A stretch of 55,794 nt of DNA from a virus. Under the pieces are notes generated by a model. It ran no database searches. It saw nothing but the letters and a program-made list of their open reading frames with translations, and was not told the DNA's origin. The stretch is from the IMG/VR virus record IMGVR_UViG_3300048919_000576, positions 1 to 55,794 of that record; one strand, given 5' to 3'. Position 1 is the first letter of the stretch. Every line of letters starts with the position of its first letter. Below are positions 1 through 55,794 of this stretch, piece by piece. The translations under genes were made by a program, and so were the position numbers.

Positions 1-222
1 AACCCCGTCAAACGCCGCGGAAACCGCCGGTATTATCAGCGCCAGGACGTGCTGATGATCCGGCAGATCCGCGCGCTCCTTTACGATCAGGGTTTCACCA
101 TCGGCGGCGCACGACTGCGTCTGTCCGGCGATGAAGCCAAAGACGACACGACCCAATACAAGCAGATGATTCGGCAGATGATTGCCGAATTGGAAGATGT
201 ACTGGTGGTTCTCAAGAAATAA
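1..222 (+). CDS. MerR-family transcriptional regulator, 3' part only
   Basis: The window opens inside this host gene; 73 codons remain before the TAA. The visible part begins with NPVKRRGNRRYY, which matches the wing of a MerR winged-helix DNA-binding domain, and continues with a helix rich in MIRQ that would form the dimerisation coil. In Pseudomonas a MerR-like gene of this kind lies between ihfA and a tRNA-Pro gene, and here it is followed by that tRNA. It is chromosomal and outside the prophage. The N-terminal helix-turn-helix lies outside the window. Confidence 0.85.
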   Translation, partial: NPVKRRGNRRYYQRQDVLMIRQIRALLYDQGFTIGGARLRLSGDEAKDDTTQYKQMIRQMIAELEDVLVVLKK

Positions 223-228
223 AAAGCA

Positions 229-257
229 GCGTTTGAATACTTCCAGTTTTCAAACGC
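229..257 (+). terminator. Hairpin after the MerR gene
   Basis: A 9-bp perfect stem (GCGTTTGAA with TTCAAACGC) follows the MerR stop codon by 6 nt. There is no T-run after it, so it may be a weak terminator or an mRNA 3' stabilising hairpin. The stretch from here to 311 otherwise holds only the tRNA promoter region, with no clear consensus boxes. Confidence 0.35.
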
Positions 258-311
258 TTGCGCTATATTCTTGAGCGTTCTTCGAGATGAAGAACGAGTT
301 GCAAGACCAGT

Positions 312-388
312 CGGGGCGTAGCGCAGTCCGGTAGCGCACTAGCATGGGGTGCTAGGGGTCGAGTGTTCGAATCACTCCGTCCCGACCA
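312..388 (+). tRNA. tRNA-Pro (GGG anticodon), prophage integration site
   Basis: The 77-nt gene folds as a cloverleaf. The acceptor stem is CGGGGCG with CGTCCCG (one G-U), the anticodon stem is CTAGC with GCTAG, the loop ATGGGGT carries anticodon GGG at 346-348, the T-arm is GAGTG-TTCGAAT-CACTC, and CCA is encoded. The 3' portion from 341 is duplicated at 54820-54869. In the lysogen the 5' part is host DNA and the 3' part comes from the phage core, so the tRNA stays intact. Confidence 0.97.
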
Positions 389-390
389 TA
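341..390 (+). repeat. attL core
   Basis: This 50-bp block is identical to 54820-54869. It runs from the 3' side of the anticodon stem through the CCA and two further bases, which is the usual overlap for tyrosine-recombinase phages that use tRNA 3' ends. The identity breaks on both sides (T340 against C54819, A391 against T54870). The integrase gene starts its 3' end 88 bp away. Confidence 0.95.
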
Positions 391-415
391 ATTCCTGAGT
401 AAAATCACACACTTA

Positions 416-441
416 AGCCGATCATGTGGATCGGCTTTTTT
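416..441 (+). terminator. Phage-supplied terminator for the tRNA-Pro transcript
   Basis: The stem AGCCGATC-ATGTG-GATCGGCT is followed by a run of T. It lies inside the prophage just after attL, so it replaces the host terminator that integration moved to 54884-54911. It could also end leftward int transcripts only poorly, since the T-run is on the tRNA side. Confidence 0.8.
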
Positions 442-447
442 GTGCCT

Positions 448-478
448 GCGCAAAACCCGCGCAAAACTTGCGCAAAAC
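448..478. promoter_or_regulatory. Three arm-type integrase sites, 11-bp period
   Basis: GCGCAAAAC occurs at 448-456, 459-467 and 470-478, exactly 11 bp apart, so all copies face the same side of the helix. A fourth copy lies at 54696-54704 near attR. This fits the arm-type sites bound by the N-terminal domain of a lambda-like integrase. The third copy touches the int stop codon. Confidence 0.65.
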
Positions 479-1593
479 TACCCGGTGATTTCGCTGATAT
501 TCAGATCAGGAATTGCCTCTGACCAGACGATCTCGGCATGGTCCCTCTGGTAGTTCTTCGTCATGGTCTCGCTGGCGTGGCCGGCGATCTTCTGACCGTC
601 CTTTCCGGCTTTCTGATACAGGTGCAGCGACAGCGCGCGCACTTCATGGAAGCCTGGCATTTCTTCTTCCTTCCATCCCTTGTAACAACCTGCCACTTCC
701 CGGGCCTCTTTGAAGGCTCGCGTCAAATATCTCTCTTCGACCTGAGTCCAGTGGTCTTTTGTCTGCGCCTGCTTTTGCTTTTTGCGATCGGGCCGGCGGT
801 GGATCAGGTAAGGCGAGACGATGTCATCCCGGCACCGGCTGATTACCGCCTGGAGCTCTTCGGTCACTTTGAACCGGATCCACGCCGCGTCGCTGGCCTT
901 GGCCGTCTTCTGCTGCACCACATACAAAAACCCTTCCCGAACACCATCGAATCGCATATTCAATATGTCCGTTCGGCGCTGCGCAGTAATGAGCGCGAGG
1001 TCGATTGCGTTCTGCAGCCAGAACGGTGACTTCTCCCGGATGGCCTTCAGGCCTTCGACGGTGTGTCGCTTGCGTTGCTTTTTCTCGATGCGGTTTATGG
1101 TGCTGGCGGCCGGGTTGTCCGGGCACAGGCCTTTGGCCGCTGCGTGGTTGAAGATGTCGATCAGCAGCGCGCGGCATTGGTTGGCAGTGCGCGGGGTGAG
1201 GGCGTCCAGCATCTCCGCAATCATGCGGATCGTGATCTGATCGATGGCTTTGCCTTCGAACTGTTTCCGGAAACGACGGAAATGCACGGCGTACAGGCCC
1301 AGTGTTCCTTTCGCCAGTTCCCTCGGCGGCAGAACATCACTTTCGTATGCGTCCAGGAAGCCGGCGAACGATTCCGATGTGCTGCCCATCACGGCGCCGA
1401 CCAAGTCAGCGCCATGCATGAACTCCAGATTCAACTGCTTCGCGGCATCGATCGCTTTGATCCGGTCAGAGCCGAACTGGAACCATTTACCGTCGGTGGG
1501 CCGGCGGTAGCGATAGGTTGAGCGCCGCGAATCGAAATACAGGTTCTGCGGCAGGCTCTTGTTCGCCTTGTTGCGCGGCCGTGGGACCATCAT
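478..1593 (-). CDS. int: Tyrosine recombinase (phage integrase)
   Basis: The 371-residue protein has an arm-binding N-terminal domain (about 1-65), a SAM-like core-binding domain (about 70-165) and a C-terminal catalytic domain. The catalytic set is visible: Arg in TAQRRTD (about 206), Lys in VQQKT (229), HEVR (316-319), His in AGHAS (339) and Tyr in TKNYQ (348). It would recombine attP with the tRNA-Pro attB, and excise with the small upstream protein. Its ATG overlaps the stop of that excisionase-like gene, so the two are translationally coupled. Length and position beside attL are typical. Confidence 0.95.
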   Translation of the reverse strand: MMVPRPRNKANKSLPQNLYFDSRRSTYRYRRPTDGKWFQFGSDRIKAIDAAKQLNLEFMHGADLVGAVMGSTSESFAGFLDAYESDVLPPRELAKGTLGLYAVHFRRFRKQFEGKAIDQITIRMIAEMLDALTPRTANQCRALLIDIFNHAAAKGLCPDNPAASTINRIEKKQRKRHTVEGLKAIREKSPFWLQNAIDLALITAQRRTDILNMRFDGVREGFLYVVQQKTAKASDAAWIRFKVTEELQAVISRCRDDIVSPYLIHRRPDRKKQKQAQTKDHWTQVEERYLTRAFKEAREVAGCYKGWKEEEMPGFHEVRALSLHLYQKAGKDGQKIAGHASETMTKNYQRDHAEIVWSEAIPDLNISEITG

Positions 1594-1802
1594 GCAGCTC
1601 CTTTCAATACCATCGCGACCAGGTCATTGCCGTCAGACCGGCTGAACGCTGTCCAATCAACGTACCAGAGTTTGCCGATTTGCTCGCCGGGCACCTTGCC
1701 GTTGCGGATGTAGTTGCGGATCGCCTGGGGGCAGGGTGGTGTGCCGTTTTCACCCCAGCGCCGGCGCTGGAATTCACTGATCTTGATCAGTTCTTTTCTC
1801 AT
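1590..1802 (-). CDS. xis: Excisionase-like small DNA-binding protein
   Basis: The 70-residue protein begins MRKELIKISEFQRRRW and has a winged-helix-like layout (PQAIRNYIRNGKVPGEQIGKLW), where the phrase RNYIRNGKVPGEQIG matches the recognition region of Xis/MerR-like directionality factors. It sits directly upstream of int and overlaps its start, the usual place for xis. Such proteins bend attR/attL DNA and tip Int towards excision. The family call rests on size, motif and context. Confidence 0.8.
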   Translation of the reverse strand: MRKELIKISEFQRRRWGENGTPPCPQAIRNYIRNGKVPGEQIGKLWYVDWTAFSRSDGNDLVAMVLKGAA

Positions 1803-1845
1803 TGTGATGCTCCATGCCGCGCGTGGCGGCAGAAGGTGGTGATGG

Positions 1846-2319
1846 TTATCGCGATTGTTTGGCGAGCAGTTCGGCGGCTGTGGTCAGGGCGCTTCCTGCT
1901 CTCGCAGCTGAAACCTCGCCGCCGGTGAGCGCTTTGCTCAGGCAGTCGGTGACGAGTTCAAGCGCAGATATGAGGTCTTCGGTGTTGGCTGATGACTCTC
2001 GCCCCATGTCCCAAAATCGCTGCGCCCAATGTCCTTCTGGCGGTGGGCAGCGGTCTTGCGCGCCGAAGGCCAAGGTCCCGACGATCGAATCGCACAGGTC
2101 GCGCTTGTAGGCGTTGTCGCCGTCGATGCTCAGGCCGCGCCGACGCAGGGTTGAAACGACCTCGTTCAGGTCGAGCCCTTTGTCCTGCAGCACGATGTCG
2201 AGTTCTGGTTTTTCCGGGGTGTAGATGGCCAGGCAGAGCTTGGCGCCGTCAGGCAAGCTGGCGCTGATTTTCTCCAGCGCATCGCTCGCCGTTTCATGAA
2301 AGCGGTTCAGTGCGGACAT
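1846..2319 (-). CDS. Hypothetical phage protein
   Basis: The start MSALNRF is chosen because GAGG lies about 7 nt before it; a longer frame upstream lacks a ribosome site. The 157-residue product is acidic and helical, with a low-complexity-free body and no motif that I recognise. It is the first gene of the int/xis-oriented group after a strand change at 2409, so it may share the leftward transcript. Function is unknown. Confidence 0.7.
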   Translation of the reverse strand: MSALNRFHETASDALEKISASLPDGAKLCLAIYTPEKPELDIVLQDKGLDLNEVVSTLRRRGLSIDGDNAYKRDLCDSIVGTLAFGAQDRCPPPEGHWAQRFWDMGRESSANTEDLISALELVTDCLSKALTGGEVSAARAGSALTTAAELLAKQSR

Positions 2320-2414
2320 ACGAATTCCTCGCCCGCCGTACACCGGCAGGCTGTTGTTAAGTTAGGGGATTGATCTAAGGTGAATGCGTCGACGCTCAAT
2401 CCAAGGAGATGCAC

Positions 2415-2609
2415 ATGAGCAAAACGTTAGAAATAGAATTCGAGGGAAAGACTTACAGGGTCACTTATTCAGTAGACAAGGGCCTAATTACGGTCCGAGT
2501 TGTCTTCGGCTCGAAGTCAACTCAGGTAGGTAATTCTCCGCCAGAGCTTCTCGCTCAAATCATGGGGCGAGAGTTGCTGTCGGAAGCGAAAGGCAGAGGG
2601 CAGCTATGA
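2415..2609 (+). CDS. Small hypothetical protein
   Basis: AAGGAG at 2403-2408 sits 6 nt before the second in-frame ATG, which therefore is the likely start (MSKTLEIEFEGKTYRVTYSV). The 64-residue product is predicted to be mostly beta strand at its N-terminus. It is plus-strand, alone between minus-strand genes, and slightly AT-rich, which suggests an independently expressed accessory gene. No family recognised. Confidence 0.65.
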   Translation: MSKTLEIEFEGKTYRVTYSVDKGLITVRVVFGSKSTQVGNSPPELLAQIMGRELLSEAKGRGQL

Positions 2610-2634
2610 GTGCGTAGTAACCGCATTCCGCCTA

Positions 2635-2685
2635 TTACACTTTCTTGTAGCAGTACACGTAGGCGAACCAGGCGAGGGCGATCAT
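2635..2685 (-). CDS. 16-residue membrane micro-ORF
   Basis: MIALAWFAYVYCYKKV is encoded from an ATG that overlaps the TGA of the preceding gene (ATGA). It is hydrophobic with a positive tail, so it could sit in the inner membrane. It is too short for family assignment. The support is the coupled start and the sensible composition, part of a chain of overlapping genes from 3672 down. Confidence 0.35.
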   Translation of the reverse strand: MIALAWFAYVYCYKKV

Positions 2686-2957
2686 GGCGACACCTTCAGG
2701 CCGGCGGCTTCGATGGCGAATCGAACGCCGTTAGGCGTCAGCATTGCGCCTACATTGGTTTGCCATGGCTTAGGCAACTCAATCACCAGCGATACGCGGG
2801 ATTCCTGCCACGCCCACCACGCAGACTGAACCAGCGAATTCAGATAATCATCGCAATGGTCTTTAGCAAATACCGCTGCATCGAAACGCGGGACCGAGCG
2901 CTTCAGGCATGCGGCTTTGTATGCCGTTTCGAATTGTTCACGCGTTTTGTCGCTCAT
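2682..2957 (-). CDS. Hypothetical phage protein, 91 residues
   Basis: MSDKTREQFETAYKAACL starts at an ATG overlapping the stop of the micro-ORF before it. A central tryptophan-rich stretch (SAWWAWQESR, about 46-55) is typical of small phage proteins of unknown role that carry a W-x-A-W-x-x-S/R motif. The C-terminus (TPNGVRFAIEAAGLKV) looks ordered. The longer frame that extends upstream runs inside another gene and was not used. Confidence 0.75.
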   Translation of the reverse strand: MSDKTREQFETAYKAACLKRSVPRFDAAVFAKDHCDDYLNSLVQSAWWAWQESRVSLVIELPKPWQTNVGAMLTPNGVRFAIEAAGLKVSP

Positions 2958-3034
2958 CCGATCACCGCCTTTATGGTCAGTACCAATGGAAGCCAGAAGA
3001 AGAGGGTGCAGCCGGCAATGCACTTGGTGATCAT
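2954..3034 (-). CDS. 26-residue single-span membrane micro-ORF
   Basis: MITKCIAGCTLFFWLPLVLTIKAVIG is framed by ATGA overlaps on both sides, with the gene upstream (stop at 3031) and the gene downstream (start at 2957). It has one hydrophobic segment (about 9-22). Coupling on both ends and zero spacing are strong signs that it is translated, although it is below normal gene-calling size. Confidence 0.5.
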   Translation of the reverse strand: MITKCIAGCTLFFWLPLVLTIKAVIG

Positions 3035-3672
3035 GGCTGCACCCGCTTGAACTCGACGACCCAGACCCACGGGTTGGCGTCCCAGTCGCCGCCGGTGGAC
3101 TCCCACAACTCCCGCCATGCCGCCGGATACCAATCTCGGTAGTTTGGCGAAACGTCATCGCTTGCCAGTTCCGGCGGGCATTGCAGGCCTTCGGCTCGGA
3201 TATCGGACCGGCTGATGTCCTGCAACCGTTCGACGCGGACGTCGGTGATCTCCAGCAGGATGCGGCACGCCCAGCGCGGCATGTGGATGCTTGGTTTCCA
3301 GACTGGCTGATCGGCTTCATATGGGGTCAGCCCATCGGCGGCGTAAACCAGCGTGCCGTCGTCGCGCGCCTCACTGATATCCAAGTCATCCGGTTTGAGG
3401 TAAGGGCCGCTCATGACCTCGCTGTGATCGCAGTACCAGGTCTCGCGCACCCACAGCCGTTCGCCGGGCTTTCCAAATGGACAGTGGAGTATTGGCCCGC
3501 CGATATCCCAGCAAGCGCCTGTTCTGAGCGGAGTGCCGTCGGCTGCTGCGACCACCGGGAAGTTGGTCTTCAGTCCTTTCACCGGCCGGCGAGTGACTGT
3601 CTTCCGGCCATCCAGAATGGCGCGCACCATCGGCGCCGAGAACAGGATCGGCCGTTCCTTTATTTGAGACAT
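3031..3672 (-). CDS. ASCH-like phage protein
   Basis: The protein opens with RPILFSAPMVRAILDGRKTVTRR, the hallmark of a widespread phage family with an ASCH/PUA-like fold often labelled morphogenetic or hypothetical. The K-T-x-T-R-R segment (about 24-29) is the conserved part expected to meet RNA or nucleotides. The C-terminal WVWVVEFKRV strand closes the barrel in this family. At 213 residues it has the usual length. It heads the coupled chain 3672-2635. Its job in the phage is not known. Confidence 0.8.
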   Translation of the reverse strand: MSQIKERPILFSAPMVRAILDGRKTVTRRPVKGLKTNFPVVAAADGTPLRTGACWDIGGPILHCPFGKPGERLWVRETWYCDHSEVMSGPYLKPDDLDISEARDDGTLVYAADGLTPYEADQPVWKPSIHMPRWACRILLEITDVRVERLQDISRSDIRAEGLQCPPELASDDVSPNYRDWYPAAWRELWESTGGDWDANPWVWVVEFKRVQP

Positions 3673-3729
3673 GAGTCGTCCTTGCCGCTATAGCGGCTGA
3701 CTTTGAAGGGGGAGGGAGTTTCGACTAAT

Positions 3730-4407
3730 GTGGTTCTCAATCTTGTTAGAAAGGGTGAGAACGTGAATAGGCAAGTTTTAGAGGTATATCTAAGAGAGCT
3801 TGGGACTCAATCATTAATGGGCTTCTTGGCGATTAACGCTTTGAATAACTTAACTGCAATTCCGATAGAAAAAATACGACAATTTAGCCCCGATGACAGA
3901 GTCGCATTTAATGCTGAACACTTTCGATTAGTGCACAGCCTACTCACTCATTTGAGCAACATTTCAAGGATTATTTGGCCTCCAGCTTTATCTCCGAAGC
4001 AAAATTGTTTTTGCGGTAAGCCGAAGGCAAATGGACTGAAGTGCAGCACGTGCGTTGCCAGAGACAGGTCATCTAAGATGCATATCGCTCTACAGCTCGG
4101 AGATCAAAACCATGTCTTAAAAAGCCGTACGCTGCGCGATCATCTTGAGCATTTCGATGAACGAATAGATTATTGGGTTCAGACGAGCGAGCGGATGAAT
4201 TATGTACAAGACTTTATAGGACCCAAAGGTGCAATTGCTGGTGTAGATGATTCAGACATGATGCGCCAATACGACCCAGCGATTGCTGAGTTCACATTCA
4301 GAGGGGAGACGTACAGGTTGTCCGATCTTAGTGCGGGGCTAAAGGATATCCAAGATAGAGCGGCGTCAGCGCTTTCAAACTCGAAAGAAATCGCAGCGAG
4401 ATTCTAG
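3730..4407 (+). CDS. Hypothetical accessory protein with a zinc-knuckle-like motif
   Basis: The frame is open from 3703. No ATG is available; GTG at 3730 or GTG at 3763 (with GGTGAG just upstream) are the plausible starts. The product has CFCGKPKANGLKCSTC, a CxC-x8-CxxC pattern that could bind zinc, followed by HIALQLGDQNHVLKSRTLRDHLEHFDERID. It is AT-rich and plus-strand between two minus-strand genes, which marks it as a moron. A His-rich helix after the knuckle is notable. Function unknown. Confidence 0.65.
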   Translation: MVLNLVRKGENVNRQVLEVYLRELGTQSLMGFLAINALNNLTAIPIEKIRQFSPDDRVAFNAEHFRLVHSLLTHLSNISRIIWPPALSPKQNCFCGKPKANGLKCSTCVARDRSSKMHIALQLGDQNHVLKSRTLRDHLEHFDERIDYWVQTSERMNYVQDFIGPKGAIAGVDDSDMMRQYDPAIAEFTFRGETYRLSDLSAGLKDIQDRAASALSNSKEIAARF

Positions 4408-4429
4408 GGTCCGCTGAGGTAGATGCGCT

Positions 4430-5026
4430 TCATGCGGCCACCTTCGGCGTGTAGGTCAGCGTGCCGTCCAGGATCGCTTCCTTGATGGCATTGAATTCCC
4501 ATGCGTAATACTGCGACTCAACGAATATCCGCATGCCGTCGCGGTAGTCGTGCTTCTTGCGCTTGATGAATGCTTCGGCCGCGGCGTGGGTGAAGTGGGC
4601 GTTAACGTATTCCCAGCGATCGTCCCAGCCGGTGACGGTGTGGTCTTCCAGTTCGCCAAGCACGTACCACTGGTCAGACTCGTCGGCCTTCATGAACTGA
4701 CACTCGGACCAAGTCTGCATTTTTTTATTGAGCTGGCTTTTCTCGTAGCTGGACAGGCCGTCCCAGTACTCCTTGACCGAGTAAGCAACCGACTCACCGC
4801 TATCCCAGTACACCAGGCGCTTGTCGGTGTAGTCCATGTCCAGCCCGGCGACGATGCGGCGCGCCTCAACAATGAAGACGGCGTCTGCGGTGCAATGATC
4901 GTGGACCCGCTTGCCTTTGCAGTCATAGCGCAGACGTTGGACAAAGTCGGCCCAAGTCGCGGCGTCGAGGTGGTGACCGGTTGCCAGGCTCGGCGCCGGC
5001 TCAGCGATCTTGTTTTCTGTGGGCAT
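4430..5026 (-). CDS. Hypothetical phage protein, 198 residues
   Basis: MPTENKIAEPAPS is taken as the start because AGGA lies about 7 nt upstream; the frame extends further but without support. The N-terminal part has a cysteine/histidine group (YDCKGKRVHDHCTADAVF). The C-terminal third is rich in aromatic and charged residues (IKRKKHDYRDGMRIFVESQYYAWEFNAIKEAI), as in several Pseudomonas phage proteins of unknown role. No catalytic motif recognised. Confidence 0.7.
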   Translation of the reverse strand: MPTENKIAEPAPSLATGHHLDAATWADFVQRLRYDCKGKRVHDHCTADAVFIVEARRIVAGLDMDYTDKRLVYWDSGESVAYSVKEYWDGLSSYEKSQLNKKMQTWSECQFMKADESDQWYVLGELEDHTVTGWDDRWEYVNAHFTHAAAEAFIKRKKHDYRDGMRIFVESQYYAWEFNAIKEAILDGTLTYTPKVAA

Positions 5027-5091
5027 GGGGCGTCCTATGCCGGGGCATGCCCGGGCGGTGGAGGGTGGGGAGTCGAAGGTTTGAAGGGCCA

Positions 5092-5097
5092 TATAAT
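5092..5097 (+). promoter_or_regulatory. Consensus -10 box before a small hydrophobic ORF
   Basis: TATAAT is a perfect -10 hexamer in an otherwise GC-rich stretch. The -35 position at 17-bp spacing (near 5070) does not match consensus, so activity is uncertain. Downstream, TCTCC-CAAAGTAT-GGAGA would pair the ribosome site of the ORF at 5141. Confidence 0.4.
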
Positions 5098-5140
5098 GGT
5101 AGAGGGGCAACGTCTCTCCCAAAGTATGGAGACCTCCCCA

Positions 5141-5245
5141 ATGAAAGGTTTGATTGCCGAATTGATGTACCAATTGCTTATCGAACTGCTCAGCCACATG
5201 TTGATGCGTCTGGCTGACTGGCTGTCGGCGTTGCCGTGGCTGTGA
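5141..5245 (+). CDS. 34-residue hydrophobic peptide
   Basis: MKGLIAELMYQLLIELLSHM begins a leucine-rich amphipathic peptide that ends in WLSALPWL. GGAGA about 9 nt upstream can serve as a ribosome site and can also be sequestered in a 5-bp hairpin. The ORF ends one base before the stop codon of the convergent methyltransferase gene. The pattern (own -10 box, masked ribosome site, short membrane-seeking peptide) resembles type I toxins, but no antitoxin RNA has been identified. It could be non-coding. Confidence 0.35.
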   Translation: MKGLIAELMYQLLIELLSHMLMRLADWLSALPWL

Positions 5246-7339
5246 CTACGCCGCGGCTGCCTGCTGCTCGACAACGCGCCACGGATCGTTCGCCCGTGCC
5301 AGTGCTGCCATCGGCGGCGGGCTGACGCTGTTGCCGCACATGTGCACCTGCTGGGTTTTGGTGAACGGCTTGCCGTCGGCACCGTGGCTGATGATGTAGT
5401 CGGCGGGGAAGCCCTGAGCCTTGTACAGCTCGGCCGGTTGCAGCATCCGCAGGCAGATGTCGACGATCACATACGGCGTGCCCTTGATGGTGACGGTGAC
5501 CAGTCCCAGCCGATCCTTGGTGGTGATGGTTGGCGCTGGCGCGTCGGCGGCGCTCATGTTCTCGGTGCCGTAATAGCTGATCAGGAATGCTGCGACCCGT
5601 AGCGCGCCGGCTTCAACCTCTGGCGAGAGCTTCAACTCGACCAGCGAACTTTTTCCGCCACCGCCGGCCGTGATAGTCGGCGCCGGTTCTTCCACACCCT
5701 GGCCAACGCTGGCGCCGAACTGGCGCTCCATGAATGCAGTGACCAGTCCATGGTGGGTGCCGCCGGCGCTGATGGTGTGCAGCGGATCGGCAGCATCCCG
5801 CGCGTCGCAGTTGCCACGCAAGTGCACCAGGTTCGCCGTCACCAACTGCTGCTGGCTTCCGGTGTTGGTCACCGTGGTCATCGGGTCCTCGATGCTCTTG
5901 GCTGCCGTCGTATTGAAGCCGCCATTCATCTGAGCCATGAACACTGTTGAGATACCCATGGCGTGGGCGGCGCCGGCAGGTCGCTTGTAGTCACCGCCGC
6001 TGGTGATGGTCGGCAGCGGTTCGTCGAGCGCCTTGCCTTCGTCCGCAAACCGAAACTTGACCAGGTGCGCTGCGGCGAGTGCGTGCTTCACACCACCGGC
6101 AACCACTGTTCCTAGCGGTTGATCTAAGCCAGGCACTCGAGGCTCTTGCCCAGCTCGCTCGCCATAACCGGTTTGAATCAGGGTAGGGCTGATCAGTGTC
6201 AGCTCGCTGCGATTCGCGCAAGTCACCGTGGGCAGCGGGGCGTGTGGGTCGTTGATCCGGTCGCTACCTTGGTGCGTGGCTGGGGCGATGATCGGGCTGG
6301 CCATAGCGAACGATCCCCCGCGCGGCCAAGACGTCACGGTGCGCAATGGCTCATTTGCAGACTGCACGCTTTCGCCGGACCAATTCGCGATCGGAACAAT
6401 AAATGGATCAGCCGCATCGATGACGAACTTCTTCATGCCTTTGGCGATTCGGCGCAGGGTGGCCGGTGCCAGCGGCTTTGCCCGGTCGAAGATGCTTTTG
6501 CTCGGAATGGTCCAGTCGATGCATTCGGCGGCGGTGCGCCACTTCTTCTGTCCTTTGACCGGATGCTTTGCGTGGGTCGGCTCAGGCCAGACAATCGGCT
6601 GACCGTCGCAGCGGGCGATCATGAACAGCCGCTCACGGCTGGTCGGTGCACCGAAGTCGCAGGCCTTGATGACCCGCCATTCAACGGCGTAGCCCAGACG
6701 CTGCAGCTCGGCGACGAACACCGTCCATGTTTGACCGCGACGCTTCGGGTCAGGCACCAGGAACTGGTTGTGCACTGGCACGACTTCGCCCGGCTCAGCG
6801 ATGCGGTTGACCATGCTTTTAGGATTTGTTGGATGTGGTACCAGATCCAGAGTCATCACCCGGCCAGTAGCCTTGCAGCGTTTGGCGATCAGTGGCCCCC
6901 ACTGGAGGATCTGCTTCACGTTCTCCAAGCTGATGACGCGGGGCTTCTTCTTGCCAGCCCACTTCAGGCCGATCCACGACAGGTTCCGAATCTCCCGCTT
7001 GCGCGGCTGGCCGCCGGCGGCCTGGCTGTGGTGCGTGCAGTCCGGTGACATGTGGAACCAGCCAACGGCCTTGCCGCCGCATTCGGTGTCGGGGTCACCG
7101 TCAAACACGTCGGTGGTGTAGTGCACCGCGCCCGGGTGATTCACGGTGTGCATGCTGATCGCCTGCGGGCTGTGGTTCTTGGCGACATTCACCGCGCGGC
7201 CCAGCCCCATCTCCAGCCCGGTACCGGCACCGCCGCCACCGCAGAAGAAGTCGACAACGATCTCATCGTCCTGAGTGCTGAAGCCGAGTCCGTATTGAGT
7301 TTTGAAATCGAAGGGGTGTTTCTTCTGTTGTGCGGACAT
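5246..7339 (-). CDS. C5-cytosine DNA methyltransferase with degenerate repeats
   Basis: The 697-residue enzyme has motif I (VVDFFCGGGGAGTGLE, about 28-43), the catalytic loop SPDCTHHS with Cys101 where most family members have a Pro-Cys, ENV at 139-141, and motif VIII in FGAPTSRERLFMIA. Motifs IX/X appear near the C-terminus (PAELYKAQGFP, CGNSVSPPP). Between them lie about eight degenerate units of the form D/E-x-P-x-x-T-V/I-T, spaced roughly 30-50 residues, which replace a usual target-recognition domain. It would methylate phage DNA and so shield it from host restriction. GAGG lies before the ATG. Larger than typical Dcm (about 470). Confidence 0.9.
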   Translation of the reverse strand: MSAQQKKHPFDFKTQYGLGFSTQDDEIVVDFFCGGGGAGTGLEMGLGRAVNVAKNHSPQAISMHTVNHPGAVHYTTDVFDGDPDTECGGKAVGWFHMSPDCTHHSQAAGGQPRKREIRNLSWIGLKWAGKKKPRVISLENVKQILQWGPLIAKRCKATGRVMTLDLVPHPTNPKSMVNRIAEPGEVVPVHNQFLVPDPKRRGQTWTVFVAELQRLGYAVEWRVIKACDFGAPTSRERLFMIARCDGQPIVWPEPTHAKHPVKGQKKWRTAAECIDWTIPSKSIFDRAKPLAPATLRRIAKGMKKFVIDAADPFIVPIANWSGESVQSANEPLRTVTSWPRGGSFAMASPIIAPATHQGSDRINDPHAPLPTVTCANRSELTLISPTLIQTGYGERAGQEPRVPGLDQPLGTVVAGGVKHALAAAHLVKFRFADEGKALDEPLPTITSGGDYKRPAGAAHAMGISTVFMAQMNGGFNTTAAKSIEDPMTTVTNTGSQQQLVTANLVHLRGNCDARDAADPLHTISAGGTHHGLVTAFMERQFGASVGQGVEEPAPTITAGGGGKSSLVELKLSPEVEAGALRVAAFLISYYGTENMSAADAPAPTITTKDRLGLVTVTIKGTPYVIVDICLRMLQPAELYKAQGFPADYIISHGADGKPFTKTQQVHMCGNSVSPPPMAALARANDPWRVVEQQAAAA

Positions 7340-7424
7340 AGGGGATCCTCGCTGGCTGGCGTGATGGAGTTTGATGAACTATTGCTTATGGTTCGGCAAT
7401 CACGCCGATTAAAGGAGGTGCCTT

Positions 7425-7670
7425 ATGGGCGGAAATAGTGGTGGAGATGGTGGTGGTGACGTGCCATGGCCATGGGACTATCGACCGGTACCATTTCCAC
7501 TATCCAACGCACCGATTTCGATTAAGGATCTGATCGGTAGAGCGTGCCGTGTAGTACGCCAAGGTGACGTCGTGACTCAAGAGATTGAGCCGGGACGAGT
7601 TACTATTTTTTTAAGCGAAAGCGGTAGAATTGAAGAAGTTTATTGCGATCCCGAGCTGCAAATTAAATAG
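7425..7670 (+). CDS. Peptidase inhibitor I78-like small protein
   Basis: A strong AAGGAGG site precedes the ATG. After a Gly-rich N-terminus the body reads LIGRACRVVRQGDVVTQEI followed by GRVTIFLSESGRIEEVYCD, the pattern of the I78 family (small proteins with the shape of a serine-protease inhibitor that have a late Cys after a GRI-x-x-V strand). The 81-residue length fits. No signal peptide is seen, so a cytoplasmic target would be needed. It is a plus-strand accessory gene between minus-strand genes. Confidence 0.6.
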   Translation: MGGNSGGDGGGDVPWPWDYRPVPFPLSNAPISIKDLIGRACRVVRQGDVVTQEIEPGRVTIFLSESGRIEEVYCDPELQIK

Positions 7671-7860
7671 TTAGAATGGCGTTTTATGCCCTGCTTGAGG
7701 CGGTGCCTTTGCAGTTTGCAGGGCTCTAAAACTTTCACATGTCGAAGTTCCCAATCCCTTCCCAAAGAAAAGCACCGCTTCTTGCTCATGCCGCTCGCCT
7801 TGCAGCATTACCCGCCCGGGCACTCGCTGATGGGATCTCGCGCTCCCTGTTCGAACATAT

Positions 7861-8121
7861 TCAAATGCACCTGCAGGCTCCACGTATTTGATTGTGAGGG
7901 CGCCGCGCGAATCGGCGAGGGCCTTCGCGTATGCCGACCAGCACCTGGGCGCCGAGTTTGGTCATGTCGCCGAGGTTCGGCGTGCTCGGGTAGTAGTGGG
8001 CCAGCACCGCGTTGGGGAAGGCTTCGATCTCGGCGAACCAGGTGGCGCGCATGCCGAGCGGCTTCCACGCCAGCGTTGCAGCCTCGATGCCGGAGCAGAC
8101 CGAGCCGTAAGTTATGGGCAT
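7861..8121 (-). pseudogene. Remnant of a second C5-cytosine methyltransferase
   Basis: From 8121 the frame reads MPITYGSVCSGIEAATLAW, motif I of a Dcm-type enzyme, through FAEIEAFPNAVLAHYYPSTPNLGDMTKL. It then jumps from QVLVG directly to IREG: the segment that should hold the catalytic TPCQAFS is missing. One extra C after GAAGGC shifts the frame, and the +1 frame continues LADSRGALTIKYVE, again true family sequence. So one internal deletion and one insertion have killed the gene, and the rest is lost. Confidence 0.8.
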
Positions 8122-8167
8122 AGTGGCGCCTCGCCGGTATATTTGCGGAAACAAATTGGGGTTTGTA

Positions 8168-8767
8168 ATGATTCTGGATATTCGAAGGAAAGGCCTGATT
8201 GGTACCTTGGTAGGGCACGCGATACTTCTAGCCTGCCTTGTAATCGTATCTACCAAAGCAGACGTTCAAACCAACCAAGTTATATCGGGGTGGCTTCAAG
8301 CTATCGGGTCAGTACTTGCTATCGTTTTTGCGGTAATAGTTGCAAATACTCAGTACTTGCGAGCAGAAGAGGCAAAAAAGCAGGCAGAGGTTGAGCATTG
8401 CACAAAGCTTGCGCTCCAGGCGGCACACCTTTGTGTCGGCATGGAAACTAGCCTCAACCTTATGAAGGCAAATAAATTGTCTCAGCCTGATTTTGATCGA
8501 CACAAAAACTTGCTCGAAAATGCGATGCGGGTTTACCACTCCTTCAGCGTAGATTTGATCCACAGCGCCGAAGCATTCAGCGCATGGTCGACAATTGGTC
8601 ACTGTTGCGAGGATTTTTTAGCTGATTGCCACAGCTGTGGAGGCGATCTTGTTATGGTTATGCATATTCGACTGACTCATATGGAGCGATGCTACGAAAG
8701 AGCCGTTGCTGCGGATAAAAGGCTTGAGGCGCTGTGGCGTGGAATGTTGGCTAAACGCTCCAATTAA
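8168..8767 (+). CDS. Two-span membrane protein, accessory
   Basis: MILDIRRKGLIGTLVGHAIL starts a first membrane segment (about 10-27); a second follows at about 40-62 (VISGWLQAIGSVLAIVFAVIVA). A long helical soluble domain of about 135 residues, with several Cys and His, faces one side. The gene is AT-rich, plus-strand and isolated, as expected for a lysogenic-conversion gene. Its stop overlaps the stop of the convergent gene. Superinfection exclusion is a guess from topology only. Confidence 0.7.
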   Translation: MILDIRRKGLIGTLVGHAILLACLVIVSTKADVQTNQVISGWLQAIGSVLAIVFAVIVANTQYLRAEEAKKQAEVEHCTKLALQAAHLCVGMETSLNLMKANKLSQPDFDRHKNLLENAMRVYHSFSVDLIHSAEAFSAWSTIGHCCEDFLADCHSCGGDLVMVMHIRLTHMERCYERAVAADKRLEALWRGMLAKRSN

Positions 8768-9087
8768 CCATTATTTGGTTCAAAACCGGTCTCGGCGAAC
8801 GCTTCAAGCTGCCGCGACCACTTTTCCTTAATGACCAATTCAGGTCGCGACATGCTGGCGAAGCGTTCCGATTCGTCTGCGGGTGCGGGTGCGGCAGCCA
8901 GATTGATAATGAAGCTCGACACCGTCTCCTGCCATTCCTCGAAACCGTGGCGCTCTCCGAGAACATGAAGGGCATCATCCAATGCCTTCGAAACAATCAG
9001 CGATCGCTTCTCGGCGCCGATCCGATCGAGCAGCGCCTTCTCCTTGGCTCGCTTGTCCTTCTGCAATTGCGCATTGCTCTTGGCCAT
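8764..9087 (-). CDS. Hypothetical phage protein, 107 residues
   Basis: MAKSNAQLQKDKRAKEKALLDRIGAEKR gives a strongly charged helical N-terminus, like that of small Pseudomonas proteins that resemble Arc-type DNA-binding or coiled-coil proteins. The rest is helical with an Ala/Pro linker (AAAPAPADES). It is the last of the contiguous minus-strand accessory genes in this block. No catalytic motif; function unknown. Confidence 0.75.
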   Translation of the reverse strand: MAKSNAQLQKDKRAKEKALLDRIGAEKRSLIVSKALDDALHVLGERHGFEEWQETVSSFIINLAAAPAPADESERFASMSRPELVIKEKWSRQLEAFAETGFEPNNG

Positions 9088-9162
9088 GGCCTACCTCTTC
9101 AATTCCGCTGGCCGGTAAGTCCAGCCAAGTCTGTCTTTTGCGTTGTTGGGGTCTGGAACGTC

Positions 9163-9627
9163 TCACGCAGCTACCTTCACCTGATGCCAGGCGCCGGCGA
9201 CGTAGAACAGCTTCGCGGCTTGGGCTTCATCCATCGATATCTCGTCGGGAATGGCGATCCAGCCCGACGCAACCAGATGGGTCGGGTTCGCGCTGTTGCG
9301 CAGCTCCAGGTAGTAATGCTCGATCGCATCGGTGAGGCGCTCGACCTTGTAGATGCCCTCGGGCGATATCTCGACCGACTTGATGTATTCGGCGCCACGC
9401 TCGTCGCGACACATGGCGCCGAGGTAGATTGTCCAGCGGTAGGAGAAATCGAAGATTGCGTTGGCGATCGCCAGACTGCGGATCTGCTTACAGCTCTTCC
9501 AGTTCGCCATGATCTGGCTGCCGCTGGGGTCGATGTTCACCACCGCGACGTGGTTGGTGCGCAGCAGTGCCCGGCAACTGCGTTCAGCCCGGGCGAAACT
9601 GTTGTTCGGTTTGCGTTTCGATTTCAT
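9163..9627 (-). CDS. Hypothetical phage protein, 154 residues
   Basis: A basic N-terminus (MKSKRKPNNSFARAERSCR) leads into a mixed alpha/beta body (WTIYLGAMCRDERGAEYIKSVEI). Its ATG overlaps the stop of the gene at 9624-9866 (ATGA), so the pair is coupled. I do not recognise a family. Reading continues open for 23 codons after the stop, but nothing shows that this is used. Confidence 0.7.
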   Translation of the reverse strand: MKSKRKPNNSFARAERSCRALLRTNHVAVVNIDPSGSQIMANWKSCKQIRSLAIANAIFDFSYRWTIYLGAMCRDERGAEYIKSVEISPEGIYKVERLTDAIEHYYLELRNSANPTHLVASGWIAIPDEISMDEAQAAKLFYVAGAWHQVKVAA

Positions 9628-9866
9628 ATCGAGTCCGCCATTTTGCGCAGTGCCTTGCGGTCAACGGCCGATATCGGCTTCGGGCGCCGCTTAAGGACCG
9701 TTTCAGGGTCTATTTTGTTCGAGCGCGGAGGCTTTGGCTTCATGCGGGCGGTTGGCAGCTCTTTGAAGCTGGCGCCGGGCCGCGTCCAGAAGTCAGTCAT
9801 CGCGGCGGCGATTTCATCCGACTCAGTTTGCTTTGCTCGAACTGCGTTGAGGTTGAGGCTGATCAT
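9624..9866 (-). CDS. Hypothetical phage protein, 80 residues
   Basis: A small basic protein with a Pro/Lys-rich middle (RMKPKPPRSNKIDPETVLKRRPKP) and a helical C-terminus. It lies 9 nt after the exonuclease gene and overlaps the next gene, so it belongs to the same leftward operon. It may be a nucleic-acid-binding accessory, judged only from charge. Confidence 0.65.
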   Translation of the reverse strand: MISLNLNAVRAKQTESDEIAAAMTDFWTRPGASFKELPTARMKPKPPRSNKIDPETVLKRRPKPISAVDRKALRKMADSI

Positions 9867-9875
9867 GATTCACCA

Positions 9876-10547
9876 TCAGCGCGAAAGCGCTTTTCGAACA
9901 AATGGGTCGAGGTCCGGTTGATTCAACAGCCAGCGCCGATAATCGCTCGGCAAGTCAGCGAAGGCGGTGCCTTTGTGTTTGCCGAAGCCGATGATCGTAG
10001 GGATGCGGGCGTCCTCGGAAATCTGCCACAGCTCTTCCCAGTCATTGACCGGCCGGCCGAGCTCAGCCGCGAGCTGATCGAGGATCTTCACCAGCAGCAG
10101 GCGGCAGTTCTTCACGTCGTCGAGCGCTGCGTGGGCGTTGCGGAGCAGGCCGGTCGCCTCGGCGCGGTAGTGCAGGTAGATCATCGCCGACTGCGTGTGA
10201 CTGCCTGCGTTGGGCCACAGCTTCGAGCTCAGGGCTTGGGTGCAGATGCGTTTCACATCTGGCTCGCCGATCACGCGCCAGTCGTAGTCGACGTTGTGCC
10301 CGATCAGATAAACGACGTCTTCCGGCAAAGCAAAATCGGTGTGTGGTGGGCAATCAGCCAATTCCTCGTCGAGGATGTGGCTGGTGGCGAGCGCGCTCAA
10401 CTCAATCGGCTTGCCCGGCTTATAGCGATGTAGGAACGAGTCGGTTACAGCGAGACTGCTCAAGTCGTTGAGTTTCAGCCAGGCAGCTTCTACCAGGTGC
10501 GGATCGTTCAAGCCGGTTGTTTCGCTATCGAAAATGTATGCGGTCAT
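9876..10547 (-). CDS. DnaQ-like DEDDh 3'-5' exonuclease with a C-terminal DUF3820-like module
   Basis: Exo I is FDSETTG (Asp7, Glu9), Exo II is GHNVDYDW (about 84-90) and Exo III is HAALDD (His139, Asp143), the full DEDDh set. The C-terminal part, IIGFGKHKGTAFADLPSDYRRW, matches the short module found after such nucleases and in DUF3820 proteins. It overlaps the stop of the Sak4-like ATPase gene by 4 nt, so the two are co-translated and probably work together in recombination or end processing. Confidence 0.88.
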   Translation of the reverse strand: MTAYIFDSETTGLNDPHLVEAAWLKLNDLSSLAVTDSFLHRYKPGKPIELSALATSHILDEELADCPPHTDFALPEDVVYLIGHNVDYDWRVIGEPDVKRICTQALSSKLWPNAGSHTQSAMIYLHYRAEATGLLRNAHAALDDVKNCRLLLVKILDQLAAELGRPVNDWEELWQISEDARIPTIIGFGKHKGTAFADLPSDYRRWLLNQPDLDPFVRKALSR

Positions 10548-11410
10548 GCTGATTGCCTTTGTGGGGAGAGTTCGTTTTTGCGTTTGTCTTTGGCCATCAC
10601 GACCTGCTGAACGAGGTCATCGAAACCGACGGCAATCGCCTTGGCCGCGTTGAATGCCGATTGCAAAGAGGCCATGTCCTTGGCTGAGGCGATATCAGCC
10701 AGGGCATCCACCAGCAGCTCCTTGGCGCGCTCTTCAGGGCTGACACCAGAGTTCAGCCAGGCCAGCAACCGCCGGCCGGTATCTGCAGTGATCAGCTCAG
10801 GCTCTTCGAAAAGCTTTGTCCGGTCCTTGCTTGCCATGGCGGTGTGTCCGTCGTGGGTCAGATCAAGCACGACAGTGAACTCGTAATCGGTGCCGTCGCG
10901 CTGCTCGGACTTCATGCCCAGCTTGAGGATCTTTTTCCCTTCGCCTTGGACCGTTTCCGTCTTGCTCCGCATGGTGCAGATGATGTGCAGCGAGCTGGTC
11001 AGGATTTTGTCTGTCAGCCGGCGGTGGCGCGGTGTCGTCTCGTTCCACGCCGCCCATGTGTTGCCTTTGAATTTCTGGTGGGCAAGCTTCTCGTTCGCCT
11101 CCAGGCATCCGCCGGAGCCGGTCCACTCATGGGAGTAGCTGTCGATGATCAGGACGTTGTAACCGGCTTGCTCGGCGGCGATGATGGCTTCGACGTAGCG
11201 CTCGGGCGAGTAGGGCGCATGCAGTTCGACCGTGTCGAAGTCTGCGATGTCCGCGTACAGCGAGGCGCTGCCATGCTCGGTGTCGATCACCGCGATTCGC
11301 CCGCCAATCCCCTGTGCCAGCAGAAGAGCGGAGTATGTTTTGCCTGATCCAGATGGCCCGGCAAGTGCCAGCCGTAGCTTGGCCTGCTTGCGTTCGGCTT
11401 TCTTGAACAT
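10544..11410 (-). CDS. Sak4-like RecA-fold recombination ATPase
   Basis: The start MFKKAERKQA is used because GAGGACAC lies upstream; an N-terminal extension has no site. Walker A is GPSGSGKT (18-25), a Walker-B-like strand VLIIDSYSHEW follows, and the 288-residue length suits the single-domain RecA-like phage group that includes Sak4. Such proteins anneal or pair single strands during phage recombination. The adjoining exonuclease supports that role. Generic AAA ATPase is the safer label. Confidence 0.82.
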   Translation of the reverse strand: MFKKAERKQAKLRLALAGPSGSGKTYSALLLAQGIGGRIAVIDTEHGSASLYADIADFDTVELHAPYSPERYVEAIIAAEQAGYNVLIIDSYSHEWTGSGGCLEANEKLAHQKFKGNTWAAWNETTPRHRRLTDKILTSSLHIICTMRSKTETVQGEGKKILKLGMKSEQRDGTDYEFTVVLDLTHDGHTAMASKDRTKLFEEPELITADTGRRLLAWLNSGVSPEERAKELLVDALADIASAKDMASLQSAFNAAKAIAVGFDDLVQQVVMAKDKRKNELSPQRQSA

Positions 11411-11420
11411 CGGAGTGTCC

Positions 11421-11567
11421 TCAGATTGGTTGGTTGTCCCACTGCTGTTCAATGCGGCGGGCTTCGTCTTCGTACTCTTTGCGCTGCTCGCCGCTGAACT
11501 GCTCGGGCGAGAATGCGCCGACCGTCATCCAATCGAACTTGGCGGCCAAGCGGGGTGATGTATTCAT
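11421..11567 (-). CDS. 48-residue hypothetical protein
   Basis: MNTSPRLAAKFDWMTVGAFS begins a small acidic protein that ends RRIEQQWDNQPI. It lies between the Sak4-like gene, whose ribosome site overlaps this gene's stop, and the micro-ORF at 11574. Codon choice is like that of its neighbours. The ribosome site is weak. No known family. Confidence 0.55.
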   Translation of the reverse strand: MNTSPRLAAKFDWMTVGAFSPEQFSGEQRKEYEDEARRIEQQWDNQPI

Positions 11568-11573
11568 GGGGGC

Positions 11574-11690
11574 CTACTGCGTGATGCGTTCGGCGAGGGC
11601 GCTGAGCAGCATCAAGAGGGTGTAAACGCCGATGGCGGAGAACGATCCACGCCGAATTAGCAGCCGGCGCGCTCGCTGAAGACTGGTCAC
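11574..11690 (-). CDS. 38-residue single-span membrane peptide (GTG start)
   Basis: The frame opens with GTG overlapping the TGA of the previous micro-ORF (GTGA). The product TSLQRARRLLIRRGSFSAIG has a basic N-terminus, then the membrane segment IGVYTLLMLLSALA. The tight coupling supports translation. A role cannot be given. Confidence 0.4.
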   Translation of the reverse strand: MTSLQRARRLLIRRGSFSAIGVYTLLMLLSALAERITQ

Positions 11691-11812
11691 CGGAAAACCC
11701 GGTAGGTGGTTGAGTGCGGCACTTCGCACACACCAGACGAATCGCGTGCCGTCGTGTAAGCGGCCATCCCGGCAACGAGGACGGAGGCGAGGATCCAGTA
11801 GGCAAGCTTCAT
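11687..11812 (-). CDS. 41-residue secreted or membrane micro-protein
   Basis: MKLAYWILASVLVAGMAAYT is a good signal or anchor segment followed by a short Cys-containing tail. The ATG overlaps the stop of the gene at 11809-12003, and its own stop overlaps the GTG of the next peptide. It is one link in the overlapped chain 12466 to 11574. Confidence 0.5.
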   Translation of the reverse strand: MKLAYWILASVLVAGMAAYTTARDSSGVCEVPHSTTYRVFR

Positions 11813-12003
11813 GGTCGAACCCTCGCGGCAATGCGACCGCCTTTCATGGTCACCGACAGGCGCTGCGGGAGGCTGGAAACCAACTCCTCGCGCTTGCGAC
11901 CGATCACTTCGTTGAAGGGCAGGCCGAAGCCGAGGATGGCGATGCGGCGCTCGATATCGTCGAGCTGTTCATCGTCCAGTGTTTTTACTGGTGGCGTCGT
12001 CAT
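11809..12003 (-). CDS. Hypothetical phage protein, 64 residues
   Basis: MTTPPVKTLDDEQLDDIERR follows an AAGGAG site, so the longer upstream frame is rejected. The product is a small helical acidic-to-basic protein (IGRKREELVSSLPQRLSVTM). It overlaps both neighbours by 4 nt. No family recognised. Confidence 0.7.
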   Translation of the reverse strand: MTTPPVKTLDDEQLDDIERRIAILGFGLPFNEVIGRKREELVSSLPQRLSVTMKGGRIAARVRP

Positions 12004-12233
12004 GCTGCAGCTCCTTGCGTGACCGAAGCGTTGTAGGTGGCATAGATCTGATCGATGCACGCCCGGTAATGCCGGTGTTCATCGTTATCAATGGCACGGA
12101 GCAGGAAGGCGAGGGTGATCGCCGAAGTTGCTGCGGCGCTGGCGTTGGGCTGTCCGAGGTCTTTGATCATGTTGTTGATCTCGCCCTCAATCCAGGTGAT
12201 CGCCGTCTGGTGATCTCGCTGCTGAACGTTCAT
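12000..12233 (-). CDS. Hypothetical phage protein, 77 residues
   Basis: MNVQQRDHQTAITWIEGEIN begins a helical protein with an Ala-rich hydrophobic middle (ASAAATSAITLAFLLRAI). Both ends overlap neighbours in ATGA form. Function unknown; it is typical of the small left-arm genes of Pseudomonas phages. Confidence 0.7.
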   Translation of the reverse strand: MNVQQRDHQTAITWIEGEINNMIKDLGQPNASAAATSAITLAFLLRAIDNDEHRHYRACIDQIYATYNASVTQGAAA

Positions 12234-12466
12234 TTCAACCCCCAGAACTCACCGTAAGCGACCACTGCTGCCGCGATTCGCTTGGCCCGTGCCTTACGGT
12301 CTACGAGTTCCTGAGCGGTCATCAGCGCTTGACGCTGTGTGCGTTGCTGCTCAGCAGCTTCGTAGTCATGGAATTCTTCAACCTGCGGCGCTTTCGGGCG
12401 CCCCCAGTCGTCGTAGCGCCTGTCCCACTCTCGGGCCTGCGCACTGTCTGCATAGCTGGTTGCCAT
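12230..12466 (-). CDS. Hypothetical phage protein, 78 residues
   Basis: MATSYADSAQAREWDRRYDD is the chosen start because GGAGG lies 8 nt upstream. The protein is highly charged and probably one long helix (EAAEQQRTQRQALMTAQELV), ending AAAVVAYGEFWGLK. It is the first coding gene after the long structured region 12467-13258. Confidence 0.7.
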   Translation of the reverse strand: MATSYADSAQAREWDRRYDDWGRPKAPQVEEFHDYEAAEQQRTQRQALMTAQELVDRKARAKRIAAAVVAYGEFWGLK

Positions 12467-12508
12467 GGTCGCCTCCGTGGTGGCGGGTGTTGATCCAACA
12501 AAACTCGG

Positions 12509-12558
12509 ATGCACTCATCCGCTCCGCTGGTTGCCGTTGGGCGCGGAGGGGAGTGCAT
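12509..12558 (-). ncRNA. Two-segment hairpin
   Basis: ATGCACTC (12509-12516) pairs with GAGTGCAT (12551-12558), and inside it CTCCGC (12522-12527) pairs with GCGGAG (12543-12548), leaving a 15-nt loop. It lies 43 bp upstream of the start codon at 12466 on the minus strand, so in mRNA it would stand just before that gene's ribosome site. Confidence 0.5.
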
Positions 12559-13068
12559 TCGGGTGGTGTCGGGAGGGATGCCGGTTACTTGTCCGGCGCT
12601 GATGTCACCAGCAGATCCGTGGGCTATACCCGCTTCGGGGCGCTGACAAGGCGCGCTCTCCGGGACCGATATTCTCTCGTCGGCCCAAGCGCCCGACACT
12701 GTAGCGGCCGGGTAGGCTGTTGCGCGGCAACGACTGATTAACGCTTCATGGCGGTATCTCCTATCGCTCGCTCACTGGGCAGGCAGTGGCCACCTATTGA
12801 ATGGGTGATGCAGATGGCCGGGCGCGATTCCGGCGAGAGCGGACCCTTTCGGGACGACCGCTCGGAGGAGCAAACAGCAAAACTGGCGCCTATTAACCTG
12901 CGTTTCTCTAGGGCCGCCGAAGCGTTCAACCCAGCTTTCAACGCCGCATCTGCTTGCCGGTTACGTCTCCGGCGCGGGCTTTACCGCCGTGGTGCTTGGT
13001 GATGGCTTGATTACGCGCAAGCTACCCCGCGTTGATGCAGGTGGGCGGTTATAGGCCGCAGGTTCGTC

Positions 13069-13206
13069 CGCATCGGGGTGTGATTTGGTAGGGATTCGAA
13101 CCCAAAAGAATTACGTCGATTTCGGCAGCGCTACCTAGTCGACACCACCCCGCACGCAGGGCGCCCCTGATCCGCCGAGGCAAACTACAAATCACACCCC
13201 GATGCG
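13069..13206 (-). ncRNA. tRNA-like element closed by a 19-bp perfect stem
   Basis: CGCATCGGGGTGTGATTTG (13069-13087) is the exact reverse complement of 13188-13206. The 100 nt between them holds three hairpins. On the minus strand, in order, these are CAGGG-GCG-CCCTG (13157-13169), GTCGA...TCGAC with an inner GGTA-GCGC-TGCC (13115-13143), and GGG-TTCGAAT-CCC (13091-13103), whose 7-nt loop is a canonical T-loop sequence. Three arms on one closing stem with the T-arm last is a tRNA-like arrangement, but the closing stem is far too long for an acceptor and no anticodon arm is recognisable. Not a standard tRNA or tmRNA. Confidence 0.55.
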
Positions 13207-13258
13207 CTCTCATAGAGAGGATCGGGCAGTTAACGACAGGCTGTCGTGGCGCTGGTTG

Positions 13259-14020
13259 TCAGGCTGCGGCCGGGATCACTACCAACACGGTGCTGACCAT
13301 CGTTCCGGCTTGCTTGAATGAGGCTTCAGGTAGGGTTTCGATACTGCCGCCGCGCTGCTCTACGATCCCGCGAAAGTCTCGGGTCAGCGCGTCGTCGCGA
13401 AAGGTCACGCCGGAAGGCATGATCGCCACTAGTCGGCCGCCGGGCTTGAGGAACTTCAGGGCATGAACGACGTGGTGAATGTCGCTGCGCTTCTTGTCGA
13501 AAGGCGGGTTCATCAGCACGCGGTCACAGATGGGCTTCGGCTCGACCTGCAGGAAGTCGCCGGGCTCGGAAACTCCCGACAGTGGCAGCTTCAGGTCGAT
13601 CAGCGCTTTATGGTTGTCCGGCAGTAGTTCGTGCATATCGACCATGACGCCTACTGCTGCGGAGTTGGCGGCCACCGCAAGAGCGCCACGGCCCGCGCTT
13701 GGCTCCAACACCATCATCCCGTCACCGATCATGGCGAGATCAGCAGCTTGTTTCGCAACGTGCGGCGGAGTCGGGAAGAAGCCGAAGTCCTGCGGCACGG
13801 TGACTTCACCGGTCATCAGGATGTTTTCAATTGCGTCGGCGGCGTCACCGGTGAACAGGTGAGCTTTTGCCTTGGTGTTCCACTTGCCGCCCGCAGCTTT
13901 GAGCGTCTTGTCGAGGCGCTGGTAGAGGTTTTTGTCGAGCTGGCCTCCGGTGATGAACAGCTTGTTGCCTTCGGTACGAGACGCGCTGAGCAGCGCCATC
14001 ACTTCGTTATCGACTTTCAT
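13259..14020 (-). CDS. SAM-dependent DNA methyltransferase, N6-adenine type
   Basis: MKVDNEVMALLSASRTEG follows GGGAGTC and is the best start. Motif I is VLEPSAGRGAL (about 104-114), and NPPF at 171-174 is motif IV of amino-methyltransferases that act on adenine or cytosine N4. The N-terminal 75 residues (LDKNLYQRLDKTLKAAGGKW) match the extension seen in phage enzymes of this class. The enzyme would modify phage DNA early, since it is the first gene after PL. Target sequence unknown. Standard length. Confidence 0.88.
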   Translation of the reverse strand: MKVDNEVMALLSASRTEGNKLFITGGQLDKNLYQRLDKTLKAAGGKWNTKAKAHLFTGDAADAIENILMTGEVTVPQDFGFFPTPPHVAKQAADLAMIGDGMMVLEPSAGRGALAVAANSAAVGVMVDMHELLPDNHKALIDLKLPLSGVSEPGDFLQVEPKPICDRVLMNPPFDKKRSDIHHVVHALKFLKPGGRLVAIMPSGVTFRDDALTRDFRGIVEQRGGSIETLPEASFKQAGTMVSTVLVVIPAAA

Positions 14021-14352
14021 TTGTGACTCCCGGTTGTTTTCCCAATGCACCCGTCACCAGGTGCATCAGTGAAAAATTCCGTGTTGCTATCCGCCCCATG
14101 CTCGGCGCCTCGGTTTCCCCACCTGGCCGGCGTCACACATTTCGTGTTCGGTGTTATTCGCCGGCTGGCTTGCATGGTTTGGCGTCCTCCCATATGGGGA
14201 GTCCGGCAGGTTCCAGAGCCTGCATGGGGATCGAAGTTTGTGTTTCGCGCTATGCCCGTTTCCGGGGATCGATCCGCGAAGATTCCTGACTGTTAAAGAG
14301 CGGCGGGTCTCTTGAGGCCCTTCGCAGTGGCAGTGTGTCGCTGCGATGGGTG
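14021..14352 (-). promoter_or_regulatory. PL leader, hairpin-rich
   Basis: The 330 nt between PL and the methyltransferase start has no credible gene. It contains ATGCACC-N8-GGTGCAT (14045-14066), TCCCATATGGGGA, GCAGG with CCTGC, and other short stems. In lambdoid phages the equivalent leader carries nut or put antitermination sites. No boxA-like sequence was recognised with confidence. Confidence 0.4.
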
Positions 14353-14399
14353 TAAATTAACCGCCGGTTTCTTTGTGGTCAATACCGGCGGTTAATTTA
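14353..14399. promoter_or_regulatory. Left operator cluster OL (two repressor sites)
   Basis: TAAATTAACCGCCGGT (14353-14368) and ACCGGCGGTTAATTTA (14384-14399) are exact inverse copies 15 nt apart. Each contains a site like AACC-G-C/G-C-GGTT, the same core as the three sites before cI (17390-17453), and the two centres are 24 bp apart. The cluster overlaps the leftward promoter PL, so bound repressor would shut off the left arm. Confidence 0.85.
14354..14382 (-). promoter_or_regulatory. PL promoter
   Basis: On the minus strand TTGACC (14382-14377) and TAATTT (14359-14354) are separated by 17 bp and both lie within or beside OL sites. It would start the transcript reading the adenine methyltransferase and on towards int. 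Confidence 0.75.
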
Positions 14400-14432
14400 T
14401 TTTTCGAAAGATTTGGTTATGCTTTGGCTTTA

Positions 14433-14448
14433 CTGTATGGATGTACAG
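14433..14448 (+). promoter_or_regulatory. LexA (SOS) box
   Basis: CTGTATGGATGTACAG fits CTGT-N8-ACAG, the LexA core of gamma-proteobacteria and Pseudomonas. It lies 25 bp before the DUF1654 start and probably overlaps its promoter (a TTGGTT-like -35 lies near 14413). Host LexA would repress this gene until DNA damage, separately from CI. Confidence 0.7.
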
Positions 14449-14472
14449 CTATCAGGAGCGAAGTAGAAGGCG

Positions 14473-14769
14473 ATGGCAAAAAAACAAAATCAACCTGAGA
14501 GAGCAGCTATGTCAGGTCTGGAGCGGCTATCGCTCAGGGTGTCGTCGATGATCAATCACCCAGTCGCGCAGATTCAGCGATGGGTGACGATCCATCGGCT
14601 GGACACGGACGGTGAAAGGGAGTGGAAGGAGGTTATGGGGCTGCTGTCCGAGACGGAGTGTATAGACATGACGTTCAACGACGACGAATCAGTGACGCTC
14701 AGGTGGGACGCGCCTTCTGAAACAGAGCCATTCGTCGTCGGTATGGAAGAGGAAGCCGCAATAGGCTGA
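14473..14769 (+). CDS. DUF1654-family protein
   Basis: The segment SGLERLSLRVSSMINHPVAQ with WVTIHRLDTDGEREWKEVMG is the signature of DUF1654, a small family almost confined to Pseudomonas and its phages. The 98-residue product is complete. Its biochemical role is unknown. The LexA box just upstream predicts induction by DNA damage, and the gene is transcribed away from PL into the immunity region. Confidence 0.85.
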   Translation: MAKKQNQPERAAMSGLERLSLRVSSMINHPVAQIQRWVTIHRLDTDGEREWKEVMGLLSETECIDMTFNDDESVTLRWDAPSETEPFVVGMEEEAAIG

Positions 14770-15041
14770 TACCGCTTAAGCAGGAGGGGGTGGAACCGGC
14801 TGTGGATCTGGGGCTCTAAATCTAGGAATGGAAGCATCTGTTTTCGGAGTCGATCCCTGCGATCCACCCGCTTTTACAGAGGAAACGGTGTACATCGATC
14901 AAATTTTACTACTATGCAAATGGGGTGCATAAAAGCTATAACGCGTCTGCGCAGGAAACGTGCTGGCACGATGGTAGCTTCCCCGGTCTGTATAGACATG
15001 GTTCAACCTTATGGAAAAGATTGCGCACTGAAGGAGTTCTT
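14770..15041. other. Intergenic stretch, possible promoter for the Doc-like group
   Basis: No supported gene. The sequence becomes AT-rich after 14880 and could hold a promoter for the three genes that follow (for instance around AAATTTTACTACTATGCAAAT), but no pair of boxes is convincing. A longer in-frame extension of the next gene begins at 14925 without a ribosome site. Confidence 0.3.
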
Positions 15042-15212
15042 ATGTTGCAAATGACCGAAAAAATGAAGCGTGTAGTTGTCAGAGATCTGCGAGGCATGGG
15101 TATGGCGCCCGCTCGCCGAAGCTATTCGACGCATTCGAAGCTGGTCAATAATGCTTTTTTTATAGTGTTTGATCAGTATGAGAAAGCCTTTGAAGAGTTA
15201 GCTAAGGTTTAA
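15042..15212 (+). CDS. 56-residue basic protein upstream of Doc-like genes
   Basis: AAGGAG about 6 nt before the ATG fixes the start at MLQMTEKMKRVVVRDLRGMG. The protein is basic and helical and ends VFDQYEKAFEELAKV. It lies 10 nt before the Doc-like gene, the place where a Phd-type antitoxin would be, yet it does not match Phd in an obvious way. It may be an unrelated antitoxin or a small regulator. Confidence 0.65.
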   Translation: MLQMTEKMKRVVVRDLRGMGMAPARRSYSTHSKLVNNAFFIVFDQYEKAFEELAKV

Positions 15213-15222
15213 TGGTGAGTGT

Positions 15223-15702
15223 ATGGAGTTTGCGCGAATTAATTGGTTGAGTGAGGTTGATATAGCCGGCCTTAATCGCAGGCTAATTGAAGTTCAAACA
15301 CCCGCCGAGCCAATTGGAGTGTTAAATCATCCTGGACTGGCGTCCGCACAGCATCGTGCTATTCAATATCAGCATTACAGTAACGCTTGTGATGTTTATA
15401 AGTTGGGCGCGGTATTTGCTGAGGCAATTGTACAAAATCATCCATTTTTCAATGCTAACAAGAGAACTGCCGCAGCAGCGGTAATGGTGTTTTTATTGTT
15501 GAATGGAAAAAGACTTCAAGCTCCAATGGATCAGGTAGTTGATATGTTCGAAGGTTTAGCCAAGCATGCCTACGATATTGACGACTTTGAGTGCTGGTTG
15601 GTTCATTGGTGCGTCAAATTTGATGTGAGCAAGATTGATGATTTGGCTCAAGAAGTGTACAAAAAAAATAAATTGTTAAGGCAACATTTTTTAAAGAATT
15701 AG
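15223..15702 (+). CDS. Doc/Fic-fold protein 1
   Basis: HPFFNANKRTA (His73 to Arg81) is the Doc version of the Fic motif, H-x-F-x-N/D-x-N-K-R. Doc toxins phosphorylate elongation factor EF-Tu, using this loop. The 159-residue protein has the size of Doc plus a short C-terminal basic tail (VYKKNKLLRQHF). It is followed after 12 nt by a second member of the fold. The gene is AT-rich compared with flanking phage genes, suggesting acquisition. Maturation of toxicity needs an antitoxin that has not been proved. Confidence 0.88.
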   Translation: MEFARINWLSEVDIAGLNRRLIEVQTPAEPIGVLNHPGLASAQHRAIQYQHYSNACDVYKLGAVFAEAIVQNHPFFNANKRTAAAAVMVFLLLNGKRLQAPMDQVVDMFEGLAKHAYDIDDFECWLVHWCVKFDVSKIDDLAQEVYKKNKLLRQHFLKN

Positions 15703-15714
15703 TTGGGGAATGCA

Positions 15715-16443
15715 ATGGACAGGGAGTTAGTTGAGTCGATCCACCATCATTTGGTGGATCACTTTTCCGGTTCTGAGGATCCGCTAGAGCCTTCTGGGGT
15801 CAAAGATTACCATCTACTTGAATCGGCATGCGGGCGCCCATTCATGACCGCCAATGGTCGAGACTTATATGAGTCAGACTTTGAAAAAGGGGCGGTTATT
15901 TTTCACGGGATAATCTCAAATCATTGTTTTTACAACGGAAATAAGCGCACCGCCTTGCTAAGCGCTCTTTACTATTTGGGCGAAAACAACATCTGGGTTG
16001 ACGTCTGTGACGACGAAGAAATGTATGAGTTTACACGCAAGGTTGCAGCACATGAAATAACGGAGCGCCGCGAGGATGAAATAAAGGTCATCGTTGATTG
16101 GCTTGAAAGGAACTCGCGTCGGATTGTTAAATCAGATAAATATCTTTCTTATAATGCGCTTCGCGAAATTCTTGGCCGATTTGGATTCGAATTGGCGGAA
16201 ATAAATGGGCGCATTGAGGTTAGTAGAGATGGAGCGCATGTAGCTACCATTCTCAAGAAGGGCAAGCAAGGCAGAGAGGAGTATGATCCGGTTTATCTAG
16301 CGGAGCTTCGCAAGCGCCTCGGCTTAACTGTTGATCAGGGAATTGACTCGGGGCGATTCTATGGGGAGAAAGGGGTTTCGCCAGAGTTAAACGAGTACAT
16401 GCAAATTCGTGGAGAGGTTTTCCGTCGGCTAGCTTCAACTTAG
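15715..16443 (+). CDS. Doc/Fic-fold protein 2 with an extra C-terminal domain
   Basis: HCFYNGNKRTA (His70 to Arg78) is again the Doc-type active loop, in an N-terminal domain of about 135 residues. About 105 further residues follow; LSYNALREILGRFGFELAEI with NGRIEVSRDG recalls the small HicA/dsRBD-like fold of some toxins, but this is only a resemblance. ATG at 15715 (MDRELVES) is preferred over the upstream TTG because GGGG lies before it. It is AT-rich and co-oriented with the first Doc-like gene; a strong terminator follows. It might neutralise, assist or duplicate protein 1. Confidence 0.82.
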   Translation: MDRELVESIHHHLVDHFSGSEDPLEPSGVKDYHLLESACGRPFMTANGRDLYESDFEKGAVIFHGIISNHCFYNGNKRTALLSALYYLGENNIWVDVCDDEEMYEFTRKVAAHEITERREDEIKVIVDWLERNSRRIVKSDKYLSYNALREILGRFGFELAEINGRIEVSRDGAHVATILKKGKQGREEYDPVYLAELRKRLGLTVDQGIDSGRFYGEKGVSPELNEYMQIRGEVFRRLAST

Positions 16444-16450
16444 CTTAATA

Positions 16451-16492
16451 GCAGTCATGGCGCGAGATTCGCACCATGACTGCGCTTTTTTT
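16451..16492 (+). terminator. Terminator after the Doc-like operon
   Basis: A 10-bp perfect stem, GCAGTCATGG (16451-16460) with CCATGACTGC (16474-16483), is followed by GC and seven T. It closes the plus-strand operon and faces the 3' end of the convergent repressor gene. Confidence 0.9.
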
Positions 16493-16513
16493 AAATACGA
16501 AATGCAGCCATTG

Positions 16514-17380
16514 CTACACTAAAATTGCATTCCACACTAGCAGCACTCTAGCTTGGATGAAGGTTTCGTCGGCTCGAATAATTTGGGGCGGGTGACGATC
16601 ATTGTCGGAAATCATCCTGATCTGTTCATCGCCCAGCCATTGCAGGCGCTTGATGTACAGGTGTCCTTCCCAAGAAAACATGTAGATCCCATCACCAACG
16701 AATTCCCGGATGCTGATGTCGACCAGCAGCGGGTCGCGATGTTTGATTGTCGGCGCCATTGACTGGCCCCAACCGGTCACCATCTTCAGGTGGAAATGCT
16801 CCTTGAACTCGACTCCCATCTCCCGCAGATGTTGAGGGCTGACCCGAACATCCTGCAGCATCTCGGGATAGTCGTGCGGGATCTGGCCGCCGCCCATTGC
16901 TGCACGGACGTCATAGTGCGCGATCCACACCTCATCACCAACAACGCCTGGCCGGTAGTAGTCAATCTCGATTGCGCCCCCGGCATCATCTGCTTCAGCT
17001 GCGGCCATCAATCTTTGCCTGGCAGTGTCAGTAAGTCCTTTTCCCTGCTTATCAAGCATCTGTCGGACCATATCAGCGGCTGAAAGCGTTGAAGACGATG
17101 GCGCTTCGGCGACACTTGTCAGCCCGCTGATCTCGCGCGCAAGTCGCTTACTGAAGCGCTCGACTGGAACGCCAAGTAAGCGCGATAGAACCGCCGCAAA
17201 CTTGGCGTTCAGTGGATTCGTTCCGTTCAGGTACATCGCCACCGCAGCGGCTGAGATATCAGCCTCTGCGGCAAGACTCGCCTGGGTCAATCCGAGGGCG
17301 TTCTTTTTCGATACGAAAAGCGCCTTCGCGGCGTCGCACTCAGCTTTCAGTTCTGGGGATAGCTCTTTCTTTTTGCTCAT
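16514..17380 (-). CDS. cI: CI-type prophage repressor
   Basis: Residues 24-75 form an HTH_XRE domain (LTQASLAAEADISAAAVAMY). The C-terminal S24 peptidase domain has the catalytic Ser in TGWGQSMAP (Ser207) and Lys in YIKRLQ (Lys244). RecA-stimulated self-cleavage is expected in the linker; the region VRAAMGGGQ lacks a plain Ala-Gly pair, which might affect induction. It would bind OL and OR as a dimer and repress PL and PR. 288 residues is somewhat long, with a linker of about 80 residues. The -10 of PRM ends only 8 bp before the ATG, so the transcript may be nearly leaderless, as in lambda. Confidence 0.94.
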   Translation of the reverse strand: MSKKKELSPELKAECDAAKALFVSKKNALGLTQASLAAEADISAAAVAMYLNGTNPLNAKFAAVLSRLLGVPVERFSKRLAREISGLTSVAEAPSSSTLSAADMVRQMLDKQGKGLTDTARQRLMAAAEADDAGGAIEIDYYRPGVVGDEVWIAHYDVRAAMGGGQIPHDYPEMLQDVRVSPQHLREMGVEFKEHFHLKMVTGWGQSMAPTIKHRDPLLVDISIREFVGDGIYMFSWEGHLYIKRLQWLGDEQIRMISDNDRHPPQIIRADETFIQARVLLVWNAILV

Positions 17381-17388
17381 CCGTGAAA

Positions 17389-17417
17389 TTTAACCGTTGG
17401 TTAATTTTATTGCGGCA
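17389..17417 (-). promoter_or_regulatory. PRM promoter
   Basis: On the minus strand TTGCCG (17417-17412) and GTTAAA (17394-17389) are 17 bp apart. The -10 overlaps the operator nearest to cI, so that site would be the autorepression site. Confidence 0.6.
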
Positions 17418-17453
17418 ACCGCCGGTGTTGCTAGAAAACTAACCGGCGGTTAA
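17390..17453. promoter_or_regulatory. Right operator cluster OR (three repressor sites)
   Basis: The three sites are TTAACCGTTGGTTAA (17390-17404, a perfect outer palindrome), AACCGCCGGTGTT (from 17417) and TAACCGGCGGTTAA (17440-17453). Their centres are about 25 and 24 bp apart, just as in lambda OR. The core AACC-N3-GGTT is shared with OL. Confidence 0.87.
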
Positions 17454-17456
17454 TAT
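17428..17456 (+). promoter_or_regulatory. PR promoter
   Basis: TTGCTA (17428-17433) and TAATAT (17451-17456) are spaced by 17 bp. The cro-proximal operator fills the spacer. It would drive cro, cII, rha and replication. Confidence 0.8.
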
Positions 17457-17487
17457 TGGATCTGACAAAGTTTGCTGAGGCAACGAC

Positions 17488-17694
17488 ATGAAAAAGACGC
17501 CACTGCCAGAACTGGTTGAGCGAATTGGTCAGTCCGCTGTCGCCAAGGGCCTTGGCGTTAGCGCACCAGCCATTTCCAAAGCCTTGAAGGCTGCCAGGGA
17601 AATCCTGGTCATCGAACATGAAGATGGAAAGTTGACAGCGGAGGAGGTTCGTCCGTTTCCGTGCCAGTTACCGGTTCAGAAAACCGCCGCGTGA
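17488..17694 (+). CDS. cro: Cro-like repressor
   Basis: The 68-residue protein starts after GAGG and has one helix-turn-helix (AVAKGLGVSAPAISKALKAA, about 17-36). It is divergent from cI with three operators between them, which is the classic position of cro. It should compete with CI for those sites and favour lytic growth. Confidence 0.9.
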   Translation: MKKTPLPELVERIGQSAVAKGLGVSAPAISKALKAAREILVIEHEDGKLTAEEVRPFPCQLPVQKTAA

Positions 17695-17774
17695 AACGCC
17701 CGTCCGCCGATCCATTAAGCAAATGATCGCCCCTGCATCAGCAGGGCGCCACGTAAAGAATTTCGAGGTGTTAC

Positions 17775-18200
17775 ATGCAGGAATTGATGAAGGCGATCTA
17801 CGACGTGGTTGACGACCATGGCACTAAGAAGATCGCCGAAGGCGCGGACTTCAAGTCACGGACACTTCTTTCTCAAAAGGCAAACCCGGACTACGACACC
17901 CACCGCATGAACGTGGAAGAGCTTCACCGGATCATGAAGTTCACCCAGGACTTCCGTCCGCTCAAAGCATGGGCGGAGGCGTTCGGTTTCGACCTGGTTC
18001 CGAAGGAAAAGCCGGAAGGCATCAATCTCAACGCCGCACTTCTGCGACTGCATGCCGATCTTGCCGACGTTACCCGCCTTGCGTTCGACGCACAGGCTGA
18101 TGGGCGAGTCTGCTCGGTCGAGAAAACGAGCCTGCTTAAGGAAGCTGAGGAAGTGATCGTCAGCCTGGAAGTTTTCAAGCAGTCCGTGAAGGCAGCCTGA
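17775..18200 (+). CDS. CII-like regulator, CP76 type
   Basis: A GAGGT site precedes MQELMKAIYDVVDDHGTKKI. The phrase HRMNVEELHRIMKFTQDFRP and the following AWAEAFGFDLVP are characteristic of the phage regulatory CII (CP76) family, tetramer-forming activators that set up repressor synthesis. The 141-residue length fits. A rho-independent terminator follows it, so downstream genes need read-through or a separate start. Confidence 0.87.
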   Translation: MQELMKAIYDVVDDHGTKKIAEGADFKSRTLLSQKANPDYDTHRMNVEELHRIMKFTQDFRPLKAWAEAFGFDLVPKEKPEGINLNAALLRLHADLADVTRLAFDAQADGRVCSVEKTSLLKEAEEVIVSLEVFKQSVKAA

Positions 18201-18212
18201 ATTTCAGACACA

Positions 18213-18241
18213 AAAAAGCCGACGTACGAGGTCGGCTTTTT
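18213..18241 (+). terminator. Terminator after cII
   Basis: AAAAGCCGAC and GTCGGCTTTT pair around a 7-nt loop and end in T. It separates cII from rha, in the place of lambda tR1, and may be under antitermination. Confidence 0.85.
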
Positions 18242-18270
18242 CAACAGCGGTAAAACAAGTGGAGCCGATT

Positions 18271-19074
18271 ATGCACGCACAACCACAACTGGACAATACC
18301 GGACAGGCCGCGACACGTTTTTCGAATTATGAAAATGTGTCGCGTACCACGATGTCCTCCCGCGAGATCGCTAACGTCACCGGCAAGCGGCACGCCAACG
18401 TGAAGCGCGACATCGCTGCGATGCTGAAAGAACTGAAATTAGATGTACTCAGTTTTGAGCACATCTATCTGGACGGTCAAAACCGGGAGCAGGTCGAATA
18501 CATGCTCGACCGCGAACACACCGACTGCCTGCTCACCGGCTACAGCGCCCCGATGCGCATGAAGGTGATTCGCCGTTGGCGGGAGCTGGAGCAGCAGCAG
18601 AGCGCCCGCGAGCAGGTTCTGCTCAATGGCGCCAAGGTCGTTGGCGAGATCGCCATCATGGAGTGCTTTACGCGCCTGCTGAAGCCGGCTCCATCCTGCC
18701 AGATGGCGATGCTCACGAAGATCGCCCAGAACAACGGTCTTGACCCGAAGTTTCTCCCAGGCTACGCCGTCGACGCCGCGCCAGATGCTACCGGCGGATC
18801 CTCGATGCCCACCAAGTCAGCCACGGCCTTGCTGAAAGACAACGGCATTCGCGTGTCTCCCGCTGCGTTCAACCGCGCACTGGAAACCAAGGGCTTTCTG
18901 AAGCAGCTCCAGCGCAAGAACTCCAAACAGGAAATGGTTCCGTTCTGGTCGGTGACCGAGAAGGGCATGACCTACGGCAAGAACCTGACCAACCCCCAAT
19001 CCCCACGCGAGACGCAGCCTCACTGGTACGTCGATCGCTTCCTCGAGCTGGCCAAACTGGTCGGGAAGGCCTGA
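18271..19074 (+). CDS. Rha-family regulatory protein
   Basis: GGAG six nt upstream points to the ATG at 18271 rather than a GTG at 18259. The N-terminal part, TTMSSREIANVTGKRHANVK, followed by RDIAAMLKEL, is the pRha domain of phage antirepressor-like proteins. The C-terminal half (LLKDNGIRVSPAAFNRALET) resembles the ANT/KilA-C-type DNA-binding module. Rha in phage P22-related systems blocks growth in hosts that lack IHF; here ihfA lies close to the integration site in the host. 267 residues. Confidence 0.87.
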   Translation: MHAQPQLDNTGQAATRFSNYENVSRTTMSSREIANVTGKRHANVKRDIAAMLKELKLDVLSFEHIYLDGQNREQVEYMLDREHTDCLLTGYSAPMRMKVIRRWRELEQQQSAREQVLLNGAKVVGEIAIMECFTRLLKPAPSCQMAMLTKIAQNNGLDPKFLPGYAVDAAPDATGGSSMPTKSATALLKDNGIRVSPAAFNRALETKGFLKQLQRKNSKQEMVPFWSVTEKGMTYGKNLTNPQSPRETQPHWYVDRFLELAKLVGKA

Positions 19075-19075
19075 T

Positions 19076-20047
19076 ATGCAATTCACCGTCACGATCAATC
19101 AGGTGAAGGCGTTGGAGTGGGGGCTGAATTCTCAGCAGGCTCTGCTGTTCGCCTTTGTCTATGGCTGCCCAAGCTGGACAAAGCCAATCAAGACTGACGA
19201 CGGGATCTTCTTCGCGCTGAGCAAGGCCAAGATCACTGAGGAGCTGCCGCTGCTCACTGATAAGCCAGACACTGCTTACCGCATGCTGAAGGCCTTGGAA
19301 GAGGCGGGTTTGATTGAGCTTTCCAGCACTTCGAACATCACGCTGTTCCGCCTGACCGAGAAGGCGATTGAGTGGAACCAGAAGCTGGACGGGTCGGAAA
19401 AATATCCGACCCCACCAAAGAACAAAGGTCGGAAAAAAATCCGATCTACCTCGGAAAAAAATCCGATCAAGGTCGGAGAAAAATCCGAGTCAGGGTCGGA
19501 AAAATCTCCGACAAATCAGGATACCAATCATCAGGGTACTAATCAGGATACCAGTCAGGACTCGCAAGGCAGCCCGGACAAGCCGGCCCGCAATCTGGTT
19601 CTGGTGGTTGATCGCACCGATGCGCCACGGGTCGAGATCCCTGCCGATATGCCAGGCCCAAAAGACCAGTCCTGCAAAACCTTCAAGGTCTGGGCGAACT
19701 ACGCCATGGCCTACCGCAAGCGCTACAGCACCTGGCCTGTGTGGAACGCCAAGGTCGGTGGACAGCTCGGCCAACTGGTCGACCGCCTCGGTGCCGATGT
19801 CGCTCACCACGTCGCTGCTCACTTCCTGAAGACCGCCGATGCCGCGGTACTACGGAAGTGCCACAGCCTCAACGAACTACTGGCCAACGCCGAGAGCTAC
19901 CACACCCAGTGGGTGACCGGTCAGCGCATCAACGGGACGACTGCCCGCCAGATGGAGCGTACCGAAGCGAACGTCTCCGCCGCTGAACAGGCTGCACAAA
20001 TGGTTTTGGCCAAGCGCCAAGCAGGGGAGCGCAATGAGTACCTTTGA
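19076..20047 (+). CDS. O: O-like replication initiator
   Basis: The N-terminal 95 residues form a winged-helix domain (KITEELPLLTDKPDTAYRML with LEEAGLIELSSTSNITLFRL). A low-complexity middle (about 105-165), rich in Ser, Lys, Gln and Thr, is encoded by the iteron block. The C-terminal half, FKVWANYAMAYRKRYSTWPV, matches phage replication proteins that recruit a helicase loader. As in lambda O, the origin lies inside the gene. The stop overlaps the next gene's start by 14 nt. Confidence 0.86.
   Translation: MQFTVTINQVKALEWGLNSQQALLFAFVYGCPSWTKPIKTDDGIFFALSKAKITEELPLLTDKPDTAYRMLKALEEAGLIELSSTSNITLFRLTEKAIEWNQKLDGSEKYPTPPKNKGRKKIRSTSEKNPIKVGEKSESGSEKSPTNQDTNHQGTNQDTSQDSQGSPDKPARNLVLVVDRTDAPRVEIPADMPGPKDQSCKTFKVWANYAMAYRKRYSTWPVWNAKVGGQLGQLVDRLGADVAHHVAAHFLKTADAAVLRKCHSLNELLANAESYHTQWVTGQRINGTTARQMERTEANVSAAEQAAQMVLAKRQAGERNEYL
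19394..19511. repeat. Five iterons: candidate replication origin
   Basis: The 16-nt unit TCGGA-N6-TCCGA, where N6 is A-rich, occurs at 19394-19409, 19429-19444, 19451-19466, 19473-19488 and 19496-19511. The last four are 22-23 bp apart, about two helical turns. Each unit is itself a palindrome at its ends. The winged-helix domain of O should bind them. A short repeat AATCAGGATACC follows at about 19516-19550 and may be part of the melting region. Confidence 0.88.
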
Positions 20048-20831
20048 AATGAACGACCAGCAGGTTGCCGGGCTCGCTGCAGCGATCTGCGCCACTGCCG
20101 AGGCCATGGGTCAGGAAATGAACCCGGGCACCGCGGCGATCATGGCCGAAGATCTCTGTGCTTACCCGGTGCCGGTAGTAAAGGCCGCTTTGAAGGCATG
20201 CCGATTCGAAGTGAAAGGCAAGTTGGCGATGGCTGACATCCTCCAACGCGTCCAGGTTGCTGATGGTCGCCCGGGCAAGGACGAAGCATGGGCAATCGCC
20301 ATGACGATGAACGACGAGTTCGAAACAGTGGTGGTGACCGATGAAATTCAGCTCGCGCTGGCAGCCGCAAAACCGGTCCTCGATGCCGGCGACAAGGTCG
20401 GTGCGCGCATGGCGTTCAACAGCGCTTACGAGCGTTTGGTTAGTCAGACTCGGGAGGACAACAAACACGTCAATTGGCACGTGTCGGTCGGTTTCGACGC
20501 TAACCGCCGCACCCAGGCGATCACCAAGGCCGTACAGATGCAACGGATCCCACATGAGCGCGGGCAGTTGTACCTGGCCGACTTGAGTGTCGGGCCGGTT
20601 ACTGAAGACGGCAGGGCCGTCGTTGCGCTGCTCACCGGTGAGGTTGCGCGACCTTCGCCAAAACTGCGCGAGAGGCTCGCCGCGGTGAAGGATTCGATGC
20701 TCGCCATGCGCCAAGCATCGGCCGAGGAAAAAACAGAACTGCGAATTCTGGCAGCCAATGAGCTGGCGGATCGCCGGGCGCTGCTTATTAAGCAGGCCGA
20801 ACAATTGGAAGCAAGGAGCGCTGCTCAATGA
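20034..20831 (+). CDS. P: P-like replication protein / helicase loader
   Basis: Start after GGGAG. The 265-residue protein begins with a helical domain (QQVAGLAAAICATAEAMGQE) like phage-type loader proteins and has no Walker motif, so it is not a DnaB or DnaC itself. It follows O directly, the position of P, and would deliver host DnaB to the iterons. Call rests on context and length. Confidence 0.72.
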   Translation: MSTFEMNDQQVAGLAAAICATAEAMGQEMNPGTAAIMAEDLCAYPVPVVKAALKACRFEVKGKLAMADILQRVQVADGRPGKDEAWAIAMTMNDEFETVVVTDEIQLALAAAKPVLDAGDKVGARMAFNSAYERLVSQTREDNKHVNWHVSVGFDANRRTQAITKAVQMQRIPHERGQLYLADLSVGPVTEDGRAVVALLTGEVARPSPKLRERLAAVKDSMLAMRQASAEEKTELRILAANELADRRALLIKQAEQLEARSAAQ

Positions 20832-21055
20832 CCATCGACAAACAAAAACTCCAGAAGCTGCTGTGGGCCGAAGCTGCGTCCTACCGTGCCGACTGCGCAG
20901 ACTGGAAGCGCAACACCGAGGCGCTGCAGGAATTCCTCGGGGAGAAGACCGTGGAGGAGGTGGCGCTTGAGCTGCTGGCCGAGAACGAGCGACTGACACA
21001 GCAACTCGGCGAGCTGATCAACGGATTGCCGAACAATGTGGCCACCCATGGCTGA
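20828..21055 (+). CDS. Small coiled-coil protein
   Basis: A strong AAGGAG site precedes it, and the ATG overlaps the previous stop. The 75-residue product is a helical protein with heptad-like leucines (LELLAENERLTQQLGELI). No known family; it is part of the replication operon and probably co-regulated. Confidence 0.7.
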   Translation: MTIDKQKLQKLLWAEAASYRADCADWKRNTEALQEFLGEKTVEEVALELLAENERLTQQLGELINGLPNNVATHG

Positions 21056-21518
21056 CAAAATCTCAGTGAACTGTCAGGCGAAACTCTCCGAGGCCATCAC
21101 GAAGCTTAGCGCCATGTACCGCGACAAGAAGTTCGTCGTCGTATCGCTGCGCCCGGGAAAGGACCGCACGCTCGACCAAAACCGGCTGTGGTTCGCGATG
21201 TACAAGCGCATTGCCGAGATGACCCAAATCGGCGACGAGGCTGATGCCCGCCGGTACTGCAAATTGCACGTCGGCGTGCAGATCCTGCTGAATGAGGATG
21301 CCGGGTTTCAGACCGAGTGGTACCGCGTCATGCGTCACCTGCCGTACGAGACGAAGCTGGCCATGATGGGGGGCTGCCATCTGTTCGGACCGGATGGCTT
21401 CCCGGTGACCAGCCTGTTCAATCGAGCCCAGGGCGTGGCCTACACCGACCGCATCGTGGGGCGCTTCGCTCAGCAGGGCGTGTACTTCGATGATCTGCTG
21501 AGTCAGGAGGCTGCATGA
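21048..21518 (+). CDS. ninB: NinB-like recombination protein
   Basis: The 156-residue product has KDRTLDQNRLWFAMYKRIAE, the conserved core of NinB (lambda Orf), which binds single strands and helps RecA replace SSB. Start MADKISVN overlaps the previous gene by 8 nt; a second ATG lies 12 nt before it. It sits between replication genes and ninG as in lambdoid phages. Confidence 0.88.
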   Translation: MADKISVNCQAKLSEAITKLSAMYRDKKFVVVSLRPGKDRTLDQNRLWFAMYKRIAEMTQIGDEADARRYCKLHVGVQILLNEDAGFQTEWYRVMRHLPYETKLAMMGGCHLFGPDGFPVTSLFNRAQGVAYTDRIVGRFAQQGVYFDDLLSQEAA

Positions 21519-22099
21519 CGATCGCAAGGAAGCAGCTAAAGCCAAAGAAGTGCTGTGTCGTATCGTGTGGGAAATCTTTCGTCCCTTCGCGCATGGGGCA
21601 GGCCGTATGTAGTCCGGCCTGTGCAGCAATTGATGCCCCGCGTCATCAAGAGAAAGCTCGTAAGGCGATCGACCAGTGTGAGCGCCGCGAGATCAAAGTC
21701 CGCAAGGAGAAGCTGAAGAGCAGGGCGGAGCACATGCGCGAAGCCCAGGCCGCGTTCAACGAGTGGGTCCGCCTGCGTGATTCCGATCGCCCTTGCGTGA
21801 GCTGCGGTCGCCACCATGAAGGCCAATACCACGCTGGGCACTATCGCTCTGTGGGAGCGAACCCCGAGCTGCGATTCGAACCGCTCAACGTGTGGAAGCA
21901 ATGCGCGCCCTGCAACACGCACCTGTCCGGCAACTTGGTCAATTACCGGCTTTCGCTCTTGCAGCTGATCGGTCCGGAAAAGGTCGATTGGCTGGAAGGA
22001 CCGCACCCGGCCTGCAAGCACACCGTCGAAGAAATCAAAACCATCAAGGCCGAATACCGGGCCAAGACCCGCGAACTAAAAAAGGGGCAGGCAGCATGA
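21515..22099 (+). CDS. ninG: NinG/Rap Holliday-junction nuclease
   Basis: AGGAGG precedes the ATG. The protein has two zinc-like groups (KKCCVVSCGKSF with CSPAC, and CVSCGRHHEGQYHAGHYRS) and the HNH-like segment PLNVWKQCAPCNTHLSGNLV, as in lambda NinG. It cuts branched recombination intermediates. 194 residues, standard size; coupled to the next gene by ATGA. Confidence 0.92.
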   Translation: MTIARKQLKPKKCCVVSCGKSFVPSRMGQAVCSPACAAIDAPRHQEKARKAIDQCERREIKVRKEKLKSRAEHMREAQAAFNEWVRLRDSDRPCVSCGRHHEGQYHAGHYRSVGANPELRFEPLNVWKQCAPCNTHLSGNLVNYRLSLLQLIGPEKVDWLEGPHPACKHTVEEIKTIKAEYRAKTRELKKGQAA

Positions 22100-22776
22100 A
22101 TTACCACAACGTTATTTCAGCAGTAGTCCGAGCTTTGGCCGCCGAGACGATCAACAGTTCTGGCGGATGCAACGTCGAGCCCCGGGTGCAGACCAGCAAG
22201 CTCACGGGCGAGATATCTGGGAGGGATGCCGCGCTGTTGGCTGACTGCATCGTGCACAAGCTTCTGCACGCCCAGCTCACCCCGAGGCACTGGAACGCCT
22301 TGGTGGCGAAGTACAGCACGCACCGTGGCCGAAAGATCGATTCCATCGGTCGGTTGGTCGCCGTGGTGAAGACCCCGGCGCCGCAGCGCTTCACGCAACA
22401 AGCCGTATTGGTCTGGGCCGTGCCGCAGCGGGTGAAGGGTATGCCGCGAGCGGTAACCCAGATCAAGGTGCCGAAGCACCGGGAGAACAACGAGCCGGGG
22501 CAGTGGGATTGGCGCAACGCAGCGGCAGACGCTGACGTTGCCCGGGCGAACAAGCATGCGCGCGCGGTAGCAGAGGAAAAGCCCGGCGAGATGATCGTCC
22601 TGGCCGACTCGAACTACGACATGACGAATTGGGATTCCCAAGGGCTAACAGAGCGCACTTACCAGCGCTGGAACAAGGTGATCAAGGATGGTTTGGAGTC
22701 GCTTGTGAACGAGGCTCTGGTCGAGGCGCAACACATGCTAGAAGCGGTCGGAGTGCTGGAAAGCGAGGCGGCATGA
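22096..22776 (+). CDS. Unknown protein in the position of late antiterminator Q
   Basis: The ATG overlaps the ninG stop. The 226-residue protein has no motif that I recognise. It starts MNYHNVISAVVRALAAETIN, has a basic middle and a helical C-terminus (LTERTYQRWNKVIKDGLESL). It is the last gene before a candidate late promoter and terminator (22796-22896), exactly where lambdoid phages place Q, so a late-transcription role is inferred from context only. Confidence 0.6.
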   Translation: MNYHNVISAVVRALAAETINSSGGCNVEPRVQTSKLTGEISGRDAALLADCIVHKLLHAQLTPRHWNALVAKYSTHRGRKIDSIGRLVAVVKTPAPQRFTQQAVLVWAVPQRVKGMPRAVTQIKVPKHRENNEPGQWDWRNAAADADVARANKHARAVAEEKPGEMIVLADSNYDMTNWDSQGLTERTYQRWNKVIKDGLESLVNEALVEAQHMLEAVGVLESEAA

Positions 22777-22795
22777 AATAGTCCCTCAAAAGGGC

Positions 22796-22825
22796 TTGCA
22801 ATGTGATGTCGCTATGTCGCATTAT
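22796..22825 (+). promoter_or_regulatory. Candidate late promoter PR'
   Basis: TTGCAA (22796-22801) and CATTAT (22820-22825) have an 18-bp spacer. A terminator follows about 45 bp after it, the same layout as lambda PR'-tR'. No gene lies between. Confidence 0.45.
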
Positions 22826-22867
22826 TTATCCATCCTGTCATTCCTGCGCGTGTTGAGGAGTGAGCTA

Positions 22868-22896
22868 AAGCCCAACCGCCTAAGTTGGGCTTTTTT
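22868..22896 (+). terminator. Strong terminator, candidate tR'
   Basis: AAGCCCAAC (22868-22876) pairs with GTTGGGCTT (22884-22892), followed by a run of T to 22896. The next gene's GTG codon begins at the first base after the T-run. Confidence 0.85.
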
Positions 22897-23649
22897 GTGA
22901 GCGCGAAAAAATTCGAGGTTTCAGTATTCACCACTCTAGTCTCAATTGTTGCAGTGCTGGGACCATTCTCCTATGGGGTCCTTGCACTGTACGAAATCGG
23001 GAGATTGGGATATTTCAATGCGCCAGTTGATTTTCTGCAGTTGGGGTCGTTTGGTTTCGCCGATGTGATTCTCAAGGCGTATCCGTCGGTGATACCGATG
23101 GCCGCAGTCGTAGCTCTTTCTATGAGGTTTTTATGGCTGAAGGGCGTCCATCGAGCTTATGCGGCGTTGCACATCATTGGTTTGTTCGCTCTTTTGCTTA
23201 TTACTTTGGTTAACGGCGCTGGCTGGAAGATCTTTTTTGTTTGTGTTGCCGCTGTTTCGGTGATCTTTTTATTAATTAAAAGCCCACCAACCCCTCCGGA
23301 TTTGGGTAACGAGCTTCAAGATGACGAAAGGCCGGTGGAGACTAGAGATCAGAAATTTTGGCGTATCGCTAGATTGTGTCCCGCATTGACGCTAATTGTC
23401 TTCATTTTGGGCTGGATGGTTTCTGCTTACGGCGCGAAAAATGCTGAGCTCGAAGCGTATTACTGGTGCACCAAGGATGAGGTAGTCCTCGGCTTCTACG
23501 GAGATAAGGCGCTCACGTCTAAATTGATGAACGGCGACGTCGGGCATACTTTCTCAATTCGCGACGTTAAGACGCTGACTGAAATGAGTTATCAAAAGAT
23601 TGGGCCGCTCAAAGTCACTCCACTTTGGAAGCCCGCTCTCGGCAGATAA
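22897..23649 (+). CDS. Multi-span membrane protein, accessory
   Basis: The GTG at 22897 starts directly after the terminator T-tract with no ribosome site; a TTG at 22885 lies inside the hairpin. If translated from there, the 250-residue protein has membrane spans near 10-30, 60-80, 90-108, 112-130 and 165-182, with a C-terminal periplasm-or-cytosol domain of about 65 residues. The gene is AT-rich and flanked by terminators on both sides. It looks like a conversion gene. Function unknown. Confidence 0.65.
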   Translation: MSAKKFEVSVFTTLVSIVAVLGPFSYGVLALYEIGRLGYFNAPVDFLQLGSFGFADVILKAYPSVIPMAAVVALSMRFLWLKGVHRAYAALHIIGLFALLLITLVNGAGWKIFFVCVAAVSVIFLLIKSPPTPPDLGNELQDDERPVETRDQKFWRIARLCPALTLIVFILGWMVSAYGAKNAELEAYYWCTKDEVVLGFYGDKALTSKLMNGDVGHTFSIRDVKTLTEMSYQKIGPLKVTPLWKPALGR

Positions 23650-23697
23650 CCGCCAGAAAGTAACTTCATTAGTCAGCTCATCAAAAAGAACAACGCT

Positions 23698-23720
23698 GCC
23701 CGCCAAGCGCGGGCTTTTTT
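23698..23720 (+). terminator. Terminator
   Basis: GCCCGC-CAAGC-GCGGGC is followed by six T. It closes the membrane-protein gene. Confidence 0.8.
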
Positions 23721-23958
23721 ATGCCTTGAATTCACCTGTAGCCAGGACAGTCCTAGTGAAGGCCTGGACGTCGATAGCCGGATAGTGCGACGTACGGAAT
23801 CAACGCCGGCAGCCCGCGCAACCTGACCTCAAACTTGCTTTCGGGGTGGCGCGAGACTGGATCAGCGAGATCGATGCATTGGGGCGTCGACGTTGAGAAG
23901 GTCTTTGGCGGACAGCTCGGAAAGACGAGCGCATTATTCTGCGAGACAAGCTCGCTTC
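23721..23958. other. Gene-free stretch
   Basis: No supported gene. A short open piece (PDLKLAFGVARDWISEIDAL near 23822-23880) looks coding-like and stops at a TGA; it might be the relic of a lost gene. Nothing else seen. Confidence 0.3.
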
Positions 23959-24276
23959 TTAATCCCCGATGTAAATTGGTTGCCTGGCTAGAGCCAGGCC
24001 TTTTTCTGTCAGTACGGCATTGGTTACAGGTATGGAGCCATCTTGCTCTCCACCAGAGACGTAACCCTCTCTGTTCAACCATTGAAAGGTAGCTGCAAAG
24101 TAAAGCTCGTCTTCAGTTTGCTCTGATCCAACCCACTCGCCACTTAAGTATGTTCCGCTCGATTTCTCAATACCGAGCGATTCTGGGCCTACACGAGAGT
24201 AAAGCGGGAACTGAGCCTTGAGATAGCTCAAGATTTTGTGTGCCATCTCTTCAAATTTTTCGATGTTTGTAGTCAT
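23959..24276 (-). CDS. Small winged-helix-like protein, accessory
   Basis: GGAGATTC lies before MTTNIEKFEEMAHKILSYL. The protein (105 residues) has an order of helices and a late VLTEKGLALARQP segment that looks like the end of a winged helix. It is monocistronic, minus-strand and between late genes, hence a moron. No specific family. Confidence 0.65.
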   Translation of the reverse strand: MTTNIEKFEEMAHKILSYLKAQFPLYSRVGPESLGIEKSSGTYLSGEWVGSEQTEDELYFAATFQWLNREGYVSGGEQDGSIPVTNAVLTEKGLALARQPIYIGD

Positions 24277-24442
24277 GCGAATCTCCATTTAATGCTGCCA
24301 GCTAGTGGCCGTGTGATTTCTCCAAAGGCTCGTTGCGAGCCATGAGCAAGATAGCGCAAATCTGGTAACTCCCATATTGCACCGGGGTTGCAGTCTAAAA
24401 ATTCTCAGATCCTTTTTACATGCCTACTACGGAGTCGAGCGC

Positions 24443-24781
24443 ATGGAGTTATTGCAGCGCCTGCTCGACAAGATCGACAGGTTCGAATTGCTGATCGCAG
24501 GACTGGTCGGCGCTGTCGTCGCAAGCTGGTGGCACAAAGACGATTTGGCCGACTGGCGCGCCTGGCTGATCTTCCTCATCACCGGCATCGCTTGCTCGCT
24601 GTACCTGACGAGCATGGTCAGCACCTACCTGGGTGTGACCGAGCCGAAGATCGTCGCGGGCATTGGCTTTCTGCTGGGCACCTTCGGCGGATCGCTCCTC
24701 GCGGCCATCAACCGAGCCATCAAAGCCGCTGACCTCTGGGCGCTCATTCGCCAGCGGTTCGGGGGAGGTAATCCACCATGA
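24443..24781 (+). CDS. Holin, three-span
   Basis: GGAG eight nt upstream sets the ATG. Three hydrophobic segments (about 18-33, 41-60, 69-88) with a short charged N-terminus and a basic C-terminus (RAIKAADLWALIRQRFGGG) match a class I holin. It would form the lethal membrane holes that release or activate the endolysin at 52196. The next gene overlaps it by 4 nt and is also membrane-bound. Confidence 0.85.
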   Translation: MELLQRLLDKIDRFELLIAGLVGAVVASWWHKDDLADWRAWLIFLITGIACSLYLTSMVSTYLGVTEPKIVAGIGFLLGTFGGSLLAAINRAIKAADLWALIRQRFGGGNPP

Positions 24782-25125
24782 ATCTTGAACTGATCAACTC
24801 CATCGCCTGCGGCTTGATTGCCTTGTGGGCGACCTGGTGTGTTCTGAGCGGTCGAGTAAGGGACGGCGTCATCGGCAAGTTGATCTATTCGGCTGTTGCC
24901 ATCAGCGGTTTCGTTGTGATGAGCCGCGAGCAGAATATTTTCATGATGGGGCCGACCACTGCCGGGATCACGCTTCACGTCTCGCTGGCCCTGGCGGGTA
25001 TGCGCCACATCTTCATGGTCATCTGGTGGCAGCGGGTTAAAGCCTGGCTGTGCCGGACGCTGAACTGTGAGCACTGCATGCGGTGTGACAAGGCGCCTGG
25101 TGGCATTGAGCGCCGGGGTAAGTAA
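24778..25125 (+). CDS. Membrane protein coupled to holin (possible antiholin)
   Basis: ATG overlaps the holin stop. Three hydrophobic stretches (about 5-23, 33-50, 60-82) lie before a Cys-rich tail (CRTLNCEHCMRCDKAPGG). The tail with CxxCxxC could bind a metal. Tandem holin-like pairs are common in Pseudomonas phages, where one member tunes lysis time. Confidence 0.7.
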   Translation: MNLELINSIACGLIALWATWCVLSGRVRDGVIGKLIYSAVAISGFVVMSREQNIFMMGPTTAGITLHVSLALAGMRHIFMVIWWQRVKAWLCRTLNCEHCMRCDKAPGGIERRGK

Positions 25126-25178
25126 TCCGCGCCACGTTTTCGAATGCGCCAAATCGTGGCGCGAGGTTGGAGGTGGAT

Positions 25179-25394
25179 ATGGGCATCAGGAAGACGTTGA
25201 TCCACTTCAATGACCTCACGCTGACCTTGTCTGTGGATGACCTGAGGGCTGCGCTGATCGCGAAGTATGGTGCTGCTGCTGTTGAGGTACTGGTCGACGG
25301 CGTGATCCTTCAGAGCGCCACCTATTCTGCTTACTGCTCGGACGATGGTGTGAAGTTCGCTTTTGCTCAGCCGCTGGAAGGACACAACACGTGA
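25179..25394 (+). CDS. Hypothetical protein, 71 residues
   Basis: GGAGG five nt before the ATG gives MGIRKTLIHFNDLTLTLSVD. It is a small alpha/beta protein with no motif that I know. It is in the lysis-packaging gap and ends by overlapping a broken gene. Confidence 0.65.
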   Translation: MGIRKTLIHFNDLTLTLSVDDLRAALIAKYGAAAVEVLVDGVILQSATYSAYCSDDGVKFAFAQPLEGHNT

Positions 25395-25576
25395 GAAACG
25401 TCACCCGACTGCGCTAAGCGCTACCGATTGGCCAGGACATCAGTAAGGCCCTGACTGATCTGGATAGCGCCATCGCCAACACAAACGACGCTGCGAAGGC
25501 TGCCGGGCAGGAGCTAGTTGTGGCGTGGCTACATTGGCAGGCGCAAAGCGCGACCGTGCGGATGATAGAAAAATAG
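25391..25576 (+). pseudogene. Small phage gene broken by an in-frame stop
   Basis: The frame begins with GTG overlapping the previous stop, reads MRNVTRLR and hits TAA at codon 9. The same frame then stays open for 52 codons with coding-like sequence (LPIGQDISKALTDLDSAIAN and AAGQELVVAWLHWQAQSATV) to TAG. A single base change would restore it, so it is a recent loss, or an unusual read-through. Confidence 0.6.
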
Positions 25577-25844
25577 TTGTTTTTTTAAAAGTTAACGGCG
25601 TTGAATGTTTAGTTCTCGTCATTCGATGATGTACTATTGCCATCACAGAAATCATAGGAGTGAGCGAGCCTGGCAGAACACGACCTGCACCGCGGCACCT
25701 GTTACAACGGTGATCGGGAACTACGCCCCAGTAACCATTAACCAGACCAACGTCAGCAAATGTGAAAACCAGGTAGGGGATTCGATTTCCCCTAGCGAAA
25801 ACAAAAGAAGTACATCACCTACTAAAGCCCCTGGAGGGAAGAAG
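25577..25844 (+). other. Stretch of uncertain coding status
   Basis: A frame is open from 25605 through to 25964 (TTCTAAPVTTVIGNYAPVTI and onward), but neither ATG near its start has a ribosome site. An AGGAG at about 25655 is followed by no in-frame ATG. The upstream 25577-25604 is T-rich. It may be part of a longer version of the next gene. Confidence 0.3.
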
Positions 25845-25964
25845 ATGAAAAAACGCACCCAAGGTATCAAATCGAAGTTTAGAAATGTAACCGCAGGCGT
25901 TGTGATGCTGGGATCGCTACTGGATGGTTATGGCGTACATTCCGCTCAATCCTATGATTTTTGA
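25845..25964 (+). CDS. 39-residue basic-hydrophobic peptide
   Basis: GGAGG at about 25832 is 8 nt before the ATG. MKKRTQGIKSKFRNVTAGVV starts basic, then has a hydrophobic run (AGVVMLGSLL). The frame is open for 80 more codons upstream. Secretion-signal-like, but a short product; function unknown. Confidence 0.4.
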   Translation: MKKRTQGIKSKFRNVTAGVVMLGSLLDGYGVHSAQSYDF

Positions 25965-26024
25965 TTTAGACCTTATCTTTTCTCGCTGAAATCTAGCGAG
26001 ATTTTCAAAGCACAGCACCGGGGT

Positions 26025-26654
26025 ATGACCATGCGCAGGCCATACCCTCCAACGGCAATGCTGGAGCTATCCGAAATATCCGATTTCGGCATTCGGCTGG
26101 CTCCCGCCCCTCAAGTGTGGGAATGGCTCCAAGCGGAGATCCTTGCCGACACCGGAAGCATTCACAACGCAGACCACGCCCATCTGATCGATGCTGACAT
26201 TTGTGTGTTGTGGGCGTCTGCTGCCTTTACGAAAAAGGGGCGCACGGTCGTCGGCCAAGCCGAACAGGTGGCGTTCCGCGCCGGCGGTTGGCAGAAAGCC
26301 CGGATGGAACAACAGATGCAAGATTGGTTCGGCGACGTGCCGGCCTACATCATCACGCTGGCTGCCGACTACTGCGCCCAGTGCTCTGATGCTGACTTCT
26401 GCGCGCTGGTCGAACATGAGCTGTATCACATCGCCCAAGCGAAGGATCAGTACGGCGCACCCAAGTTCACCCAGGAAGGCTTACCCAAGCTTGAGATGCG
26501 CGGACACGACATTGAAGAGTTCGTCGGTGTGGTGCGTCGCTATGGGGCGAGCCCTCAAGTGCAAGAGCTGGTGGACGCTGCAAACAATCCTGCTGAGGTA
26601 GGGAAAATGAACATATCGAGGGCCTGCGGAACCTGTCTGCTCAAGTCGGCCTGA
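26025..26654 (+). CDS. Putative phage metallopeptidase
   Basis: HELYH at 131-135 (in ALVEHELYHIAQAK) is an HExxH zinc motif, placed in a helix as in the phage metallopeptidase family found just before terminase genes. The N-terminal half has VWEWLQAEIL. ATG at 26025 or 26031 is possible. No secretion signal, so it acts in the cytoplasm or virion. 209 residues, usual size. A weak hairpin (CTCGCT with AGCGAG) lies upstream. Confidence 0.8.
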   Translation: MTMRRPYPPTAMLELSEISDFGIRLAPAPQVWEWLQAEILADTGSIHNADHAHLIDADICVLWASAAFTKKGRTVVGQAEQVAFRAGGWQKARMEQQMQDWFGDVPAYIITLAADYCAQCSDADFCALVEHELYHIAQAKDQYGAPKFTQEGLPKLEMRGHDIEEFVGVVRRYGASPQVQELVDAANNPAEVGKMNISRACGTCLLKSA

Positions 26655-26686
26655 TCCTTGACAGGACCTTGACGGAATAAACCCAT

Positions 26687-27148
26687 ATGGCAGCCCTGAA
26701 AGATGAGGTGAAGCGCTTCATTGTGCAGGCGTTGGCCTGCTTTGATACGCCGACTCAGGTAGTGCAGGCGGTCAAGGAAACTTTTGGTGTCGAGGTGTCT
26801 CGCCAGCAGTGCGAGCAGTACGACCCAACTAAGCATGCCGGCCGTGACCTTGGCGTGAAGTGGAAAGCGGTGTTTGAAGATACCCGCAAACGCTTCCGCG
26901 AAGAGACAGCCGAGATCCCGATCGCAAACCGTGCGTTCCGGCTCCGCGCCATGAATCGGTTTGTCGAGCGGGCCGAGACGATGAAGAACATCGGCCTCGC
27001 CATGCAGATCCTCGAGCAGGCCGCGAAGGAAGTCGGCGACGTCTACATCAATCGCCACCGCAAGGATGAGCCAGACGATGAGCCAGCAATCCCGACGCGC
27101 ATTCAGGTCGACGTAGTGGATGCGAGGAAGCCGAATGCCGAGCCTTAA
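26687..27148 (+). CDS. Terminase small subunit (DUF2280 type)
   Basis: The protein starts MAALKDEVKRFIVQALACFD and has the N-terminal helix-turn-helix segment TPTQVVQAVKETFGVEVSRQ of DUF2280 terminase small subunits. It recognises the packaging site and feeds DNA to the large subunit, whose gene overlaps it by 14 nt. 153 residues. Confidence 0.85.
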   Translation: MAALKDEVKRFIVQALACFDTPTQVVQAVKETFGVEVSRQQCEQYDPTKHAGRDLGVKWKAVFEDTRKRFREETAEIPIANRAFRLRAMNRFVERAETMKNIGLAMQILEQAAKEVGDVYINRHRKDEPDDEPAIPTRIQVDVVDARKPNAEP

Positions 27149-28436
27149 CGTTCCGCAGTCGCAGTTCCTCCTTTTGCCCCACAAGTTTCGCGCCTTCGTT
27201 GCTGGATTCGGCTCCGGGAAGACCTGGGTCGGATGCTCAGCACTGAGCAAGCATTTCATGGAGTGGCCCGGCGTCAACGCTGGTTACTTCGCACCGACAT
27301 ACCCGCAGATCCGCGACATCTTCTATCCAACAATGGAGGAGGTAGCCTACGACTGGGGGCTGAAGACCAAGATCAACCAGGCGAACCATGAGGTTCACAT
27401 TTACAGCGGCCGGCAGTATCGCGGCACTGTGATTTGCCGGTCGATGGAGAAGCCGCAGACCATCGTCGGCTTCAAGATCGGTCACGCTCTAGTGGATGAG
27501 TTGGACGTGTTGACGTCGATCAAGGCGCAGCAGGCCTGGCGCAAGATCATTGCCCGGATGCGTTATAACCTGCCCGGGTTGAAAAACGGCGTAGACGTGA
27601 CAACGACGCCTGAAGGCTTCAAGTTCGTCTTCCTCCAGTTCGTAAAGCAGCTACGCGACAAGCCGGCGCTAAAGGAAATGTATGGCCTGATCCAGGCCAG
27701 CACCTTCGACAACGAGCTGAACCTGCCTGACGACTACATCGCATCGCTGATGGAGTCGTACCCCGAGCAGCTGATCCGCGCGTACCTGAACGGACAGTTC
27801 GTCAACCTGACGTCCGGATCGATCTACCACGCTTACGACCGCAAGCTGAACCAGTGCTTCGACACTGTGCAGGCTGGCGAGCCGCTGTTCATCGGCATGG
27901 ACTTCAACGTCGGCAAAATGGCCGCGATCACCCACGTCAAACGTGACCAAGGCCTACCGCGAGCCGTGGACGAGTTGATGGATGGCTACGACACGCCGGA
28001 CATGATTCGTCGCATCAAAGAGCGGTACTGGGAGCACACCGGCAACGACTACAAGAAGACCTGCGAGATCCGGATCTACCCGGACGCCTCTGGCGACTCG
28101 CGCAAGTCAGTCAATGCCAGCCTCACCGATATCGCCATGCTCAAGCAGGCGGGCTTCACGGTCATCGCGCCGGCGGCCAACCCGCCGGTGAAGGATCGGA
28201 TCAACGCCATGAACGCCATGTTCTGCAACGCGCAGGGCGAGCGGCGTTACCTGGTGAACCCGTTCACATGCCCGACCTACGCCGATGGCCTGGAACAGCA
28301 GATCTGGGCGCCCAATGGCGAGCCAGACAAGAGCCAAGGCAACGACCACGCCAACGACGGCGGCGGTTACTTCATTCACCGCGAGTACCCGATTATCAAA
28401 CCGGTCACCGCTATCAAAATGGGATACGCCCGATGA
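27135..28436 (+). CDS. Terminase large subunit
   Basis: MPSLNVPQSQ is the start. Walker A GFGSGKT is at 24-30, Walker B ALVDELD near 118-124, and the C-terminal nuclease region has GMDFNVG (about 260), DASGD and late DHANDGGGYF. These are the ATPase and RNase-H-like nuclease halves of a TerL. It packages phage DNA into heads. 433 residues. It overlaps the portal gene (ATGA). Confidence 0.94.
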   Translation: MPSLNVPQSQFLLLPHKFRAFVAGFGSGKTWVGCSALSKHFMEWPGVNAGYFAPTYPQIRDIFYPTMEEVAYDWGLKTKINQANHEVHIYSGRQYRGTVICRSMEKPQTIVGFKIGHALVDELDVLTSIKAQQAWRKIIARMRYNLPGLKNGVDVTTTPEGFKFVFLQFVKQLRDKPALKEMYGLIQASTFDNELNLPDDYIASLMESYPEQLIRAYLNGQFVNLTSGSIYHAYDRKLNQCFDTVQAGEPLFIGMDFNVGKMAAITHVKRDQGLPRAVDELMDGYDTPDMIRRIKERYWEHTGNDYKKTCEIRIYPDASGDSRKSVNASLTDIAMLKQAGFTVIAPAANPPVKDRINAMNAMFCNAQGERRYLVNPFTCPTYADGLEQQIWAPNGEPDKSQGNDHANDGGGYFIHREYPIIKPVTAIKMGYAR

Positions 28437-29851
28437 GCAACGACGTTTCCTTCAAGCGGGCGGACTACATCGAAGTACTGGATCGCTGGTCGACCGTGCG
28501 CGATGTCTGCGCTGGCCAGCACCGGGTTGTCGACCGACTGCCTTACATCAATGCTCACGATAAGTCGCCGGAGAACGTTGATCGCAACAAGGCCTATCGA
28601 GAACGGGCGGTGTTCAAGAACGCCACTGGTCATACGCGAAACGGTTTGCTTGGTTTGGCGTTTCACAAAGACCCGACGTTGGTCGTTGCGAAGAAGATGG
28701 AGTACCTGCAAGACAATGCCAATGGGTCAGGCGTGAGCATTTACCAGCACTCGCAAGGTACGCTGGAAAAGGTGCTTGAGGCTGGTCGCCACGGTTTATA
28801 TGTCGACTATCACCAAGACGCCGGCACCGGTGGCCACTCCGTCATCCTGTCGTACTGCGCCGAAGACATCATCAACTGGCGCACGGGTATGGTGAACGGT
28901 CACAGCGTGCTGACCCTGGTGGTGTTGCGCGAGTCGCCGGAGATCGAAGATGGATTTGGTTTCAAGGTGGTCGAGCAATACCGAGAGCTTGCGCTTGAGG
29001 ATGATGGTTTTGTTTGTCGTGTGTGGCGTCGGTCCGGGCCTAAAGGTGGCGGGCCATTGGCCGTTGTTCAGGACTTCAAGCCCAACGGCGCCGCCGGCCG
29101 CCTGAAAGAGATCCCGTTCACCTTCGTCGGCGCGCAGAACAACGATCCGAGCATAGATGAGTCGCCGCTGTACGACATCGCCATGATCAACTTGGGCCAT
29201 TACCGGAACAGCGCCGACTACGAGGACAGCGTCTTCTGGTGTGGCCAGGCACAGCCATGGATTTCCGGTCTGGACGAACAGTGGCGCGACTGGATGGAGA
29301 AGAACGGAGTTTACGTCGGCTCCCGTGCTCCGATGATGCTGCCGGCCGGTGGCCAGTTCGGGTACGCCCAGCCACTGCCAAACACGCTGGTGAAGGAGGC
29401 CATGGCTGACAAGAACCAGATGATGATCGAACTCGGCGCCCGCATGGTCGTGGCATCTCTATCGTCCAAGACAGCGACCGAAGCACGTGGCGATCAGTCT
29501 GCATCGACGTCGGTGCTCGCCGGTTGTGTGGCCAACGTCAGCGAGGCTTACACCAGGGCGATCATGTGGTGCTGCACCTACATGGGCGTCGACGACGCAA
29601 AGGTCGCTTACCAGATCAACCAAGAATTCGTGGAACTGACGGCTGATCCGCAAATGATCACTGCACTCGTCGGCCTCTGGCAGAACGGTGGATTCGCCAA
29701 AGCGGATTTGCGTGCTTACCTTCGCAAACTTGGCCTGATCGCGCCTGAGCGCACAGACCAGCAGATCGATGGCGAGCTGGCAGAGCAGGGCGACGGCTTG
29801 GGCCTGGACGACGAGGATAAAGTAGATGGCGGCAAACCAAGCAATCCTTGA
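28433..29851 (+). CDS. Portal protein (DUF4055 type)
   Basis: The 472-residue protein starts at an ATG overlapping the TerL stop. The pattern NKAYRERAVFKNATGHTRNG with GLLGLAFHKDP and the later SGLDEQWRDWMEKNGVYVGS belongs to the DUF4055 family of portal proteins. It forms the dodecameric ring through which DNA enters and leaves. Ends in an acidic tail (LGLDDEDKVDGG). Confidence 0.9.
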   Translation: MSNDVSFKRADYIEVLDRWSTVRDVCAGQHRVVDRLPYINAHDKSPENVDRNKAYRERAVFKNATGHTRNGLLGLAFHKDPTLVVAKKMEYLQDNANGSGVSIYQHSQGTLEKVLEAGRHGLYVDYHQDAGTGGHSVILSYCAEDIINWRTGMVNGHSVLTLVVLRESPEIEDGFGFKVVEQYRELALEDDGFVCRVWRRSGPKGGGPLAVVQDFKPNGAAGRLKEIPFTFVGAQNNDPSIDESPLYDIAMINLGHYRNSADYEDSVFWCGQAQPWISGLDEQWRDWMEKNGVYVGSRAPMMLPAGGQFGYAQPLPNTLVKEAMADKNQMMIELGARMVVASLSSKTATEARGDQSASTSVLAGCVANVSEAYTRAIMWCCTYMGVDDAKVAYQINQEFVELTADPQMITALVGLWQNGGFAKADLRAYLRKLGLIAPERTDQQIDGELAEQGDGLGLDDEDKVDGGKPSNP

Positions 29852-30911
29852 CGCCACGATTCGGCACGCGGTCTTCCTCGAAAAGCTGAAGGCAGGGGAG
29901 GCCGGCAAGTTCGCTCCCTTCCTGAAGGAGATCGACCGCTCTATTCGCGACAGGCTCACCCAATCGGATCTGACCGAGTACAACGTGAAGCGGCTGGAGG
30001 CGCTGCTGAAAGAGGTTGATAGCTTGCTGCTGGGCATCTTCGACCGCTACAGCACGCAACTGAGCCTCGATCTGATCGACATCGCCAACTACGAGGCTGA
30101 ATTTGAGGCGTCGAGCCTGGCCCGTTCAGCGCCGGTTGGAGTCTCGTTGGATGTGGTCGCGCCGACGGCAGCAGCTATCCGCACTGCGGTGCTGACCAAT
30201 CCCCTCAGTGTGCGTGGTACCGGCGGCGGCAAGCTGCTGAAGTCGTTCATCAAGGGCTGGACCAGTGCCGAGCGCGAGCGCGTCACCGGCACCATCCGAC
30301 AGGGTTTCTTCGAAGGGCAAACGAACTTCCAGATCATTCGCAACATTCGCGGTACAAAGTCTGCCGGCTACAAGGACGGCATTCTCGCAACTACTAGCCG
30401 CAATGCCAGCACGGTGGTGCACACCGCAATTCAGCATGTGTCGTCTCAGGCGCGTATGGAGGTGGCCAAGGCCAATACCGACATCGTGTCTGAAGTCGAG
30501 ATGGTCGCCACGCTGGACAGCAAGACCAGTCAGCAGTGTCGGTCGATGGACAAGCGACGGTTTCCGGTCGATTCCGGGCCGCGGCCGCCGTTTCACCCGA
30601 ATTGCCGCACCACGTTTGTCTTGCTGACCAAGCTCAGCGAGATGTTCGCCAAGGGCGCTACGCGGGCTTCGGTGGGCGCAGATGGAGCGGGGCAGGTCAG
30701 CGCGAGCCTCGACTATTATCACTGGCTCCAGCAGCAGCCAGCGGCGTTTCAGGACGTGGCAATCGGGCCGGTGCGGGCAAAGCTTTTTCGCGAGGGAGGA
30801 CTGAGCGTCGAACGCTTCGCTGAGCTGCAGCTAGATCGAAACTTCGCACCGTTGAACTTGGTGCAAATGAAGGCCTTGGAGCCGCTCGCATTCTCCAAAG
30901 CTGGTGTTTGA
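29826..30911 (+). CDS. Minor head protein, SPP1 gp7/Mu F-like
   Basis: The C-terminal half has DSKTSQQCRSMDKRRFPVDS followed by HPNCRTTFVL, the conserved end of the Mu F / SPP1 gp7 domain. It acts in head morphogenesis close to the portal. The ATG lies 26 nt inside the portal gene's end. 361 residues. Followed by an inserted reverse gene. Confidence 0.9.
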   Translation: MAANQAILDATIRHAVFLEKLKAGEAGKFAPFLKEIDRSIRDRLTQSDLTEYNVKRLEALLKEVDSLLLGIFDRYSTQLSLDLIDIANYEAEFEASSLARSAPVGVSLDVVAPTAAAIRTAVLTNPLSVRGTGGGKLLKSFIKGWTSAERERVTGTIRQGFFEGQTNFQIIRNIRGTKSAGYKDGILATTSRNASTVVHTAIQHVSSQARMEVAKANTDIVSEVEMVATLDSKTSQQCRSMDKRRFPVDSGPRPPFHPNCRTTFVLLTKLSEMFAKGATRASVGADGAGQVSASLDYYHWLQQQPAAFQDVAIGPVRAKLFREGGLSVERFAELQLDRNFAPLNLVQMKALEPLAFSKAGV

Positions 30912-30915
30912 TTGG

Positions 30916-31431
30916 TTAGCACTTTTCTCGCTGCTCCTCTATATCTTTGACGAATGCTTGGAAAGAAAGTATCCAGTTCTCAAAGTTCTTTTTGTATCGA
31001 TCCATTTCTCGCCCCCGGTTTTCAACCTCGGTGTAAGCCACCGAGTCGACTATTGAGCTGACAAATGATCCAGATGCAATTCGGAGTCGATCATTGCCAA
31101 AGGCACTAAGGGCATAACCAGCTTTAGACACCATTTCCAAGCGCTCGGCTTTCATTTGTTCTGTTGGGTCGGGGTAAAAGTAATAGGCGCTTAGCGAGGC
31201 AAGTGAGGTGATGAAGTTGTCTCCTTTGATCCTGAGAGACTCCTCTTGCTTGTCTAGCCGCGCGATGCAGCTGGTTTTTTCGGCGAGTCTTACGGTTTGG
31301 TTGCTTGTGATCCAGCCACTAAGACTTGTGGTAAGCGAGCCTGTGAGCAATAGAGCTGACGACATAAGCGCAATTTTAAAAGCATTCTTTAGAGAGCTTG
31401 GGGAAGGAGCAGCGGTATCGGCTTCGAGCAT
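30916..31431 (-). CDS. Single-span membrane protein, reverse-strand insertion
   Basis: MLEADTAAPSPSSLKNAFKI starts a 171-residue protein with one membrane segment (about 20-40, ALMSSALLLTGSLTTSLSG) and a helical domain with YFYPDPTEQMKAERLE. It lies on the opposite strand between two head genes, ends 5 nt after the neighbouring stop and has an AT-rich promoter region upstream (TATATA near 31470). This is the arrangement of a prophage-expressed moron. Function unknown. Confidence 0.75.
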   Translation of the reverse strand: MLEADTAAPSPSSLKNAFKIALMSSALLLTGSLTTSLSGWITSNQTVRLAEKTSCIARLDKQEESLRIKGDNFITSLASLSAYYFYPDPTEQMKAERLEMVSKAGYALSAFGNDRLRIASGSFVSSIVDSVAYTEVENRGREMDRYKKNFENWILSFQAFVKDIEEQREKC

Positions 31432-31490
31432 TGTCACTTGATCCTGATAGGACACGGAAAGCAGAGACGATATATAGATTTGATAATGAA

Positions 31491-31513
31491 AACCCGCACC
31501 TGCGGGTTTTTTT
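31491..31513 (+). terminator. Terminator before the scaffold gene
   Basis: AACCCGC-ACCT-GCGGGTT is followed by a run of T. It probably isolates the reverse-strand accessory gene and would need antitermination for late expression to pass. Confidence 0.85.
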
Positions 31514-31556
31514 ATGCCTGCAAAGCGGGTCACACATAACCGAGGGGTACAACAAC

Positions 31557-32285
31557 GTGGCAGAAGAGAACGAAATCGACCTGGACAACCCGGCAATCAA
31601 GGCCGCAATCGCGACTGCCGTTGAGTCCTCTGTTTCTGGTCTGAAAACCAAAAACTCCGAACTGCTGGGCAAGCTGAAGGAAACCACAGGCAAGCTGACC
31701 CAGTTCGAAACGCAATTTGAGGGCATCGACATTGACGCCGTAAAAGGCTTGCTCAGTCGTGCCGGCCAAGACGAAGAAACCAAGCTGCTGACTGAGGGTA
31801 AGGTCGACGAGGTCTTCAACCGCCGCACCGAACGCCTGCGTGGCGACTACGACAAGCAGTTGAAGACAGTCACAGCGCGCGCCGAGAGGGCCGAAGCTTT
31901 CGCCGCCAAGTTCCAGGGCAAAGTCCTGGGCGATTCGGTTCGCGGTGCAGCGCTTAAAGCCGGCGCACTCCCGGAAGCAACCGACGACATCATCCTGCGC
32001 GCCAAAGGCGTGTTCTCGCTGAACGAAGAGGGTGAAGCGGTCGCCGTTGATGAATCCGGCCAAGTCATCCTCGGCAAAGACGGCAAGACCCCTCTGACCC
32101 CGCTCGAATGGGCGGAATCTCTGCGCGAAAGCGCACCTCATCTGTGGCCAAGGGCCTCAGGGACACAAGCCCCGGGCGGGGGTGGCGGCCAGGCTGCATT
32201 CAAACGCTCCGAAATGACTGCTGAGCAAAAGCGCGACTACCAGCGCAAGCACGGCCAAACCGCATATCTGCAATTGCCCAAGTAA
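31557..32285 (+). CDS. Head scaffold protein
   Basis: GAGGGG nine nt before the GTG marks the start (AEENEIDLDNPAIKAAIATA). It is an acidic helical protein (LKTKNSELLGKLKETTGKLT) with a basic C-terminus (EQKRDYQRKHGQ), the usual design of a scaffold which guides capsid assembly and then leaves. It is next to the capsid gene. 242 residues. Confidence 0.8.
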   Translation: MAEENEIDLDNPAIKAAIATAVESSVSGLKTKNSELLGKLKETTGKLTQFETQFEGIDIDAVKGLLSRAGQDEETKLLTEGKVDEVFNRRTERLRGDYDKQLKTVTARAERAEAFAAKFQGKVLGDSVRGAALKAGALPEATDDIILRAKGVFSLNEEGEAVAVDESGQVILGKDGKTPLTPLEWAESLRESAPHLWPRASGTQAPGGGGGQAAFKRSEMTAEQKRDYQRKHGQTAYLQLPK

Positions 32286-32297
32286 GGGGATTCACCC

Positions 32298-33260
32298 ATG
32301 GCAACGACTGTGAACAGCGACCTGATCATCTACAACGATGAGGCGCAAACCGCATACCTGGAGCGTGTCCAGGACAACCTCGATGTGTTCAACGCATCGT
32401 CCAATGGCGCGATCGTTCTCGACAACGAGCTGATCGAAGGCGACTTCCGCAAGCGCTCTTTCTACAAGATCGGCGGCTCGCTGGAGCATCGCGACGTCAA
32501 CTCTACCGGCAAGGTAACCGCGAAGAAGATCGGCGCGGGCGAAGCCGTTGGCGTCAAGGCTCCGTGGAAGTACGGCCCGTACCAGACCACCGAAGAGGCT
32601 TTCAAGCGCCGCGGTCGTCCGGTCGACGAGTTCTCCCAGATCATCGGCGCCGATGTTGCTGACGCCACATTGGAAGGCTTCATCCAGTACGCCACTGCTG
32701 CGCTGCGGGCCTCGATCAGCTCCAACTCTGACATGGTGGTTTCCGCCAATATCGAGACCGACGGCAAGAAGACCTTGACTCGCGGCATGCGCAAGTTCGG
32801 CGACAAGTTCGGCCGAATTGCTCTGTGGGTCATGCACTCCAGTGCTTACTTTGACATTGTCGACGAGGCGATCGCGAACAAGGTCTACGAAGAGGCGGGT
32901 GTCGTCATCTACGGCGGCCTGCCAGGTACTCTCGGCAAGCCGGTGCTGGTCACCGACACCGCGCCCGCAGATGTGATTTTCGGCCTGCTGCCAAACGCTG
33001 TGGTGATCACTGAATCTCAGGCGCCCGGTTTCCGTTCGTACGCGGTGAACGACGAAGAGAACTTGGGCATCGGCTACCGCGCTGAAGGCACCGTCAACAT
33101 TGATGTTCTCGGCTACAGCTGGAAGGAAACCGCTGGCGGTGCGAACCCAACGCTTGCCGCCGTGGGTTCGGCTGCGAACTGGGTCAAGCATTCCAACAGC
33201 AACAAGGTGACTGCTGGCGTGCTGATTTCTCTGACTACCACACCACCAGCCGGTGGCTGA
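32298..33260 (+). CDS. Major capsid protein
   Basis: The 320-residue protein, directly after the scaffold, has RRGRPVDEFSQIIGADVADA with GFIQYATAALRASISS, and late GLLPNAVVITESQAPGFRSY, the pattern of a P22/HK97-like coat family in Pseudomonas phages. It builds the icosahedral shell. High-expression codon choice is seen (many AAG, CTG, GGC). Confidence 0.9.
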   Translation: MATTVNSDLIIYNDEAQTAYLERVQDNLDVFNASSNGAIVLDNELIEGDFRKRSFYKIGGSLEHRDVNSTGKVTAKKIGAGEAVGVKAPWKYGPYQTTEEAFKRRGRPVDEFSQIIGADVADATLEGFIQYATAALRASISSNSDMVVSANIETDGKKTLTRGMRKFGDKFGRIALWVMHSSAYFDIVDEAIANKVYEEAGVVIYGGLPGTLGKPVLVTDTAPADVIFGLLPNAVVITESQAPGFRSYAVNDEENLGIGYRAEGTVNIDVLGYSWKETAGGANPTLAAVGSAANWVKHSNSNKVTAGVLISLTTTPPAGG

Positions 33261-33305
33261 TACTGGCCCTGACAGCGGCCAGCAATGGCCGCTACGGAGA
33301 CTTTT

Positions 33306-33917
33306 ATGGAACTGGTTTACTCCACTCAGAACTCGGACTTCGATCCGGAAAAGCGGTACCGCAATCCAGCGCACTTCGATCGGCCTGAAGCGGGTGTGAC
33401 GCATGCAGTTGTGATTGGCGACTGGCCGAAGGTAGTCGATGCTTATGAGGCGCAGGGCGTCGAAGTTTCTGTGTTGAAGCCTTTGATCAGCCAGCCGGTT
33501 GATTCAGATATTGCTGACACCTTTGGCAGCCTGGAACAGGACAACACCACACTCCGCGCCGAGCGAGACGGAATCCAGCGACTGATCGAAGCCGCAGAAG
33601 GTCTGACTGAGCTTGAGCATCCTGACGCCGGCGAGCTGCCGATCCGACTGTTCGATGCCCTCAACGGCATTCGCCTGCAGATTGAGACTCTGGTCGGTGA
33701 GCGCGACTCCGAAGTCGAGAAGTCGCGCCTCCTTCAGAAACAGGTAGACGACCTCTTGGCTCAAGCTGCTCAAGCCAGGTTGAATACGGATGAAACCAAA
33801 GAGGCAAAGGATATTGCTGAGCTCAAGGCCAAACTTGACGTTGCCGGCGTAACCTACCGGGCCAACGCCTCGAAAGAGTCTTTGGAAAAGGCAGTTGCTG
33901 ACCTACAGCAGGCGTAA
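33306..33917 (+). CDS. Hypothetical head protein with coiled coil
   Basis: GGAG is before MELVYSTQNSDF, so the upstream ATG is not used. A coiled coil covers about 80-150 (LEQDNTTLRAERDGIQRLIE). The C-terminus DVAGVTYRANASKESLEKAV resembles a LEM/SAP-like helical motif seen in head-completion proteins. 203 residues; probably a head-tail joining or decoration factor. Confidence 0.65.
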   Translation: MELVYSTQNSDFDPEKRYRNPAHFDRPEAGVTHAVVIGDWPKVVDAYEAQGVEVSVLKPLISQPVDSDIADTFGSLEQDNTTLRAERDGIQRLIEAAEGLTELEHPDAGELPIRLFDALNGIRLQIETLVGERDSEVEKSRLLQKQVDDLLAQAAQARLNTDETKEAKDIAELKAKLDVAGVTYRANASKESLEKAVADLQQA

Positions 33918-33974
33918 TCACCCGGGTGCCCAGGAGCTCGGCACTCGAAACAGAACACCACAGCGAGCTGATTC

Positions 33975-34478
33975 ATGACTCTCATCATCGAGGACGGTAC
34001 CGGTAAGCCTGACGCCGAAAGCTATGCATCCGCCGAGGATCTGGCTATGTACGCCGAGAAGTTCGGCGTGACCATCCCGGCAGGAGTGCCAGCACAGGAA
34101 GCGCTGCTGCGCCGGGCTGCGCTGGCAATGGATGGCATGACGTGGAAAGGGCGAAAGTCCAACAGCGAACAGGCGCTGTCCTGGCCGCGCCGAGGCGTTG
34201 AGTTGGACTACGAAATCAAGCCTGACAACTACCTGCCGGCTCGACTCCAGTACGGCCAGATGGCGCTGGCTGCCGAGATCCACACCGATGACGTCGACCC
34301 GATCGAGAAGCGCAAAGGCGCGGTAACGCTGGAGCGTGTCGAAGGTGCCGTAACTCGCGAATACGCGACGATCTCTAACACCAGCGGCCGACTGCTGCCG
34401 GCGGCGCCGGACCGGCCGAGCGCCACGCAGTTTGCTGATTATTTACAGAAACGCGGGTTGTTCGCCGTGAGAGCGTAG
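33975..34478 (+). CDS. Head-tail connector, DnaT-like family
   Basis: MTLIIEDGTGKPDAESYASA begins a protein with ASAEDLAMYAEKFG, the start of the DnaT-like/adaptor family of phages. LSWPRRGVELDYEI is likewise conserved. It joins the portal to the tail. 167 residues. Confidence 0.8.
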   Translation: MTLIIEDGTGKPDAESYASAEDLAMYAEKFGVTIPAGVPAQEALLRRAALAMDGMTWKGRKSNSEQALSWPRRGVELDYEIKPDNYLPARLQYGQMALAAEIHTDDVDPIEKRKGAVTLERVEGAVTREYATISNTSGRLLPAAPDRPSATQFADYLQKRGLFAVRA

Positions 34479-34503
34479 TGGTGCTGAGCATTTGACGCGG
34501 TGA

Positions 34504-34851
34504 ATGAATCAGGAGATCTTCGCTTTTCCCCAAGTGAGTAGAGCCGCAAACGTGGTGGCTGAAAACGGTTGGGGTTATCAGATAACGACAGAGGTTATTA
34601 GCATGTTGAATAGCACCAACAAATTTAAAGTACAGAGCATCATTTTCAACAATGGTGAGTTTGCGATTGCCTCGGGATTTTGGGATGGTCAATCCGATCT
34701 GAGCGTCGCGTGTCGCTGGTTTGAAGAGGGTGGGATGGGATATCCGCAGACTTTTGGCAAACCTCAATGGATGTTGCTCCCGGAGGTTGGCGTGGACATC
34801 CTGAATGCATTAGATCCATCCAAAGCGAAAGTTACATTAACGTTCGGTTGA
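34504..34851 (+). CDS. Hypothetical accessory protein inserted among head-tail genes
   Basis: It is AT-rich compared with neighbours and followed by a terminator. The 115-residue product (FNNGEFAIASGFWDGQSDLS with EVGVDILNALDPSKAKV) has no known family. The start ATG has only a weak GGTGA site. It reads as a late or independently expressed moron. Confidence 0.6.
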   Translation: MNQEIFAFPQVSRAANVVAENGWGYQITTEVISMLNSTNKFKVQSIIFNNGEFAIASGFWDGQSDLSVACRWFEEGGMGYPQTFGKPQWMLLPEVGVDILNALDPSKAKVTLTFG

Positions 34852-34867
34852 TCCGAGGTATTTGAGG

Positions 34868-34894
34868 AAGCCCAGCCATCGAGCTGGGCTTTTT
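34868..34894 (+). terminator. Terminator
   Basis: AAGCCCAGC-CATCGA-GCTGGGCTT with T-run; ends the accessory gene at 34504. Confidence 0.85.
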
Positions 34895-34909
34895 ACATCA
34901 GGAGCCACC

Positions 34910-35278
34910 ATGGCCTTCTACGACGAAATGGCCGTGATGGCTCTGGAGATGATCACAGAGTTTGGCCAGCCCGTAACCATCAGCAAGACCGAGCCGGGCG
35001 AGTATGACCCGGAGACGGGCGGCGAGGCGCCGGGCGCCACCATTGAACAGACCGCCCAAGGCGTCCTGCTCGACTTCACCGGTCAGGAATTCCAGAACAA
35101 CAGCCTCATCAAGCAGGGCGACAAGAAGCTCAAGATTGCCGCACAGGGGCTGGAATGGGTGCCGGATCTGCTGAACAAGGTGATCATTCAGGGACGCACC
35201 TGGTCAATTGTGCCGCCGCTGAAAGAGGTGAATCCCGCCGGGACGGCGATCCTTTATGAGCTGCAGGTGCGGTCATGA
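34910..35278 (+). CDS. Head-tail joining protein
   Basis: AGGAG is five nt before the ATG; the longer frame through the terminator is rejected. The 122-residue protein (MAFYDEMAVMALEMITEFGQ) with the beta-rich end LNKVIIQGRTWSIVPPLKEV fits the adaptor placed before HK97-gp10 proteins. Overlaps the next start. Confidence 0.7.
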   Translation: MAFYDEMAVMALEMITEFGQPVTISKTEPGEYDPETGGEAPGATIEQTAQGVLLDFTGQEFQNNSLIKQGDKKLKIAAQGLEWVPDLLNKVIIQGRTWSIVPPLKEVNPAGTAILYELQVRS

Positions 35279-35928
35279 GCAAATACTCAGGCCTCAACGG
35301 CAGTTTCGCCGAGAACATCCGTCAGTTCGCCGAGCAGGCCCAGGCAGGACTGGACGCCACCTTCCGAGAAATCGTGATCGAGATCGGCAGCAGCGTTATT
35401 CGGATGTCGCCGGTGGGCAATCCCGAGATTTGGGCCGCGAACGTGGCGCATCGCGCAACCAACACCCGCGCCGCCGACGACTACGATTTCAAGGTTGCCG
35501 TGCGCAACACCCTCATCAATCTCGACGAGAGCAATTTCACCAAAGCCGGCAAACTGAAGCGCGGCGTGAAGTATGCGAAGCCGCTGACAAAAACCGAGCG
35601 CGACCAAAACTTCAACGTGAATGGACTGGTTGCCGGCAAGGATTACGTCGGTGGCCGGTTCCGCGGTAACTGGCAATTTTCTATAGGGGCACCGGCAGAA
35701 GGCGAACTTGATCAGGTCGATCCGGCCGGCGGCGTCACGCTGGCGAAGCTTAGGCTTCAGGTCGAGCAACTGACTATTGGGCAAACGGCGTACATCGTGA
35801 ACAACCTGCCATATGCGGTGCCACTCGAGTACGGCCATTCCAAGCAGGCACCGGGCGGCATGGTGCGCATCACGCTCGCGCGGTTCCAGCAGATCGTCGA
35901 CGAAGCCATCAGGAACAACCAGGTATGA
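35275..35928 (+). CDS. HK97 gp10-like tail component
   Basis: ATGA-coupled start. The pattern QLTIGQTAYIVNNLPYAVPL followed by EYGHSKQAPGGMVRITLARF is the C-terminal motif of the HK97-gp10 family, which acts in head-tail joining. 217 residues. Confidence 0.85.
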   Translation: MSKYSGLNGSFAENIRQFAEQAQAGLDATFREIVIEIGSSVIRMSPVGNPEIWAANVAHRATNTRAADDYDFKVAVRNTLINLDESNFTKAGKLKRGVKYAKPLTKTERDQNFNVNGLVAGKDYVGGRFRGNWQFSIGAPAEGELDQVDPAGGVTLAKLRLQVEQLTIGQTAYIVNNLPYAVPLEYGHSKQAPGGMVRITLARFQQIVDEAIRNNQV

Positions 35929-36341
35929 GCCACAACATCATCGCTTCGATCTACGAGGCCAGACTGATTGCCTGGGCGAAAGCGCTGCCGGTGCCCATCA
36001 AGGTTGTCGTCGAGAACGAGACCTATGAGCCCGGAACTGGCGTCACCTACCTTCGAGCTTTCACTCTGCCGGGCGACACCGCAAGCGGCACGCTCGGCGG
36101 TGATCACAAGCTGTTCACCGGTGTGTTTCAAGTCAGCATCGTGACGCCGGCGGGCAAGTATCGCGGCGCGGCCGGCGCGCTGGCTGACCAGATCGCCGCG
36201 CTGTTTCCGCTGTACGAGCGAATCACGAAGAATGCACTGACCGTGGTGACCATAACGCCAGTCGATCAAGGGCCAGGTATCCCAGACGACACGACCTATA
36301 CCGTTGCGGTTTCGTTCGCGTACCGCGCCGACACCAACTAA
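35925..36341 (+). CDS. Tail terminator (DUF4128 type)
   Basis: Coupled start. LIAWAKALPVPIKVVVENET with FQVSIVTPAGKYRGAAGALA and LADQIAALFPLYERIT are typical of DUF4128, tail-terminator (lambda U-like) proteins that stop tail growth at the correct length. 138 residues. Confidence 0.82.
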   Translation: MSHNIIASIYEARLIAWAKALPVPIKVVVENETYEPGTGVTYLRAFTLPGDTASGTLGGDHKLFTGVFQVSIVTPAGKYRGAAGALADQIAALFPLYERITKNALTVVTITPVDQGPGIPDDTTYTVAVSFAYRADTN

Positions 36342-36363
36342 TCCGCCCATTGGGCAAACCCAG

Positions 36364-36385
36364 AACCCGCCATTGAGCGGGTTTT
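36364..36385 (+). terminator. Hairpin between tail terminator and tail tube genes
   Basis: AACCCGC-CATTGA-GCGGGTT followed by only four T; it may attenuate and set relative tail tube levels. Confidence 0.5.
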
Positions 36386-36411
36386 GTCATTTCTGAAGAG
36401 AGGAAAACCCC

Positions 36412-37068
36412 ATGGCCGGCATTCAAATGCCCAACGGCGCGACGTTCGAAATTGCTTCCGCCTATGGCGCTGCAATCCCATTCACCGCCCTGACCAATGC
36501 CAATCCGGCAGTGGCGACCGCTGCAGCGCACGGACTGGCCGAGGGCGACATCATCGCCGTCAGCTCTGGCTGGACCCGTCTGGACGGCCGCGCCGTGCAA
36601 GTCGGCGAGATTGCCAGCGGCACCTTTGCGCTCGATGGCGTGAACACCACGAACATTCAGCAGTATCCGGCCGGCTCGGGCGTCGGTGCCGCCCGCGAGG
36701 TGACGACCTTCACCGAGATCTCGAAAATCACCGAACTCGGGTCGAGCGGCGGCGACCAGCAGTTTCTGACGTTCGGCTTCCTGGCTGACGATGACGACCG
36801 CCAGATGCCGACCACCAAGAATCCGATCACGCTGACCATCACGGTCGCCGACGATCCGTCGCAGCCCTATGTCGATGTCTGCGAGGCCGCGGACGACGAC
36901 AAGCAGGCCCGCGTTCTACGCCTGAACCTGCCAGGCGGCAGCCGCATCATCTACAACGGCTACGTCTCGATCACTTCGACCCCGACCATGTCGCGCAACA
37001 ATCTGATGACCCGCGTGATCAGCATCGCGCTAACCGGTCGCCCAACTCGTTACAGCGCCTCGGCGTAA
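36412..37068 (+). CDS. Major tail tube protein
   Basis: The 218-residue protein opens MAGIQMPNGATFEIASAYGA. The combination of a beta-rich fold, VTTFTEISKITELGSSGGDQ and the end NNLMTRVISIALTGRPTRYS matches lambda V-like tail tube proteins. It polymerises round the tape measure. Ribosome site AGAGAGGA. Confidence 0.85.
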   Translation: MAGIQMPNGATFEIASAYGAAIPFTALTNANPAVATAAAHGLAEGDIIAVSSGWTRLDGRAVQVGEIASGTFALDGVNTTNIQQYPAGSGVGAAREVTTFTEISKITELGSSGGDQQFLTFGFLADDDDRQMPTTKNPITLTITVADDPSQPYVDVCEAADDDKQARVLRLNLPGGSRIIYNGYVSITSTPTMSRNNLMTRVISIALTGRPTRYSASA

Positions 37069-37077
37069 GGAAGGCAC

Positions 37078-37458
37078 ATGGCAAAGTTCACACTCGCCCG
37101 GAATCCAACCTTCAAGCACATTGTCATGCTACCAACGGTGGGTGGTGATCCGGTCAGCGTTGAGTTCGAATTCAAATATCGCGATCGCACCGAACTGGCT
37201 GGCCTCTACGCGGAGTGGGGCGAGCGTCATAAGGCCCTCAAAGAACAAGCGGAAGAGGCCGGCATTGAGCAGTTCACGGCTTTGCTGATTGATCTGCAGG
37301 TCGAGCAGTTGAAAGCGGTTGTCGCCGGCTGGGATATCGCTGAAGAGTTCACCGACGAAAACCTGCGCATCCTGGTCAGTTCCATTGCCGCCACGCCGAG
37401 TGCAGTGCTGGCCGCTTACTCCGATGCTTTCAGCAAGGCCCGGTTGGGAAACTCCTAA
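37078..37458 (+). CDS. G: Tail assembly chaperone G
   Basis: MAKFTLARNPTFKHIVMLPT starts a 126-residue acidic chaperone between the tail tube and tape measure genes. The zero-frame product ends SDAFSKARLGNS at TAA 37456-37458. It assists tape-measure assembly. The slippery site G-GGA-AAC lies six nt before the stop. Confidence 0.85.
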   Translation: MAKFTLARNPTFKHIVMLPTVGGDPVSVEFEFKYRDRTELAGLYAEWGERHKALKEQAEEAGIEQFTALLIDLQVEQLKAVVAGWDIAEEFTDENLRILVSSIAATPSAVLAAYSDAFSKARLGNS

Positions 37459-37775
37459 GCGTCTCCCGCAAGCTGTACGAGCCGGGGCCGTCAGCCGAGT
37501 CGCTGGCGGCCTTCGGCCTTTCTCTTCGTGACATACCCGATGAGATCTGTGAGGTCTTGCCTGATGTCTGGCAAGCCTACAAGGTCTTCGAGGCCATGGG
37601 CACTCAGTGGCGTACAGGCGCGTGCGGCGCTACCGGACTCGATTACACGTCAATTCGCCACGTCGCCGGCTTTCTCGGCCTTACCCGCTCGGAGGTCACC
37701 GACGTCTTTCCAGATATCCGCGTCATGGAAGCCGAAGCCCTGCGGGTGATGGCGGAACAGAGGGACAGTAAATGA
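37078..37775 (+). CDS. GT: Tail chaperone fusion GT by -1 frameshift
   Basis: After slipping back one base at GGGAAAC (37446-37452) the ribosome would read CTC CTA AGC GTC TCC and continue LYEPGPSAESLAAFGLSLRD and SIRHVAGFLGLTRSEVTDVF, to a TGA at 37775. The T part matches DUF1799-like tail chaperones. This mirrors lambda G/GT. The T frame has no good start of its own. The tape-measure ATG overlaps its stop. Confidence 0.82.
37446..37452 (+). promoter_or_regulatory. Slippery heptamer GGGAAAC
   Basis: In the zero frame it reads G GGA AAC, an X XXY YYZ heptamer, a standard -1 slip sequence (lambda uses GGGAAAG). Confidence 0.88.
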
Positions 37776-40700
37776 GCACCACCTTCGCGTCCCTCGGTAT
37801 CGAGGTGAACTCCTCGTCCGCATCCAAGGCGGCTGACGATCTCGACAAGCTGGTCGATTCGGCGGTCGATGCTGAAAAAGCCATTGATGATCTCGGCAAG
37901 TCGGGCGAAGGCCTGGCCAGCACTGGCAAGAAGATCAGTCAGGCCGAGAATGAGGCTGCTCAGGGCATCGACAAGGCCACGAGCGCCAAAGAGCGCCAGG
38001 TCGATGCCAGCCGCAAGGCAGGTGCCAGCGCGGCCAGTGAAATCGCAATCATCAGCCAGCTCGACAAGGCGATGTCCGGCAACATCGGCAGCATGGAGCA
38101 ACTGATCCAGGCTGAAGGCTTGCTGGAGCGCGCTCGCAAGGGCGGTCTCGTCACCATCGAGCAGCAGGAGTCATATCAGGATCGGCTTGGCAAGGCATAT
38201 GAGCGCATCGAGAAAGCTGAAGCCAAGGAAATGGCGCAGAAGCAGCGGCTGATCGACGCTGAAAACCGTCAGATCGAAGCGTTGAAGCGTACGGTCAACG
38301 GCATCGACCCGGTCACTGCGAAGTTGGCAAAGCTGGAGGCGCAGGAGAAAGCGCTCAACGATCTGTACAAGGCCGGCCAGATCGACGCGACTCGTTACGG
38401 TGAGGCGCTGGCGAAGATCGGTAAAGATCGTGACGGCCTGACCGCGACAGAAACTGCATTCGACAAGCTGAAGCTCGGCACCCGCCAGGCTCAAGAAAAC
38501 GTAATGCAGCTGACCAATGCCCTGCAGTCTGGGGATTGGGGAAGTGGTGCGCGGGCTGTCGCTCAGTTGGGCGCTGGTGCGGGCGCGTCTGCCAAGAGCC
38601 TGGCCGCAGCACTGATTCCCGCCGGCTTGCTGGCCGGTGTCCTCGGCGCGCTGGGTTATGCCTACTTCGACGCACAGAAGCAGGCCCGCGAGTTCAACGT
38701 CGCCATCAACGGCGGATCGAACGATGCCGGTCAGAGCATTGCCAGCCTCAAGGTGATGGCCGATACCGCCGGGGCGATCACTGAGAACTTTGCAGGCGCT
38801 CGCGAGGCGGTGATAGCACTGGCTTCCGGTGCCGCTACCAGCGGCGTCCAAATGCAGAACCTGGCTCAGGCCGCCGCAGCAATTGGTGAGGTGACAGGGA
38901 AGGGCGCTGGAGATATCGCCAAGTCGCTCGCGAATGCCGGTGACACCGCCACAGAAGCCGCGGAGAAGATCAGCGACCAGTATGGGCTGCTCACCTACGA
39001 GCAGTACCAGACGATCAAGGCGATTGATGATCAGGGCGACCATCAGCGAGCCCTCGACACCCTAAGTGAAGATCTCAATCAGTCGGCTCAGGAGCGCTTG
39101 AAGCATTACCGCAAATCCCTGTCCGATATCGAACGCGATTGGGATCGGGTGAAGGTGGCCATCAAGGGCGCCTATGCTGAAGTCAGGTCAGAGATTTTCC
39201 CTGATCTGGCAAAGCAGATTGAGATCACCCAGCGCGTGCTGGATACCCGGAAAGGGGGCGGGGTCACAGGTGCAATATCAAACGGGCTGAGCTCGCTCAA
39301 TTCCTTTCTGGGGTTGAACGACGGTGAGAACGACGACTCGACGCCGGCACTGGAGGCCAAGCTTGCAGGACTGAAGGCACGCTTATCAGTGAGCGAAAAC
39401 AACACTGCCGCGACTGGTGAAGCGACCCGGGCGAACAAGGAATTGATCGCTGCCCAGAAGGAACTGGACAAGCAGATGGACAACCTGAACCCACTCGCAA
39501 AGCGTCAAGAGGCCTACAAGAAGCTCAACGATCAGTTCACGACGCTTTATCAAGACGCCGAAAAGACCGGTCAGAAATCCCCATTGCTCGACGGTGTGTT
39601 CTTCGACGGCCAAAAGTTCTCTGGTGGCGCCTACGACAAACTGCGTAAGGCAATCGACGAGCAGAAAAAGGACCCCAAAGCTGCTGCGGGTAGCGTCGAT
39701 CTATCCGGGTTCAATGACTCGAAAAACGCGCTCAATACCGTGCTCGCCGAGTACAAAAATGCTCAAAAGGATTTGGAGGCTTCGCAAAAGGCTGGGCTGA
39801 TCTCGCAGCCTGATTATCTGCAAGCGCGTGAAGCCATGATCGGCAACGAGCGCGACGAGGTCACTGCAGCTTATGAGGCTGAGATCACCGCACTGGAAGC
39901 GGCGAAGAGCAAAGCCGGCACATCGGCCACACAGCGCATCCAGCTTGACCAGAAAATTGCCGACGCCCGGGCTGCCATGGTCAAGGTGCAGCAGGATGCT
40001 GACACCGAATTGAGCGTGCTGGCGAAGAACGAAGAAGGCCGGCTGAAGAAGCAGGCCGAGGCCGTCAATACCTATAGCAGCGCGCTGCAGCAACAAGTCA
40101 AAACTTTGCGTGAGCAGGGCCAGCGTGCGGCGGCGGGCATCGGCCTGGGAGATCGTCAGCGCGATCTGATGAGCCAGCAGAACGGCATCGACGATCGCTT
40201 CAATCAGCAGAAGCTGGATCTGGCGAACCAGTACGGCGATGGCTCGCGCGGCATGAGCCTCGACGAGTACACGCAGAAGCTGGCGGCACTGAAGGCAACT
40301 CAGCAGGATCTGCACGATACGGTTCAAGCCAACTACGACGAGATGACGGCAGCCCAGGGCGACTGGAGCGCTGGAGCTTCGTCGGCGTGGCAGAACTATC
40401 TGGAGTCCGCACAGAATGCGGCGGGGCAGACGAAAAGCCTGCTCACTAATGCGTTCAGCTCGGCAGAGGACGCTGTAGCCAGGTTCGCCATCAACGGCAA
40501 ATTCTCGTTTTCTGACTTCACCAAGTCGGTGTTGGCGGATATGGCGAAGATCGCCGCTCGACAGGCTACGTCTCAAGGGCTCAGCGCTCTATTCGGCGTT
40601 GCTGCATCTGCGGCGGGTTCGTACTTCGGTGGTGGCGGTGGCAATGGATTGGCCGCTGGGTCTGCAGGTGCAGTGTCGTCAGATCTCGGAGCGTCGCAGG

Positions 40701-41095
40701 CCGGCTACACGGGGTTTGATCTCTCCGGATATCGGGCTGCTGGCGGGCCTGTTGCGCCGAACTCTCTGTACGAAGTCAACGAACTGGGGCCGGAGCTCTA
40801 CAACGAGGGTGGCCGGTCGTTCCTGATGACCGGTGCCAATGGTGGCAGCGTTACGCCGCTGACCACCGGCGGCGGGCCTGCACTGGCTGCAATTTCTGGC
40901 GCTAGTGGAAGCCCGACGCAGATCAATGTGCAAGTTTCGGTAGCCAGCAACGGTTCGACCAGTTCTGCCACGGACGATCCTGCGTACGAACAGTTCGGCA
41001 AAGATCTCGCCGACTTTGTCGATCAGCGCTATCAAAAGTTGGTGAGCGTCGACCTTCGGCAGGGCGGCAAGATCAACCGGGCGATCAAGGGGTAA
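37772..41095 (+). CDS. Tape measure protein
   Basis: 1107 residues, the second-longest gene, starts MSTTFASLGIEVNSSSASKA. Long helical and coiled-coil stretches alternate with a hydrophobic Gly/Ala-rich segment (about 265-290, AAALIPAGLLAGVLGALGYA) and SFSDFTKSVLADMAKIAARQ. It sets tail length and reaches into the host membrane at DNA injection. It follows the G/GT pair as expected. Confidence 0.93.
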   Translation: MSTTFASLGIEVNSSSASKAADDLDKLVDSAVDAEKAIDDLGKSGEGLASTGKKISQAENEAAQGIDKATSAKERQVDASRKAGASAASEIAIISQLDKAMSGNIGSMEQLIQAEGLLERARKGGLVTIEQQESYQDRLGKAYERIEKAEAKEMAQKQRLIDAENRQIEALKRTVNGIDPVTAKLAKLEAQEKALNDLYKAGQIDATRYGEALAKIGKDRDGLTATETAFDKLKLGTRQAQENVMQLTNALQSGDWGSGARAVAQLGAGAGASAKSLAAALIPAGLLAGVLGALGYAYFDAQKQAREFNVAINGGSNDAGQSIASLKVMADTAGAITENFAGAREAVIALASGAATSGVQMQNLAQAAAAIGEVTGKGAGDIAKSLANAGDTATEAAEKISDQYGLLTYEQYQTIKAIDDQGDHQRALDTLSEDLNQSAQERLKHYRKSLSDIERDWDRVKVAIKGAYAEVRSEIFPDLAKQIEITQRVLDTRKGGGVTGAISNGLSSLNSFLGLNDGENDDSTPALEAKLAGLKARLSVSENNTAATGEATRANKELIAAQKELDKQMDNLNPLAKRQEAYKKLNDQFTTLYQDAEKTGQKSPLLDGVFFDGQKFSGGAYDKLRKAIDEQKKDPKAAAGSVDLSGFNDSKNALNTVLAEYKNAQKDLEASQKAGLISQPDYLQAREAMIGNERDEVTAAYEAEITALEAAKSKAGTSATQRIQLDQKIADARAAMVKVQQDADTELSVLAKNEEGRLKKQAEAVNTYSSALQQQVKTLREQGQRAAAGIGLGDRQRDLMSQQNGIDDRFNQQKLDLANQYGDGSRGMSLDEYTQKLAALKATQQDLHDTVQANYDEMTAAQGDWSAGASSAWQNYLESAQNAAGQTKSLLTNAFSSAEDAVARFAINGKFSFSDFTKSVLADMAKIAARQATSQGLSALFGVAASAAGSYFGGGGGNGLAAGSAGAVSSDLGASQAGYTGFDLSGYRAAGGPVAPNSLYEVNELGPELYNEGGRSFLMTGANGGSVTPLTTGGGPALAAISGASGSPTQINVQVSVASNGSTSSATDDPAYEQFGKDLADFVDQRYQKLVSVDLRQGGKINRAIKG

Positions 41096-41098
41096 TTC

Positions 41099-41437
41099 AT
41101 GGCAATTGAGCGCTTCACCTGGCAGACGGAGAAGGGTGCGACTGGCGATATCAAGCAGCGCACCCGAACCAAGCAGTTCGGTGATGGTTACGGCCAAACT
41201 GTCTCTGACGGCATCAACAACGAACAGCAGTCATGGCCTGTCAGCTATACCGGGAGTTCGGCAAAAATCAAAAACATCATTGCCTTCCTCCGTCGCCACA
41301 AGGGCGCGAAAGCGTTCCTGTGGACGCCGCCGCTGGGCGAACTCGGTCTCTACAAATGCGCGGGCTTTCAGCCATCCCACAAAGGCGGATCGGTTTACAC
41401 GCTGACAGCCACATTCGAACAAACCTTTCATCCTTGA
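41099..41437 (+). CDS. M: Minor tail protein M
   Basis: FTWQTEKGATGDIKQRTRTK followed by FGDGYGQTVSDGIN, with the end GGSVYTLTATFEQTFHP, is the lambda M family. 112 residues. It lies between tape measure and L. Confidence 0.88.
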   Translation: MAIERFTWQTEKGATGDIKQRTRTKQFGDGYGQTVSDGINNEQQSWPVSYTGSSAKIKNIIAFLRRHKGAKAFLWTPPLGELGLYKCAGFQPSHKGGSVYTLTATFEQTFHP

Positions 41438-41448
41438 GGTAACGCCGT

Positions 41449-42201
41449 ATGGCACTGATCACGGACATCCAGAAACTGGAGCCCGGAGGCGAGATTCGTC
41501 TGTTCGAAATTGACGGCACTGAATATGGCGCGGATTTTCTGCGTTTCCATGCACACGCAATTCCGCATACACCGGAGGAATTGCTCGCTTACGAAGGCTC
41601 GATTGATGACCTGCCTGCGAAGTCGATCTTCTGGCAAGGCAATGAGTACGCGGCGTGGCCAGTTCAGATCGAGGGCATTGGTGCGGACAGTAATGGTAGC
41701 GCCACCAGGCCGACTTTCATGGCGGGCAACGTCAATGGGCGAATCACCGCGCTGTGCCTGGCCTTCGATGATCTGCTGAAGTTTCAACTGACAGTGCGGG
41801 AGACGCTGGCCCAGTATCTGGATGCTGCGAACTTTCCGGAGGGAAATCCGACAGCAGACCCGACGCAAGAGACGCTGGAAATCTGGTTCATCGACCAGAA
41901 AACAGGCGAAGACGGTGAGGTTGTCCAGTGGGAGCTTTCGTCCCCGGGTGAGATCGACAACCACGGGTTGCCCGGGCGGCAGATGACGACCTTCTGCCAC
42001 TGGGCCATGACCGGCGGCTATCGCGGACCTAACTGCAACTACACCGGTGGGGCGATGTTTGATGACGATGACAATCCCGTCGACGACCCCAGCAAGGACG
42101 AGTGCAAGGGTGGATTAAAGTCCTGCAAGTTGCGCTTCGGCGAAAACAACCAGCTTCCACACGGTGGCTTTCCAGCCGTTTCTCTTATTGCACGGAGCTG
42201 A
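41449..42201 (+). CDS. L: Minor tail protein L
   Basis: 250 residues with the late cysteine group CHWAMTGGYRGPNCNY and DECKGGLKSCKLRF, as in lambda L, in which four cysteines bind an iron-sulphur cluster. Here C184-ish, C196-ish, C229-ish and C236-ish can do so. A tail-tip component. Confidence 0.9.
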   Translation: MALITDIQKLEPGGEIRLFEIDGTEYGADFLRFHAHAIPHTPEELLAYEGSIDDLPAKSIFWQGNEYAAWPVQIEGIGADSNGSATRPTFMAGNVNGRITALCLAFDDLLKFQLTVRETLAQYLDAANFPEGNPTADPTQETLEIWFIDQKTGEDGEVVQWELSSPGEIDNHGLPGRQMTTFCHWAMTGGYRGPNCNYTGGAMFDDDDNPVDDPSKDECKGGLKSCKLRFGENNQLPHGGFPAVSLIARS

Positions 42202-42203
42202 CC

Positions 42204-42968
42204 ATGCGCAAGCACATCTTGAGCGCGATCCAGGCGCACGCGGCGGCCGAGTACCCAAAAGAGTGCTGCGGGCTGCTGCTGGCCGTGGGCCGCAAACAGC
42301 AGTATTACCCTTGCCGCAACGTCTCGAACGAGCCGAACGAGGAGTTCCGAATAGATCCGGAGGAATACGCCCAGGCAGAAGACATCGGCGAAGTGATTGG
42401 CGTTGTCCACTCGCATCCGGACGCCACCAGCAGACCTTCACCGCGTGACCTAGCGATGTGCGAAGCGACGGCGATGCCATGGCACATCCTGAGCTGGCCG
42501 GAAGGCGATCTGCGCACTGTCATGCCCACCGGCGAAGTGCCGCTGCTAAAGCGGCCATTCGTCCACGGTGCGTGGGACTGCTGGCAGGTCTGCGCCGATT
42601 GGTACAAGCGCGAGTGGGGGCTGGAGTTCGAAGCCTTCAAGCGCGCCGATGGCTGGTGGGAAAGCAAGGACAATACCAGCCTTTACGAAGCGAACTATGA
42701 GGCAGCCGGCTTCGACCGCGTCGACCATCCCCAGCACGGCGACATGATCGTGATGGAAGTGGGGCGCACCGTTTACCCAAACCACGCCGGGATATTCCTC
42801 GGCACTGATCCTGCGCTGCCGGGTGAAGATGCTGCGACGTTCGGTCCCGGTCCGTTCCTGCTGCACCACCTATACGGCAGACCGTCGGAGGTAATAGTTT
42901 TTGGCGGGCCGTGGCTCGACAGAACACGCCTAATCCTCCGGCACAAAGATGCACCTTCAATTACATGA
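42204..42968 (+). CDS. K: Tail tip protein K, JAMM plus NlpC/P60 peptidase
   Basis: The N-terminal domain (1-115) holds HSHPDATSRPSPRD (His69, His71, Ser79, Asp82), the JAMM metalloprotease motif. The C-terminal domain has WDCWQVC (Cys126) and PNHAGIFLG, the Cys and His of NlpC/P60 cell-wall peptidases. The two-domain design is the lambda K layout, used in tail assembly and wall passage. A second, decayed copy of its 3' end lies at 44802-44900. Confidence 0.92.
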   Translation: MRKHILSAIQAHAAAEYPKECCGLLLAVGRKQQYYPCRNVSNEPNEEFRIDPEEYAQAEDIGEVIGVVHSHPDATSRPSPRDLAMCEATAMPWHILSWPEGDLRTVMPTGEVPLLKRPFVHGAWDCWQVCADWYKREWGLEFEAFKRADGWWESKDNTSLYEANYEAAGFDRVDHPQHGDMIVMEVGRTVYPNHAGIFLGTDPALPGEDAATFGPGPFLLHHLYGRPSEVIVFGGPWLDRTRLILRHKDAPSIT

Positions 42969-42997
42969 TGCGGAATTAACCGCTTGGAGTTTGGCTA

Positions 42998-43126
42998 ATG
43001 AATCAACCATCGGAGAAGGAAGCAGCCCAGAATGAGCTGCTTTTGAAGCTTGCAGCTATGTACCAAGTGAAGGAAGCAATCAGCCTTTCGCGTGAGCGGC
43101 AAGCTGCTCATCTATCCCTTTCATGA
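42998..43126 (+). CDS. 42-residue hypothetical ORF
   Basis: GGAG lies about nine nt before MNQPSEKEAAQNELLLKLAA. It overlaps the 3' end of the opposing gene by 47 nt. The helix-friendly sequence is coding-like, but the ORF is short and could be the head of a truncated gene. Confidence 0.35.
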   Translation: MNQPSEKEAAQNELLLKLAAMYQVKEAISLSRERQAAHLSLS

Positions 43127-43358
43127 CCGACTCTGCGGACTCAAAAGGAGTCTCAAAAAAATCGATTTCCTCTTTCCGGTTCCATTTGGCAATCGGATGT
43201 GCCTTCGCGCGCTCTAGCTGCGCCTTTAAATATTGCCGTTCATGAGGAGTCGATTTTTCATATATAAAGCCGGTTAAAACTTGAAGCACGGACAGGATTC
43301 CGTAGTTATACGAGCCGTCCAGCGTATCTTTTGTCATTGGCTCTTCAGGCTTGCTCAT
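43080..43358 (-). CDS. Hypothetical accessory protein, 92 residues
   Basis: GGAAAGTGAA precedes MSKPEEPMTKDTLDGSYNYG. It is a minus-strand gene in the accessory cassette between K and I. The sequence SVLQVLTGFIYEKSTPHERQ is helical. No family known. Confidence 0.65.
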   Translation of the reverse strand: MSKPEEPMTKDTLDGSYNYGILSVLQVLTGFIYEKSTPHERQYLKAQLERAKAHPIAKWNRKEEIDFFETPFESAESVMKGIDEQLAAHAKG

Positions 43359-43451
43359 TTCACTTTCCTTGCGTTATTCGCGCCGAAATTGGCGCAATCC
43401 CAGTCCTTGGGCTTGCAGGCAAAGGACTGGCCAGCATCCACAGTTTCCCGC

Positions 43452-43703
43452 TCAAGCTTTGGTTTGAGTTCTGACAATCAGCTCCCATTGGACGGGCTTT
43501 CCCTGACACTGGTGCTGGGTTTTATTCTGCGGTGGAAACGGATCACCTTCGTTTGATGTGATCTCATCACCACAGTGGTAGCAACGATAAATGCCAGAAA
43601 CAGGCACCTTCTGTCCGATCCCATAGATGTGTGTCCAGTGATCATTCTTCGGTTTATCAGTTGTCACGACATATTTCTTAGTTTCTTCCGTAACGAATGC
43701 CAT
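43452..43703 (-). CDS. Small zinc-ribbon-like protein
   Basis: AGGAGG precedes the ATG. The product (83 residues) has CYHCGDE and a later HQCQGKP, a CxxC plus HxC arrangement that might hold a zinc ion; TGxGxxVPxSGIYRCYHCG is often seen in small 'YjzC/zinc-ribbon-like' proteins. It is minus-strand in the cassette. Function unknown. Confidence 0.7.
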   Translation of the reverse strand: MAFVTEETKKYVVTTDKPKNDHWTHIYGIGQKVPVSGIYRCYHCGDEITSNEGDPFPPQNKTQHQCQGKPVQWELIVRTQTKA

Positions 43704-43836
43704 ACCAGCCTCCTATGCGGTAGTTCGGCGGCACAACGCTACTACGCCGTCTCTCGCTATGGATACTGTCCTTTCATCCACACTGGATGCACGGACAGGA
43801 TCACGCTAGGATCAACGTTTTGCGTGAGGGACCACC

Positions 43837-44379
43837 ATGATTAGAACCGTCGCTATCAACCCCGATTCGGAGATGGTTTCTTCTATCTCCCAAGAAGGAT
43901 CGATGAACCTCGGGGCGTCAATAACCGAGCATAACAATTGGCAGGATGTGGATTATCTAATCTTTTGTCAGAATTCAACCCCTTCTTGGATCGCTAAAAT
44001 TCATGAGCTAGTGTTTCCCAGGAGGGCTGGGGAAGCCTTGCTTTTCCGATTTTCCGAAATTCGTTCTTTAGAGGATCTAAGCGACGAAAAAGAAGAGAAA
44101 AAGAATGAGTTATTAAAACCTTTCTTCGCGGCAAGAAAGTCGGGAAAGTGGCCGCTACTTACTGAGTTTGAGAGTGATGAGTTTTTTACCGTCGGAGATC
44201 CTCTGCCGTTCTGTGCGCAACCGCGCGATCTTGGGCCATTACACATGGACAAAGCCGTACTTAGACTTGCGAAGACATACGGCGTCGATCCCGATCAAGT
44301 GGAGATCACAATTCGATCCAAGTCTGTTTCTGTTCCCCCGAACGTCAGGGCTCCATTGCCAGTAGATACACAGGAGTGA
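43837..44379 (+). CDS. Hypothetical accessory protein, 180 residues
   Basis: GAGGGACC lies before MIRTVAINPDSEMVSSISQE. It is AT-rich and has NNWQDVDYLIFCQNSTPSWI, with an acidic-basic middle (LEDLSDEKEEKKNELLKPFF). No recognised fold. Located in the cassette next to a lipoprotein gene. Confidence 0.65.
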   Translation: MIRTVAINPDSEMVSSISQEGSMNLGASITEHNNWQDVDYLIFCQNSTPSWIAKIHELVFPRRAGEALLFRFSEIRSLEDLSDEKEEKKNELLKPFFAARKSGKWPLLTEFESDEFFTVGDPLPFCAQPRDLGPLHMDKAVLRLAKTYGVDPDQVEITIRSKSVSVPPNVRAPLPVDTQE

Positions 44380-44384
44380 CCTGC

Positions 44385-44735
44385 ATGAAATTGATCGTAG
44401 GAGCGTTGGCGGTAGCGCTGTTGGCTGGTTGTGCCTCAATGAGCGAGCGTCGTGCTGACGGGCCATGGAAAACATTTAACAGTAAAAAAGATGCTACTAC
44501 TGTGGCCGAATGTGTTCTCTATGGCTGGCAGAATCAGTCCATAGCTGGGGCGCATTACGACGTTTTTGTGCAGCCGCTTCCTGATAGTGGTAAGACAGTC
44601 GTAAGCGCAGGCCAGATTGAGTTTGCGGATTTTAAGAACTCTTCAAATGGAAGCCGCGTTGAATTGTATTTCACGTCTGGACTGATGGATTGGCGTAAAA
44701 ACCGACGAGCCGAAGTTGTGAATAAATGTCTTTGA
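44385..44735 (+). CDS. Lipoprotein 1 (superinfection-type small lipoprotein)
   Basis: MKLIVGALAVALLAGC ends with a lipobox (LAGC, Cys16), so the mature protein is lipid-anchored. The remaining 100 residues include a Cys near 33 and a final Cys (KCL). Its first 60 nt are nearly identical to those of lipoprotein 2 at 44934. Cor-like lipoproteins near tail genes exclude other phages, but that is only analogy. Confidence 0.82.
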   Translation: MKLIVGALAVALLAGCASMSERRADGPWKTFNSKKDATTVAECVLYGWQNQSIAGAHYDVFVQPLPDSGKTVVSAGQIEFADFKNSSNGSRVELYFTSGLMDWRKNRRAEVVNKCL

Positions 44736-44762
44736 CGGAGTTGCCGTCGGGCGGTTTTTTTT
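44734..44762 (+). terminator. Terminator after lipoprotein 1
   Basis: GACGG-AGTTG-CCGTC and a nested CCG/CGG are followed by eight T. Confidence 0.65.
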
Positions 44763-44801
44763 GTTTGGAACATGCCGCAGCGTTCGGTTTTTGCCCGTTC
44801 T

Positions 44802-44900
44802 TTACACCATATGTACGGACTAGCGCCTGATGTCATTGTCTTCGGCGGGCCGTGACTTGACCGCACACGGTTGGTGCTGCGCCACAAGGGCACGCAGTGA
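44802..44900 (+). pseudogene. Relic of a second K gene 3' end
   Basis: The frame reads LHHMYGLAPDVIVFGGP, then TGA, then LDRTRLVLRHKGTQ and a stop. The intact K gene ends LLHHLYGRPSEVIVFGGP, Trp, LDRTRLILRHKDAPSIT. So one Trp codon became TGA, and a one-base loss earlier breaks the frame further upstream. It shows that an older K gene once joined lipoprotein 2. Confidence 0.85.
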
Positions 44901-44933
44901 TATCGTGGGCCATTTTCCACAGGAGTGACCTGC

Positions 44934-45284
44934 ATGAAATTGATCTTAGGAGCGCTGGCGGTAGCGCTGTTGGCGGGGTGTATGGCACCGACGATGAACG
45001 AAGCTAGGCAGAAAGGGCCGGACAAGATTCTGTACTCGAAAAAGTCTGACAAGGCAGTCGCTCAGTGCACTCAGTACGAATGGCAGAATCAATCCCTGTT
45101 CGGGGTAACGCCTGAAGCGACTCTTCAGCCTGGGCGCGATAATGGCTACACCGTGTTCACTGCCGGATCTGAATATTTCGTCGACATTCAACCTGGAGCA
45201 TCCGGTGCGGTGATCAAGTATTACGCAGTGTTGAACAACTGGATATCTGCTAAACGACTGAGCGCTCTGCAAAGCTGCCTTTGA
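44934..45284 (+). CDS. Lipoprotein 2, paralogue of lipoprotein 1
   Basis: MKLILGALAVALLAGC has the same signal and lipobox (Cys16). The mature part has the matching order of a Tyr-Trp-Gln-Asn-Gln-Ser phrase (EWQNQSLFGV against GWQNQSIAGA), a hydrophobic middle and a final CL. The two proteins share perhaps a third of residues by eye. It follows the K relic and precedes the I gene, the place it would hold in a phage without the cassette. Confidence 0.82.
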   Translation: MKLILGALAVALLAGCMAPTMNEARQKGPDKILYSKKSDKAVAQCTQYEWQNQSLFGVTPEATLQPGRDNGYTVFTAGSEYFVDIQPGASGAVIKYYAVLNNWISAKRLSALQSCL

Positions 45285-45298
45285 TCGAAACCTATTTC

Positions 45299-45323
45299 AA
45301 AACCCGCTTCGGCGGGTTTTTTA
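45299..45323 (+). terminator. Terminator after lipoprotein 2
   Basis: AAAACCCGC with GCGGGTTTT round a 4-nt loop, then T. Confidence 0.85.
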
Positions 45324-45339
45324 TTGCATGGAGAAAAGT

Positions 45340-45951
45340 ATGTCCGCACTGGCAATCAATTATCAGCCCATGACAACGATCTTGCTTTATGGGCAACTTC
45401 GCCAGTTCGGCCGCTCCTTCCGCCTTTCGGTGAGGGCGCCCGCTGAAGCCATCAAGGCTCTCTGTGTGCAAATCCCCGGTTTTGAAAGATTCCTTTCCAA
45501 TGCGAAATCTCGCGGAATCGAGTTCGCTGTATTTCGAGGTAAAACAAATATCGGAGAGTCGGAGCTGGGATTTGGGGGGGATGGAGAGATTCGGATCGCG
45601 CCGATCATCACTGGCAGCAAGAAGGCTGGCGGACTTCAAACGATTATCGGCGCGGTGCTTATCGTTGTCGGCTTGGTCATCACCGGCGGAACATTTGGCG
45701 CCGGCGCGCCCTTTGGCTCCGCGCTGATCACGATGGGGGCATCGATGGCTATCGGCGGCGTGATTCAAATGCTCAGCCCCGCAGCCAACGGTCTGAAGAC
45801 CAGCGCGTCACCCGAAAACACTCCCGGTTACGCCTTTGGCAGCGCCAAGAACACTACCGCATCGGGTAACCCGGTCCCGCTCTGTTACGGCAAGCGCCGT
45901 GTAGGGGGAGCAATCATAAGCGCCGCGATCTACGCCGAAGACCAGATGTAG
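45340..45951 (+). CDS. I: Tail assembly protein I
   Basis: GGAG precedes MSALAINYQPMTTILLYGQL. The protein has the lambda I order: an N-terminal ubiquitin-like part, then a hydrophobic stretch (QTIIGAVLIVVGLVITGGTF) and NPVPLCYGKRRVGGAIISAA at the end. 203 residues. It prepares the J tip. Confidence 0.88.
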   Translation: MSALAINYQPMTTILLYGQLRQFGRSFRLSVRAPAEAIKALCVQIPGFERFLSNAKSRGIEFAVFRGKTNIGESELGFGGDGEIRIAPIITGSKKAGGLQTIIGAVLIVVGLVITGGTFGAGAPFGSALITMGASMAIGGVIQMLSPAANGLKTSASPENTPGYAFGSAKNTTASGNPVPLCYGKRRVGGAIISAAIYAEDQM

Positions 45952-45970
45952 CCGAACGAACGAACACCAC

Positions 45971-45993
45971 AACCGCCCGAGAGGCGGTTTTTT
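45971..45993 (+). terminator. Terminator between I and J
   Basis: AACCGCC-CGAGA-GGCGGTT followed by T; may lower J expression. Confidence 0.75.
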
Positions 45994-46010
45994 ATGACCT
46001 GGAGGAAAAG

Positions 46011-49000
46011 ATGGGCGCAGCTCTGCAAATGGAAGTCCACGGCGAGAAGAGCGGCAGCAGCAAGCCAAAAACGCCGACCGAGGCGCCAGATAGTCTGCGC
46101 TCGGTGGCCGTGGCAAAAATGCTGATCGCGATGGGTGAGGGCGAGTTTGCCGGCAATCCCACCGCTCAGGACATCTATCTCGACAACACGCCACTGCAAG
46201 ATCCGCAAGGAAACATGAACTTCCCGAACGTGAAGTTTGAGTATCGCAACGGCTCAATTGAACAGGACTACATCCAGGGTATTCCGTCAGTAGAGAATGA
46301 AACCACTCTTGGCATTGAGCTGCGCAGCGGGACGCCTTGGGTGCGTGCGATTACCAATACCGATTTGTCGGCGGTGCGCCTGCGCTTTGCCTGGCCCATG
46401 CTTCAATCTGTCGATGCAAACGGCAACGTGAATGGCTACCGGATTGAGTACAAGGTCGAACTTGCCACAGACGGTGGCACATATCAGCAGGTGCTGAGTG
46501 AGGCGGTCGACGGCAAAACCGGAAGCATTTATGAACGAACCCGCCGTATTGACTTACCTGCCGCCACAAGCGGTTGGCTAATGCGCGTCACGCGAATCAC
46601 ACCGAATCAGAACAACCCCAACAAAATCGCCGACACGATGAACATCGCGGGCTTCACCGAGGTGATCGATGCGAAGCTTCGGTACCCGAACACTGCGCTG
46701 CTTTACATCGAGTTCTCCGCCGAACAGTTCCGAAGTATCCCGGCAGTGACTGTAGACACCCTGCTGAAAAAACTGCCGGTGCCGAGCAACTACAACCCGG
46801 AAACTCGAAGCTACACCGGGATCTGGGACGGCACGTTTAAACAGGCCTGGTCGGATAATCCTGCATGGATGACTTACGACATCACCGTCAGCGATCGCTT
46901 CGGCCTTGGCCGGCGCATAAAGCCGTGGCAAGTCGACAAATGGGAGCTTTACCGGATTGCCCAGTATTGCGACCAATTGGTGCCGGACGGGAAGGGTGGT
47001 CAAGAACCTCGATTCCTTTGTAGCCTGAACCTGCAAGGCAAAGCCGATGCTTGGTCGTTGTTGCGCGACATTTCGGCAATTTACCGAGGCATGACTTACT
47101 GGGCTCAAGGCCAAGTGTTTTCGCTTTCGGATATGCCGCGCGCGACTGACTTTGACTTCGCCTACACTAGGGCGAACGTGATCGACGGCAAGTTCACTTA
47201 CTCGAGCGCATCGGAGCGCACCCGGTACAGTCGCGCCCTGATCAGCTACGACAATCCGTCGAACAACTACGACACCGATGTCACGGCTGTTACTGACCCA
47301 AAACTTCAGCGCCGTTATGGTGATAATCCACTTGAGATCAGCGCCATCGGCTGCACTCGAGAGTCGGAGGCGCAGCGCCGCGGGAAGTGGGCGCTACTTA
47401 CCAACTCGCGCGATCGTGCAATCACCTTTAAAGTCGGCCTTGATGGTCGGATTCCGTTGCCAGGATATGTGATCCCCGTTGCGGATGAACTGCTTGCAGG
47501 TCGCCCCATCGGCGGACGTATTTCGGAAGTCGCTGGACGCACCATAAAACTGGATCGCGACACTCAAGCGAAGGCCGGTGATCGGCTGATCTTGAATCTG
47601 CCGAACGGCACCTGCGAGGGACGCACCGTGCAATCGGTAGCTGGCCGCGCGATCACGGTCACCGCAAATTACTCGGTGGCCCCAGAGTCTGAACTGGTCT
47701 GGGCGCTGGATGCCGATGACCTTGCCGTCCCTTTGTATCGGGTTACTGCGGTGTCTCGGCCGGAACCGGGAGTGTTTGAGATCTCGGCCGTCCAGTACGA
47801 CCCGAGCAAGTTCGCGCACATCGACACTGGTGCGCGACTAGAAGAGCGTCCAATCAGTGTGATTCCAATCACTGTGGTTCCACCGCCAGCCAGCGTTACG
47901 CTTACTTCTGCTTCGGTCATTTCGCAGGGCTTGTCGGTAGCCACTATGACTATCGCCTGGCCAGCCGTTCCCGGCGCAGTTGGCTATGACATCGAATGGC
48001 GCAAGGACAGCGGCAACTGGATCAAGCTGCAGCGCACCGGCATGACCAACGTCGACGTGGTCGGCATCTATGCTGGAGCCTACGTGGCGCGGGTGCGTGC
48101 GGTGAGCGCGTTCGACATCTCGTCGCAATGGCGCAACTCGATCCTGACAAACCTCAGCGGTAAGCAGGGTCTGCCGCCGGCCTTGGCGTTCCTGACCGCA
48201 ACTCCGCTGCTGTTCGGTATCTACCTGAAGTGGGGTTTCCCTACTGGCGCCGAGGACAGTCAGCGCACGGAGATCTGGTACGGGCCAACGACCTCGCTGG
48301 AAGCGGCAACCAAGCTGACTGACTTGGCCTATCCGCAGAGTGATTTCTCCATGCTCGGCCTGCGCGCCGGCGTGACCTTCTACTTCTGGGGCCGGATCGT
48401 CGACAAAATCGGCAACATCGGGCCGTGGTATCCGATCGGTATGGGTGTGCAGGGGCAATCCAGTTCTGATGCGGCCGCAATTCTCGAAATGATCGCGGGA
48501 CAGATCACCGAGACAGAACTCGGTGAGGACCTTCTGGCAGAAATCGAGAAGATCCCAGGCTTGCAGGCGCAAATCGACGCGCTCGATGGACTGAAAGGCT
48601 ACGACCCAGAAGCCACCTACGAAGAGTACGACCTGGTGGTGCAGGGCAAGCGTATCTATCAGGCGACAGGTCCAGTACCGGTCGAAACTCCACCACCGAA
48701 CCCTGCGTACTGGCTCGATGTTGGTCAGACCGTAGAAACCGCGAATGGCCTTGCTCAGCAGGTGGCGACCAACACCGCCGAGATCATCGAACTCGATGGG
48801 GTTGTCACCGCGCAGGCATCGGCTACGCAGACTCTGCGTGCTGCGTATCGAGAGGATGACGGGGTTGGCGATCTTACCGACGCAATGAAGGGCTGGACGA
48901 GCACGGCGTCGATAGCGACTGAAAGCAAGGTCAGGGCGTCTGAAAACGAAGCCACCGCCCAGCGCATCACCACGTTCGATGCAAAGATCGCCGCGAACGA

Positions 49001-49580
49001 AGCCAACATCACCCAGCTTGAACAGGTGGTGGCCACCAACGCTTCGGCAACGGCGACGAAAATTGACCAGCTGAATGTTTCGGTTGATCAGAACTCAGCA
49101 GCTATTCAGCAGACGTCCACCGCCTACGCGGATACGGCGGGCAAGCTGACGACTATGTGGTCGGTGAAGATGCAGGTCACGGCAAACGGACAGTACGTCG
49201 CCGCTGGCATTGGCCTTGGGATCGAGAACACTGGCGCAGGCTTGCAAAGCCAGTTTCTGGTTGCTGCTGACCGGTTCGCCATCGTCAACACCATTGCAGG
49301 CGGCGCCATCTCGGTTCCGTTTGCGGTGCAGGGCGGGCAGGTGTTCATGAATGCTGCTTTCATCCAAGACGCTTCGATTGGAAACGCCAAGATTGGCTTC
49401 TTCATTCAGTCGGATAACTACATCGCCGGCGTACAGGGATGGCGCATCGACAAGGCCGGCAACTTCGAGTTGAACAGCCCTCTTGGCGGCGGCGCTCGTC
49501 AAACCATCAACAACAACGGCGGCAAGGTGTTTGATGAGAACGGCGTCAAGCGTTATCAGTGGGGGAATTTGAACGCATGA
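46011..49580 (+). CDS. J: Tip attachment protein J
   Basis: 1189 residues, the longest gene. GGAGG lies before MGAALQMEVHGEKSG. The N-terminal part (AVAKMLIAMGEGEFAGNPTA and later NYNPETRSYTGIWDGTFKQA) is the conserved lambda J/host-specificity core. Fibronectin-like segments follow at about 620-790 (TLTSASVISQGLSVATMTIA), then a coiled coil and a C-terminal DUF1983-like region (TTMWSVKMQVTANGQYVAAG). It recognises the receptor on the host surface. Confidence 0.95.
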   Translation: MGAALQMEVHGEKSGSSKPKTPTEAPDSLRSVAVAKMLIAMGEGEFAGNPTAQDIYLDNTPLQDPQGNMNFPNVKFEYRNGSIEQDYIQGIPSVENETTLGIELRSGTPWVRAITNTDLSAVRLRFAWPMLQSVDANGNVNGYRIEYKVELATDGGTYQQVLSEAVDGKTGSIYERTRRIDLPAATSGWLMRVTRITPNQNNPNKIADTMNIAGFTEVIDAKLRYPNTALLYIEFSAEQFRSIPAVTVDTLLKKLPVPSNYNPETRSYTGIWDGTFKQAWSDNPAWMTYDITVSDRFGLGRRIKPWQVDKWELYRIAQYCDQLVPDGKGGQEPRFLCSLNLQGKADAWSLLRDISAIYRGMTYWAQGQVFSLSDMPRATDFDFAYTRANVIDGKFTYSSASERTRYSRALISYDNPSNNYDTDVTAVTDPKLQRRYGDNPLEISAIGCTRESEAQRRGKWALLTNSRDRAITFKVGLDGRIPLPGYVIPVADELLAGRPIGGRISEVAGRTIKLDRDTQAKAGDRLILNLPNGTCEGRTVQSVAGRAITVTANYSVAPESELVWALDADDLAVPLYRVTAVSRPEPGVFEISAVQYDPSKFAHIDTGARLEERPISVIPITVVPPPASVTLTSASVISQGLSVATMTIAWPAVPGAVGYDIEWRKDSGNWIKLQRTGMTNVDVVGIYAGAYVARVRAVSAFDISSQWRNSILTNLSGKQGLPPALAFLTATPLLFGIYLKWGFPTGAEDSQRTEIWYGPTTSLEAATKLTDLAYPQSDFSMLGLRAGVTFYFWGRIVDKIGNIGPWYPIGMGVQGQSSSDAAAILEMIAGQITETELGEDLLAEIEKIPGLQAQIDALDGLKGYDPEATYEEYDLVVQGKRIYQATGPVPVETPPPNPAYWLDVGQTVETANGLAQQVATNTAEIIELDGVVTAQASATQTLRAAYREDDGVGDLTDAMKGWTSTASIATESKVRASENEATAQRITTFDAKIAANEANITQLEQVVATNASATATKIDQLNVSVDQNSAAIQQTSTAYADTAGKLTTMWSVKMQVTANGQYVAAGIGLGIENTGAGLQSQFLVAADRFAIVNTIAGGAISVPFAVQGGQVFMNAAFIQDASIGNAKIGFFIQSDNYIAGVQGWRIDKAGNFELNSPLGGGARQTINNNGGKVFDENGVKRYQWGNLNA

Positions 49581-49900
49581 GTGCTTATGGCGTGAGAATC
49601 TGGGGCGCCGACGGGGCGCTCCAACTAGACGAAAACTCTTTCACGATTCGAGTTGTGCTGTCGACACTGGTAACTTTTCCAGTCGGGCCGAAAAGCAGTC
49701 AGGACTTCTCTGTCCCTGGTGTTGGGCCAAGCAACGGAACAGCCATCGTGATTCCGAACGGGACGTACAACGTCAACCAAATGCAGTTTGAGACTGAAAT
49801 GCTCGACGGTGTAGCTCGGGTTTACAACCACACGCGCACCTATGCAGCCAGCAACGTTTCGTCTGGAACAATGCGCCTTATCGTAATGAGGTGGGGCTGA
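49577..49900 (+). CDS. Small tail-tip accessory protein
   Basis: The ATG overlaps the J stop. The 107-residue protein begins MSAYGVRIWGADGALQLDEN, and a similar phrase, YGMRLWDGAGKLLFDSGTPN, recurs inside the next protein, so the two share a repeated beta module. Placed between J and the fibre, it probably decorates the tip. Confidence 0.75.
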   Translation: MSAYGVRIWGADGALQLDENSFTIRVVLSTLVTFPVGPKSSQDFSVPGVGPSNGTAIVIPNGTYNVNQMQFETEMLDGVARVYNHTRTYAASNVSSGTMRLIVMRWG

Positions 49901-50580
49901 TGGCTTATGGTCTTGAGTTCAGCAATAACAACAATGTGGTCACGCTCGATTCCGAGTTTTCTCGGTTGATGGTGATCTCTTCGGGGAGGTTTGCACCAAC
50001 GGAGGAGGGAGGGCTCGGCTCAACGACGTATTTCGCACAGCCAGTGACTTCGCAGGAGCCTCCGCTGGTATTTGTGCGTCCTGATACTGTCAATGCGGTT
50101 GCGGGCTTGTGTCAGATGAGGCTGATCGGATCGGCTGGCAACTGGACCGGGTTTTATGTTCGGGCCTACAACGCGCTCACAGCTCAGCCCAACGGAAGAT
50201 ATTTTGTGGCTGCCTTCGCTGCGCAGGCCGTTGCTCAATACGGCATGCGCTTGTGGGACGGTGCTGGGAAACTTCTGTTCGATTCAGGAACACCAAATGC
50301 CACGTTCACCCGGGCTTTCCAAAACTGGAACTACGTCACCTATGACCTCGATGCGCAAGGGCTCACCCGCATCTATTACTCGGTTCCGTTCGACTTCCCA
50401 CAAAACGAATTCATGCTCCTGAACACGTTCGGCATGCCGATGACTTCGGGCAGTGGGATTCCCCGAAACCTCTACTGCTGGTGGGACTTTCCCAACAACA
50501 AGCTCTACGCGATCACTGTTGCTGCATCAAATCCGTTCGCTTTTTTCCTTCCGGCAGTTTTCGCAAAACAAGCCGCTTAA
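49900..50580 (+). CDS. Tail-tip accessory protein (DUF6453-like)
   Basis: ATG overlaps the previous stop by one base. MAYGLEFSNNNNVVTLDSEF and the late WNYVTYDLDAQGLTRIYYSV belong to a family found after J in Pseudomonas phages. It carries an internal copy of the YG-x-R-x-W-D-G module. 226 residues. Exact role unknown. Confidence 0.75.
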   Translation: MAYGLEFSNNNNVVTLDSEFSRLMVISSGRFAPTEEGGLGSTTYFAQPVTSQEPPLVFVRPDTVNAVAGLCQMRLIGSAGNWTGFYVRAYNALTAQPNGRYFVAAFAAQAVAQYGMRLWDGAGKLLFDSGTPNATFTRAFQNWNYVTYDLDAQGLTRIYYSVPFDFPQNEFMLLNTFGMPMTSGSGIPRNLYCWWDFPNNKLYAITVAASNPFAFFLPAVFAKQAA

Positions 50581-50600
50581 TCAATTTAAAGGATGCTTCC

Positions 50601-51602
50601 ATGCCCTGGCACAGATTGGGTACGGTTTCTGTCACCCAAAATTCAAGCACCGTGACCGGCGTAAACACTGCCTTCGCGGCAAATACTCGGATTGGGGATG
50701 CCTTCATTGGCCCTGATGGGCGTCTGTATGAGCTTGCGAATGTCGCGAGCGATACGGTGATTTCAATCAGCCCGCCTTACCTTGGGCCAACCGCGTCGAA
50801 TGCGACCTATGCAGTCGCTCCGGTGCAAGGCTACCAAAAAGCCTTGAGTGACGAGGTGCGAAGCTGGGTCAACGCTTATGGCCAGAAAATGGCCGCCCTC
50901 GGCACAACCGGAAACTACGACATTCTGCCGTTGAGCAAGGGCGGAACCGGGATCGCCGCGAACAACAATTCCGAGCTGTTGGCCGGCATCGGCGCAATGC
51001 CCTCTGCGGGCGGCTCGTACGCGCCCGCTTTCAACTCGCTGCGCGTTACCGCCGGCGCGGTGCCTTCAGCAGGCGGCGGCTTCCTTGGATGGAACGAGAC
51101 TGGAAATGGCAGTGGCATGTCGGGCGCTGTGTCCTTCACCTGCAATCAGGGTGGCGGGACGGGTGGTTTCAGCTGGCGCTCAGTGAATGCCGGCAACACC
51201 GCCGGCGGCCCGTTCATGACTTACTCATATGCAGGCGTACTGAACGTTCCTGTCGGACTTCAGCTTGCCGGTCGTAATGTCGTCGAGAGCGGCTCCAATG
51301 CCAACGGCAACTGGGTTCGATTTGCAGATGGAACTCAGCTGTGCACGTTCACGACCGGTTCTATCGGTGCTGGCACGGTTGTAGGCAACAGTTGGACCAG
51401 CGTTCCTGCGACGTGGACGTTTCCGGCGGCTTTCGTTGCCGGGTCTGAGCCGGTTGTGACGGGAACGCCCAACACTGGTAACGGTGTAATCGGTCTCAAC
51501 TCTCCTCCGACCCCCACAAATGTTTCTTGGGTGCGCGTGGCCTTTTACAGCGATGCGACGGCACGCGCTTCTCGCCTCCAGGCTGTTGGTCGATGGTTTT
51601 AA
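50601..51602 (+). CDS. Tail fibre protein
   Basis: Start MPWHRLGTVSVTQNSSTVTG after AAAGGATG. The N-terminal 90 residues (ANTRIGDAFIGPDGRLYELA) are a conserved attachment domain. Next is SKGGTGIAANNNSELLAGIG, the common phage fibre repeat, then a Gly/Ser-rich shaft and a C-terminal region (GIGLN-like; RVAFYSDATARASRLQAVGR). The 333-residue length suits a short side fibre. It would bind sugars on the host. Confidence 0.88.
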   Translation: MPWHRLGTVSVTQNSSTVTGVNTAFAANTRIGDAFIGPDGRLYELANVASDTVISISPPYLGPTASNATYAVAPVQGYQKALSDEVRSWVNAYGQKMAALGTTGNYDILPLSKGGTGIAANNNSELLAGIGAMPSAGGSYAPAFNSLRVTAGAVPSAGGGFLGWNETGNGSGMSGAVSFTCNQGGGTGGFSWRSVNAGNTAGGPFMTYSYAGVLNVPVGLQLAGRNVVESGSNANGNWVRFADGTQLCTFTTGSIGAGTVVGNSWTSVPATWTFPAAFVAGSEPVVTGTPNTGNGVIGLNSPPTPTNVSWVRVAFYSDATARASRLQAVGRWF

Positions 51603-51615
51603 TCGGGAGTAATAA

Positions 51616-51906
51616 ATGATCATCAAACTTTCACCCATTCGCATGGATGGAGTTATGACGGTGTCCAAATTCGGGGATGCCCTCACCATTGATGGCGAAA
51701 CGTTCGATTTCACGGCTTTGCCAGACGGGGCAACATTGCCTGCGGATGCGGTCGGCTGCCCGCGCGTCGCTCAGCCGGTTGAGCGCGTCGGCGGCCAACT
51801 GATCATCACCCTGTCGCTACCGATCACCACGGACGCCAGTGAAGCCGCATGTTTCCCCGCTGATATTGCCAACCCGCCTGACGGCGAAGTGAGTCTGCCT
51901 CGATGA
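51616..51906 (+). CDS. Hypothetical fibre-linked protein
   Basis: A GGGAG site precedes MIIKLSPIRMDGVMTVSKFG. The 96-residue product recurs next to Pseudomonas fibres; the acidic DGETFDFTALPDGATLPADA core fits a small beta protein. It may be a fibre-assembly helper. It overlaps the next gene by 4 nt. Confidence 0.7.
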   Translation: MIIKLSPIRMDGVMTVSKFGDALTIDGETFDFTALPDGATLPADAVGCPRVAQPVERVGGQLIITLSLPITTDASEAACFPADIANPPDGEVSLPR

Positions 51907-52139
51907 ATATCGATTTCAGCAAAGTCATCACCGCCGAGCAGCGCAAAGCGGATCAGCTCAAGGCCGAACTTGACGCGGTCTACGCGCTGCGCCGCGCCGC
52001 CTATCAAGCGGAGTCTGATCCGGTGCGTCTGGAGATCGCTTACGACGCATTGAGCCAAGGCCTTGAGCCTGACTTTACGCCTTGGGTGAAATCGGTTGCA
52101 GCGATCAAAGCGCGATACCCATTACCGACTTCAAACTGA
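51903..52139 (+). CDS. Putative tail-fibre assembly helper
   Basis: Coupled start. MNIDFSKVITAEQRKADQLK and DPVRLEIAYDALSQGLEPDF give a helical 78-residue protein. The position after fibre and N-terminal 'ITAEQR' phrase recall fibre chaperones of the DUF4376 type. Confidence 0.6.
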   Translation: MNIDFSKVITAEQRKADQLKAELDAVYALRRAAYQAESDPVRLEIAYDALSQGLEPDFTPWVKSVAAIKARYPLPTSN

Positions 52140-52157
52140 TCAATGATGAACACCCGG

Positions 52158-52179
52158 CCGCCCATGAGGCGGTTTTTTT
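52158..52179 (+). terminator. Terminator before the endolysin
   Basis: CCGCC-CATGA-GGCGG followed by seven T. Confidence 0.8.
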
Positions 52180-52195
52180 GTGCCTGGAGATAGTG

Positions 52196-52618
52196 ATGAC
52201 TGCAACCGAAAAAGATCGAGACATCCTCGCGCGCACGCTGTGGGGCGAGGCTCGCGGCGAAGGGACTGCCGGCCAGATCGCCGTGGCCTGGACGATTCGC
52301 AACCGCGTGTTTGATGGGAGGGAAAAATCGTGGTGGGGTGAGGGCTACGCTGGCGTTTGCCAGGCAAAGTACCAGTTCAGCTGCTGGAACAAGACCGACC
52401 CGAACTATCAGTTCCTGATTGGCGTGAAGCAGATTCCGTTCCGCGAGCTGGCGCAGTGTCGGATCGCGGCTGACCAGGTGATCGATGGGAAAGTGCCCGA
52501 TCCTACCGGCGGTGCCACGCACTACTACGCCACCAGCATCAAGGCCCCGGCCTGGGCGGCGAAGGCAAAGCAGACCCTCAAGTTGGGTGGTCACGTGTTC
52601 TTTAGGGATGTGCCGTGA
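52196..52618 (+). CDS. Endolysin, SleB-type cell wall hydrolase
   Basis: GGAG is before MTATEKDRDILARTLWGEAR. WGEARGEG with Glu18 as the likely catalytic acid, and AVAWTIRNRV, are the Hydrolase_2 (SleB/CwlJ) signature. It cuts peptidoglycan after the holin opens the membrane. No signal peptide is present. 140 residues. The Rz gene starts one base after its stop overlap. Confidence 0.9.
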   Translation: MTATEKDRDILARTLWGEARGEGTAGQIAVAWTIRNRVFDGREKSWWGEGYAGVCQAKYQFSCWNKTDPNYQFLIGVKQIPFRELAQCRIAADQVIDGKVPDPTGGATHYYATSIKAPAWAAKAKQTLKLGGHVFFRDVP

Positions 52619-53142
52619 TGGTCGTACCTTGGAAAGAGGTGGGCGCGCTTGTGCTGGTGCTCGCCGGCTTCGGCAGCGCCTGGCAGTTTCAGGACTGGCG
52701 TTATGGGCAACAGTTGGCGGAGCAGGCGAGGCTGAGCGCGGAAACCCTCAATCAATTGACCATCGCAGCAGCTACCGCCCAACAGGTCGAGCAGGACAAG
52801 CGCCTGGCGCTCGAGCAGAAGCTTTCGGCCAGCGAGAAAACCCACTTCGAGAAAATGACCGATGCCCAACGTGACCAAGATCGCCTGCGTGATCGCCTTG
52901 CCACTTCTGATCTGCGGCTGTCAGTCCTCCTCGACGCAACCGACGTTGCCAAAGGCTGCGACATGCCTGCCACCGCCGGCGCCGGCGGCGTGGATCATGC
53001 AGCCGTACGCGCCCGACTTGACCCAGCGCATGCTCAACGAATTATCGCCATTACCGACACCGGTGACCGGGGACTGATAGCGCTGCAGGCGTGCCAGGCG
53101 TATGTGAAGGCTGTCAGCGCCTCCGATCCCGCGCTTCCCTGA
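52618..53142 (+). CDS. Rz: Rz-like i-spanin
   Basis: One membrane segment (about 8-20, VGALVLVLAGFGSAW) and then a long coiled periplasmic helix (LNQLTIAAATAQQVEQDKRL; DAQRDQDRLRDRLATSDLRL) make a standard inner-membrane spanin. The Rz1 gene is nested inside in the +1 frame. ATG at 52618 overlaps the endolysin stop. Together they fuse inner and outer membranes at lysis. Confidence 0.9.
   Translation: MVVPWKEVGALVLVLAGFGSAWQFQDWRYGQQLAEQARLSAETLNQLTIAAATAQQVEQDKRLALEQKLSASEKTHFEKMTDAQRDQDRLRDRLATSDLRLSVLLDATDVAKGCDMPATAGAGGVDHAAVRARLDPAHAQRIIAITDTGDRGLIALQACQAYVKAVSASDPALP
52862..53077 (+). CDS. Rz1: Rz1-like o-spanin lipoprotein
   Basis: The frame is +1 to Rz and lies fully inside it. MPNVTKIACVIALPLLICGC ends in a lipobox-like ICGC (Cys20); the mature part is Pro-rich (CLPPPAPAAW), as Rz1 proteins are. 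71 residues. Confidence 0.85.
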   Translation: MPNVTKIACVIALPLLICGCQSSSTQPTLPKAATCLPPPAPAAWIMQPYAPDLTQRMLNELSPLPTPVTGD

Positions 53143-53446
53143 GAAGGCGCTGATTTTCGTGGAAGAGGTGGTCCCTCTGGTGCGCCACGTCCGCAAATCT
53201 GCGCTTTTCGCTCAGCAAATCCCCCTCGGCGTACTGAAGCTTTGCCCTAAGAGAATTTCTCTCCTGGGTGAGCGCGTCATTGTCACGAACCAATCCCTCA
53301 ATATTTTCAATTGCCCGATCGAGCTTGAGGGTGAGCGCTTCGAATTCGTTTTCATACATCCTGAGCTGATGCCGGCAGGTTTCGAGCGAAGTCGGGGTAC
53401 CGAGCCAATCGTCGGTGTCTTCTATATAGAGGGGATCCACGGGCAT
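53114..53446 (-). CDS. Coiled-coil hypothetical protein
   Basis: MPVDPLYIEDTDDWLGTPTS starts a 110-residue protein whose body is one long coiled coil (ENEFEALTLKLDRAIENIEG). It overlaps the Rz 3' end by 29 nt on the other strand. Ribosome site is weak (AAGG). Similar minus-strand genes close the right ends of Pseudomonas prophages. Confidence 0.65.
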   Translation of the reverse strand: MPVDPLYIEDTDDWLGTPTSLETCRHQLRMYENEFEALTLKLDRAIENIEGLVRDNDALTQERNSLRAKLQYAEGDLLSEKRRFADVAHQRDHLFHENQRLLREARDRRR

Positions 53447-53518
53447 GCCTTGCTGAGTACTGGTTTTATATACAGTAATCGAGGCGCAGGGAGCGGGCGA
53501 GGATGAAGCGACGAACTG

Positions 53519-53728
53519 TCAGTCGGGTGTCATCAAAACGGCGAGCGTCATCTTGATGAATTCCTCGTTCTTGTCGATTGCCCAAAGCGCTCCGCGGACA
53601 TTCTCGGCCACATCGGCCGATCCGCGCTGCTCGACCCAGTTCGAGAGCTCCATGATGGCGGCTTCGAGGGCGAGTTGGTTTTCGTTGATCTTGAAAAGCA
53701 GGGAAGGGAGTAGGTCAGAGTTGGGCAT
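53519..53728 (-). CDS. Small hypothetical protein, 69 residues
   Basis: GAGGAAACC precedes MPNSDLLPSLLFKINENQLA. A helical protein with no known motif (WVEQRGSADVAENVRGALWA), common near the right end of these phages. It is minus-strand and separate from the lysis genes. Confidence 0.7.
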   Translation of the reverse strand: MPNSDLLPSLLFKINENQLALEAAIMELSNWVEQRGSADVAENVRGALWAIDKNEEFIKMTLAVLMTPD

Positions 53729-53970
53729 TTTCGGTTTCCTCTGTGGAGTAAACCAGAGTAGCAGGGTGTGTGTTCAGTCGGCAGAACGCCGTAGGAGGGC
53801 AAAGCACTGTAGGAAAATACAGCGCTAAGTTGTTGATTCTTATAGCATGTAAAGGCGATTTTTTACCCGGTAATTTTAGGGTGGTTTCCCTTTTATATCA
53901 GTAGCTTACGTTGATTCCGAAGTCACCTTGACATGGTGGTGGTGATTGGCGCGAGTTGTGGGTAGGGTGA
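53729..53970. other. AT-rich gene-free stretch
   Basis: No gene seen. It is T- and A-rich with TTTTTTACCC and other promoter-like runs, and could hold the promoter of the gene at 53728. Confidence 0.4.
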
Positions 53971-54582
53971 TTACCAATTTGGAAAATTTAGGATCACAGA
54001 TGGCAGCTGTTCTGCTGCGACAAGGGGAACGAAATCGTCAGCGCGTCCCCACCACTCGTTGATGGGCATTACCGTATCGGCAAAACTCAAGAAGTAACCC
54101 TCCGGAACGATTTGTCCGATATTGGCTTTGGATAACACCGCTACACCTAGTAGTGCGAAAATCACTCGATCCGAGAGCTGGATTTTGCCCCGCTCAATAC
54201 AAGTCCGAGTTTTTCCATCCTTCACCGAAGCATTCGGCCAAAGGTCGAACCCGTCAGGTAACTCATCGCCGTGACCATGAGTGCAGCGATGGACGCCATA
54301 AATTACGTCTGCTATGTCGGGTAAGCCTCCAGGGGCTTTAGGGCTTTTCACAGCAATAGGCCAACGAGTGTCTTCCAAATTTATCCCCGGAAGACCCATC
54401 GGACCGAAAATAGCGTAGTTGTCTCGGATCAACTTCGTAAAGCGTGCATTGTTTTGTAGGTTGGGAAATATCTTCTTTGCAGTGCCATCTATCGCATTGC
54501 AAGCATGAAGCATTGCGAATTCATAATCGCCGATGGACCAGTCTTCGATCGCCTTTCGAACTGAATTACCAACACTAGCCAT
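53971..54582 (-). CDS. Accessory protein beside attR, possible HEPN RNase
   Basis: The 203-residue protein begins MASVGNSVRKAIEDWSIGDY and its first 50 residues are helical with FAMLHACNAIDGTAKKIF, similar in layout to HEPN domains. VHRCTHGHGDE contains R-x4-H (Arg99, His104), the catalytic form of HEPN RNases. These two clues together suggest an RNA-cutting defence protein. No partner gene is adjacent. It is the last gene before attR, a common cargo site. A different fold is possible. Confidence 0.55.
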   Translation of the reverse strand: MASVGNSVRKAIEDWSIGDYEFAMLHACNAIDGTAKKIFPNLQNNARFTKLIRDNYAIFGPMGLPGINLEDTRWPIAVKSPKAPGGLPDIADVIYGVHRCTHGHGDELPDGFDLWPNASVKDGKTRTCIERGKIQLSDRVIFALLGVAVLSKANIGQIVPEGYFLSFADTVMPINEWWGRADDFVPLVAAEQLPSVILNFPNW

Positions 54583-54819
54583 CAGAAATTCTCGCAGAAC
54601 TCCCTATGTGCTGTGGGAGCTCAAGGGAAAAAGTACATGCTCGGTACGATCTGGTAGCAGGCAGAACCTGTCAAGTGTTCAATCTCCGCTAGGTTGCGCA
54701 AAACCTCCTCTGGAGGCCGCGTGTTTTCGTTTGCATAAGCACAAAAAAACGGATGTTTTGCTAGGCGTAAAACAGGACGTTATCTTTATAAAACAATAGC
54801 TTGGGGAGCTACAGTCCCC
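54583..54819. promoter_or_regulatory. Right att arm
   Basis: No gene is seen. It has GCGCAAAAC at 54696-54704 in the same orientation as the left copies, and further AAAAC-containing motifs near 54757-54800, as expected for Int and IHF binding next to the core. Confidence 0.5.
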
Positions 54820-54869
54820 AGCATGGGGTGCTAGGGGTCGAGTGTTCGAATCACTCCGTCCCGACCATA
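54820..54869 (+). repeat. attR core (tRNA-Pro 3' fragment)
   Basis: Exact copy of 341-390: part of the anticodon arm through the T-arm, CCA and two more bases. The upstream half of the tRNA is missing, so it is not a working gene. It ends the prophage. Confidence 0.95.
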
Positions 54870-54883
54870 TAATTCAATGACTT

Positions 54884-54911
54884 AGCCCAATCTGAAAAGG
54901 TTGGGCTTTTT
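54884..54911 (+). terminator. Original host tRNA terminator
   Basis: AGCCCAA with TTGGGCT followed by T. In the uninfected chromosome it would end the tRNA-Pro transcript. Confidence 0.8.
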
Positions 54912-55332
54912 CATGCTTGGGGAATTTTGAGGGGGGGGCATCCCGTTTCTCTCCTCAAGATGGTCAGCGGCAGTCCTCTCGAATTGATTGCCTTCGATGC
55001 GGGCTCAGCCAAAGGCTGCGACGTCGGGCTGCGCGGGGTCATGCTGTCGTATACGCATGACTGCACCCATGCATGCTAGATGTCGATGAAAGCCATTACT
55101 CCCGATGTTAGACGGCATTTTTTCTAGAGTGTCGCGTCTGTGAGAGCGCCAATCAAATCTCTTGCTCTACAACTTAACACTTTCGAAATAACGCTATAGT
55201 GCTGATGTTACTTTGTAGGTCTGGTATATAGAAGTATATAGGTCGTAAGTATCTTTGACGCCAAGAACTATCGAACTATAGTTTTTTTGCTGCAGACAAA
55301 ATTCTATTTCTTGGATGATGAGGTGTTGCTAA
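54912..55332. other. Gene-free host stretch with a possible gene relic
   Basis: No full gene is supported. A 39-codon frame at 54960-55079 (LELIAFDAGSAKGCDVGLRG) lacks a ribosome site. AT-rich sequence at about 55180-55250 probably holds the promoter of the lectin-like gene. Confidence 0.4.
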
Positions 55333-55794
55333 ATGGAAAGTAAAATTCATGCAAATAAGGGCTGGCAGCGTATCGGGAAAATCCCATCGGCAGGCAATCT
55401 TTATGCAGATGGTACATGGTGCTTCAATACTCGCGAGCGAGACGCCAGAACCTGTGATGCTAAAGGATATGGTGTAGGCAAGGGCAATTACTACATTATG
55501 AATATTGATAAGGGGGACAAGAAGTATCCTTATAGCGGTGAGAAGGCAATAGTGGGGCAGGCAATATTTAGGGTCGGTGAGAATGGATCGCCAGAGGCGC
55601 TGGGTCTGCGAGGGGCGTTCAGGGGTGGTGAGGATGTGTGGATGATGATCAATGACACGTTCGACGGCCTTGATGACAATGACGGCTCCCTCCAACTCAG
55701 GTTTGTTCCGGCGGGAGGACGGTCGCTGGACCCTACAAACTCTCTCGGTGATCCCATCGGTACTCAATATCCAAAGGACACGTTCACGAACTAA
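55333..55794 (+). CDS. PA-IL (LecA)-like galactose-binding lectin
   Basis: GAGGT lies about nine nt before the ATG. The C-terminal half follows the PA-IL order: a strand IVGQAIFRVGENGS, then MMINDTFDGLDDNDGSLQLR. Compared with LecA, Asp of its YNDVPG turn and the Asn pair before SGSF lie at the matching spots, here as Asp108 and Asp-Asn (115-116), so calcium and sugar binding is plausible. 153 residues against about 121 in LecA, with an N-terminal extension (about 1-30). It is host DNA outside attR. Confidence 0.78.
   Translation: MESKIHANKGWQRIGKIPSAGNLYADGTWCFNTRERDARTCDAKGYGVGKGNYYIMNIDKGDKKYPYSGEKAIVGQAIFRVGENGSPEALGLRGAFRGGEDVWMMINDTFDGLDDNDGSLQLRFVPAGGRSLDPTNSLGDPIGTQYPKDTFTN

What the first reader, a model, noticed from the sequence alone, without database searches (positions are those of the whole stretch)
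15042..16443. Tandem Doc/Fic-fold genes with an unrecognised small partner inside the immunity region
Both proteins keep the Doc active loop (HPFFNANKRT and HCFYNGNKRT). Two Doc homologues in a row are unusual, and the second has an additional C-terminal domain with a faint HicA-like look. The 56-residue basic protein upstream is in the antitoxin position but is not clearly Phd. This might be a new form of Doc system in which the second protein restrains or changes the first.
Basis: partly seen in the sequence, partly recalled or inferred. Interest (0 to 1): 0.68.

Follow-up and report, generated by a model that had tools for sequence, protein, structure and literature searches.

The report
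Doc antitoxin–toxin pair plus self-tailed Doc
A Pseudomonas prophage carries, next to its repressor, a growth-arresting Doc kinase with a small unrecognised antitoxin, followed by a second and different Doc enzyme whose far end looks like a built-in copy of the antitoxin's inhibiting segment, so that it may hold itself in check without a partner.

Summary
The three genes are real and form a tight operon (gaps 10 and 12 nt) between a DUF1654 gene and the convergent CI repressor. Both large proteins are Doc/Fic family (NCBIfam DOC_P1 above cut-off) with intact HxFx(N)(A/G)NKR loops.

(1) The 56-aa protein is phrog_2208. No Pfam or NCBIfam Phd model hits it, but all 80 fetched viral relatives of Doc1 have such a gene directly upstream. 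Its last 22 residues match, in register, the Doc-binding tail of Phd, including the positions of the six experimentally mapped hot spots. It is very likely Doc1's antitoxin, with a Phd-C tail but no Phd DNA-binding domain.

(2) Doc2 (phrog_18015) is not a duplicate of Doc1. It belongs to a separate clade that mostly occurs alone, in prophages, filamentous phages and plasmids, with no antitoxin gene. AlphaFold2/Foldseek give Fic + HicA-fold (no conserved histidine) + C-terminal helix. In this window and several divergent relatives that helix matches the Doc-antitoxin tail; in others the match is weak.

Best model: Doc2 is a Doc kinase neutralised in cis, with the HicA-fold domain as possible trigger sensor. 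The composite is a new variant of a known kind. Toxicity, docking and trigger are untested.

The parts
14473..14769 (+). DUF1654 protein, left neighbour of the cassette in every tandem copy
   Evidence: Pfam DUF1654 2.7e-24; present upstream in L001 and L013-L016 and in a cassette-free phage L155
15031..15036 (+). Shine-Dalgarno-like AAGGAG of the small gene
   Evidence: sequence, 5 nt before ATG 15042
15042..15212 (+). small basic protein (56 aa), phrog_2208: proposed trans antitoxin of Doc1
   Evidence: phrog_2208 3e-8; directly upstream of Doc1 in 80/80 viral loci and in L029-L032
15153..15203 (+). Phd-C-like Doc-neutralising tail of the small protein (AFFIVFDQYEKAFEELA, residues 38-54)
   Evidence: 13.7 bits against a profile of seven other Doc-antitoxin tails, 0/358 control C-termini, shuffle p 0.0002; six Phd hot-spot positions align
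15223..15702 (+). Doc1 (159 aa), single-domain Doc-family protein
   Evidence: DOC_P1 1.2e-24, phrog_577 Doc-like toxin 4.3e-31
15439..15468 (+). Doc1 catalytic loop HPFFNANKRT
   Evidence: invariant H73 F75 N77 A78 N79 K80 R81 T82 in seven relatives
15715..16443 (+). Doc2 (242 aa): Fic/Doc domain, HicA-fold domain, C-terminal helix (phrog_18015)
   Evidence: phrog_18015 3.8e-64 over the full length; AlphaFold2 pLDDT 88, pTM 0.80
15922..15951 (+). Doc2 catalytic loop HCFYNGNKRT
   Evidence: H70 N74 G75 N76 K77 R78 invariant in 14 Doc2-type proteins
16150..16329 (+). HicA-fold (alpha-beta-beta-beta-alpha) domain of Doc2, residues 146-205
   Evidence: DSSP of the model; Foldseek HicA hits 5yrz_B, 1whz, 6g26_F, 6hpb_C; no conserved His
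16384..16434 (+). Phd-C-like tail of Doc2 (ELNEYMQIRGEVFRRLA, residues 224-240), proposed cis-acting neutralising helix
   Evidence: 12.7 bits, 0/358 control C-termini, top-scoring window of the whole protein
16451..16491 (+). stem-loop and T-run after Doc2: terminator-like structure between Doc2 and the convergent CI gene
   Evidence: -24.9 kcal/mol, z -5.5 against shuffles
16514..17380 (-). CI-like repressor (HTH + S24 peptidase), convergent right neighbour
   Evidence: Pfam HTH_3 and Peptidase_S24, phrog_4 repressor

Best explanation
A lysogeny-region cargo cassette made of two independent Doc units. Unit 1: the small phrog_2208 protein is the antitoxin of Doc1. Its C-terminal helix docks on Doc1 as the Phd tail docks on Doc (fold complementation), while its basic N-terminal part replaces the Phd DNA-binding domain. 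Unit 2: Doc2 is a Doc-type kinase that carries an equivalent tail at its own C-terminus and is held inactive in cis. The HicA-fold domain between kinase and tail has no conserved catalytic His and would sense a trigger (RNA, or a phage or host protein) that frees the tail; the kinase would then arrest translation, probably through EF-Tu as P1 Doc does, protecting the lysogen against other phages or punishing prophage loss. Shown here: gene order and conservation, family membership, intact catalytic loops, fold of the extra domain (predicted), tail similarity. Inferred: binding, inhibition, kinase activity, target, trigger, anti-phage role.
For: Small protein: immediately upstream of Doc1 in 80/80 viral loci and in the Pseudomonas genome hits read; its tail scores 13.7 bits on a profile of seven other Doc-antitoxin tails with Phd, AbrB-like or other N-termini, better than all 358 control C-termini; it aligns without gaps to the Salmonella Phd 52-73 inhibitory peptide, hot spots F56/I59/M60/H63/L67/L70 = F39/V42/F43/Y46/F50/L53 (PMC9207808). 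Doc2: intact loop; separate clade from Doc1 (support 100/100); no consistent partner gene at the surveyed Doc2 loci; predicted helix 223-241 at the end; the tail is the best-scoring window of the whole protein in 11 of 18 Doc2-type proteins, spanning both deep branches of the clade; the tail helix is better defined with the Fic domain present (pLDDT 70-80) than without it (54). Precedent for modular Phd-C tails on unrelated antitoxin domains: PMC10440598.
Against: In seven Doc2 relatives the tail match is weak (-2.9 to +0.5 bits, ranks 2-10 of about 227 windows), and the F56 gatekeeper position is not hydrophobic in L027 and L152. With a profile from phrog_2208 alone the window's Doc2 tail is only marginal (p 0.03; 0.23 if the hydrophobic pattern is kept). 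The register was chosen by eye. No coordinates were available, so docking of the helix was not seen. Only about 18 Doc2 sequences were compared. The HicA assignment rests on Foldseek E 0.13; no sequence profile supports it. Toxicity is not shown.
Confidence: 0.55

Rival explanations
1. The small protein neutralises both Docs in trans: one antitoxin for two toxins, the Doc2 tail being only a structural helix of its fold.
For: All three genes are in one apparent operon; the Doc2 tail match is weak in several relatives; no other antitoxin gene lies nearby.
Against: Doc2-type proteins mostly occur without any phrog_2208 gene, so they must be tolerated alone; the window's Doc2 tail scores as high as real antitoxin tails.
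Confidence: 0.15
2. Doc2 is the restrainer: a catalytically weak Doc whose tail or HicA-fold domain inhibits or modifies Doc1.
For: Tandem order is conserved in three divergent lineages; in L048 a Doc1-type and a Doc2-type gene are again adjacent, convergently; Doc2 carries a tail that could in principle bind Doc1.
Against: The Doc2 loop is invariant; Doc1 plus small protein lives without Doc2 in 76/80 viral loci; Doc2 lives without Doc1 elsewhere.
Confidence: 0.1
3. Doc2 is a constitutively tolerated Fic enzyme (kinase or NMP-transferase) of phage physiology, for example modifying a host protein during infection, and not a toxin.
For: Stand-alone moron-like gene in tailed and filamentous phages and plasmids; Fic folds serve several chemistries.
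Against: Loop is of the Doc type HxFx(D/N)(A/G)NKR and not of the HPFx(D/E)GNGR type; nearest solved folds are P1 Doc structures.
Confidence: 0.15
4. Plain addiction module: the cassette only stabilises the prophage, like P1 phd-doc, with Doc2 a redundant second toxin.
For: Doc1 plus small protein has the standard antitoxin-first operon layout and sits in a prophage.
Against: An integrated prophage needs little post-segregational killing; Doc2 has no separate antitoxin, which addiction requires.
Confidence: 0.2

Closest known systems
phd-doc of phage P1 and Salmonella (type II toxin-antitoxin)
   Same: Doc1 is a Doc-family protein; antitoxin gene lies first; antitoxin tail matches the Phd 52-73 neutralising segment, including hot-spot positions
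   Different: No Phd/YefM DNA-binding domain in the small protein; a second Doc of another clade follows
tasAB (composite mazE-doc) and other Doc partners of Fico and Mahillon 2006 (PMC1626090)
   Same: Doc toxins paired with diverse non-Phd upstream antitoxins; they also report solitary Doc homologues of ordinary size. Their group 2 (five gamma-proteobacterial loci, one in P. aeruginosa) might be this small-protein family
   Different: No HicA-fold/tailed Doc and no tandem Docs in the section read; identity of group 2 with phrog_2208 not checked
PanA Phd-C / Doc D6 (NetFlax, PMC10440598)
   Same: A Phd-C tail as a transferable neutralising element on a non-Phd protein
   Different: There the tail is on an antitoxin; in Doc2 it would be on the toxin itself
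Class III Fic proteins with a C-terminal inhibitory helix (e.g. NmFic)
   Same: Inhibition in cis by a C-terminal helix of the same protein
   Different: Their helix carries (S/T)xxxE(G/N) (own knowledge); the Doc2 tail of the window lacks that motif and resembles Phd-C instead
CapRel-type and fused HicAB single-protein toxin-antitoxins (as discussed in PMC10865869)
   Same: Toxin, regulatory/sensor part and antitoxin element in one chain
   Different: Different toxin fold; that survey of 14 HicA contexts mentions no Fic or Doc

Membership tests
Doc (death-on-curing) toxin family | Curated DOC_P1 model above cut-off | tested here: met
   Doc1 86.8 and Doc2 51.5 bits, cut-off 38.65
Doc (death-on-curing) toxin family | Catalytic loop HxFx(D/N)(A/G)NKR | tested here: met
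   HPFFNANKR and HCFYNGNKR; conserved across relatives; motif definition from PMC13034048
Doc (death-on-curing) toxin family | Kinase activity on EF-Tu and growth arrest | not testable with these tools
   needs expression and an in vitro assay
Phd antitoxin family | Phd/YefM DNA-binding domain | tested here: not met
   No Pfam or NCBIfam match; the phrog_2208-type profile does not retrieve Phd chains from the PDB
Phd antitoxin family | C-terminal Doc-binding tail with the mapped hot spots | tested here: met
   all six hot-spot positions hydrophobic/aromatic in the window protein, I59 replaced by Gly in many relatives
Phd antitoxin family | Gene immediately upstream of doc | tested here: met
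   80/80 viral loci
HicA toxin | HicA alpha-beta-beta-beta-alpha fold | tested here: met
   Foldseek 5yrz_B prob 0.99 but E 0.13, plus 1whz, 6g26_F, 6hpb_C; predicted model only
HicA toxin | Conserved catalytic histidine | tested here: not met
   No His conserved in the domain across 17 proteins
HicA toxin | Pfam or NCBIfam HicA match | tested here: not met
Class III Fic | C-terminal (S/T)xxxE(G/N) inhibitory motif | tested here: not met
   absent in the window's Doc2 and in most relatives; occurrences in four of 17, at differing places
Class III Fic | C-terminal helix of the same chain inhibits the active site | tested here: inconclusive
   C-terminal helix predicted; docking and inhibition not observable here

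The most novel reading that the evidence does not exclude
Doc2 founds a class of single-chain Doc systems: the toxin carries its own Phd-C antitoxin tail, and an inserted non-catalytic HicA-fold domain is the sensor that releases it on phage infection, giving a one-gene abortive-infection device spread by tailed phages, filamentous phages and plasmids.
Probability: 0.35. Interest if true: 0.8.

Novelty: new variant of a known kind. Interest (0 to 1): 0.6.

Why it matters
If right, it shows that the Phd neutralising tail is a movable part used both in trans (small antitoxin without the Phd DNA-binding domain) and in cis (on the toxin). It would explain how a group of solitary Doc proteins, now auto-annotated as 'type II toxin-antitoxin death-on-curing family toxin' without an antitoxin, can be carried safely, and it gives a direct test: cut off 20 residues and look for toxicity. 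It also supplies a conserved antitoxin family (phrog_2208, 'unknown function') for a large set of prophage Docs.

Tried and rejected
Local duplication of one Doc: rejected, the two fall in separate clades. Frameshifted small gene: rejected, the N-terminal difference from relatives looks like ordinary divergence (relatives also vary there). The first alignment for it misplaced the small proteins. Profile of the small proteins against the PDB: no Phd hit. Nucleotide searches of phages and of E. coli genomes with the cassette or a relative: no match. Sigma-70 scan: no promoter found, fewer than chance expects. Tail test with a phrog_2208-only profile: marginal for the window's Doc2, reported as such. 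PADLOC matches (PDC-S23 etc.) cover only the Fic domain and were not taken as evidence of defence. Foldseek against viral models gave only Fic-domain or short HicA-like matches without names that helped.

Full report
What is there. The window is an IMG/VR virus record of 55,794 bases of Pseudomonas-prophage type: its repressor region is similar to Pseudomonas phages. On the + strand, between a DUF1654 gene (14473-14769) and the convergent CI-like repressor (16514-17380, minus), lie three genes with gaps of 10 and 12 nt: a 56-aa protein (15042-15212, with AAGGAG five bases before its ATG), Doc1 (159 aa, 15223-15702) and Doc2 (242 aa, 15715-16443), followed by a strong stem-loop with a T-run (z = -5.5) that separates them from the repressor gene. 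Both large proteins pass the curated DOC_P1 cut-off and Pfam Fic. The small one is known only as phrog_2208, unknown function.

The cassette is conserved. The same three genes in the same order, between the same two neighbours, occur in a P. putida genome (L001) and in other viral records (L013-L016); Doc2 is 75-85% and Doc1 66-71% identical to the window's, while synonymous sites are near saturation, so Doc1 and Doc2 are clearly under purifying selection and the small gene too at its C-terminal end. In a related phage without the cassette (L155) the interval between DUF1654 and CI is about 870 bases and holds other, unrelated ORFs: the place behaves as a cargo slot.

Unit 1: the small protein and Doc1. 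A profile search of viral contigs gave at least 134 Doc1 relatives, of which 80 were fetched. All 80 have a phrog_2208-type gene directly upstream (58 distinct upstream sets, so not 80 independent cases), and only four of these loci have Doc2 downstream (the three listed without it there are the Doc2 copies of L014-L016, whose ORF starts earlier). The phrog_2208 hits read in Pseudomonas genomes are likewise followed by a Doc1 gene, and so are those in Pseudomonas phages Sirocco and LPPA56. The protein has a variable basic N-terminal part (34 residues, net +6 in the window) and a conserved C-terminal 22 residues. No Phd/YefM domain is detectable.

The tail is Phd-like. The Salmonella Phd 52-73 peptide is sufficient to inhibit Doc, with hot spots F56, I59, M60, H63, L67 and L70, F56 and L70 being gatekeepers (PMC9207808). 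Laid without gaps from the C-terminus, the window's small protein has F39, V42, F43, Y46, F50 and L53 at these places. To test this, I built a profile from seven other Doc-antitoxin tails: P1 Phd (checked against the PDB), Salmonella Phd, and the proteins encoded directly upstream of Doc genes in Streptococcus, Monoglobales, Moorella, Enterococcus and Staphylococcus phages. Each of the seven is recovered by the other six above all 358 control C-termini. The small protein scores 13.7 bits, again above all controls (mean -12.8, maximum 3.5; shuffle p 0.0002). By sequence, these tails are shared across antitoxins with quite different N-termini, as reported for the Phd-C element of PanA (PMC10440598) and in line with the composite Doc systems of PMC1626090. 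I therefore read phrog_2208 as a Doc antitoxin that keeps the neutralising tail and lacks the Phd DNA-binding domain (confidence about 0.85).

Unit 2: Doc2. It is a full-length member of phrog_18015 and lies in a different clade from Doc1 (support 100/100), so the tandem joins two Doc families and is not a local duplication. Relatives stand mostly alone: in tailed-phage records, in a Halomonas genome, in Pseudomonas chromosomes (L027, L028), in filamentous phages of Vibrio and Salmonella, and in Klebsiella plasmids. No consistent upstream partner with an antitoxin-like tail is found in the surveyed loci. In one case, L048, a Doc2-type gene lies end to end with a Doc1-type gene that has its own phrog_2208-like gene: a second, differently oriented association. 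The catalytic loop is invariant in the aligned relatives apart from the Phe. E. faecalis Doc, which also has Asn at the D/N position of the loop (alignment), was assayed as a kinase (PMC13034048), so the Asn is compatible with activity.

Architecture of Doc2. AlphaFold2 (pLDDT 88, pTM 0.80) gives a Fic domain (1-132), an alpha-beta-beta-beta-alpha domain (146-202) and a last helix (223-241). Nearest solved folds for the whole are P1 Doc structures. Folded alone, the C-terminal region has HicA proteins among the leading Foldseek hits (5yrz_B prob 0.99, TM 0.73 by target; 1whz; 6g26_F; 6hpb_C), though the E-values are modest (0.13 and above) and no sequence profile confirms it. No histidine is conserved in the domain, so an RNase of HicA type is unlikely. 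The class III Fic inhibitory motif (S/T)xxxE(G/N) is absent from the window's protein and not shared by the family.

The last helix. Against the same antitoxin-tail profile, the Doc2 tail of the window scores 12.7 bits, above all 358 control C-termini, and is the best-scoring window of the whole protein. The latter also holds for L001, L013, L011, L043, L047, L048, L027, L028, L151 and L152, which include both deep branches of the clade; overall the tail is the top window in 11 of 18 proteins. In the other seven the score is weak (-2.9 to +0.5, rank 2-10 of about 227). Single-domain Docs do not end in this way (66 proteins, mean -13.1, maximum 1.0). A profile from phrog_2208 alone gave only marginal support for the window's own Doc2.

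Mechanism. The most economical reading is that Doc1 is neutralised in trans by the small protein and Doc2 in cis by its own tail, with the HicA-fold domain placed where a sensor would be. Single-chain toxin-antitoxins with a sensor part (CapRel) are a known anti-phage design, as discussed in the HicA survey PMC10865869, which lists 14 HicA contexts and mentions no Fic or Doc. The place beside the repressor suits expression in the lysogen and a role in excluding other phages. Kinase activity, binding, trigger and benefit are inferences.

Limits. A joint model of small protein and Doc1 could not be run. The tail register was set by eye, controls are ORFs from the same contigs (some may not be real genes), the Doc2 set is small, and the literature search covers open-access papers only.

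Noticed in passing
L048:2968-3780(+) and 3781-4447(-): A Doc2-type gene lies end to end (convergent, no gap) with a Doc1-type gene that has its own phrog_2208-like partner: an independent association of the two Doc families in another orientation.
   Followed up: partly
L154 (Salmonella 7.9 kb element), L142 (Vibrio), L045, L042: Doc2-type genes are carried by filamentous phages or records with filamentous-phage-like genes, with no antitoxin gene beside them.
   Followed up: partly
L027, L028, L152: A second Doc2-like subfamily, in Pseudomonas and another gammaproteobacterial genome, has a clearer HicA-like C-terminal domain by eye (GGSYVI...LDGMA..YLRRLGL) and a YRYMTALKRLAKT-type tail.
   Followed up: partly
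L144:516-680(+): A very short Moorella phage protein upstream of a Doc ends in IIERYRPALEELAK, another minimal Doc antitoxin candidate (annotated hypothetical protein).
   Followed up: partly
L044:3846-4628(-); L153: Solo Doc2 genes lie near possible defence genes: a gene downstream in L044 that looks like an FRG-domain protein (by eye, not tested), and a TIR-domain gene about 2.7 kb upstream on a Klebsiella plasmid.
   Followed up: no
window:13259-14050(-): Methyltransferase-like gene (Pfam N6_Mtase just above the cut-off, 21.6 against 20.4 bits) to the left of the DUF1654 gene.
   Followed up: no
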